In this document: in pieces, positions 1 through 33,232 of the stretch
Layout: each line of letters opens with the position of its first letter
How positions within the stretch are numbered: the stretch's first letter is position 1
Notes under the pieces: generated by a model
Databases searched by the model: none
What the model was told of the DNA's origin: nothing
Seen by the model: the letters and a program-made list of their open reading frames with translations, nothing else
IMG/VR virus record: IMGVR_UViG_3300030012_002992
Coordinates: 1 to 33,232 of that record
Strand: one strand, 5' to 3'
Source: a virus
DNA: 33,232 bases
Position numbers and translations under genes: made by a program

Positions 1-10
1 GTTATTCGCC
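1..10. other. Left copy of terminal 10-base repeat, candidate cos end
   Basis: The string gttattcgcc opens the window and recurs at 33222-33231. Joining the ends through one copy gives cgcg-gttattcgcc-cgcg, so the repeat is immediately flanked by the self-complementary tetramer cgcg. An 8-base direct repeat, tactggcc, lies on each side (31-38 and 33201-33208). The terminase small-subunit gene starts 50 bases downstream, as at lambda cos. I infer a filled-in cohesive end of about 10 nt, with tactggcc as possible terminase-binding sites. A 10-base match alone is short, so context carries the call. Confidence 0.6.
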
Positions 11-61
11 CGCGGGGTTTTCGTAGACACTACTGGCCTCAATTGACTTTAATTTTAGAAA

Positions 62-574
62 ATGGCAAGTAGAAAAGAAGTAGCTGAGCATTTGTTCATG
101 AGCGTGCAAAACGTTGGTAATCTTATCCAAAATAACGTTTTACATGCTAAAACAGGCCCAAAACCGCTTGATTTAGACGATTCAAGGCGTGCATATATAC
201 AATATTTACAAAAACAAGCTAGATTTCATTTAAAAGACGGAACCGGTGATATAACCGAAGAAAAAACAAGATTAACTAAAGCACAAGCAGATAAAGCACA
301 GCTTGATGTAGCAGTTATTGAAGGTAAGCTAGTTCCAACAGACCAGGTTGAAAATACCTGGAATAACTATATAGCTAATTGTAGGGGTAAGCTATTAACA
401 ATACCTAATAAGATTACACATTTGGTTTTAGCATCTGAAGATTTTGCTGAAACTGAAAAAATAATAAAAAATGCTATATACGAAGCACTACAAGAATTAG
501 CTAATGACCCAATCCCTAAAGAATATAGAGAAAATACTCTTATCGACGAGCAAGACTTGGAGCCCACCACCTGA
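62..574 (+). CDS. terS: Terminase small subunit, Nu1-like
   Basis: This 170-aa protein should recognise cos and help load the large terminase for packaging. An N-terminal DNA-binding region (about residues 1-45, with EVAEHLFMSVQNVGNLIQ resembling a winged helix) is followed by the charged helix typical of the Nu1 family (TKAQADKAQLDVAVIEGKL, about 71-89) and the family-like segment around NNYIANCRGKLLTIPNKI. It is the first gene after the candidate cos and overlaps terL by 71 bases, so the pair is probably translationally coupled. The ribosome binding site before the ATG is weak. The position agrees with lambda Nu1. The family call is from motif recognition. Confidence 0.85.
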   Translation: MASRKEVAEHLFMSVQNVGNLIQNNVLHAKTGPKPLDLDDSRRAYIQYLQKQARFHLKDGTGDITEEKTRLTKAQADKAQLDVAVIEGKLVPTDQVENTWNNYIANCRGKLLTIPNKITHLVLASEDFAETEKIIKNAIYEALQELANDPIPKEYRENTLIDEQDLEPTT

Positions 575-2330
575 TTTAACCGTTTCAGAGTGGGCCGATC
601 GATATAGAGTGTTATCCGCAGAATCATCCGCTGAAGCGGGAAGTTGGAAAACTTCGCGCGCGCCTTATCAAAAAGGAATAATGGATGCTGTTAACGATCA
701 CAATATTCATACAATTGTATTTATGAAAAGTGCCCAGGTAGGCGCAACTGAAATATTGAATAATATTGTTGGGTATTATATAGATCAAGACCCTAGCCCC
801 ACTTTAGTATTACAACCTACTTTAGCAATGGCCCAGGCATGGTCAAAAGATCGACTAGCTAACATGATAAGAGATTGCGATACATTAAGAAAAAAGGTTA
901 AAGACCCTAAAAGTAAAAATAGCTCTAATACTGTTTTATCAAAACAGTTTCCAGGCGGGAACATAAATATAGTCGGAAGTAATTCAGCGGCCGGGCTCGC
1001 ATCTCGCCCAATAAGGATTTTGTTATGCGATGAGGTTGATCGCTATGACCCAAGCGCTGGGGCAGAAGGTGACCCTATTAATCTTGCAGTAAAACGAACA
1101 ACTACATTTTGGAATCGTAAAATATTCATAACATCAACACCCACAATAAAAGGGCTGTCAAGAATTGAAGTAGCTTTTGAAGAATCAGATCAACGTTATT
1201 ATCATGTGCCGTGCCCGTCATGTAATGAATATCAAAAGCTTGAATGGGAACAAGTACATTGGGAATCAAAAAAGCCTGAGACCGCTGAATATACTTGTAA
1301 GCATTGCGAAGCTATCATACCTGAAACAAAAAAAATGTGGATGCTATCTAAAGGCAAATGGATTGCTGAAGGTGATACAAAAAAAATAGCAGGTTTTCAT
1401 ATTTCAGAATTATATAGTCCATGGCGGACATGGAAAGAAATGGCTATTGATTTTTATGCTGTTAAAAGCCAACCTGAAATGTTAAAGACCTGGGTTAATA
1501 CCGCATTAGGTAAAACATTCGATGACCCAGGCGAAAGTATTGAGCATCATACATTAATGGAGCAACGCGAAGATTATGATTACAGTTTAATTCCTAATAA
1601 CGTTTTAGTTATTACATGCGGTGTTGATGTGCAAGGCGATCGCTTAGAAGCACAAGTTATTGGATGGGGCCATAACAACGAAGCCTGGGTTTTAGATTAT
1701 CGTATATTTTTTGGTGATCCCTCAAGCACATTAGTATGGAAAGATTTAGATACATATTTAGCGGGTAAATATATAAGAGAGGATGAAAAAAAATTACGTA
1801 TTGCTTGCACTTGCATTGACTCTGGCGGGCATCATACACAACAAGTATATTTATTTACAAAAGCTAGAACTCATAGAAAAATATTTGCAATTAAAGGTCA
1901 ATCACAAAGTAATAAACCAATCGCAGGAAGACCATCGTATATAGGTCGTGCCAGGAATATACTTTATCCAGTTGGTACAGATACAGCTAAAGAGTTTATA
2001 TATACACGGTTAAAAAGCGAAGATCATACAATTCATTTCCCAGCTACTGTTGATGAAGAATATTTTAGACAGTTAACATCGGAAAAGCGTGTTATTAAAT
2101 ACCACAAAGGAAGTAAAAAGTTTGAATGGATTAAAAAGAATACCAGGAATGAAGCATTAGATACATTTGTATATTCGTTATCAGCTTTATATATATTGCA
2201 GCCTAATTACAATAGACTGGAACAGTTAATAACAGCTAATAAACCTACAATTGAAGAACATAGCACAGCTATTAAAAGACAAGCTAATCCTAGAATGGAC
2301 CGAACTAATTGGGTTAATTCCTGGAAATAG
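504..2330 (+). CDS. terL: Terminase large subunit, lambda gpA-like ATPase/nuclease
   Basis: This 608-aa packaging motor pumps DNA into proheads and cuts concatemers. The Walker A-like motif is KSAQVGAT at 75-82, as in gpA terminases (PF05876), and the Walker B is LLCDEVD near 173-179. A zinc-knuckle-like cysteine set lies at C237, C240, C265 and C268. The C-terminal nuclease carries the acidic segments GVDVQGDRLEAQVIGWG and CIDSGGHHT and the family-typical ending NEALDTFVYSLSALY. The start at 504 lies inside terS; the next in-frame Met is near residue 60 and would cut into the ATPase domain. Length fits gpA (about 640 aa). Next comes an intergenic promoter rather than the portal gene. Confidence 0.93.
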   Translation: MTQSLKNIEKILLSTSKTWSPPPDLTVSEWADRYRVLSAESSAEAGSWKTSRAPYQKGIMDAVNDHNIHTIVFMKSAQVGATEILNNIVGYYIDQDPSPTLVLQPTLAMAQAWSKDRLANMIRDCDTLRKKVKDPKSKNSSNTVLSKQFPGGNINIVGSNSAAGLASRPIRILLCDEVDRYDPSAGAEGDPINLAVKRTTTFWNRKIFITSTPTIKGLSRIEVAFEESDQRYYHVPCPSCNEYQKLEWEQVHWESKKPETAEYTCKHCEAIIPETKKMWMLSKGKWIAEGDTKKIAGFHISELYSPWRTWKEMAIDFYAVKSQPEMLKTWVNTALGKTFDDPGESIEHHTLMEQREDYDYSLIPNNVLVITCGVDVQGDRLEAQVIGWGHNNEAWVLDYRIFFGDPSSTLVWKDLDTYLAGKYIREDEKKLRIACTCIDSGGHHTQQVYLFTKARTHRKIFAIKGQSQSNKPIAGRPSYIGRARNILYPVGTDTAKEFIYTRLKSEDHTIHFPATVDEEYFRQLTSEKRVIKYHKGSKKFEWIKKNTRNEALDTFVYSLSALYILQPNYNRLEQLITANKPTIEEHSTAIKRQANPRMDRTNWVNSWK

Positions 2331-2370
2331 TATATAAAAAGATATACTTTTATATATTTATAGTTATAAT
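2331..2370 (+). promoter_or_regulatory. Early promoter/operator 1: 26-bp inverted repeat plus TATAAT
   Basis: In the 59-base gap after terL, a perfect 9-base inverted repeat (arms tatataaaa at 2331-2339 and ttttatata at 2348-2356, spacer agatatac) is followed 8 bases later by TATAAT at 2365-2370. A copy identical at 24 of 26 positions lies at 27067-27092, also ahead of TATAAT. No TTGACA-like -35 is visible; the palindrome occupies that place. I infer a regulated promoter for the nucleotide-metabolism cassette. Confidence 0.6.
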
Positions 2371-2389
2371 AAATTAATAATAAGAGCTT

Positions 2390-2791
2390 ATGATTAACGA
2401 TATTAAAAAATTAAACCGTTATTACAAGGTTAAAGACTTTGTTAAACGCGCTTCTAACTTTAAAAAAACACAATACTTATATTTTCGTGCTGAGTTTATT
2501 GAAGAAGAGTTAAACGAATTATTTAAAGCAATTGAAAATGAATATCCAGATGAAATAGTTGATGCGCTGATTGATATTATTGTTGTAGCCTTAGGTACAC
2601 TTGATGCATATAACATAAATATAAAAACAGCCTGGAATCGTGTTCATGATGCAAACATGAAAAAAGAAGTTGGCGTTAATGAGTCAAGATCAAATTCTTT
2701 AAACTTACCCGATCTCGTTAAGCCTAAAGATTGGGAAGCCCCTCAACATATAGACAATATAGGTTTATTAGATTTTTTACTTAAGGATTAA
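2390..2791 (+). CDS. MazG-like nucleoside triphosphate pyrophosphohydrolase
   Basis: This 133-aa all-alpha protein has the MazG/HisE-type metal-binding signature: an E-E-x-x-E helix (E39, E40, E43 in EEELNELFKAIENE) followed by E55-x-x-D58 and D62 in DEIVDALIDIIVVALGTLDA. The family hydrolyses (d)NTPs to monophosphates and pyrophosphate. Phage members include dCTP/dUTP pyrophosphatases, but the substrate cannot be read here. It is the first gene of a four-gene cassette ending in a thymidylate synthase-family enzyme and a dCMP deaminase, so supply of dCMP or dUMP is a reasonable inference. The next gene starts two bases after its stop. Confidence 0.75.
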   Translation: MINDIKKLNRYYKVKDFVKRASNFKKTQYLYFRAEFIEEELNELFKAIENEYPDEIVDALIDIIVVALGTLDAYNINIKTAWNRVHDANMKKEVGVNESRSNSLNLPDLVKPKDWEAPQHIDNIGLLDFLLKD

Positions 2792-2793
2792 TT

Positions 2794-3054
2794 ATGCATT
2801 CAGTATTAAAAGAAGCAGCTAAACTACAACAGCTAAAAGAAAAAGATTACAAGTCACAATCTTCTGAAAGCAAACAAGAATATTTTCCTTATGGTGATTT
2901 ATCATATTTGCAAATGTTACATACTAAAATTAAAAGACTTGAATCATTAGCATTTGAAAATGATAAGCCTAACTTTGAATCAAGCTATGATTCAGTTTTA
3001 GATTTAATTAATTACGCTAGCTTTTACGGGGCTTATTTAAAAAATAAAAAATGA
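2794..3054 (+). CDS. Small DUF1599/Nmad1-like protein of nucleotide cassette
   Basis: This 86-aa protein has a charged N-terminus (LQQLKEKDYKSQS), then GDLSYLQMLHTKIKRLESLA and an acidic helical end, SSYDSVLDLINYASFYGAYL. The pattern of a short helix, K-x-x-R-L-x-S-L, and E-S-x-x-D-x-x-x-D-L-I-N-Y resembles small DUF1599 (nucleotide modification associated domain 1) proteins found beside phage thymidylate synthase genes. This is recognition by pattern and could be wrong. Its stop overlaps the next start as ATGA, so it is probably coupled to that enzyme. No catalytic assignment is made. Confidence 0.5.
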   Translation: MHSVLKEAAKLQQLKEKDYKSQSSESKQEYFPYGDLSYLQMLHTKIKRLESLAFENDKPNFESSYDSVLDLINYASFYGAYLKNKK

Positions 3055-3845
3055 ACAGCGATTATATTTATTTTGAATTAGTTGAGCATGTATTACGCAA
3101 TGGCGTAAATCGTAATAACGAAAGAACCGGCGTAGGAACAAAAGCGGTTTTTGGAACAAATATAACTTTTAATTTACAAGACCAATTTCCTTTACTTACT
3201 TATCGTAAAATATTTTATCGAGGCGTGATCGGTGAGCTTGTTTCATTTCTTCGTGGTTATACTAATGTTAAAGACTTTCAAAACGTTGGTTGTAATTACT
3301 GGAATCATTGGGCTGATGAGAACGGCGACCTTGGCCCAATATACGGGGCTCAATGGATTAATTATTCAGGTTTAGGAATAAATCAAATACGTAATGTAAT
3401 CAAAGAAGCTAAACGTAACCCTGAATCACGTAGGCTGTATGTTACAGCCTGGAATCCAGAAGAAAATGATAAAATGTCGCTTTTACCATGCTTTCATGGT
3501 TTTCAATTGTTTATTGATAATAATAATTTAGATTTATTAGTCAATATGCGCTCGTCTGATATAATGCTTGGACTACCTTCCGATTTACTGTTTCATGCAT
3601 TATTAATGTTAGTTTTCGCTAATGAACTTAAAATATCCCCCAGAAAATTAACATTTTCATTAGGCGATGCGCATATCTATAAAAATCATATTAAATATGC
3701 AGAATATGCTAAAGAATTAATGTTTTATAACGGTGCAAATGTATCAATTAATTTAAATGCAAGGCTACATAATATAAGTCCTGATGATTTTGTTATTCAT
3801 AACTATAGGCATTACCCTGCTGAAAAATTAGATGTCAACCTTTAA
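3051..3845 (+). CDS. thyA: Thymidylate synthase-family enzyme with Asn-to-Asp switch (possible dCMP-specific)
   Basis: At 264 aa this matches E. coli ThyA in length and keeps the family landmarks: ERTGVGT, the WADENGDLGPIYGAQW block, SRR in NPESRRLYVTAWN, catalytic Cys147 in LLPCFHGFQLF, RSSD, and GDAHIYKNH (His and Tyr that contact the nucleotide). The Asn that reads the uracil ring (E. coli N177, in LGLPFN) is Asp178 here (LGLPSD), with the same 31-residue spacing from the Cys. Asp at this site is characteristic of T4 dCMP hydroxymethylase (C148/D179), and engineered N-to-D thymidylate synthases act on dCMP. The His after the catalytic Cys (PCHAFF in E. coli) is also shifted (PCFHGF). The product could be a dCMP methylase or hydroxymethylase; activity cannot be settled from sequence. 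Confidence 0.9.
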   Translation: MNSDYIYFELVEHVLRNGVNRNNERTGVGTKAVFGTNITFNLQDQFPLLTYRKIFYRGVIGELVSFLRGYTNVKDFQNVGCNYWNHWADENGDLGPIYGAQWINYSGLGINQIRNVIKEAKRNPESRRLYVTAWNPEENDKMSLLPCFHGFQLFIDNNNLDLLVNMRSSDIMLGLPSDLLFHALLMLVFANELKISPRKLTFSLGDAHIYKNHIKYAEYAKELMFYNGANVSINLNARLHNISPDDFVIHNYRHYPAEKLDVNL

Positions 3846-4290
3846 ATACAATGAAAAGCAAATTGATCAATATATTAATCTTGCAGCTGTATTTGGCTCA
3901 TGGTCAAAAGACCCTTCAAAAAAGGTTGGCGCAGTAGCGATCGGTAATTATGGCCAGGTATTATCACAAGGCTATAATGGTTTTCCGAGGAATTTTAAAG
4001 ACTATCCTTTTTTATACGAATCTAAAACATTAAAAAATAATTATATTATTCATGCTGAAATGAATTGTATTTATCATGCAGCTATAAACAATGTTTCATT
4101 AGAAAATGCTTCTTTGTTTGTACACGGCTTACATGTTTGTCATGAGTGCGCTAAGGGTATTATTCAAACAGGCATTAAAGAAGTCTACAGTTTTTGCTCA
4201 GGCCCTTTTAGTTCAAAATGGCTTCATAGCTTTAATATTACAGATGAATTATTTGAAGAAGCTAATATTAAATATAAAAAAATCAATTAA
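3832..4290 (+). CDS. Deoxycytidylate (dCMP) deaminase
   Basis: This 152-aa zinc-dependent deaminase converts dCMP to dUMP, and some family members also accept 5-substituted dCMP. The zinc and catalytic residues are H74-A-E76 in HAEMN and the C103-x-x-C106 pair in HVCHECAKGI; the usual PC before the first Cys is VC here. The N-terminal block DPSKKVGAVAI and GYNGFPRNFKD is characteristic of dCMP deaminases. The start overlaps the preceding gene by 14 bases. With a thymidylate synthase-like enzyme that may itself use dCMP, it may compete for dCMP or act on the modified product. Confidence 0.9.
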   Translation: MSTFKYNEKQIDQYINLAAVFGSWSKDPSKKVGAVAIGNYGQVLSQGYNGFPRNFKDYPFLYESKTLKNNYIIHAEMNCIYHAAINNVSLENASLFVHGLHVCHECAKGIIQTGIKEVYSFCSGPFSSKWLHSFNITDELFEEANIKYKKIN

Positions 4291-4332
4291 ATAATATTAT
4301 CTATATTAGTAAGTTTTTCTATAAATACAGCT

Positions 4333-4354
4333 TATAATCGAAAAAAGATATAAT
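4333..4354 (+). promoter_or_regulatory. Candidate promoter region for head operon
   Basis: The 72-base gap after the dCMP deaminase gene holds two TATAAT boxes, at 4333-4338 and 4349-4354. The second lies in AAGATATAATT (4345-4355), which recurs exactly at 17331-17341 before the large fibre gene. It ends 8 bases before the ATG at 4363 and no Shine-Dalgarno is visible, so a leaderless or very short-leader transcript is possible. No clear -35 is seen, and in AT-rich DNA such boxes arise by chance. Confidence 0.45.
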
Positions 4355-4362
4355 TTATATTT

Positions 4363-4944
4363 ATGGCAAACGCTTTTAGCAGAGATAATTATCCAACACA
4401 AGTACCAGAAGAATTACAAATAGGTGATTACTGGGCGTGGAAAATTACTAATTTAGCATCGGATTACCCGTTAGCTGATTACAGTTTATCATACGAATTC
4501 AATTTAATTGATGGGTCAACTGCAAGTAACTTTACATTAACAGCAACCGAATCAGGAACAGATTATATAATTGAAGTTTCTGATAGCACTTCATATACAA
4601 AAGGCGGTTATAACTGGATATCCTATATAACTCGTACTTCAGATAGCGCAAGATTAAAACTTGATGAAGGATATATTGAAATCCAGGAAAACTATTCAAC
4701 AACAACATCTTCGGTTAGAGGCCATGTTAAAAAAGTATTAGATGCTATTGAAGCTGTTATTGAAAATCGCGCTAGCATGGACCAAAGTTCAATGAGTATC
4801 GCAGGCCGATCGCTCTCAAGATTAACTATAGACGAACTATTAACATTTAGAGATCGATATAAAGCTGAATATATGAAAGAAGTAAAAAAAGCAAGAGTTA
4901 AAAATAATCGCGGCAGCGGTAACAAAGTTGGAGTAACATTCTAA
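4363..4944 (+). CDS. Head-tail connector-like virion protein at the gpW position
   Basis: This 193-aa protein is encoded directly before the portal gene, where lambda has gpW. The N-terminal half (about 1-110) is beta-rich (IGDYWAWKITNLASDY, SLSYEFNLIDGS) and looks like a small sandwich domain. The C-terminal part is helical and charged (VLDAIEAVIENRAS, then RSLSRLTIDELLTFRDRYKAEY and a basic tail), similar in style to gpW-type connectors. It has no visible Shine-Dalgarno; its ATG lies just after a TATAAT box. The portal ATG overlaps its stop codon by one base. A structural role is inferred mainly from position. Confidence 0.55.
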   Translation: MANAFSRDNYPTQVPEELQIGDYWAWKITNLASDYPLADYSLSYEFNLIDGSTASNFTLTATESGTDYIIEVSDSTSYTKGGYNWISYITRTSDSARLKLDEGYIEIQENYSTTTSSVRGHVKKVLDAIEAVIENRASMDQSSMSIAGRSLSRLTIDELLTFRDRYKAEYMKEVKKARVKNNRGSGNKVGVTF

Positions 4945-6431
4945 TGGCCTGGTACGATAATCTATTAACACGAAGAAAAAAAGAAAAAAAAATTAAACTA
5001 CAGGCACGCAGTTATAAAGGAGCGGGTAAAGGCCGTTTATTTTCAGATTTTTTAGGCTTTAGTGCGTCAGCAGATCAAGAATTAAGAAACTCATTAGTTA
5101 CTTTACGTAATCGCTCCAGGGAATTAGCTCGCAATGATGCTTACGTAAAAAGATATTTTCATTTATTAAGTACAAATGTTATAGGTCATAACGGAATTAG
5201 AGTTAGCTGTAAATCACGCGATGCTAACGGTTCGCTTGACGTTGAAGCAAATAAAATAATTGAGGACGCCTGGAAAGCATGGGGCAAAAAAGGCATGTGT
5301 ACTATTGATGCTCAAATGAGTTTTTTAGATTGTCAAAAAATGTTTATTGAAGCTCTTGCACGCGATGGCGAAGTTATCATAAGAAAAATAAAAACAAATT
5401 CAAACCCGTATGGCTTTACTTTGCAATTCTTAGAAGCCGATCATTTAATTGATACTAAAAACGAATTATCAAAAAGCAATGGTAATCGCATTGTTATGGG
5501 CGTTGAATTAGACGATCGCAATAAAGTGGTTGCATATCATTTATATAAAAACCATCCGCATGAATATGGATACACAAGTAAAGTTGAAACAATACGCGTA
5601 CCTGCTAACGAAATAATACATGCATTTATAAAAGAACGACCTGAACAAACAAGAGGTGTACCTTTTGTTGCTCCAGTTATGGCTAATCTAAAAATGCTTT
5701 CGGGTTATCTTGAGGCGGAAATTGTAGCGGCCCGCGTTGGAGCTTCAAAAATGGGATTTTTTATATCACCTGATGGCGACAGCTACCAGGGAGAAGATTT
5801 TGAAGATACATACAATCCTATTATGAGCGCTGAGGCGGGTACATTCGAACAATTACCTGTAGGCATGGATTTTAAATCATTTGACCCTACACATCCTTCA
5901 ACAGCTTTTCCTGCTTTTACAACCCAGGTTTTAAGAAGCGTTGCGTCTGGATTAAATATTTCATACCATAGCTTATCTAATGATTTAAGCTCAGTTAACT
6001 ATAGCTCAATAAGAGCTGGCACACTTGAAGATCGGGCACAATTTCAAATGTTACAAAAATTTACTGTTCAACATTTTATAGAGCCGATATACAGAGAGTG
6101 GTTATCGCAAGCAATTTCCAATAATGTATTACCATTACCTATTAATAAATTTGATAAATTTGCAGATAGCGCAACCTTTATACCTCGATCATGGGGCTGG
6201 GTTGACCCGCAAAAAGAAATGATGGCTAATGTTAATGGATTAAGTTCTGGGATTGTTACTTATCAAGATATTCAAGCAAATTATGGCCGTGATGTTGAAG
6301 AGTTATTTGAGCAACACGATCGAGAGCAAAAACTTGCTGAACAATACGGAATACAAACAGCATATCAACCTTTTGGTGCTAAATTACCTATAGAGCCAAA
6401 TATTCAAGGGAGTAATGATGGCGAAACCTAA
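4944..6431 (+). CDS. Portal protein, lambda gpB family
   Basis: This 495-aa protein should form the dodecameric ring at the capsid vertex through which DNA enters and leaves. The N-terminal block with LRNRSRELARNDAYVKRYF and NVIGHNGIRVSCKSRD is diagnostic of lambda-type portals (PF05136). The central region has LARDGEVIIRK and FLEADHLID, and the C-terminal half has SVNYSSIRAGTLEDRAQFQ, a conserved portal segment. Length is close to lambda gpB (533 aa). It overlaps the start of the next gene, a tight head operon. Confidence 0.93.
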   Translation: MAWYDNLLTRRKKEKKIKLQARSYKGAGKGRLFSDFLGFSASADQELRNSLVTLRNRSRELARNDAYVKRYFHLLSTNVIGHNGIRVSCKSRDANGSLDVEANKIIEDAWKAWGKKGMCTIDAQMSFLDCQKMFIEALARDGEVIIRKIKTNSNPYGFTLQFLEADHLIDTKNELSKSNGNRIVMGVELDDRNKVVAYHLYKNHPHEYGYTSKVETIRVPANEIIHAFIKERPEQTRGVPFVAPVMANLKMLSGYLEAEIVAARVGASKMGFFISPDGDSYQGEDFEDTYNPIMSAEAGTFEQLPVGMDFKSFDPTHPSTAFPAFTTQVLRSVASGLNISYHSLSNDLSSVNYSSIRAGTLEDRAQFQMLQKFTVQHFIEPIYREWLSQAISNNVLPLPINKFDKFADSATFIPRSWGWVDPQKEMMANVNGLSSGIVTYQDIQANYGRDVEELFEQHDREQKLAEQYGIQTAYQPFGAKLPIEPNIQGSNDGET

Positions 6432-9267
6432 CGCAGGCATGAAAGCTGAAGCGCAAAAAGGATTAGACTGGCGTAAAGAATTTAAACGCGGAGGTACACG
6501 AGTAGGCGTTACCCGCGCTAATCAAATAGTTAACGGCGTTGATTTATCTGATTCAACAATTAAAAGAATGTATAGTTATTTTTCACGTCATGAAGTTGAT
6601 AAAAAAGGCAAGGGTTTTAGACCAGGCGAGGAAGGCTTTCCTAGCCGAGGCCGTATAGCGTGGGCATTGTGGGGAGGAGATCCAGGCTTTACTTGGTCGC
6701 GTAATTTAGTTGAAAAAATGAAAAAAGAAGAAGAACGCTTTGAACAATCTAGGCCTTACCCAGGAGAGCACGCAGCAAGAATTGAAGACCCCGAACAGTT
6801 TGATCGATTTAGACGTAAAAACGATGAATTCAAAAAAGGCATACACGTAATACATGGCATTAAAAACGAAGAGCGTTTAATACAAAGTATTAGATTTGAT
6901 TCTGATTTGTACAGTGCCGATGAAGCAAAAGCCTGGCTTGAAGAGCATAACTTTGAATATATCAAATTTGAAGCGGCGATCGAAGAAAGAGCTGTTTCTG
7001 AAAAAACTGAAGAAGCGTTAAAAAATAAAGTTGAAGAACATAATAAAGAAGTTAATAACGCTGCAAGCAAAAAAACTAATTTAAAAGTTTTAAAACAAGT
7101 TTACGAGCGCGGAATAGGTGCATTTAATACAAACCCTGGTTCCGTTAGGCCTAATGTTAGCAATGCTAATCAATGGGCAATGGCTCGTGTTAACAGTTTC
7201 CTTTTTGCATTACGCAATGGAAAATACCGAAGCGGTAAGCATGATACTGATCTGCTTCCCGATTCTCATCCTTTATCAAGCAAAGACAAGGAGAAAGCTA
7301 TGAATAAAGACGATAGGCATATTCTCGATGTTCAAGAGAATGAAGATAGCGTAGTTATTGAATTCTCTAAGCATCATGAGGATGAAAAAGAAGAAATTAT
7401 TGATGAAGAATCAGTAAATTCTTATTACGATGATGAAGAAGAAAGATATTGTAAAAATGATGAATTATCATTTAGAACAATAGATTTATCTAAAGCATCT
7501 TATATTGACGAAGACAAGCGTATGGTGCGCATCGGAGTCAGCTCAGAAGAACCTGTTCAACGTAAGTTTGGCATGGAAGTTTTGAGTCATAAGCCTGAGC
7601 ACATAAACATGGAGTTTATGCAATCAGGTAGAGCGCCTTTATTATTAGGGCACGATCACGATGAACAAATTGGTGTGATTCGTGAATTTAACTTAGATGA
7701 GAGCAACAAACGGACTGTTGCTATGGTTGAGTTTGGGAAAGGTCAACGAGCGTCTGAGATTTTTGAGGATGTCAAAGCAGGTATTCGTCAGAATATTAGC
7801 GTTGGCTATATTGTAAATAAATTGGCTAGGATGGAAGACGACGAAGAGCGTGAAAGCTATCTTGCTACTTCCTGGACTCCTATGGAGGCCAGCTTAGTAA
7901 GCATACCAGCAGACACAAGCAGATTTGTCGGAGTCGGTCGTAGTCAAAAATCTAATAAGGAAATCATTATGTCAGAAGACAAAAAAATCGATGAAAAAGC
8001 TATTAGATCAGAAGCTGGTGAGTCTGCAAAAGCAGAAGCTATTAAAAATGCTAAAGAAATCTTAGACCTTGGTAAACATCACGGTCAAAGAGATTTAGCT
8101 GATGAAGCTATTGCAAACGGGCTTTCAGTGGAACAATTCAGAGGCGCACTATTAGAAAAAATTTCTAATGATAAGCCACTTGAAGTTGCTCCTGCTGATT
8201 TAGGGCTTAACGAAGAAGAGAAAAGAGAATACTCTTTACTCAGAGCAATTAACGCAGCTGCTTCAGGTGACTGGAGACAAGCTGGCTACGAAAGAGAACT
8301 ATCTGATGAGATAGCCTCAAGAACTGGTAAAGAAGCTAGAGGCTTCTATGTTCCTGCTGATATTCAATGGGGACAAAGAGACCAGACTGTTGGTACTAAC
8401 TCACAAGGTGGTTTCTTAAAAGAAACTGAGCATTTAGGCGATCAATTTATTGAAGCTCTTTATAGCAAATTAACCATTACTGGCTTAGGCGCAAGGGTAA
8501 TGCAGGGCTTAAAAGGCGATATCGCGATTCCTAAAATGTCAACATCTGTAACTAATTCAGCTTTTGTAGCTGAAGGTTCTGCTCCATCAGAAGGTGCTGC
8601 AGTATTCTCACAAGTTACAATGAGCCCAAAAACTTTAGCGGCTTATGTAGACGTTTCCAGGAAGCTTATGATGCAATCAGACCCATCAGTTGAGCAACTA
8701 CTCAGAAACGATATTGTTAATACTTTCGCAAGAAAAATTGACGAAGTTGCAATTGAAGGCGGCGGTTCAAATGAGCCGAGTGGTATTTTACAAAACTCTG
8801 ATGCTGCAACAGTTGCTATCGGCACAAATGGTGGCGCGGTAACTTATGCTAAAGTTGTTGATCTTGTTAAAGAAGTTGAAATTGATAATGCTATTATTGG
8901 TGATCGACCAGGCTTCTTAACAAACCCGAAAGTTATTTCAAAACTAAGAACTATTGCAAAACAAGGTTCTGGTGTTGAAGGTAACTTCATCTTAGACCCT
9001 AACAATACAATGTTAGGTTATGGCGTTGAAAGCACAAACTTAGTTCCTTCAGACTTAACAAAAGGAAGCGGGAGCGCACTTTCAGCACTTATCTTTGGTG
9101 ACTTTAGCCAGTTGATGCTTGGATTTTATTCAGGCGTTGATGTTGTTGTAGATCAAGCTTCACTATCCACAAGCGGTGGAACACGTTTAGCATTCTTCCA
9201 AGACTTGGATGTTGCTGTACGTCATGGCGAAGCCTTCTCATTCATTAAGGATATTACAACAACCTAA
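6418..9267 (+). CDS. Fused N-terminal domains, prohead protease and HK97-fold major capsid protein
   Basis: One uninterrupted frame encodes three parts; numbering is from the upstream ATG at 6415. Residues about 8-95 (FKRGGTRVGVTRANQIVNG, FSRHEVDKKGKGFRPGE, GRIAWALWGGDPG) and 215-290 (QVYERGIGAF, QWAMARVNSFLFALRNGK) are modules I know from other phage head proteins; their function is unknown. Residues about 340-510 are an HK97-type protease with likely triad H413 (GHDHDEQIG), S462 (NISVGYIV) and E491 (MEASLVSIPAD). Residues about 519-950 are a scaffold-like helical delta region and the capsid protein (AAYVDVSRKLM, ARKIDEVAIEGGG, EPSGILQ). The AGGGAG at 6407-6412 sits 5 bases before the ATG at 6418, so I prefer that start. 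Two internal Shine-Dalgarno/ATG pairs mark the domain boundaries and are listed separately. Confidence 0.92.
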   Translation: MAKPNAGMKAEAQKGLDWRKEFKRGGTRVGVTRANQIVNGVDLSDSTIKRMYSYFSRHEVDKKGKGFRPGEEGFPSRGRIAWALWGGDPGFTWSRNLVEKMKKEEERFEQSRPYPGEHAARIEDPEQFDRFRRKNDEFKKGIHVIHGIKNEERLIQSIRFDSDLYSADEAKAWLEEHNFEYIKFEAAIEERAVSEKTEEALKNKVEEHNKEVNNAASKKTNLKVLKQVYERGIGAFNTNPGSVRPNVSNANQWAMARVNSFLFALRNGKYRSGKHDTDLLPDSHPLSSKDKEKAMNKDDRHILDVQENEDSVVIEFSKHHEDEKEEIIDEESVNSYYDDEEERYCKNDELSFRTIDLSKASYIDEDKRMVRIGVSSEEPVQRKFGMEVLSHKPEHINMEFMQSGRAPLLLGHDHDEQIGVIREFNLDESNKRTVAMVEFGKGQRASEIFEDVKAGIRQNISVGYIVNKLARMEDDEERESYLATSWTPMEASLVSIPADTSRFVGVGRSQKSNKEIIMSEDKKIDEKAIRSEAGESAKAEAIKNAKEILDLGKHHGQRDLADEAIANGLSVEQFRGALLEKISNDKPLEVAPADLGLNEEEKREYSLLRAINAAASGDWRQAGYERELSDEIASRTGKEARGFYVPADIQWGQRDQTVGTNSQGGFLKETEHLGDQFIEALYSKLTITGLGARVMQGLKGDIAIPKMSTSVTNSAFVAEGSAPSEGAAVFSQVTMSPKTLAAYVDVSRKLMMQSDPSVEQLLRNDIVNTFARKIDEVAIEGGGSNEPSGILQNSDAATVAIGTNGGAVTYAKVVDLVKEVEIDNAIIGDRPGFLTNPKVISKLRTIAKQGSGVEGNFILDPNNTMLGYGVESTNLVPSDLTKGSGSALSALIFGDFSQLMLGFYSGVDVVVDQASLSTSGGTRLAFFQDLDVAVRHGEAFSFIKDITTT
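7288..7302 (+). promoter_or_regulatory. Internal ribosome binding site and in-frame ATG at protease domain boundary
   Basis: A strong AAGGAG (7288-7293) lies 6 bases before an in-frame ATG at 7300 (residue 296 of the fusion), between the second N-terminal module and the protease part. Initiation here would give a 655-aa protease-capsid protein. The motif is seen directly; its use is inferred. Confidence 0.5.
7957..7971 (+). promoter_or_regulatory. Internal ribosome binding site and in-frame ATG for free major capsid protein
   Basis: AAGGA (7957-7961) stands 7 bases before an in-frame ATG at 7969 (residue 519), just after the last protease strand. The peptide from this point begins MSEDKKIDEK and continues into a charged helical delta-like region, which is how free-standing capsid genes usually begin. 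Initiation here would give a 432-aa capsid protein and solve the stoichiometry problem of a fusion. Confidence 0.55.
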
Positions 9268-9280
9268 TGTTTGTTAACTT

Positions 9281-9306
9281 GGGAGGGGTAAAACCCTCCC
9301 TCTTTT
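9281..9306 (+). terminator. Rho-independent terminator after capsid gene
   Basis: A perfect 7-base GC-rich stem, gggaggg (9281-9287) and ccctccc (9294-9300), with a 6-base loop is followed by tctttt. It lies 14 bases after the capsid stop and overlaps the leader of the next gene. Downstream tail genes have no obvious promoter, so it may be a partial terminator that keeps capsid transcripts more abundant than tail transcripts. Confidence 0.8.
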
Positions 9307-9317
9307 AAGGGAAACTT

Positions 9318-9503
9318 ATGGAAATTCGTATAAAAAAAGATTGCTACATAAGAGGGCACTGGCATAAAGAAGGAACTGTTGTTATTGTTTCTTCAGCTGA
9401 GGCTAAGCAATATATTTCAAGCGGTTTAGCTCATGAGTTAGATTACTCAGAAAAAAAACCTTCAAATAAAAAAGAAACTAAAACAAAAAAACGGGCTAAA
9501 TAA
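9318..9503 (+). CDS. Small basic protein downstream of capsid gene
   Basis: This 61-aa protein starts after AAGGGA (9307-9312). The first 40 residues (IRIKKDCYIRGHWHKEGTV, then VSSAEAKQYISSGLAHEL) form a compact beta-plus-helix pattern common in small phage proteins between the capsid and connector genes. The last 18 residues are almost entirely Lys, Thr, Glu and Asn. The next ATG overlaps its stop. A minor head or assembly role is suggested only by location. It resembles in style the 52-aa gene at 10716 (short folded part plus lysine-rich tail). Confidence 0.6.
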   Translation: MEIRIKKDCYIRGHWHKEGTVVIVSSAEAKQYISSGLAHELDYSEKKPSNKKETKTKKRAK

Positions 9504-9907
9504 TGGCCTTAGAAAGTGCAGCAGATTTTTCTTCTTATTTAGAATCAACAACCGGGCACGGTGTTGCTGCTACATTTTTTGAAGTACAACAATCTTTATG
9601 GGACGACAGAATTGGCCTAATAGATACCTGGTATGATATAGATTCAGGTAACGCAACAAATATAAACATTATTTTTGATAATGAATATATTGATATAAAT
9701 AGCGGCAGCATAGCTGTAAATGGCACAAGCCCAAGAGCAATTGTTAAATATTCAGATGCACCTTACATATCACAATTTGATAGACTTATTGTTAATTCAA
9801 TTACAACAAATAAAGGCAATGTAATTATGCCTGAAACAGCTTATACTATTATGAATGTGCAGCCAGACAATACAGGGTTAGTTAATTTAATTTTAGAAGA
9901 AGAGTAA
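9503..9907 (+). CDS. gpFII-like head-tail connector, first of a tandem pair
   Basis: This 134-aa protein follows the lambda gpFII pattern: an amphipathic N-terminal segment, then a small beta barrel with INIIFDNEYI, V-x-G-x-SP (VNGTSPRAIVKYSDA), D-R-L-I-V and the closing YTIMNVQPDNTGLVNLIL, comparable to gpFII FWVDRVSPDDGGSCHLWL. It would sit at the portal/tail interface. It overlaps the next gene, a clear paralogue. The fold call comes from motif comparison by eye. Confidence 0.6.
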   Translation: MALESAADFSSYLESTTGHGVAATFFEVQQSLWDDRIGLIDTWYDIDSGNATNINIIFDNEYIDINSGSIAVNGTSPRAIVKYSDAPYISQFDRLIVNSITTNKGNVIMPETAYTIMNVQPDNTGLVNLILEEE

Positions 9908-10257
9908 TGTCAATTTATCGCATGGAAACAGAGGAAGATATGAGCGCATATTTTGATATTAATTACGGTCATGGCGTTAGCGCTGTTTATACTAATAACG
10001 GCGTTTCATCAACAATAAACATTATTTTAAATAATGAATATATTGAATTAGAAGGCGGTATAGGCGCTGAGGGAACAGAACCGATTGCTTATTGCAGAAG
10101 TATTGATGTTAGCAGCGTAGCACAAGGCAATACTTTGAATGTATCAGCTATAAAAGATGTTGATGGTAATACAATTAAAGCCGCGCAAAATTACACTATT
10201 GTTAATGTAGAAGCTGATAAGACAGGCTTTGTTAAATTATTATTAGAAGAAATATAA
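9907..10257 (+). CDS. gpFII-like head-tail connector, second of a tandem pair
   Basis: This 116-aa protein shares the layout of the preceding gene: GHGV near the N-terminus, INIILNNEYIELEGG matching INIIFDNEYIDINSG, a gap-aligned G-T-E-P segment for G-T-S-P, and the ending YTIVNVEADKTGFVKLLLEEI matching YTIMNVQPDNTGLVNLILEEE. It lacks the insert around residues 28-45 of its neighbour. The two genes overlap as TAATG, as does the next, so all are likely made in similar amounts. Function is inferred from the paralogue and position. Confidence 0.6.
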   Translation: MSIYRMETEEDMSAYFDINYGHGVSAVYTNNGVSSTINIILNNEYIELEGGIGAEGTEPIAYCRSIDVSSVAQGNTLNVSAIKDVDGNTIKAAQNYTIVNVEADKTGFVKLLLEEI

Positions 10258-10703
10258 TGGCTAATCATATAAGACAACAAATTAGAGAGCGTATAGCTAC
10301 AACCTGCACAGGTTTAACTACCACAGGTTCAAATGTTTATCAATCAAGAGTTTATCCTTTAGAAACTTCTAAATTGCCTGCTTTAGTTATTTATACAAGA
10401 TCGGAAACATCTGAAGCGGCCGTAATTAGCACTAATAGAATATTAGAAAGACAGCTTGAATTAGTTGTTGAAGGGTATGTAAAAGCAACAAGTACGTTTG
10501 ATGATACAATTGATACAATAGCAAAAGAAGTTGAAACAGCAATATCTGCTGATACAACAATAAATGGTTTGGCTAAAGATATATATTTAGAGTCAACTGA
10601 AATAGAATATAACGCTGAAGGCGAGCAACCATTAGGATATATTTCGTTAACTTTTGCAACGACATATTTAACTAATGAAAATGCTCCTGATACAGCAATT
10701 TAA
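10257..10703 (+). CDS. Tail terminator-like protein (gpU position)
   Basis: This 148-aa protein has an opening helix IRQQIRERIATTCTGL, the strand NVYQSRVYPLETSKLPALVIYT, and a second half with a long helix and closing strands (GYISLTFATTYLT). V-Y-x-x-R-x-x-P-x-x-x-x-x-L-P-A-x-x-I-Y is typical of tail terminator or minor tail proteins that cap the tail tube and join it to the head. It lies between the connectors and the tail tube gene, as gpU does in lambda. Confidence 0.65.
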   Translation: MANHIRQQIRERIATTCTGLTTTGSNVYQSRVYPLETSKLPALVIYTRSETSEAAVISTNRILERQLELVVEGYVKATSTFDDTIDTIAKEVETAISADTTINGLAKDIYLESTEIEYNAEGEQPLGYISLTFATTYLTNENAPDTAI

Positions 10704-10715
10704 TTGGAGAATCTT

Positions 10716-10874
10716 ATGAAAATGATTAGCCCAGACGGAAGTATAACAGTAGAAGCACATCCGTCTAAAATTGAAAGCTTAAAAAATTTGGGTTGGAAAG
10801 AAGAAGCAGCCCAGGAATTAAAATCTTCTTCTAAAAAGGCGAAAGCCGAGGTAAAAGAAAATGGCAACTCATAA
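10716..10874 (+). CDS. 52-aa protein between tail terminator and tail tube genes
   Basis: A short gene follows TTGGAGA at 10704-10710 with the ATG at 10716. The product starts MKMISPDGSITVEAHPSK, continues with LKNLGWKEE, and ends in a lysine-rich tail. ISPDG...V-x-x-x-K-I-x-x-L-x-x-x-GW is a pattern I have seen in small phage tail-region proteins of unknown function. It overlaps the tail tube gene by 14 bases, and its strong Shine-Dalgarno supports translation. It otherwise fills an apparent 150-base gap. Confidence 0.65.
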   Translation: MKMISPDGSITVEAHPSKIESLKNLGWKEEAAQELKSSSKKAKAEVKENGNS

Positions 10875-11250
10875 AGGAAGTGAAGGCACCGTTAAAGTCG
10901 GTTCAAACGCTGTAGCTGAAATAAGATCATATTCACTTGAAGAAAGTGCTGATGTTATTGAAGATACTTCTATGGGAGATAGTGCTCGTACCTACTTATC
11001 ATCTTTAACGCAGTTTTCTGGCTCTCTCGATGTATTTTGGGATGAAACAGACACAAGCGGACAAGGTGCATTAACTGTAGGCGCATCCGTTACTTTAAAT
11101 GTTTATCCTGAAGGCGATGCATCAGGCGATACATATTATAGCGGTACTGCTCTTGTAACTGGCGTAAGTCGATCAGCTTCATTTGATGGTATGGTTGAAG
11201 CAACTATATCTGTACAGGGTACTGGCGCATTAACTGCAGCAACTGTATAA
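10861..11250 (+). CDS. Major tail (tube) protein
   Basis: This 129-aa beta-rich protein (HKGSEGTVKVGSNAVAEIRS, SGSLDVFWDETDTSGQGAL, VTGVSRSASFDGMVEATISV) fits the short phage tail tube family that polymerises into the tail tube. The N-terminal sequence, the D-T-S-M-G-D segment and the closing V-E-A-T-I-S-V-Q-G-T-G strand are typical. It is followed directly by the chaperone and tape measure genes, which supports the call. No signal peptide or membrane segment is seen. Confidence 0.82.
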   Translation: MATHKGSEGTVKVGSNAVAEIRSYSLEESADVIEDTSMGDSARTYLSSLTQFSGSLDVFWDETDTSGQGALTVGASVTLNVYPEGDASGDTYYSGTALVTGVSRSASFDGMVEATISVQGTGALTAATV

Positions 11251-11251
11251 A

Positions 11252-11587
11252 ATGAATGTTTTAGAAAACGCTAAAAGGCATTTTGAATCGCTAGGGATAA
11301 AAACCATTGAAGTGCCAGAATGGGGTGATGATAATGGCCCTCTTGTTATTTATGCTAAGCCATTAACTTTAGCTGAAATGTCAAAGCTGCAACGATATGC
11401 ACAAAACAATGATGTTGAATTAATGGCTTATTGCTTAATTCATAAAGCTTTAGATGAAGATATGAATAAAATATTTACAATTAGTGATAAGCATACGTTA
11501 ATGAACCAAGTTGATAAAGACGTTTTAGCTAGAGTAGCAGGAGATATTATGTCTTCCGTTAGTGTTGAGGAGCAACAAAAAAAGTAG
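11252..11587 (+). CDS. Tail assembly chaperone (gpG-like)
   Basis: This 111-aa protein matches the pattern of small tail assembly chaperones that bind the tape measure protein: a short acidic strand (IEVPEWGDDNGPLVIYAKPLT), then helices (LAEMSKLQRYAQ, LMAYCLIHKALDE) and a polar end. It ends CAA CAA AAA AAG TAG, so the last sense codons hold the slippery heptamer A AAA AAG. A longer -1 frameshift product is described separately. It lies between tail tube and tape measure, as in lambda and most siphophages. Confidence 0.82.
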   Translation: MNVLENAKRHFESLGIKTIEVPEWGDDNGPLVIYAKPLTLAEMSKLQRYAQNNDVELMAYCLIHKALDEDMNKIFTISDKHTLMNQVDKDVLARVAGDIMSSVSVEEQQKK

Positions 11588-11754
11588 CAACTGATAAGGA
11601 AGTATTTGCTAAATATTTTTTAGCTGAACTTTTAAGCTGCTCAGTAGCAGAATTAGAAGAAAAAATGACCTTATCAGAATTTAATGGCTGGATTGCATAT
11701 TTAGAAGAAAAAAATAAACAAATAAGAAATGGTTCAACAAAAAGTAAAATATGA
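11252..11754 (+). CDS. Frameshifted tail assembly chaperone (gpGT-like), joined at -1 slip
   Basis: A -1 slip on AAAAAAG at 11578-11584 moves ribosomes from the 111-codon frame into a frame open from 11584 to the TGA at 11752-11754, adding 56 residues for a total of 167. The extension (VATDKEVFAKYFLAELLSC, then MTLSEFNGWIAYLEEKN) looks like a genuine T-domain: S-E-x-x-x-W-x-A-Y is typical of the distal half of siphophage chaperones. The extension has no good start of its own. It overlaps the tape measure start by 26 bases. Confidence 0.8.
11578..11584 (+). other. Programmed -1 ribosomal frameshift slippery site
   Basis: A AAA AAG is in the correct register (last base of CAA, then AAA, AAG) immediately before the TAG of the short chaperone frame. 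A_AAA_AAG is among the most efficient -1 heptamers in bacteria (dnaX). The stop codon directly after the slip site may add pausing. Confidence 0.8.
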
Positions 11755-13165
11755 TATAACCGCAGTCGATCGTACGAAAGATGCGTTTTCATCTATTAAT
11801 AAAAATTTAAATAGAATCAAAGGCACTTTAGCTGTTGCTTTTTCAGCTGCTGTTATTACAAATTTTACAAAGCAAACATTAGAGCTTGCTGATACTATTG
11901 GTAAAACAGCCGATTCAATTGGCGTATCAACAACTTTTTTACAAAAATATCAATTTGCAGCACAACAATCTGGTTTAAGCACCGAAGAATTTAACAAAGG
12001 CTTACAAACATTTACTAAAAATGTTGGTCAAGCGCAAATGCGTACGCTTGAAGCGGGGAAAAGTTTAGAGCGCATAGGTGTTAGTCTACGTAATGCAGAT
12101 GGGAGCGCAAAAAACGCAGAACAAATATTTGTTGAATTATTTAAAGCTTTAGATAACGTAGAATCCAGCACCCGTAAAGCGGGGGTAATGGCTGATTTAT
12201 TTGGTCGATCAGGTGTTAAACTAACTGTTATGGGTAAAGATGGGTCAGCTGCAATGAATCAGCTTGCTGAAGCAGCAACAGGTGTAATACCCGAAGATAC
12301 TATACGCCAGGCAGAAATATTTAATGACACTATGAATGAGTTACGTCGTGAAATATTATTACCATTACAAAGTGCAGTAATAGGTACTGCTAATTCATTT
12401 TTAGATTTGCTTGATGCTATTGGCATGATAGAACGCAAAAAAACTGCTTTACAATTACAAGAAGAAATTGCAGGCCTAGAATCAGTTTTAGATGGCAGTA
12501 TTGATAAAACTTCGATATTCGGCGCAAAAATTGATGGTATTTTAAATATTTTTAGAAGGTTTAGGGCTGGAGGAATGGAGTCTGCCGACGATATAAAAGC
12601 TAAAATTATAGAACTTACAGAAGAATTAAATGGATTACCACCTGCCACTAATGATTTTCGCTATGAGTTAGAAAGAACTGAAAATACTGTTGAATCGTTT
12701 ACTAAAAAAATTGCAACAGGTATGACAGGCGGTTTTAAAAACTTTTTTGATTTTGCCCATAAAGAATTTATGAATTTTGAAAAGCTAGCAACTACAATTG
12801 TTAAATCTGTTATTGACGAGTTAATAAGAGTTTTAATTATTGAAAATATGGTTAAAAGTATTTCAAGTAATATATCGAATATTGGCCGCGCTGTTGGCTT
12901 ACCAGAATTTGATGGCGGCGGTTATACAGGTTCAGGCGCAAGATCGGGTGGGCTAGACGGTAAAGGTGGGTTTATGGCTATGCTGCACCCTAATGAAACT
13001 GTTATTGATCATACAAAAGGACAAACATCCGGAGCTACTGTAAACTTTAATATTAGTGCGGTTGATGCTACGGGTTTTGATGAGCTATTAGCTTCACGTA
13101 AAGGCATGATTACAGCTATAATAAATAATGCTATGAATCAACGTGGCAAGGTTGGTGTAGTATGA
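11729..13165 (+). CDS. Tail tape measure protein
   Basis: This 478-aa protein sets tail length. Its N-terminus has the lambda-type opening (VKYDITAVDRTKDAFSSINK), then a hydrophobic stretch (LAVAFSAAVITNF, about 36-48) and LADTIGKTADSIGVSTTFLQ, a tape measure signature. The middle is helical; the C-terminus has G-G-G-Y-T-G-S-G-x-R and GGFMAMLHPNETVIDH, the usual tape measure ending. It is short compared with lambda gpH (853 aa), so a short tail of perhaps 70-80 nm is expected at about 1.5 angstroms per residue. It overlaps the frameshifted chaperone end. Confidence 0.9.
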   Translation: MVQQKVKYDITAVDRTKDAFSSINKNLNRIKGTLAVAFSAAVITNFTKQTLELADTIGKTADSIGVSTTFLQKYQFAAQQSGLSTEEFNKGLQTFTKNVGQAQMRTLEAGKSLERIGVSLRNADGSAKNAEQIFVELFKALDNVESSTRKAGVMADLFGRSGVKLTVMGKDGSAAMNQLAEAATGVIPEDTIRQAEIFNDTMNELRREILLPLQSAVIGTANSFLDLLDAIGMIERKKTALQLQEEIAGLESVLDGSIDKTSIFGAKIDGILNIFRRFRAGGMESADDIKAKIIELTEELNGLPPATNDFRYELERTENTVESFTKKIATGMTGGFKNFFDFAHKEFMNFEKLATTIVKSVIDELIRVLIIENMVKSISSNISNIGRAVGLPEFDGGGYTGSGARSGGLDGKGGFMAMLHPNETVIDHTKGQTSGATVNFNISAVDATGFDELLASRKGMITAIINNAMNQRGKVGVV

Positions 13166-13764
13166 GCGGCTCTTTTCCTACAAGCCCAGGTTTTCGCGCT
13201 TTAGATTTTAAAAATGTAAGACCTACTTTGATTAATCATAGTTTATCTGGCAAGCGATCGGTTAGACAAATTGGTGCGCAATATTTTAATTTTACAATTA
13301 GTATGCCTCCTATGACTTATAGCGATGCTATGGATATTTTTGCTTTTTTACAAAAACAAAAAGGAGGCTTTGAAACATTTACAATTCAATACCCAACTAA
13401 TAATAGAGGTGCAGGCAAGGCTGAAACCGATATATTAGTAAATGGAGCTCACGCTGTTAGTGATAATACTATTGCTTTAGATGGCTTTGCAGCTTCTACA
13501 ACAGGTGTTTTAAAGGCTGGTGATTTAATTAAATTTGCTCATTCTAAAGTATATATGGTTACAGCTGATTGTGATTCAAATGCAAGCGGCCAAACAACTG
13601 TTTCTATAGAGCCTAATTTAGTTTCAACGCTAGCAGATAACTCAGCCGTTGTTGTAAATAAGCCTAGTTTTACAGTTTATTTAACATCAGAAGAAATTTT
13701 GTTTAGCACTGATGCTTCAGGTTTGTACACAATACAATTTGAAGTACGTGAAGTAATTACATAA
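13162..13764 (+). CDS. Distal tail / minor tail protein
   Basis: This 200-aa protein directly follows the tape measure gene, where lambda has gpM and Gram-positive phages have Dit. It is mostly beta (SGKRSVRQIGAQYFNFTISM, GGFETFTIQYP, FTVYLTSEEILFSTD), and the middle holds a possible inserted domain (about 90-160). SGK-x-x-x-R near the N-terminus followed by W/Y-F-x-F-x-x-x-x-P is common in minor tail proteins of lytic siphophages. I infer a tail-tip ring component; the precise family is not certain. Confidence 0.6.
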   Translation: MSGSFPTSPGFRALDFKNVRPTLINHSLSGKRSVRQIGAQYFNFTISMPPMTYSDAMDIFAFLQKQKGGFETFTIQYPTNNRGAGKAETDILVNGAHAVSDNTIALDGFAASTTGVLKAGDLIKFAHSKVYMVTADCDSNASGQTTVSIEPNLVSTLADNSAVVVNKPSFTVYLTSEEILFSTDASGLYTIQFEVREVIT

Positions 13765-14315
13765 TGGCAAGGTCAATTAGTGCAGGCTTACAAACACAAG
13801 TAGCCAATGATGCAAATAAAATAGCATTTCTTTTAGAATTTAATTTTTCAACACCTTTACGCGTAACAACTTTTTATAGAGACGTTACATATGATTCAAA
13901 CTCATATCAAGCAGGTGGTAATTTTATTGCACTAGATTCAGCAACTGAAAATGGTGAAGCTGCAGTAAATGAAGTCCTAGTAAGTATGTCTAATATTACA
14001 AGCGATGTAAGAGATTTAGTTTCAGGTGGAAATTTTATTGATACATCTGTAAATATTTATATTGCATTTTTTGATACAAATGAATCTATTGTAGATGCAA
14101 CTACATATTTTTCTGGTTTTTTAAAAACAGCTTCAATACAAGAAACAAAAACAAATTCAGAAATAAAACTAACTATTGCAAATCATTGGGCTAACTGGAA
14201 CTTAAAAAAAGGCAGACATTTTACTGATGAATCACAGCAGCAAGTATATTCAGGCGATAAAGGACTTGAATATTCAGATCAAACTAAAGAAGATATACGT
14301 TGGGGGAATGATTAA
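13764..14315 (+). CDS. Tail hub protein, DUF2163/BR0599-like
   Basis: This 183-aa protein resembles the DUF2163/phage_BR0599 tail family: ANDANKIAFLLEFNFSTPLR near the start, V-T-Y-D-S-N-S-Y, V-N-I-Y-I-A-F-F-D, Y-F-S-G-F-L-K-x-A, K-L-T-I-A-N-H-W and a C-terminal G-R-H-F-T-D-E...D-K-G-L-E-Y-S-D...I-R-W-G. The last segment is typical of proteins that sit between the distal tail protein and the J-like tip. Its one-base overlap with both neighbours shows tight coupling. The biochemical role is not known to me. Confidence 0.7.
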   Translation: MARSISAGLQTQVANDANKIAFLLEFNFSTPLRVTTFYRDVTYDSNSYQAGGNFIALDSATENGEAAVNEVLVSMSNITSDVRDLVSGGNFIDTSVNIYIAFFDTNESIVDATTYFSGFLKTASIQETKTNSEIKLTIANHWANWNLKKGRHFTDESQQQVYSGDKGLEYSDQTKEDIRWGND

Positions 14316-17300
14316 TGTTTGCAGAAATTAAAGCATTTACTCAATTTATTGGCACCGTTAAAGCGGTTGCTTCTGTAGTATGGACAGCAGTACAAGTTTA
14401 TGTTGTTGCAACAGGTGTTAAAGGATATCTTGAATTAAGAGATATGATGAGTAAAGGCCAACAAATACTTGGCCAAAAAAGTGCTCAAGGCGGAAAAATT
14501 CCAGTTATTTATGGAAGACGCCGAGTTGGAAGCACTTTAGCATTATTACATACTCATGACGGAAGATCACAAAATTTAGTAGCTGTTTATGCTTTGTCTG
14601 TTGGAGAAGTCGATCAAATAGAATTAGATACAATAGAATTAAATGGAGTATCAATTAAAGATCGTAAAGTATTTAAACAAGGGTATTATGCAGGTTCAGA
14701 CAAAATAAGTTCCGGGGCAGGTTCTTTATGTACAGCATCACAAATAGGTGTTGTCCAGGAGTCAAATGCGGGCACGTCAGGTACTAACCCTGCTAGACGA
14801 TATCGTATGGTATTTAATGCGCATCACGGGGCCTCAGATCAAACCGCAGACCCTATGTTAATAGCATCAACGCCTGAGGTTTGGTCAAGCAACCATAGAT
14901 TAAGAGGAATAGCTTATATAGCCGCTTCGTTTGAGTACGATACGGAAGGTATGTTTAGAGGCATACCGCAATTAACGGTTGTTGTTCGAGGCAAAAAATT
15001 ATACGACCCCCGTAAAGATGGCAGCATAACAGGTGGCTCAGGAAGTCATAGATACGATACTTCGTCAACATTTGAATGGTCCGATAATGCAGCCTTATGT
15101 CTTCTTGATTATTTAAGAAATGATGAATATGGTAAAGGATTAGCAAGTTCTGCAATTAATTTACAATCATTTCAAACTGCTGCAAATACATCAGATGAAT
15201 TAAAAGATACACCAGATTATGCAGGTAGCGCAGCAGCAGCTACATTTAGTGGAACTTCAGGTAATAATTTTTTTAATGTTGATGAAACTACATGGGGCCA
15301 AAGCAAAATAGGTGGGTTAATAACTTTAGAAGATTCAGGCTCTTCCACAGAATTTGATCAAGCAACTATTATTGATGCTTTACGTTATCATGAATTTGAA
15401 GAAACGAATCCTGTTTATCAATTAGTTGTTGATGATACGCTTTCAGCTAGTTATACAAATGAAGTAGGAACTGCTTTGGTTAAGGTTCGTCGTTTTCATT
15501 GTAATGGCCTAATTGACACTAATCAAAATGTTTTAGAAAATACAAAAGAATTATTAGCAAATATGCGCGGTATTCTTAATTATATCGATGGTAAATATGA
15601 AGTTACACTTGAAGATACAGCAAGTTCATCTTTTACAGTTACTGATGATCATATTATTGAAAATCAAGGTATTTCAATAAGTTATGAAAATAAATCAGAA
15701 AAAGCAAATAAGGTTGTTGTGCAATTTTTTAATGCTTTAAAAAAATATGAAATGGATACTGTTACTGTATTTCATGACCCTAATAGTGATGGCAATTTTT
15801 CAGATTATAAATCCGATGATGGGGGCGAAGAGCTTGAATTAGTTGTTGATTTTCCATATATTGTAAATAAATATGTTGCTTACAATATGGGCGAAGCAAT
15901 TTTAGGACGCTCGCGTAGTCAAATGACAATAAGTTTTGCAGCAACACCTGAACTTTATAAAGTTAAAGTAGGCGATGTTATAACAGTAACTTATACTCCT
16001 GCAGGCTTATCAAGCAAATTATTTCGAGTGCAAGCAATGAATTTGCATCCTGATGGATTAATTGATATTCAAGCAGTTGAATATTTAGATATATATACTT
16101 GGCAAGCTCCGCCAGCTGAAAACATAGAAGATATTGCGCGTGTGCCTACCGGGCTTGAAGTAAAAGCTCCGAGTGGCCTTTCTTTTACAGACACCGATGC
16201 TTCGTCAACAGGAAGATCATTTTTATCTTGGTCTGAAATGACTGATTATCCAAATTATGAATTTAGAGTTGCAATAGTTGATTCTTCAAGCAATAAGTTA
16301 ATGAATCGTATTGTTAGTGATAATTTTGTTGATACAACATTTTTACCGGTAGGCTCAAACTATGTTGCTAGCGTAACAACTATAAACGGCCAGGGGGCTG
16401 AATCAACTGCAACTACTTTGACTTTCACCGTAGGTGATCAACCTGTTTTAACAACTGACATAAAAGACAGTGCAATTACAACTAGCAAGCTAGTTGCAGA
16501 TGCTGTTACTAATGCAAAACTTGCTGTGAATTCAATACAAGGTGATGTCATAGCTGCAGGAGCTATTGTAGAAGAAAAACTTGGTGTAGATGCTGTAACG
16601 AGTGCCAAGATTGCTGCTAATGCTGTAAATACTTCAGAAATTGCAACAGGTGCAATAACAGCTAATGAGATTGCTTCAAATGCAGTTACATCTAATAAGA
16701 TAATTGCTAATGCTGTAAGCACTGATAAACTTGCTGCAAATGCTGTAACAGCAGCTAAAATTAGTGCAAATACTATTACCGCTAGTAACATAGCTAGCGG
16801 CACTTTAACTTCTGCATCTGGTGTTTTTGGTGCAATATCTGCAGTTGACATAACAACAGGCACGCTTAATTCAGCAAGATTAAATACTGATACTTTAAAT
16901 GTAAAACAGTTTGATAATGTTACTTCTAAAATCATAAATCATAGGAGTAATAAAGTTCCTCTTACAAGATTTAAAAGTACATATTCTAGTACAGGAAATA
17001 CTGGTCAATCAGGTACACATACTTGTGCTAATGTAAGCATTGATCAATGTAGGACTGATGGTTCTTTTGTTGCTTTTGCTACAGGTGTTTTAGGAGATAT
17101 ACAAAACTTTAGAGTGCAATTTTCTGTAGATGGTGGCTCAACTTATAGTGATTGTACTGATGGTATTACACATACTTTAAGTGCAGGAGTATATAGACCT
17201 TATACTTTTATTTATAACGATACACTTACATTCAGTGGCTCAAATGAAACTGCTAAATTTAGAATTATTATGGTAGGCGATCAAAACTATACAAGTATTG

Positions 17301-17332
17301 GGCTAACAGTTTTAATAGACAACACAAATTAA
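14315..17332 (+). CDS. Tail tip attachment protein, lambda gpJ-like
   Basis: This 1005-aa central tip protein probably contacts the host receptor and closes the tail tube. The N-terminus has a hydrophobic stretch (about 9-36) and the J-type segment KIPVIYGRRRVGSTLALLHT. Residues about 80-600 form hub-like domains. About 608-707 looks like a fibronectin III-type domain (VPTGLEVKAPSGLSF, FLSWSEMTDYPNYEFRVAIV). Residues about 707-852 are repeats of the kind A-I-T-T-S-K-L-V-A-D-A-V-T, typical of trimeric J C-termini. The last 150 residues form a Cys-containing beta-rich head that may bind the receptor. Its stop codon overlaps the AAGATATAATT motif preceding the fibre gene. Confidence 0.88.
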   Translation: MFAEIKAFTQFIGTVKAVASVVWTAVQVYVVATGVKGYLELRDMMSKGQQILGQKSAQGGKIPVIYGRRRVGSTLALLHTHDGRSQNLVAVYALSVGEVDQIELDTIELNGVSIKDRKVFKQGYYAGSDKISSGAGSLCTASQIGVVQESNAGTSGTNPARRYRMVFNAHHGASDQTADPMLIASTPEVWSSNHRLRGIAYIAASFEYDTEGMFRGIPQLTVVVRGKKLYDPRKDGSITGGSGSHRYDTSSTFEWSDNAALCLLDYLRNDEYGKGLASSAINLQSFQTAANTSDELKDTPDYAGSAAAATFSGTSGNNFFNVDETTWGQSKIGGLITLEDSGSSTEFDQATIIDALRYHEFEETNPVYQLVVDDTLSASYTNEVGTALVKVRRFHCNGLIDTNQNVLENTKELLANMRGILNYIDGKYEVTLEDTASSSFTVTDDHIIENQGISISYENKSEKANKVVVQFFNALKKYEMDTVTVFHDPNSDGNFSDYKSDDGGEELELVVDFPYIVNKYVAYNMGEAILGRSRSQMTISFAATPELYKVKVGDVITVTYTPAGLSSKLFRVQAMNLHPDGLIDIQAVEYLDIYTWQAPPAENIEDIARVPTGLEVKAPSGLSFTDTDASSTGRSFLSWSEMTDYPNYEFRVAIVDSSSNKLMNRIVSDNFVDTTFLPVGSNYVASVTTINGQGAESTATTLTFTVGDQPVLTTDIKDSAITTSKLVADAVTNAKLAVNSIQGDVIAAGAIVEEKLGVDAVTSAKIAANAVNTSEIATGAITANEIASNAVTSNKIIANAVSTDKLAANAVTAAKISANTITASNIASGTLTSASGVFGAISAVDITTGTLNSARLNTDTLNVKQFDNVTSKIINHRSNKVPLTRFKSTYSSTGNTGQSGTHTCANVSIDQCRTDGSFVAFATGVLGDIQNFRVQFSVDGGSTYSDCTDGITHTLSAGVYRPYTFIYNDTLTFSGSNETAKFRIIMVGDQNYTSIGLTVLIDNTN

Positions 17333-17341
17333 GATATAATT
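17331..17341 (+). promoter_or_regulatory. Candidate leaderless promoter for large fibre gene
   Basis: AAGATATAATT overlaps the J-like stop codon and is identical to 4345-4355 before the head operon. Its TATAAT (17335-17340) ends 6 bases before the ATG at 17347, where transcription would normally start. No Shine-Dalgarno is present. No convincing -35 is seen. Confidence 0.45.
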
Positions 17342-17346
17342 AATAT

Positions 17347-20300
17347 ATGGCAACGCACGATTACAATATTGCAAATGCAACAGGAGCAGACGTAAGATCT
17401 GATTTAAATAATGTATTTGCAGCTATATTATCAAATAATTCATCTGCATCAGAGCCAACAACAACAGCTGCTTACATGCTGTGGGTTGATACAACAAACA
17501 ATGTAATTAAATTAAGAAACTCAGCAGATGATGGGTGGATAACATTACCTTTATCTATATCAGCAAATAATACTGTTGATATAAATGGCGGGACTGTTAA
17601 TGGCATAACCTCATTATCATTTAGCTCAGGCTCAACAGTTACAAGTATATTAGATGAAGATGCTTTGTCATCTAATTCTGATAGCGCCTTAGCAACACAA
17701 CAATCAATAAAGGCTTATGTAGATGCTCAAGTTACAGCTCAAGATTTAGATTTTCAAGCTGACTCAGGCGGCGCTTTATCTATTGATTTAGATTCAGAAT
17801 CATTAACAGTTTCAGGCGGCACAGGTATTGATACATCAGGCAGCGGTAATGAAATTACAGTTGCTATAGATTCTACAGTTGCAACCAAAACTTATGTGCA
17901 ACAACAAATCACAGCTGAAGACCTGGACTTTCAGGCTGACAGTGGTGGATCTTTATCAATAGACCTGGATTCTGAAACATTCACATTAAGTGGCGGAACA
18001 GGTATTGATACTGTTGGATCAGAAAATACAGTTACCTTTGCAATTGATTCTACAGTTGCAACACTGACAGGAAGTCAAACATTAACTAACAAGACAATTG
18101 ATGTTGATAACAACACAGTATCAAACATAGAAGTTAACAATCTGAAATCAGGTGTCCTGGACACAGATCTTAGCAGTGTTTCATCTAACGATGACACCCT
18201 GGCATCTTCCAAAGCTATAAAGGCCTATGTAGATTCTCAAGTTACAGCTCAGGATCTTGATTTATCTGATGGCACAACAGCAATCTCAATTGACCTAGAC
18301 AGTGAAACATTATCTGTCTTGGGTGGCACAGGTGTTACATCAACTGCATCAGGTAATGGCGTTACTTTAGCGATTGGCCAGGATGTAGGCACAACAGCTG
18401 ATGTTAATTTCAATACAGTCACTGCTGCATTAACAGGAAATGTAACTGGAAATGCATCTACAGCTACAACATTACAAACTGCAAGAAATATCAGCGGTGT
18501 TAGTTTTGATGGCAGTGCAAACATAACATTAGATACAAGCCATATAGGTGAAAATGGCAATCTTTATCACACAACAGAGCGTGTCCAGGATGTAGTAGGT
18601 GGCATGGTAACAAGTAATACTGAATCAGGAATTACTGTTACTTATGATGACAATGACGGAACATTAAATTTTGTTATTGGAACACTCAACCAGGACACTA
18701 CTGGAAACGCTGCAACAGCTACAGCACTAGAAACAGCAAGAACTATCGGTGGTGTTTCCTTTGACGGATCAGCCAATATAGATTTACCAGGCGTTAATAC
18801 TGCTGGTAATCAAAACACTACAGGCAATGCAGCAACTGCAACAGCATTAGCAACTGCCAGGACTATAGGCGGAGTTTCTTTTGATGGCACTGCTAATATA
18901 AATCTACCAGGTGTAAATACAGCTGGTAATCAGAACACAACTGGTAATGCTGCTACCGCTACAGCTCTTGCAACAGGCAGAAATTTTAGTCTTACAGGAG
19001 ATGTTACAGCCTCAGCTGTTTCATTTGATGGCACAGGCAACATTGCTTTATCTACAACTATTGCAGCTAACTCAGTTGCCCTGGGAACAGATACAACAGG
19101 TGATTATGTAGCAAGTTTAGTAGCAGGAACTGGTGTCACACTTAGTAACAATTCAGGTGAAACTGCTACACCTACAGTTGCTATTGGTCAGGCTGTTGGA
19201 ACAACTGATGATGTTACTTTCAATGACTTAACAGTCAGTGGAAATTTAACTGTCAGTGGCACAACAACTAATGTAAATACCGAAACTATTAACCTGGCTG
19301 ATAATCAAATAGTTTTAAATTCTAATTACACAGGATCATCTCCTACAGAAAATGGTGGTATTGAGATTGAGCGTGGCACACAAACTAATAAAACTCTTAT
19401 ATGGAATGAAACAGACGATAAATGGTCCGTTGGATCTGAGGCATTTGTAGCAGGCAGCTTAGATATAGGTGGTGGATCTACTAATGGTGTTGTCATTGAG
19501 CAAGGTGCTATATCAATTAAAAATGGTGGTACAAAATCAAGAGTAGATTTTTATTGCGAATCTAGTAATGCACATTACACACGCCTGGAGGCAGCAGCTC
19601 ACGCATCTTATTCAGGTAATCCAACAGTTACTTTACCAACTAGCACAGGTACTCTTGCACTTACCTCTGATGACATTACAGGTAATGCAACAACAGCTAC
19701 TGCTTTAGCAACCGCCAGGACAATACATGGCGTTTCTTTTGATGGATCTGCAAACATAGATCTTAGTGAAGAGATACAAGACACAGTAGGAGCAATGTTT
19801 AGCTCTAATACTGAAACTGGTATCAGCGCAACTTACCAGGACTCTGATGGCACAATTGATTTAGAAATAGGATCAGGAAGCATTACAAATGCAATGTTAG
19901 CTAACAGCAGCATAACAGTTACTGATGGCACTAATTCAACAGCTACTGCATTGGGCGGAACAATTACTTTTGCAGCTAGTGAAGGTATAGATATTACTGA
20001 GTCAAGTGGCACAGTCACTATCTCAGCTGAAGATGCTACAACATCTAATAAAGGTATCGCATCATTCTCAAGTGACTTTACTGTTAGCAGTGGAGCTGTT
20101 TCATTACCTAACTCAGGAGTGACAGCTGCAAGCTATGGAAGTGCTACAGCAATACCAGTCATTACTATAGATGCAAAAGGTAGGGTTACAAGTGCAAGCA
20201 CAGCAAACATATCAACCAGCTTTACTCTCTCAGACGGATCTACAACACAAACAATTGCAGGTGGTGACACCTTAACAGTTTCAGGAACAAGCAACGAAGT

Positions 20301-22821
20301 GAATGTTGCTGTAAGCGCAACAGATACACTAACAATAGGATTACCTAACGATGTAACGATCTCAAATGATCTTACTGTTAGTGGTAACTTAACTGTTACA
20401 GGTACAACTACACAAACTGGATCTGTCGTCACAGACAATAACTTTACTGGCTTAACAAATGCAAACTCAGGCAACGCAACTGACTTTGGTTTCTATGGTA
20501 AATATGTAGAGTCCAGCACAACAAAATATGCTGGTATTTTTTACGATGCATCAACAGACAATACCTTTAGATTATTTGTTGATAGCCAAACAGCACCAAG
20601 CACCACAGTTAATACAGGAGCAACAGGGTACGCAGCTGCTGATTTAGTCATAGGCGATTTAACAACATCAGGTATTACTATTGGATCTACAGCTGTCACA
20701 TCAACAGCTGCTGAAATCAATTTATTAGATGGGTCGTCAGCTAATACAGTAGCCAATAGTAAAGCAGTAATTTACGGATCAAGCGGTGAGCTTGCAGGTA
20801 CTTTATCAACAGCAGCACAGCCTAACATTACAAGCGTAGGTACATTATCTGCTCTTACAGTTTCAGGCGATTTAACTGTTGATACAAACACACTAAAAGT
20901 AGACAGCTCTAATAATCGTGTAGGTATTCTTGATGCAACACCTGCTGTTTCACTTGATATTGGTTCAGCTACGGATGCAATACATGTACCTAGTGGTACA
21001 ACTGGTGAAAGACCTACAGGTGCTAATGGTATGTTCAGATACAACAGCACAGATAATCAGTTTGAGGGTTATGCTGATGGTGCATGGGGTGCAATTGCAG
21101 GAAGTGGTGGTAGTTCTGGTGCCTCTGCAATGGAAACTGATAACTTTACAGGCGATGATTCTACAACTGCATTTACATTATCTTCAAGTGTATCTGATGA
21201 AGATAATTTAATTGTATTCATAGAAGGTGTATATCAGAACAAGGGTGATTATGTTGCTAGTGGTACAACTATAACTTTTGATGTTGCACCAGTAGCAGGC
21301 CGTAAGATTGTTGTTCATCATGTAAAAGCTGCAATATCTGGAAGCAACTGTATTCTAAACAGCTTTACAGGCGATGGCTCAGATACAACATTTACTCTTA
21401 CACAAAATCCTGCATCAGAAAACAATACACAAATATTCTTGGACGGAGTATATCAGCGTAAAGATTCTTACTCAGTAAGCGGTACAACTTTAACTTTTGA
21501 TGCAGCGCCTGCAAATGGCACAGCAATAGAAGTCATGATGTTTACACAAACTGACATCAATACTTTACCTGCATCATTTGTTTCAGGACTGACAGAAGTT
21601 ACAGCAGTAGGAGCAGATCACATGATGATCTTTGATGCTACTGATAGTGCCTTAAAGAAAGCATTAGTTTCTGATGTTATTGAAGGAACAACAGGTATTT
21701 CATCTTCTGCTAATGCAACAGCAATTACTATAGACAGTTCTGAAAACGTAACCTTTGCACAAAAGGTTGGTATTGGGGTTACACCTACACATAATTTCAA
21801 TTTATCTAGTGCAGGTGCAGTAGAAGCAAGATTTACCTCAACAGATAACGATTGTTTCTTACAAATCGCTTCAGATACAGACGAAGGACAAGACTCTGTA
21901 CTTCAGTTTTTATCAGGTACTTCAGCTAGAGGTTCTATTACATACGACCATAACACTACAGCAGCAAGTCAAAACATGATTTTTAAAACAGGTGACAATG
22001 CTGTAAGTGCCATGACTCTAACAGGTGATGGAAAAATAATAATGAACGCACCAGTACCTTCAATACAATTAACAGATACAGATAATAATGCTGATGCTTA
22101 CATACAAGGAACAGACGGTAATTTAAGATTTTTTGCAGATGATAGTCAAGAAGCAAGTAGTTCAATGATTACGTTTGCTGTTGATGGTACACAACGAATG
22201 AGAATGGCTGCAGATGGGCAATTAGGAATAAATCAAAATTCAGCCGAAAACCATGCAAGACTTGTTGTAAGACCAAATGTAACTTCTGAAACTTGTTTTC
22301 AATTTAATACTAATGCAGATGCTAGAAGATGGTTTTATATTGTAGATGGTTATTATGGTTATCAAGGTGCAGAGCAAATTTATGCAAATGGTGGTATAAA
22401 TAGATACTTCACAAATGCTGCAGCGACAGCAGTTGGTAGTATTGTTGTCAATTCAGGTTCAACAGCATTTAATACTACTTCTGATTATAGGCTAAAAGAC
22501 AACCCACAACCCTTAACAGGTAGTGGAGAATTTATAGATAGATTACAACCTAAAACATGGACTTGGAATCATGGAGATGGTGGTACAGGTGTTGGTTTTA
22601 TTGCACACGAAGCAGCAGACGTTGGTCTAGGACTGTGTGTTACAGGTGAAAAAGATGCAGTAAGTGTTGATAAAGTATTAAATGAAGAAACTGGAGAATA
22701 TGAAGAACAAACAACACCAACTTATCAACAACTTGATTATAGTTCAGGTGAACTAATAGCCAACATGGTTGCAGAGCTACAATCACTAAGAGCAAGAATA
22801 GAAACATTGGAGAACGCATAA
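17347..22821 (+). CDS. Giant tail fibre with repeats and C-terminal S74 chaperone
   Basis: This 1824-aa fibre probably mediates host recognition. The N-terminus (about 1-75) likely attaches to the tail tip. Residues about 125-360 hold three copies of a beta repeat (A-Q-D-L-D-F-Q-A-D-S-G-G, S-I-D-L-D-S-E, G-G-T-G-I-D-T). Residues about 450-550 hold an exact 40-residue periodic repeat with core A-R-T-I-G-G-V-S-F-D-G. Residues about 1260-1400 hold two copies of a carbohydrate-binding-like beta module (FTGDDSTTAFTLSS; FTGDGSDTTFTLTQNP). The C-terminus is an S74 intramolecular chaperone beginning at S1712 (TTSDYRLKDN) with GFIAHEA and a terminal coiled coil, expected to self-cleave before S1712 after trimer folding. 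No Shine-Dalgarno precedes the ATG. Confidence 0.9.
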   Translation: MATHDYNIANATGADVRSDLNNVFAAILSNNSSASEPTTTAAYMLWVDTTNNVIKLRNSADDGWITLPLSISANNTVDINGGTVNGITSLSFSSGSTVTSILDEDALSSNSDSALATQQSIKAYVDAQVTAQDLDFQADSGGALSIDLDSESLTVSGGTGIDTSGSGNEITVAIDSTVATKTYVQQQITAEDLDFQADSGGSLSIDLDSETFTLSGGTGIDTVGSENTVTFAIDSTVATLTGSQTLTNKTIDVDNNTVSNIEVNNLKSGVLDTDLSSVSSNDDTLASSKAIKAYVDSQVTAQDLDLSDGTTAISIDLDSETLSVLGGTGVTSTASGNGVTLAIGQDVGTTADVNFNTVTAALTGNVTGNASTATTLQTARNISGVSFDGSANITLDTSHIGENGNLYHTTERVQDVVGGMVTSNTESGITVTYDDNDGTLNFVIGTLNQDTTGNAATATALETARTIGGVSFDGSANIDLPGVNTAGNQNTTGNAATATALATARTIGGVSFDGTANINLPGVNTAGNQNTTGNAATATALATGRNFSLTGDVTASAVSFDGTGNIALSTTIAANSVALGTDTTGDYVASLVAGTGVTLSNNSGETATPTVAIGQAVGTTDDVTFNDLTVSGNLTVSGTTTNVNTETINLADNQIVLNSNYTGSSPTENGGIEIERGTQTNKTLIWNETDDKWSVGSEAFVAGSLDIGGGSTNGVVIEQGAISIKNGGTKSRVDFYCESSNAHYTRLEAAAHASYSGNPTVTLPTSTGTLALTSDDITGNATTATALATARTIHGVSFDGSANIDLSEEIQDTVGAMFSSNTETGISATYQDSDGTIDLEIGSGSITNAMLANSSITVTDGTNSTATALGGTITFAASEGIDITESSGTVTISAEDATTSNKGIASFSSDFTVSSGAVSLPNSGVTAASYGSATAIPVITIDAKGRVTSASTANISTSFTLSDGSTTQTIAGGDTLTVSGTSNEVNVAVSATDTLTIGLPNDVTISNDLTVSGNLTVTGTTTQTGSVVTDNNFTGLTNANSGNATDFGFYGKYVESSTTKYAGIFYDASTDNTFRLFVDSQTAPSTTVNTGATGYAAADLVIGDLTTSGITIGSTAVTSTAAEINLLDGSSANTVANSKAVIYGSSGELAGTLSTAAQPNITSVGTLSALTVSGDLTVDTNTLKVDSSNNRVGILDATPAVSLDIGSATDAIHVPSGTTGERPTGANGMFRYNSTDNQFEGYADGAWGAIAGSGGSSGASAMETDNFTGDDSTTAFTLSSSVSDEDNLIVFIEGVYQNKGDYVASGTTITFDVAPVAGRKIVVHHVKAAISGSNCILNSFTGDGSDTTFTLTQNPASENNTQIFLDGVYQRKDSYSVSGTTLTFDAAPANGTAIEVMMFTQTDINTLPASFVSGLTEVTAVGADHMMIFDATDSALKKALVSDVIEGTTGISSSANATAITIDSSENVTFAQKVGIGVTPTHNFNLSSAGAVEARFTSTDNDCFLQIASDTDEGQDSVLQFLSGTSARGSITYDHNTTAASQNMIFKTGDNAVSAMTLTGDGKIIMNAPVPSIQLTDTDNNADAYIQGTDGNLRFFADDSQEASSSMITFAVDGTQRMRMAADGQLGINQNSAENHARLVVRPNVTSETCFQFNTNADARRWFYIVDGYYGYQGAEQIYANGGINRYFTNAAATAVGSIVVNSGSTAFNTTSDYRLKDNPQPLTGSGEFIDRLQPKTWTWNHGDGGTGVGFIAHEAADVGLGLCVTGEKDAVSVDKVLNEETGEYEEQTTPTYQQLDYSSGELIANMVAELQSLRARIETLENA
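18697..18996 (+). repeat. 120-bp tandem coding repeat in fibre gene
   Basis: Units start at 18697, 18817 and 18937 (the last partial). Each encodes T-T-G-N-A-A-T-A-T-A-L and, in the full units, A-R-T-I-G-G-V-S-F-D-G and P-G-V-N-T-A-G-N-Q-N. The protein copies are nearly identical while many third codon positions differ (for example actactggaaac, actacaggcaat, acaactggtaat). Related single copies occur near 18480 and 19700. Confidence 0.85.
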
Positions 22822-22822
22822 G

Positions 22823-23872
22823 ATGGCAAACACTAAAATACCAAGCGAGTTAATAGACGGAACTTTAGGTGTTGCAGGAATAACATCTTCTGCTGATGCG
22901 ACAGCGATTACAATTACAAGCGATGAAAATGTTGGCATAGGAACTGCAAGTCCAAATCAAGATGGCTTTGATGCTAATGCTACAGTTTTATCAGTAAAAA
23001 GTGCAAACAACGGTGAAGGTGTTTTAGAACTCATAGGCGGTGGTAATAGTTCAGGCGACCAAATATCAGTTATAAACTTTATGAGTCAAGCTGCGGCTAA
23101 TCCTGCAGGACAAATTATAGCTTTAAGAGGAAGTGCAGATGATGAAGCAGGCATAACTTTTAATAATTCAGGCGCACAAAGAATGTCTATTAACAGTGAT
23201 GGTAATGTAACAATATCAAAGGGCTTAACTGTTGGGACAACAGTACAACCAACAAGCGGTGAACTGGATGGAACAGGTCAATCTGGCACTAATACTATTA
23301 CTTTGGGAGATACAACGAAATCACTACCTGCAATATTATTGCGAAGTAGCGTTACAAATGGTAATTGGTTAGCTCACTATACTAATACTTCAGGACATCT
23401 AAATTCATATAATACAGATACTAATAAAACAACAATGTCGCATAAGTCAGATGGGTCAGTTAATTTTCCAAATCAACCTTCATTTCATGCTTACTCAAAT
23501 ACTTCAGGTACAACAGGATTTATAACATTTGCAGCAGCAAGACATAATATTGGTAGTCATTACAGTACAAGCACTGGTAAATTCACCGCTCCAGTTGCAG
23601 GTAGATATTTATTTACATTTGCTGTCCTTTTAAATCCTGATGCAAATGGTGAGTATTGCAGAATTCTTTTTGCGATTAATGGTACTACAAGCGTAACATA
23701 TGGGGACACATTACAAGACTTAAACTTTTCTAGTACGTCTGATTATCATGCACTTACTGCAAGTACAATTTTATCTTTAAGTGCCAATGATTATGTGCAA
23801 ATAAAAAACGACTCACAATTTGGTACTTATGGTGGTAACTATGGTTCGTTTTGTGGACAATTATTAAGTTAG
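22823..23872 (+). CDS. Second fibre protein with C1q/TNF-like C-terminal head
   Basis: This 349-aa protein opens with MANTKIPSELIDGTLGVAG followed by the module I-T-S-S-A-D-A-T-A-I-T-I and V-G-I-G-T, which also occurs in the first and third fibres. The C-terminal part (about 215-349) follows a C1q/TNF jelly-roll pattern: FHAYSN, then F-x-x-A-R-H-N-I-G-S-H-Y, F-T-A-P-V-A-G-R-Y-L-F-T-F, L-S-A-N-D-Y-V-Q-I-K and Y-G-S-F-C-G-Q-L-L. Such trimeric heads serve as receptor-binding knobs in phage fibres. It starts one base after the first fibre's stop, with GGAGA upstream. Confidence 0.82.
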   Translation: MANTKIPSELIDGTLGVAGITSSADATAITITSDENVGIGTASPNQDGFDANATVLSVKSANNGEGVLELIGGGNSSGDQISVINFMSQAAANPAGQIIALRGSADDEAGITFNNSGAQRMSINSDGNVTISKGLTVGTTVQPTSGELDGTGQSGTNTITLGDTTKSLPAILLRSSVTNGNWLAHYTNTSGHLNSYNTDTNKTTMSHKSDGSVNFPNQPSFHAYSNTSGTTGFITFAAARHNIGSHYSTSTGKFTAPVAGRYLFTFAVLLNPDANGEYCRILFAINGTTSVTYGDTLQDLNFSSTSDYHALTASTILSLSANDYVQIKNDSQFGTYGGNYGSFCGQLLS

Positions 23873-23881
23873 GAGAAAATT

Positions 23882-24136
23882 ATGGATTACACAATAACAC
23901 TTACAGATACAGAAAAAAAAGCAATGGAACACATTGCAGTTAATGTTGACGATTGGATTACTAATGCAGCAACTAATAGAGCAAGAATAGCTATTGATGA
24001 AATAGTTGCTAAATTAGTTGAGCATTGTAATGCCAATGATATTGCATTAGAAGTTGGCAGAGATGCACAAGTAACTCAAGCCTATGACTTAGGTGTCATT
24101 AGTGCTGCTACAGATCAGGTTGATCTACCTGAATAA
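23882..24136 (+). CDS. Small fibre-associated protein
   Basis: This 84-aa protein begins MDYTITLTDTEKKAMEHIA and has D-D-W-I-T-N-A-A-x-N-R-A-R-I-A-I-D-E-I-V. Short proteins with this opening and the W-I-x-N-x-x-x-N-R-x-R-x-A-I-x-E-I helix are common beside fibre genes of marine phages; their function is unknown to me. AGGAGA stands 7 bases before the ATG. The gene sits between the second and third fibre genes and its stop overlaps the next ATG, so co-production with fibres is likely. A role as fibre assembly factor is possible but unproven. Confidence 0.7.
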   Translation: MDYTITLTDTEKKAMEHIAVNVDDWITNAATNRARIAIDEIVAKLVEHCNANDIALEVGRDAQVTQAYDLGVISAATDQVDLPE

Positions 24137-25110
24137 TGGCAAACACTAAAGTTACATCAAGAGTTTTAGCTGACGATGCAGTTGGACTAGCACAGTTAAA
24201 TATAACTAATGACCCTAGTGATGGTCAGGCTTTGACTGCTGCTGATGATGGTACTAATAATTATAATTTAACTTGGGCTACTGTTTCAGGCAGTGTAGCA
24301 GGTATTAGCTCAAGTGCTGATGCTACAGCAATAACAATAAATTCTTCAGAGCAAGTTGGTATTGGCACCTCAAGTATAAACGCAAGACTTGTTGTATCTG
24401 ATAGCGGTGATTCGCCTGTAAGATTTATAAGCTCAGGACAAGCAACAAACTATTTAGAACTAGCCAATACAGGTGGTTCTGCAATGGTTTTTTCAAATAA
24501 TAATGATTTAGTTTTTGGTACTTCAAATAGCCCTACAGAACGCATGAGGATAGATGGGTCAGGAAACGTAGGAATTAATAAAACTGCACCAGCTGCACCA
24601 CTTCACGTTAAAGGTGCTTCAGGTGCAGTTACAGGTGTTATTTATGCTCAACAAGATACAACAGGAGTAGGTAAGCCGGGTATAGCATTATCAAAATACG
24701 ATAACGATAATTCAACTTCACAAGTATATATAATGTTTGGTATCAATCAATATAATGCAGGTTGTGGACAGATAAATGCAAACGGAGCAAGTCAGGCAGC
24801 TTTTGGTAGCTTTTCAGATAGAAGATTGAAAGAAAATATTTCTGACTTACCCTCTCAATTAGATAACATTGTTGCTCTTGAACCAAAAGAATTTGACTAC
24901 ATAGAATCAGAAGGTGGTGGACATCAAATAGGTTTTGTAGCTCAAGACGTTGAAGAGATTTATCCTGATTTAGTAGGTGAACGAGAAGATGGCATGAAAA
25001 CTCTTACAGGTATAGGCAAAATGGAAGCAAGATTAATAAGTGCTATTAAAGAACTTAAAACAGAACTAGATGCTGCAAAAGCAAGAATAGAAACATTAGA
25101 ATCAAATTAG
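24136..25110 (+). CDS. Third fibre protein with S74 chaperone domain
   Basis: This 324-aa protein starts MANTKVTSRVLADDAVGLAQ, similar to the second fibre, followed by the shared module S-S-S-A-D-A-T-A-I-T-I and V-G-I-G-T-S-S. Residues about 130-225 are a short beta region. The C-terminus is a canonical S74 domain beginning at S227 (SDRRLKENISDLPSQLDNIV), with F-D-Y, G-F-V-A-Q-D-V-E-E-I-Y-P-D-L-V and a final coiled coil (ISAIKELKTELDAAKARIE). Autocleavage before S227 would release a 98-residue chaperone. The mature fibre would be short (about 226 aa), so a side or distal fibre is plausible. Confidence 0.88.
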   Translation: MANTKVTSRVLADDAVGLAQLNITNDPSDGQALTAADDGTNNYNLTWATVSGSVAGISSSADATAITINSSEQVGIGTSSINARLVVSDSGDSPVRFISSGQATNYLELANTGGSAMVFSNNNDLVFGTSNSPTERMRIDGSGNVGINKTAPAAPLHVKGASGAVTGVIYAQQDTTGVGKPGIALSKYDNDNSTSQVYIMFGINQYNAGCGQINANGASQAAFGSFSDRRLKENISDLPSQLDNIVALEPKEFDYIESEGGGHQIGFVAQDVEEIYPDLVGEREDGMKTLTGIGKMEARLISAIKELKTELDAAKARIETLESN

Positions 25111-25112
25111 CA

Positions 25113-25118
25113 TATAAT
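25113..25118 (+). promoter_or_regulatory. Candidate -10 box ahead of lysis region
   Basis: TATAAT (in catataatta) lies in the 31-base gap after the third fibre gene, 23 bases before the ATG at 25142 and just before AGGAGA. It may be a -10 element for the lysis genes. No -35 is visible, so confidence is low. Confidence 0.3.
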
Positions 25119-25141
25119 TAAATTTTAACTAGGAGAGCAAT

Positions 25142-25375
25142 ATGAGTAAAGAAAACGTGAAAGTAGAAGATAGAACAGTAATAACCTTAGATGAAAGAGA
25201 ATACAAAGAGTCAGAGTTAAACGATGACCAGAAGGTTCTTGCATCTGAGTTAAATGTGATTGCTAGAGATATGATGCAGCTAGAATCCCAATGGAATAAG
25301 CTGAATCGTGATAAGAACTATCGTATTAGTGATTTTAAAGACAGCGTAGATGCTGAGGAAGAAAAAGATGATTGA
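25142..25375 (+). CDS. Small acidic protein, DUF6447-like
   Basis: This 77-aa charged protein contains VITLDEREYKESELNDDQKV followed by one helix (ASELNVIARDMMQLESQWNKLNRDKN). The I-T-L-D-x-x-x-Y-x-x-x-x-L-x-x-x-x-K pattern plus a following helix is that of small DUF6447-type proteins often found after fibre genes. It has AGGAGA (25131-25136) 5 bases upstream. It overlaps the next small gene by 8 bases. Function unknown. Confidence 0.6.
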   Translation: MSKENVKVEDRTVITLDEREYKESELNDDQKVLASELNVIARDMMQLESQWNKLNRDKNYRISDFKDSVDAEEEKDD

Positions 25376-25460
25376 GATATTAGTCATAGCTAACATTATT
25401 GTTACAGGTATTCTATGTTGGATAAACATAGAGGATATTGAGGATATCTGGAAGAAATAA
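25368..25460 (+). CDS. 30-aa single-span membrane peptide
   Basis: A short frame from ATG 25368 to TAA 25460 encodes MIEILVIANIIVTGILCW followed by a small acidic tail (NIEDIEDIWKK). The first 18 residues are a clear membrane span. It starts inside the end of the preceding gene, and its stop overlaps the next ATG as TAATG, so it exactly fills the gap between neighbours. A GAGGAAG stretch lies about 8 bases upstream. Given the adjacent lysis genes, a holin-accessory role is possible; expression is unproven. Confidence 0.55.
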   Translation: MIEILVIANIIVTGILCWINIEDIEDIWKK

Positions 25461-25654
25461 TGTCTAAACCTACAGCAGCAACAGTGCATACCGAGCTTAT
25501 TCGTCATGAAACCGAATGTGCTGAACGTTGGAAAACTAATTTTAAACATTTAGAAAAAATGGATACAGATATTAGTTTTATTAAGCGCTGGATGCTTGCT
25601 GGCTTGTTTACTATTAGTATGACGCTTTTAAGCTTTGTGCTTTCAACAATATGA
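25460..25654 (+). CDS. Small membrane protein, XhlA-like lysis accessory
   Basis: This 64-aa protein has a soluble charged helix (about 1-42, with HTELIRHETECAERWKTNF and EKMDTDISFIKRW) and one C-terminal membrane span (MLAGLFTISMTLLSFVLSTI). That layout matches haemolysin XhlA/BhlA-type proteins, which sit beside holin and endolysin genes in many phages and help membrane disruption. It is followed by the 3TM-type holin and lysozyme genes. The family is proposed from layout and size. Confidence 0.6.
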   Translation: MSKPTAATVHTELIRHETECAERWKTNFKHLEKMDTDISFIKRWMLAGLFTISMTLLSFVLSTI

Positions 25655-26121
25655 AAAAATTAAAATCAATTTTAGGTACACTTGCTCCAACGTTAGGAGC
25701 TGCCGTCGGTGGCCCTTTAGGCGGCCAAGCAGGTGAAATACTTAGCAAAGTTTTAGGTGTACAAAACAACCCAAAAACAATTGAACATGCAATAAACCAT
25801 ATTACTGCTGATCAAATGGTTGAACTGAAAAAAGCAGAAAAAGAATTTCAGCTTAGATTAAAAGAGCTAGAAGTTGACGTATATAGACTTGAAACACAAG
25901 ATGTACAAGATGCTCGACAAAAGTTTAGTAGTGACTGGACACCTAAGTTTTTAGGCGTTTTATGTTTATTAGGTTTTTTTGGTTATATAGGTTTAGTAAC
26001 TTTGTATCCTCAACCAGATGCTTCTGACGATATAGTAATGCTTGTTATTGGGTCGATTACAGGTATTGCAACGGCTGTAATAAGTTTTTATTTTGGCTCA
26101 AGCAATAAAGATAGAAAATGA
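25651..26121 (+). CDS. Holin, GTA 3TM-holin family
   Basis: This 156-aa protein has a Gly/Ala-rich N-terminus (LGTLAPTLGAAVGGPLGGQA), a charged helical middle (QMVELKKAEKEFQLRLKELE, then DVQDARQKF), the segment SSDWTPKFLGV and two strong C-terminal membrane spans (about 97-118 and 127-148), ending FYFGSSNKDRK. This is the GTA_holin_3TM layout (PF11351). It would permeabilise the inner membrane to release the lysozyme encoded next, whose ATG overlaps its stop. Confidence 0.85.
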   Translation: MKKLKSILGTLAPTLGAAVGGPLGGQAGEILSKVLGVQNNPKTIEHAINHITADQMVELKKAEKEFQLRLKELEVDVYRLETQDVQDARQKFSSDWTPKFLGVLCLLGFFGYIGLVTLYPQPDASDDIVMLVIGSITGIATAVISFYFGSSNKDRK

Positions 26122-26570
26122 TTGACTTTGACATTGTTAAAGAAAGATTAAAAGATTTTGAAGGTTTAGTTCTTAAACCTTATCGTTGTTCACAAAATTA
26201 TTTAAGTATTGGAATTGGGAGAAATCTTGATACTGTTGGTATTTCTGAAAAAGAAGCCTTAATACTTTTAGACAATGATGTTATGGCAACGTGTGATAAA
26301 TTAAATCATCACTGGGAAATATGGCAGACGTTTCCTGTGCCTGCTCAATATGTTTGTATTGATGTTGTATTTAATATGGGCATAAACACATGGCTTAGTT
26401 TTCGTAAAACCCGAGCTTACATGGAATTAGGCGAATGGGACAAAGCCGCTGATGAATTACTAAATAGTAAGTACGCAAAACAAGTAGGCAGGCGTGCTTT
26501 ATTTAATGCTGAGGAATTAAGAAAATGCCAAAAAAAACCTCAGAAGACCATCAAGCCAATACAAGATTAG
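26118..26570 (+). CDS. Endolysin, GH24 (T4-type) lysozyme with E-C-S catalytic set
   Basis: This 150-aa muramidase cleaves peptidoglycan. The catalytic Glu is E15 (LKDFEGL). Residues equivalent to T4 lysozyme D20 and T26 are C24 and S30 (spacings 9 and 15, as in T4), in PYRCSQNYLSIGIGRNLD. Cys at the Asp position is known in other phage GH24 enzymes and is tolerated in T4 lysozyme mutants. G-R-N-L-D-x-x-G-I-S and V-F-N-M-G further support the family. There is no signal or SAR segment, so export depends on the holin. It overlaps the next gene by 46 bases. Confidence 0.9.
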   Translation: MIDFDIVKERLKDFEGLVLKPYRCSQNYLSIGIGRNLDTVGISEKEALILLDNDVMATCDKLNHHWEIWQTFPVPAQYVCIDVVFNMGINTWLSFRKTRAYMELGEWDKAADELLNSKYAKQVGRRALFNAEELRKCQKKPQKTIKPIQD

Positions 26571-26968
26571 GCAATCTAGCCGAGGCTTTGGTCCGCACTT
26601 TTTTAATCGAATATTGCGATTTTGTATACCCGACTCAAGACAAACATCCAGCCGATCTGCTTTGCGAACTCGGCCCCGCTAAATACACGGTTCAAGTAAA
26701 ATCCAGGAATAAAACACCAGAAAACAAATTTGTATTTGCTACTGAAAATTCCAGGAATCAAAGCAAAGTTTATCAACAATATCATTGCGATATTATGGCT
26801 TTTGTTTTTATGCCTAATAAACGCATTTTATTCCAGGCTAATAACAGCTCACAAACATATTACACATTTGAAGAATCAATTATTAAAAAGAATCTTGAAC
26901 TTGATAGCTTCACCGAGGCATTAAGTATATTATCTGAAGTACCTATAATTCGCCCGATCTTTAAGTGA
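26525..26968 (+). CDS. PD-(D/E)XK-type nuclease
   Basis: This 147-aa protein starts inside the lysozyme gene. A compact nuclease core is visible: E20 in LGNLAEALVRTFL, D44 in HPADLLCEL, and Q57-x-K59 in YTVQVKSRN, i.e. the E...D...(Q)xK pattern of group I intron-type or Holliday-junction-type PD-(D/E)XK enzymes. The C-terminal half has F-V-F-A-T-E-N and I-M-A-F-V-F-M-P-N-K strands. It might cut host DNA or recombination intermediates; the target is unknown. Its stop codon lies in the left arm of a long stem-loop. Confidence 0.65.
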   Translation: MPKKTSEDHQANTRLGNLAEALVRTFLIEYCDFVYPTQDKHPADLLCELGPAKYTVQVKSRNKTPENKFVFATENSRNQSKVYQQYHCDIMAFVFMPNKRILFQANNSSQTYYTFEESIIKKNLELDSFTEALSILSEVPIIRPIFK

Positions 26969-27030
26969 GGCCGCACAAGAATATGAATATATGAGCTAAA
27001 AGGAGTGCTAGATACGGCCTCGCTTTTATT
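26964..27030 (+). terminator. Long stem-loop ending the late region, candidate terminator
   Basis: agtgaggccg (26964-26973) pairs with cggcctcgct (27015-27024) over 10 positions with one G-U wobble, followed by tttatttta. The 41-base loop holds a smaller possible hairpin (agc...gct). The stem lies at the last late gene, ahead of the replication operon promoter. The long loop is unusual for a simple terminator. Confidence 0.55.
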
Positions 27031-27066
27031 TTATCAAATCCTATAATAAAACAGTATTAATTAATA

Positions 27067-27108
27067 TATATAAAAAAGTATACTTTTATATATGATTATG
27101 TTTATAAT
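27067..27108 (+). promoter_or_regulatory. Early promoter/operator 2: 26-bp inverted repeat plus TATAAT
   Basis: Arms tatataaaa (27067-27075) and ttttatata (27084-27092) flank the spacer aagtatac; the element matches 2331-2356 at 24 of 26 positions. TATAAT follows at 27103-27108, 10 bases after the palindrome. The first gene downstream has a strong ribosome binding site. I infer an early promoter for the replication operon, controlled together with the nucleotide cassette. Confidence 0.6.
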
Positions 27109-27140
27109 AAGCGTAGTTCATAATTAATTAGGAGGATATT

Positions 27141-27275
27141 ATGGAATTTTTAATTTGTTGGTTTGGTGGTTTTATTACAATGGGTATACTTTATTATATA
27201 ATTGATTATTATTTAATATATAGACGTAAGAAAAACGTTTGGAGGCATGTGCCAAAGCATATGAGAATCAGATGA
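27141..27275 (+). CDS. 44-aa membrane protein, first gene of replication operon
   Basis: ATG 27141 follows a near-perfect Shine-Dalgarno (AGGAGG, 27130-27135). The product is MEFLICWFGGFITMGILYY with more hydrophobic residues and then a basic tail (YRRKKNVWRHVPKHMRIR), so one span with a positive cytoplasmic tail. It is the first gene after the early promoter, a position often held by small host-takeover or superinfection-exclusion proteins, but no function can be assigned. Its stop overlaps the next ATG as ATGA. Confidence 0.65.
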   Translation: MEFLICWFGGFITMGILYYIIDYYLIYRRKKNVWRHVPKHMRIR

Positions 27276-27454
27276 AGAAACGTAAAATTAAATTTAACTT
27301 AATGGGCGGAGGCCAGGTTACTTTTGATCGCTCTGAAATTCGTGGCTATGTTAAAGATGTTTATACATCAATTACTACAGTGCATGCAAGAGGTGAATTA
27401 TGGATTGTGCGAGAGTCGATTGAAGAAATTAGCCAAATGTTAAATCAATCATGA
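27272..27454 (+). CDS. Small hypothetical protein, FlbD-like pattern
   Basis: From the ATG at 27272 this is 60 aa: KIKFNLMGGGQVTFDRSEI, YVKDVYTSITTVHARGELWIV, RESIEEISQMLNQS. The strand-strand-strand-helix layout with a terminal V-x-E-S-x-E-E-I resembles small FlbD-like or membrane-bound regulator-type proteins; this is weak. An upstream TTG at 27239 would add 11 residues but has no ribosome binding site, while the ATGA overlap with the preceding gene favours 27272. Expected to be early. Confidence 0.55.
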   Translation: MKKRKIKFNLMGGGQVTFDRSEIRGYVKDVYTSITTVHARGELWIVRESIEEISQMLNQS

Positions 27455-27684
27455 GTTTATTACCTATTAGAGAAATACCAAAAATAACTGCTTGGAGTCA
27501 ATCTATAGCATTAATTGATATTAATAATTGGGGCTCGCATAAGTACACAAAAACTATTCTTAATGATGGGACCATAATAATGGAAACCCGTGAACCAGGC
27601 AAAGAGCCTGAGATATTAATTAACCCTTCAAATAAAACATTAGCAGAAATTGCTAATGATTACTATAGACAAAATGGTAGGTAA
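27451..27684 (+). CDS. Hypothetical protein
   Basis: This 77-aa protein is not recognised. It contains I-T-A-W-S-Q-S-I-A-L-I-D followed by Y-T-K-T-I-L-N-D-G-T-I-I-M-E-T-R-E-P and a final helix ending A-N-D-Y-Y-R-Q-N. The W...Y...L-N-D-G-(T/S) arrangement followed by a helix with consecutive aromatics recalls the gene at 28735, so the two may be distant paralogues. It overlaps both neighbours and has no cysteine or membrane span. Confidence 0.6.
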   Translation: MSLLPIREIPKITAWSQSIALIDINNWGSHKYTKTILNDGTIIMETREPGKEPEILINPSNKTLAEIANDYYRQNGR

Positions 27685-28612
27685 AAAAACAAGTTACGCT
27701 AAACCAAGCTGTTCATCTCTCCCTTATATTAAAGGCATTAGCCAATATCAAACACAAAATGAATGGTTAGATGTTGCGATTAATGCTAGCGAGGGCAAAT
27801 TGCCGGAGCATAAGGAGCAGACGCTAACACAATATATGGGCGATTTATTAGAACCCGTATTATGTAATTTCGCTGCTGAACTGCTTGGTTTATCTTTTGT
27901 TAAAACAGATCATGAGGAGCCCGTACACCATCAGTATCTTCCCCTATCGGGCTCCCTTGATGCTAGCGGTGTAGCAGACAACCTAACTTTTAAACAAGGC
28001 GATAATGAAAATATAATTATTCCTGAACAAAAGAAAATTACTTTAGACGGGCCTGGCGTTATTGAATGTAAATGTACACGTAATCCTTTTACGCCTGAAC
28101 TTGAAGAATGGCGGGGCGTTTTACAATCTAAAGGCTTAATGGAATGCACAGGCTGGAATTGGGCTGCTGTAGTTGTATTATGGCAGTCTACGGATTTTCG
28201 TATTTATTTATATGAACGTAAAGAACCATTTAAAAAAGAATTAGAAGAATTAGTATTAGATTGCGATTATCGTATAAAAAATAAAAAATACTATAACCCT
28301 GTTAGCTCAAATGATGCTAATATTAAATACCAAAATATTAATAAAGATATAGTTTCATTAGAGCATGAGGCTGATAATCTATGCAGAACAATTATGAATG
28401 CAAAAGATTCAATAAAGCTAGCTCAAGAAACTATTGATAAAGCAGAAATTAAATTAAAAGAATTAATTCAAGATGCTGAAATTGGTCGCACTAATCAATA
28501 TGAAATTAAATGGCCAATGATTAATTATAAAGCTCAGCCTGAAAAAATAGTTCCAGCTAAGGATGCCAGGCAAGTGCGAGCTAAAACTTTGAGGATAAAA
28601 AAGTATGAGTAA
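27674..28612 (+). CDS. YqaJ-type viral exonuclease
   Basis: A 312-aa nuclease of the lambda exonuclease/YqaJ fold (PF09588), used for recombination and DNA end resection. From the ATG at 27674 the active-site set is E60 (YMGDLLEPVL), D96 (LSGSLDASG) and E131-x-K133 (GVIECKCT), in the usual order. The C-terminal third (about 215-270) is a coiled coil (VSLEHEADNLCRTIMNAKDS). ATG 27656 or TTG 27650 are alternatives with longer overlap of the preceding gene. No beta-type annealing protein is seen, but an SSB-like gene lies downstream. It may degrade host DNA or repair phage ends. Confidence 0.8.
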   Translation: MVGKKTSYAKPSCSSLPYIKGISQYQTQNEWLDVAINASEGKLPEHKEQTLTQYMGDLLEPVLCNFAAELLGLSFVKTDHEEPVHHQYLPLSGSLDASGVADNLTFKQGDNENIIIPEQKKITLDGPGVIECKCTRNPFTPELEEWRGVLQSKGLMECTGWNWAAVVVLWQSTDFRIYLYERKEPFKKELEELVLDCDYRIKNKKYYNPVSSNDANIKYQNINKDIVSLEHEADNLCRTIMNAKDSIKLAQETIDKAEIKLKELIQDAEIGRTNQYEIKWPMINYKAQPEKIVPAKDARQVRAKTLRIKKYE

Positions 28613-28757
28613 TGAAAATAAACAAGCGGTATGGGTCAGTAATGAAACTCATAGACGCTTAAAAAAATATTGCGAGCAACATGGCTTAAAAATAAGTTAT
28701 ATCGTAGAAAAAGTTATTAAAGATAAATTAGAAAATGAAGCTGAAACCAACGCTTGA
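28605..28757 (+). CDS. Ribbon-helix-helix DNA-binding protein (Arc/MetJ type)
   Basis: A 50-aa frame overlaps its neighbours by 8 and 23 bases. The product has the complete ribbon-helix-helix pattern: strand QAVWVS (7-12), helix A NETHRRLKKYCEQHGL, then the short turn and helix B KISYIVEKVIKDKLENE. The G-L-x-x-S-x-x-V-E-x-x-I segment is typical of Arc, CopG and related repressors. It would dimerise and bind inverted or tandem operator sites. It is the only clear DNA-binding regulator I find, and the paired palindromes at 2331 and 27067 are candidate targets. GAGGA lies 9-10 bases before the ATG. Confidence 0.75.
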   Translation: MSNENKQAVWVSNETHRRLKKYCEQHGLKISYIVEKVIKDKLENEAETNA

Positions 28758-28947
28758 AGAGTGGTCAAAAATGATTAATAAAAAGTTTTTTACAGGCTTT
28801 TATGGTCTTAGTTTTTACTCTACGCTATATAACGATGGTAGCGTTGACAAGCATTTAAATGATGGCAGTATTGAACACGTAGATACCCAATTAACGCCAG
28901 AAGAAATACAAAGGCGTTACCAGGAAGATATTGGACAATCATGGTAA
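28735..28947 (+). CDS. Hypothetical protein
   Basis: This 70-aa protein is not recognised. It has E-E-W-S-K-M-I-N-K-K-F-F near the start, then G-L-S-F-Y-S-T-L-Y-N-D-G-S and L-N-D-G-S-I-E-H-V-D, a repeated N-D-G-S turn, and ends in a helix (LTPEEIQRRYQEDIG). The N-D-G plus final-helix layout is shared loosely with the gene at 27451. It overlaps the regulator upstream and the nuclease downstream, so it belongs to the early operon. Confidence 0.6.
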   Translation: MKLKPTLEEWSKMINKKFFTGFYGLSFYSTLYNDGSVDKHLNDGSIEHVDTQLTPEEIQRRYQEDIGQSW

Positions 28948-29360
28948 ATTCCAGGAATAAAGGTGCAGCATTTGAACGCGATATAGTTAATGCATTAAAA
29001 TTATTTTGCAGTAACTACGATGCACAAATTCATATTTCCAGGAATTTTGAACAACAGTTCAAAGAAGGGCAAGCCGATATAAATTTTTTAAATTATGCGA
29101 TTGAATGCAAACGTTACGGCGAAGGTAAAGGCTTGCAAGCTAGCTGGTGGAATCAAGTATGCAATGCGGCCGGCGAAGATCGGATTCCTGTTTTAGTTTT
29201 TAAATACAACCGAGCTGATATTCAAGTTGCTTTACCTTTGTGGGGTATCCTTGAAGACGAGCCTAAAGACAACGAAAAAATATTTATATGTAAATGGCCT
29301 GAATTTATACATATTATTAAAAAAAATAAAATATTTCAGGCTTATGTTGAAACAAGATAA
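28941..29360 (+). CDS. Holliday junction resolvase-like PD-(D/E)XK nuclease
   Basis: This 139-aa protein fits the Hjc-type core: NKGAAFERDIVNAL with E12, then K-E-G-Q-A-D46-I and Y-A-I-E55-C-K57 (the E-x-K pair), followed by a helix with W-W-N-Q-V. R-N-K-G-x-x-F-E-R-x-I is the usual opening of archaeal-type and phage resolvases. It probably resolves branched replication or recombination intermediates before packaging. It differs from the second nuclease at 26525 by keeping the E-x-K pair. Confidence 0.75.
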   Translation: MVNSRNKGAAFERDIVNALKLFCSNYDAQIHISRNFEQQFKEGQADINFLNYAIECKRYGEGKGLQASWWNQVCNAAGEDRIPVLVFKYNRADIQVALPLWGILEDEPKDNEKIFICKWPEFIHIIKKNKIFQAYVETR

Positions 29361-29517
29361 TGAAGAGTTTACGCAATTTTGTTTTGCAGAATATTTTGAA
29401 TACCTTGCGGCTAATAAAGAACAGCCACAAGTTTTAAGTTTCGAAGATTATGTTTCTGATTACAGATACATATTAATTGAAAAATGGCGCACTGGTGCGC
29501 AACCCAAACTACATTAG
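29344..29517 (+). CDS. Small acidic hypothetical protein
   Basis: From ATG 29344 this is 57 aa with an acidic, aromatic helix (DNEEFTQFCFAEYFEYLAAN) and F-E-D-Y-V-S-D-Y-R-Y-I-L. It is not recognised. The frame is open upstream to 29227 but that part lies inside the resolvase gene and looks like a shadow, so I prefer the short form, which overlaps the resolvase end by 17 bases. The Shine-Dalgarno of the next gene lies at its 3' end. Confidence 0.5.
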   Translation: MLKQDNEEFTQFCFAEYFEYLAANKEQPQVLSFEDYVSDYRYILIEKWRTGAQPKLH

Positions 29518-29525
29518 GAGGTAAT

Positions 29526-30083
29526 ATGGACGTTATGGGCATAAATAGTAGCGGTGGTAATCTTAACTTTATTAAGTTTGATCAAGAACATAAAGTATGG
29601 ATTGCTGGCGAAGATTTTGTTGAAGAAGAAGCATTTTTGTTAGACCCTTCAACAATACAAATAGGCTGGGGTAATTACGATGGTAGTTATTCTTGGACTT
29701 GGGACGAAAAACCAGGTGTACGAGCACAGCAACCTACACCCGATTGGAAACGCGCTTTTAGTGTTTGGCTGTATTTTAAAGAAGCCGGCCCTAAATTATG
29801 GAGACGTTTCAGTTGGGGTGAATCACAAGGATTCAACGATATGTGCGGAATGATATGGGACGATATCAAAGCAAATCCTGGTAAGTGTGCTTGCTTTAAA
29901 TTAGTAGGCCATGAAGAAAAAAAATTTAAAATAGGTCAATCACAAATACCTAAATTTGAATTTGTTAAATGGGTCGATAAGCCTGAAGGCTTTGTAGTTA
30001 ACGATGTTGATACTGTAGCCGAACCTGCTAAAGCAGAAGCGGACCCTTTTACTAACGTAACTGAAGACGAATTACCATTTTAA
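29526..30083 (+). CDS. Single-stranded DNA-binding-like protein with SSB tail
   Basis: This 185-aa protein starts at ATG 29526 after AGGAGG (29516-29521), preferred over an in-frame ATG at 29484. The body is rich in Trp, Tyr and Phe in alternating strands (IQIGWGNYDGSYSWTWDEK, KRAFSVWLYFKEAGPKLW), compatible with an OB-like nucleic acid-binding fold. The C-terminus is acidic and ends E-D-E-L-P-F, closely resembling the D-D-D-I-P-F tip with which bacterial SSBs recruit partners. It lies between the resolvase and primase-helicase genes. I infer ssDNA binding. Confidence 0.7.
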   Translation: MDVMGINSSGGNLNFIKFDQEHKVWIAGEDFVEEEAFLLDPSTIQIGWGNYDGSYSWTWDEKPGVRAQQPTPDWKRAFSVWLYFKEAGPKLWRRFSWGESQGFNDMCGMIWDDIKANPGKCACFKLVGHEEKKFKIGQSQIPKFEFVKWVDKPEGFVVNDVDTVAEPAKAEADPFTNVTEDELPF

Positions 30084-30086
30084 AAA

Positions 30087-31910
30087 ATGTCTGAAGTCGA
30101 CTTTATACAGTTGGCTCCTGGCGTTGGTAAGCACTTTTTAGGTGAACCTAGTAAAGTATATTCAAACGAATGGAGATGGGGTACCAACGGAAGCTGGTGC
30201 CTCACTCTTGATACAGGTTTATTTTATAGTTTTGAATTAGACGACGGCGGGGGAGTACTATGGCTAATCGATCATTTTAACGGCGATCGATCATTAGTCT
30301 TAAATCAATTACCAAACACGAAACCAATAGCTAAAGCTAAAACATTTACAAGCATTGAAATGAAAAAGCTAGCTATTGAATCAATAGTATTATTAAGATA
30401 TACCGATCGCTTTGTGGTTATGCGGTTCGGAGAAGGTCATTATATTAAGCAAAAATATGCACCGTTTACAAAAATAAATGATGAATGGCATTTAAAAAGG
30501 CCTGAAGGGCAAATGCCTATATATTACAAAAACGGCGATGGGCCAGTTGTTATTAATGAAGGTGAAAAAGCAACTATAGGCTGCAACCAATTATATGATG
30601 GGCCTGTTGCCACTTGGCACGGCGGTGTTAATAGTTGGAAAAAATGCGATTGGTCTCAAGTATTTAATAAAGAAGTTTTAATATGGCCAGATAATGATGA
30701 GGCTGGCACTAAATGTGCTAATGAGTTATCTAGCTATCTAAAAGAAAACGGTTGTAAGGTTGCGATAGCTAAAATACCTGAAGGCTTTAATGATAAAGAT
30801 GATTTATATGATGCTTACGCAAATAAATATTTTAATAAAGAAACTTTTGCAGATTATATAGAATCTATAAAATTTAAAGCTCCTAAACCATCATTAGTCC
30901 TTAAAAAGGTTTCAGAGCTCATTACGAGCATTCCCGAACCTGAATGGATAATTGATAATGTTATGGAAAAAGACTCCGTTATGGAGATCTATGGAGCCCC
31001 TAAAAGCGGTAAATCATTTATAGCAATCGATATGGCTTTATGCGCGTCATTAGGTATTGATTGGCATGGACATAAAACCGTTAAAACTCCTACTGTTTAT
31101 TTAGCCGGTGAAGGCCAGCGCGGTATTGCAAGAAGAGTTAAAGCATGGGAGCAATACAACAATATTTATTTGGATGAGGCTGAGCTGTTTATATCCGATC
31201 GCGGTATTAGGTTTTTAGACGAAAAAGACCATCAAAATTTAATTGATCATATTTATCATATAGTTGACTTATATGGCGATATAGGCTGTATCTATGTTGA
31301 TACCTTAGCTCGTAACTTTGGTGCTGGCAACGAAAATAGCACTGAAGATATGAATCTATTTATTGAGCGCGTTGATATGCTTAAAAACGAATTTAATGCA
31401 TGCATAAGTTTAATACATCACACAGGCCATAATGCCAGCGGCAGAGCGCGAGGCAGCTCAGTATTACCAGCGGCTGTTGATGCAGAATTTGCAGTTAAAA
31501 GGCAAAAAGATGTATCAGACGAAATGAAAGTAGAGTTTGCACAAACACTAATTAAAGACGGTAAACCTATGGGCAATAAGTTTTTTCAGTTTAAAGAGGT
31601 AGATCTTATTGGCTTTGATCAGGTTACATCAGGTGTATTAATACCGATCGAGGCCAGCGATTACTTTAATCAAGATGAAAGTAAGATTGATGAAACAGCT
31701 TTATTGATCGGCGAAATACAACAAGCTAAAGCTAAAGCAGAAAATACAGACCCAATTAATATTTGGGTTAAGCAAATAGAAGTTATAAATAAAAGTGAAA
31801 TATCTGAGTCAGCTGTTAAACAAAGGCTAAAAAGACTAAGAGAGAGTGATAAAGTTTATTATGAAGAAAGAAAAGGCTATCAGTCTAAAATGTTTGATGA
31901 AATTAAATAG
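30087..31910 (+). CDS. Primase-helicase: TOPRIM plus RepA-type ATPase
   Basis: A 607-aa replicative protein. Residues about 30-65 resemble a reduced primase N-terminal module (GSWCLTLDTGLFYSFELDDG). A TOPRIM domain follows (about 150-235) with V-I-N-E-G-E160 and W-P-D202-N-D204-E-A-G. The ATPase (about 285-500) is of the RepA/AAA_25 type, with Walker A GAPKSGKS (303-310), A-G-E-G-Q-R-G-I, Walker B C-I-Y-V-D-T-L-A-R and L-I-H-H-T-G-H, then G-R-A-R-G-S-S. A winged-helix-like tail (ISESAVKQRLKRLRESDKVYY) could bind DNA. An iteron array directly follows it, as expected for a replication initiator next to its origin. Confidence 0.88.
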   Translation: MSEVDFIQLAPGVGKHFLGEPSKVYSNEWRWGTNGSWCLTLDTGLFYSFELDDGGGVLWLIDHFNGDRSLVLNQLPNTKPIAKAKTFTSIEMKKLAIESIVLLRYTDRFVVMRFGEGHYIKQKYAPFTKINDEWHLKRPEGQMPIYYKNGDGPVVINEGEKATIGCNQLYDGPVATWHGGVNSWKKCDWSQVFNKEVLIWPDNDEAGTKCANELSSYLKENGCKVAIAKIPEGFNDKDDLYDAYANKYFNKETFADYIESIKFKAPKPSLVLKKVSELITSIPEPEWIIDNVMEKDSVMEIYGAPKSGKSFIAIDMALCASLGIDWHGHKTVKTPTVYLAGEGQRGIARRVKAWEQYNNIYLDEAELFISDRGIRFLDEKDHQNLIDHIYHIVDLYGDIGCIYVDTLARNFGAGNENSTEDMNLFIERVDMLKNEFNACISLIHHTGHNASGRARGSSVLPAAVDAEFAVKRQKDVSDEMKVEFAQTLIKDGKPMGNKFFQFKEVDLIGFDQVTSGVLIPIEASDYFNQDESKIDETALLIGEIQQAKAKAENTDPINIWVKQIEVINKSEISESAVKQRLKRLRESDKVYYEERKGYQSKMFDEIK

Positions 31911-32075
31911 TTACATAATTAGTTACATTAGTTACATTTTAGTTACATATTTAGTAAACCTTATCATAAAAATTAGTTACAAAGTTAGTTACATATATAT
32001 GCCTATAGGCATATGTAACTTACGTAACTATTTTGAAAGGCAGCTTTTATTAAAATATAACTATTAATGTAACTA
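31908..32075. repeat. Iteron array, candidate replication origin
   Basis: The non-coding gap after the primase-helicase gene is packed with tagttacat-like 9-mers: exact copies at 31908, 31920, 31929, 31940 and 31986, near copies at 31951 and 31974, and inverted copies (atgtaact-like) near 32013, 32024 and 32067. Direct-copy spacing is 9-12 bases. A perfect 18-bp palindrome (atatgccta/taggcatat, 31997-32014) separates direct from inverted copies. This is the layout of an iteron-type origin or a cooperative operator. Confidence 0.7.
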
Positions 32076-32578
32076 TGAATTATAAAAATAAAAGAATAGA
32101 AGAGTTAAAATACCAGGCAGAAAACAAAGATTTAATTGCATCTCAAAAGAAATTAAATAGCATACGCGAGCGCTTATATAATACTTACGGTAAAAATAGA
32201 TTGTATAGATTGCTTAGCCCCGAATTAAATACTCGGATGCAGCGCGCTAAAGATAAGTTTGATGCTGAATATAACTTAAATAAAGTAGTTATGAATAACA
32301 TGATGGCACGTGCATATGAAGCGATCGAACAAGAATTAATTATTAATAAGTATGCGCCGCTTGATAAAGACTATTTTTATTTTTATAGCGATCATCATAA
32401 GCAAAAGTTTATTATTTGTTTTAATGAAGATAATATTAACAATGCATTTAAAGAATTTGAAAAAGAAAACGTTATTGTATTAACATTAAAAGAAATGATT
32501 AAACTAATTAATAAAGACTTTATTAAATTTAAAAGGTTAACACATACACTGCAAGGTACGATAGAAGAATGGAAATAA
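32075..32578 (+). CDS. Hypothetical protein downstream of iterons
   Basis: A 167-aa helical, charged protein, not assigned to a named family. The N-terminal half has coiled-coil-like helices (KNKRIEELKYQAENKDLIAS, TRMQRAKDKFDAEYNL), followed by N-N-M-M-A-R-A-Y-E-A-I-E-Q-E and Y-A-P-L-D-K-D-Y-F-Y-F. The M-x-R-A-(Y/W)-x-A-(I/L)-x-x-E...P-L segment recalls a conserved small phage protein found near packaging or tail genes, with unknown function. Its ATG lies at the edge of the iteron array, so its expression may be tied to events there. Confidence 0.6.
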   Translation: MNYKNKRIEELKYQAENKDLIASQKKLNSIRERLYNTYGKNRLYRLLSPELNTRMQRAKDKFDAEYNLNKVVMNNMMARAYEAIEQELIINKYAPLDKDYFYFYSDHHKQKFIICFNEDNINNAFKEFEKENVIVLTLKEMIKLINKDFIKFKRLTHTLQGTIEEWK

Positions 32579-33165
32579 AGGTACAACACAATATTAAAAA
32601 GTTTACAGCTAATTTAAATAAGTTTAAACGTGTTGATATACCTAAAGTTAATTATGCTGCTATGAATGAAACAGCAAAAAAAGTAGTGCACATGGAAAAG
32701 CTTGGTATGAAAAAACACTTTGATAGGCCACGACCTACAACAGTTAAATCTGTTTTTTTTATTCCAGCTAAACGAAATAAAATGTTTGCACGAATTACAT
32801 TTAGACATTGGGCGCAAGAGTTTATACATCGTAATATTGTTGGCGGAGTAAGAGCCGTAACTAATACAGCAGTGCCTACTGTTAATGCACGATTAAATCA
32901 ATTTGGTAATATACCAGGCAGACGCACCGGTGTTGTTAAGCGCAATCAATTCATTGCAACTATAAATAATATTTATGGGGTTTGGGAAAGAAATAAACGT
33001 ACTAATGCATTAAAAATTATTCATAGATTTGAAACTAATCCTGTTTATGAATCGATTTATCCTTTCTATCGTATAGCAAAAAAAACTACAAATACTTTTT
33101 TCCCGCGTAATTATAATCGCATAGCTAAATACTATATAAAGAAAGCAGGTTACCGCGTAAGATAA
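32569..33165 (+). CDS. Minor tail Z / gp10-like virion protein
   Basis: This 198-aa basic protein resembles the minor tail Z family: helix VNYAAMNETAKKVVHMEKLG, F-D-R-P-(R/T)-P-T-T-V-K-S-V, a Phe-Ile-Pro-Ala-K strand, then R-I-T-F-R-H-W and a basic C-terminus. A-M-N-E-T-A-K-x-V...F-D-R-P-x-P-x-T is typical of tail completion proteins. It is remote from the head-tail cluster on this linear map, but in the circular or concatemeric genome it lies just upstream of cos and terS. It overlaps the preceding gene by 10 bases. Confidence 0.7.
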   Translation: MEIKVQHNIKKFTANLNKFKRVDIPKVNYAAMNETAKKVVHMEKLGMKKHFDRPRPTTVKSVFFIPAKRNKMFARITFRHWAQEFIHRNIVGGVRAVTNTAVPTVNARLNQFGNIPGRRTGVVKRNQFIATINNIYGVWERNKRTNALKIIHRFETNPVYESIYPFYRIAKKTTNTFFPRNYNRIAKYYIKKAGYRVR

Positions 33166-33232
33166 TGATAAATAAGCCTATGTATATATTTGCGGGTCCT
33201 TACTGGCCAAAATCCTACGCGGTTATTCGCCA
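33165..33232 (+). CDS. Start of a short ORF that would continue across joined cos ends
   Basis: An ATG at 33165 overlaps the previous stop (TAATG). The frame M-I-N-K-P-M-Y-I-F-A-G-P-Y-W-P-K-S-Y-A-V stays open to the window end. If the ends are joined through the single 10-base repeat it continues from base 1 to a TAG at 70-72, which overlaps the terS start; the full length is 42 codons. Both tactggcc repeats are read in the same frame (Y-W-P). It could only be made from circular or concatemeric DNA. Coding status is uncertain. Confidence 0.35.
   Translation, partial: MINKPMYIFAGPYWPKSYAVIR
33222..33231. other. Right copy of terminal 10-base repeat, candidate cos end
   Basis: gttattcgcc here equals bases 1-10. 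The window then has one extra A at 33232, where continuing from the left end would give C. This would fit end-filled cohesive ends plus a non-templated dA from library preparation, which is an inference. Direct repeat tactggcc lies at 33201-33208, upstream of the putative nick. Confidence 0.6.

Follow-up and report, generated by a model that had tools for sequence, protein, structure and literature searches.

We found, in the genome of a marine-type phage, a four-gene block that probably makes a 5-substituted cytosine nucleotide, most likely 5-methyl-dCMP, for the phage DNA; the prediction is drawn from sequence comparison. The genome is an IMG/VR record, which was analysed over its entire 33,232 bases (the window; GC 35.6%) and displays a tailed-phage gene set with terminase, portal, capsid, tail and replication genes. 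Comparison at the DNA level recovered no close named phage for the window, and the nearest named relatives of its TerL protein come from Roseobacter phages, at 51-53% identity. The block lies between TerL and the gene in the gpW position, with all four genes on the plus strand and with overlaps of 4 bases between P4 and the thymidylate synthase (TS) homologue and of 14 bases between the latter and the deaminase:

2390-2791, plus strand: MazG-like nucleotide pyrophosphohydrolase (P0003), matching PF01503 above the cut-off (E=7e-11)
2794-3054, plus strand: P4, an 86-aa protein, a marker of dCMP-modifying loci
3051-3845, plus strand: TS homologue of 264 aa, a predicted dCMP 5-methylase (PF00303, E=5e-75)
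3832-4290, plus strand: dCMP-deaminase family protein (P0002; PF00383, E=3.5e-15; also PF14437 and phrog_174)

A preliminary description of this sequence had named the MazG-like enzyme and the adjacent dCMP deaminase, and both identifications hold: acidic motifs (EEELNE, EIVD) can be read in the former, and the latter features the motifs of zinc dCMP deaminases, H74-A-E76 (HAE) and C103-H-E-C106 (CxxC), with a Val directly ahead of the first Cys, where Pro is usual. The ORF at 2794-3054 (P4), which was absent from that description, turned out to be the most informative neighbour; its match to PF07659 (DUF1599, 'Nucleotide modification associated domain 1') is weak and below the cut-off (E=0.016).

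The TS homologue aligns over its full length with solved TS structures, its C-terminus matching ThyA through the final residue, and its AlphaFold2 model (pLDDT 93.4) has E. coli TS as the top Foldseek match (TM 0.94, 36% identity). The positions central to its predicted specificity are as follows:

3480-3482, plus strand: Leu144 (E. coli L143), an Asp in the hydroxymethylases T4 gp42 and SPO1 gp29
3489-3491, plus strand: Cys147, the catalytic nucleophile, from the alignment
3492-3494, plus strand: Phe148 at E. coli His147, the second of the two MetaGPA positions tied to cytosine modification (PMC8670742)
3582-3584, plus strand: Asp178 (codon GAT) at E. coli Asn177, the cytosine/uracil switch, from the alignment (PMC8670742, PMC5175136)

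Alignment with the TS structures thus bears out the earlier reading that Asp178 stands where E. coli has N177, 31 residues from Cys147 as in E. coli ThyA, and that the His following the catalytic Cys is displaced, Phe148 taking the place of His147 and the His coming at 149 (PCFHGF). The other nucleotide-binding and catalytic residues are kept, as had been noticed; in the E. coli numbering used from here on, these are R21, E58, W80, W83, Y94, R126, R127, L143, C146, R166, S167, D169, H207 and Y209, so that every catalytic or ligand residue checked is conserved apart from positions 177 and 147. The fold and the catalytic Cys, Arg and Asp set place the protein in the TS superfamily (PF00303), and it shares with canonical ThyA the folate- and phosphate-binding residues, but it departs from the canonical dUMP enzymes in having Asp for Asn177 and Phe for His147. 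It likewise differs from the MilA-type CMP hydroxymethylases, since the deoxy-selecting Arg127 and Ser167 are kept rather than being Lys and Ala (PMC5175136). A single-sequence scan with the window TS returned one distant relative only (L002). Asp177, Phe147 and Leu143 are found in all 24 window-type homologues, down to 45% identity, and comparison of these enzymes, with a dN/dS of 0.08-0.30, shows that they are under purifying selection; hence the three residues are not there by chance.

Both departures fall at informative positions: in PMC8670742, 177 and 147 are reported to best separate the TS proteins of cytosine-modified virome DNA from those of unmodified DNA, with Asp prevailing at 177 among the former. 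For Asn-to-Asp TS mutants (N177D in E. coli, N229D in L. casei) that yield 5-methyl-dCMP, that paper refers to Liu and Santi 1992 and to Hardy and Nalivaika 1992. These designed mutants have the same scaffold and the same Asp as the window enzyme, whereas the window type also features His147 to Phe, Phe176 to Ser and divergence to ~36% identity. In viral TS sampled by motif, His147 accompanies Asn177 in 111 of 113 enzymes, while position 147 of the sampled Asp177 enzymes is Thr, Leu, Tyr, Pro or His, and Phe in the window type. That the window protein is an ordinary dUMP thymidylate synthase tolerating Asp177, which together with the deaminase would take dCMP to dTMP by the textbook route, appears highly improbable. 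Its TS fold and catalytic residues and a neighbouring deaminase, the normal source of dUMP, would suit such an enzyme, as would the at least 25 other viral enzymes in which Asp177 occurs in a site that is TS-like in other respects, His147 included; however, the window type invariably pairs Asp177 with an altered position 147, the mutants cited in PMC8670742 indicate that this very change turns an ordinary TS into a dCMP methylase, and both the linkage to P4 and the exchange with a dCMP hydroxymethylase described below argue against it. The preliminary description had held that Asp-bearing relatives proven to be ordinary thymidylate synthases would count against a dCMP enzyme, and none was encountered.

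Of 50,697 phage records, only 42 contain P4; nearly all of these belong to the Xp12 family, and the rest are Serratia and Cronobacter T4-like phages, the Pelagibacter phage Kolga and one Bacteroides phage. In Serratia phage Muldoon it is directly upstream of a dCMP hydroxymethylase with glucosyltransferases beyond, and in Kolga (L454:3983-5637) the gene directly downstream of it encodes a TS that combines Leu143 and His147 with Asp177, after which comes a MazG that is 43% identical to that of the window. Among 78 newly fetched IMG/VR loci with P4, some from the same contigs as the TerL-related set below, 75 have a TS-superfamily gene nearby, and wherever position 177 is readable P4 lies upstream of an enzyme with Asp there (73/73, forming 16 clusters at 80% identity; 39 with Leu143 and 34 with Asp143). 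In the three remaining loci, P4 and MazG neighbour a gene taken by eye for a ribonucleotide reductase; at L525:2947-3655 and L527:701-1409, P4 and MazG are adjacent, the sequence covered contains no TS and the ribonucleotide reductase-like gene comes next. No P4 was found near an Asn177 TS (0/113 loci), and a MazG neighbour is seen in 38/40 Leu143 Asp177 loci versus 4/113 Asn177 TS loci. To search for phages whose cytosine is modified, P4 could serve as a simple marker. Another phage (L083:2751-4392) has a block of P4, an Asp177 TS with Leu143 and His147, and a deaminase of a different subtype.

The closest counterpart of the block as a whole is in the Xp12 family (Bradleyvirinae), for which AXL1 and PaMx74 were used as stand-ins. 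Their operon comprises a pyrophosphohydrolase, an Asp177 TS, a deaminase and a dihydrofolate reductase (DHFR) (PMC9206674), and the same source reports that AXL1 DNA resists most restriction enzymes, as does Xp12 DNA with its cytosine replaced by 5-methylcytosine. The N-terminal half of the PaMx74 pyrophosphohydrolase corresponds to the window MazG (37%, 106 aa), and the C-terminal half of the Xp12-family enzyme to P4 (39%, 89 aa); judged by these alignments, the window MazG and P4 are a split form of the fused Xp12-family enzyme. The two systems agree in having MazG and P4, an Asp177 TS and a deaminase in that order in one operon, with overlapping genes, a residue other than His at 147 and no Asp143, whereas in the Xp12 family MazG and P4 are fused and a DHFR, missing downstream in the window, follows the deaminase. 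The Xp12-family TS also belongs to a separate clade with Asn143, Pro147, Phe83 and no aligned C-terminal tail, and in the tree the Xp12-type and window-type sequences each form a clade of their own (node values 95 and 100, respectively). The quick tree put the window-type clade with TS, but an AU test did not uphold a firm position on the TS side, placement on the hydroxymethylase side not being rejected (p=0.55).

Among 80 related loci gathered by TerL, the cassette recurs at the same place with either of two enzymes in the TS slot. In 23 of these relatives the slot is occupied by a window-type enzyme (45-63% identical; Asp177, Phe147, Leu143, Ser176), and in 28 by a T4-type dCMP hydroxymethylase of ~218 aa, which also matches PF00303 and displays the T4 gp42 signatures NDFICTN (with the Asp three before the Cys), SNYG and RSNDxVYGYKND (with ND as the base-reading site). 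Both types sit between the same P4 and deaminase genes, and TerL can be 84% identical even between phages of opposite types. In the closer loci of either type, P4 is ~72-77% and MazG ~63-68% identical to those of the window, which indicates that the flanks are shared and the enzyme has been exchanged. One TerL relative (L423:3046-3792) has a third type of TS-like protein (RSCDALRHLQND) in the slot, with a more divergent deaminase. The exchange with a dCMP hydroxymethylase, the linkage to P4 and the Xp12-family cassette strongly support a TS-family member acting on dCMP, and we regard dCMP as very likely the substrate of the window enzyme.

The two kinds of loci also differ after the deaminase. 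Where both the deaminase and the gpW gene were seen, window-type loci have a gap of 51-78 bp with no extra gene (20/20). In all 13 hydroxymethylase loci, by contrast, the interval is taken up either by a SAM methyltransferase (0.8 kb) or, over ~3 kb, by a PLP-enzyme-like gene together with unknowns. As these loci are mutually related, a Fisher test on them overstates their independence. The extra genes would suit a product with a hydroxymethyl group to decorate, a group that a methylated product lacks. The two alternative modules, as in L398:4850-5581, L411:4601-7524, L414:4163-7147 and L401:4437-6283, consist of the SAM methyltransferase, or of a phrog_13881 protein, a PLP-dependent (threonine dehydratase-like) protein and an unknown of ~370 aa, and may make new decorated forms of 5-hydroxymethylcytosine (5hmC). 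The predicted structure of a 368-aa protein from these siblings is of low confidence (pLDDT 55).

The shared slot and partners would equally suit a dCMP hydroxymethylase on a TS scaffold, in which water rather than hydride ends the reaction to give 5-hydroxymethyl-dCMP and 5hmC DNA. In T4 gp42, according to PMC6400193, the residue that activates the water is Asp145 (E. coli 143), and its change to Asn (D145N) leaves a dead enzyme. T4 gp42 combines Asp143 with Asp177, the dUMP hydroxymethylase SPO1 gp29 has Asp143 with Asn177, and position 143 is Asn in the Xp12 family and Leu in the window. From these combinations, position 177 appears to read the base and position 143 to set the chemistry, which would place the Leu143 Asp177 window enzyme in the methyl and cytosine corner, as with the 1992 mutants. 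An earlier suggestion of 5-hydroxymethyl-uracil as a product is unlikely, since the enzyme with that activity has Asn177 and Asp143. The window enzyme resembles T4 gp42 in its family, in the Asp at the base-reading position (T4 D179) and, by way of the siblings, in its genomic slot, but it differs in the following: gp42 has Asp143 and Ser94, while the acidic residue three before the Cys (T4 D145) is Leu in all window-type enzymes and neither the Ser/Thr two before the Tyr (GPIYG here) nor the shortened C-terminus is seen. The window enzyme retains Trp83, Leu143 and a C-terminal tail of full length instead (PMC6400193); thus, the active-site residues (Leu143, Trp80, Trp83 and the C-terminal tail) favour methylation over hydroxymethylation.

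Gene content bears on this choice from both sides. TS-type methylation turns methylene-tetrahydrofolate into dihydrofolate, whereas hydroxymethylases leave tetrahydrofolate. A DHFR would therefore help a methylase, and its absence argues for hydroxymethylation: PF00186 has no match in 48 records (the window and 47 others of window-type, sibling and other Leu143 Asp177 phages), while a DHFR lies near the Asn177 phage TS in 63/113 loci. On the other side, none of the 20 window-type cassettes has a hydroxymethyl-decorating gene, and no carbamoyltransferase, a known 5hmC decorator, was found in 43 records, mostly with Asp177 enzymes. The MetaGPA contigs of PMC8670742 resemble the window in linking a TS with Asp177 and an altered 147 to PF01503 and PF00383/PF14437 domains, and differ in that a carbamoyltransferase (5hmC) co-occurs. 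A DNA cytosine-C5 methyltransferase, an alternative source of 5-methylcytosine, was likewise not found in 12 records. The earlier proposal of an enzyme that methylates or hydroxymethylates dCMP is thus strongly supported as regards dCMP; the choice between its two products leans to methyl on the residues and the lack of decorating genes, with DHFR absence pointing the opposite way. Weighing these, we consider the hydroxymethyl product unlikely and predict, with fair confidence, that the TS homologue yields a 5-methyl one.

The role of the deaminase, which may act on dCMP, on 5-substituted dCMP or on both, admits a further explanation, that thymidylate supply is the main job of the block, with dCMP passing through 5-methyl-dCMP to dTMP and ordinary cytosine in the DNA. 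Such a pathway has a precedent in Xp12, going by the title of Kuo 1982, 'A New Thymidylate Biosynthesis' (a reference in PMC11946847), and would agree with the TS gene overlapping or abutting the deaminase gene in window-type loci. It would also agree with the lack of a kinase for modified dCMP; consistent with the preliminary description, which saw no dedicated nucleotide kinase, a search with PF21448 (dNMP kinases of the T4 gp1 type), the sole family searched, found none. However, hydroxymethylase-type siblings keep the same deaminase as the methylase-type ones, so that it is not specific to methylation. Moreover, the Kolga block combines P4, TS and MazG with no adjacent deaminase, and an Asn177 TS would already serve a phage needing dTMP. 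As the main function, then, thymidylate supply seems rather improbable, although by analogy a 5-methyl-dCMP route to dTMP, as had been proposed, is possible in the window phage.

Under the preferred reading of a dCMP methylase serving DNA modification, the MazG/P4 pair would hydrolyse dCTP to dCMP, which the TS homologue would bind through Asp178, forming an adduct at Cys147 (both in the numbering of the window enzyme) and taking a methylene from methylene-tetrahydrofolate; with the hydride-transfer machinery of TS retained, reduction would give 5-methyl-dCMP. The host's own kinases and polymerase would bring this into the phage DNA as 5-methyl-dCTP, shielding it against restriction; that the search with PF21448 gave no kinase for 5-methyl-dCMP counts against this reading. 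The deaminase would sustain the thymine supply by converting dCMP to dUMP and/or 5-methyl-dCMP to dTMP. The replication module of the window (27650-31910) has a RecE-like exonuclease, a PDDEXK nuclease and a Toprim/AAA helicase-primase-like protein; no DNA polymerase was seen in it, so that use of the modified dNTP would fall to the host polymerase.

Asn-to-Asp TS mutants that methylate dCMP have been known since 1992, and the present prediction, if true, would mean that the same change occurs naturally, in marine phages with a TS from another clade than that of the Xp12 family. More tentatively, a TS-scaffold dCMP methylase with a deaminase might feed both 5-methylcytosine and thymine from one folate step, with sibling phages switching between methyl and decorated hydroxymethyl cytosine by exchange of one gene. 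The slot exchange is also a natural experiment on the residues that decide between methyl and hydroxymethyl. Kolga, a SAR11 siphovirus isolate propagated on a host in culture, has a similar block and DNA open to examination, which makes the central claim testable.

Two other viral clades have Leu143 and Asp177 with MazG beside the TS and a helicase-primase (L087, L043, L016 and others, 30 loci; L115, L114, L119 and others, 10 loci), one of them with a ribonucleotide reductase small subunit; these are further candidate natural dCMP methylases. A gene of ~1.7 kb beside these enzymes, considered as a carbamoyltransferase, is instead the helicase-primase. A Bacteroidota-rich clade of TS homologues (L244-L361, with viral L050, L075 and others; 80 loci) has Asp177, Gln143 and mostly Leu147, and 46 of its 80 members adjoin a protein that by eye resembles a DNA adenine methyltransferase.
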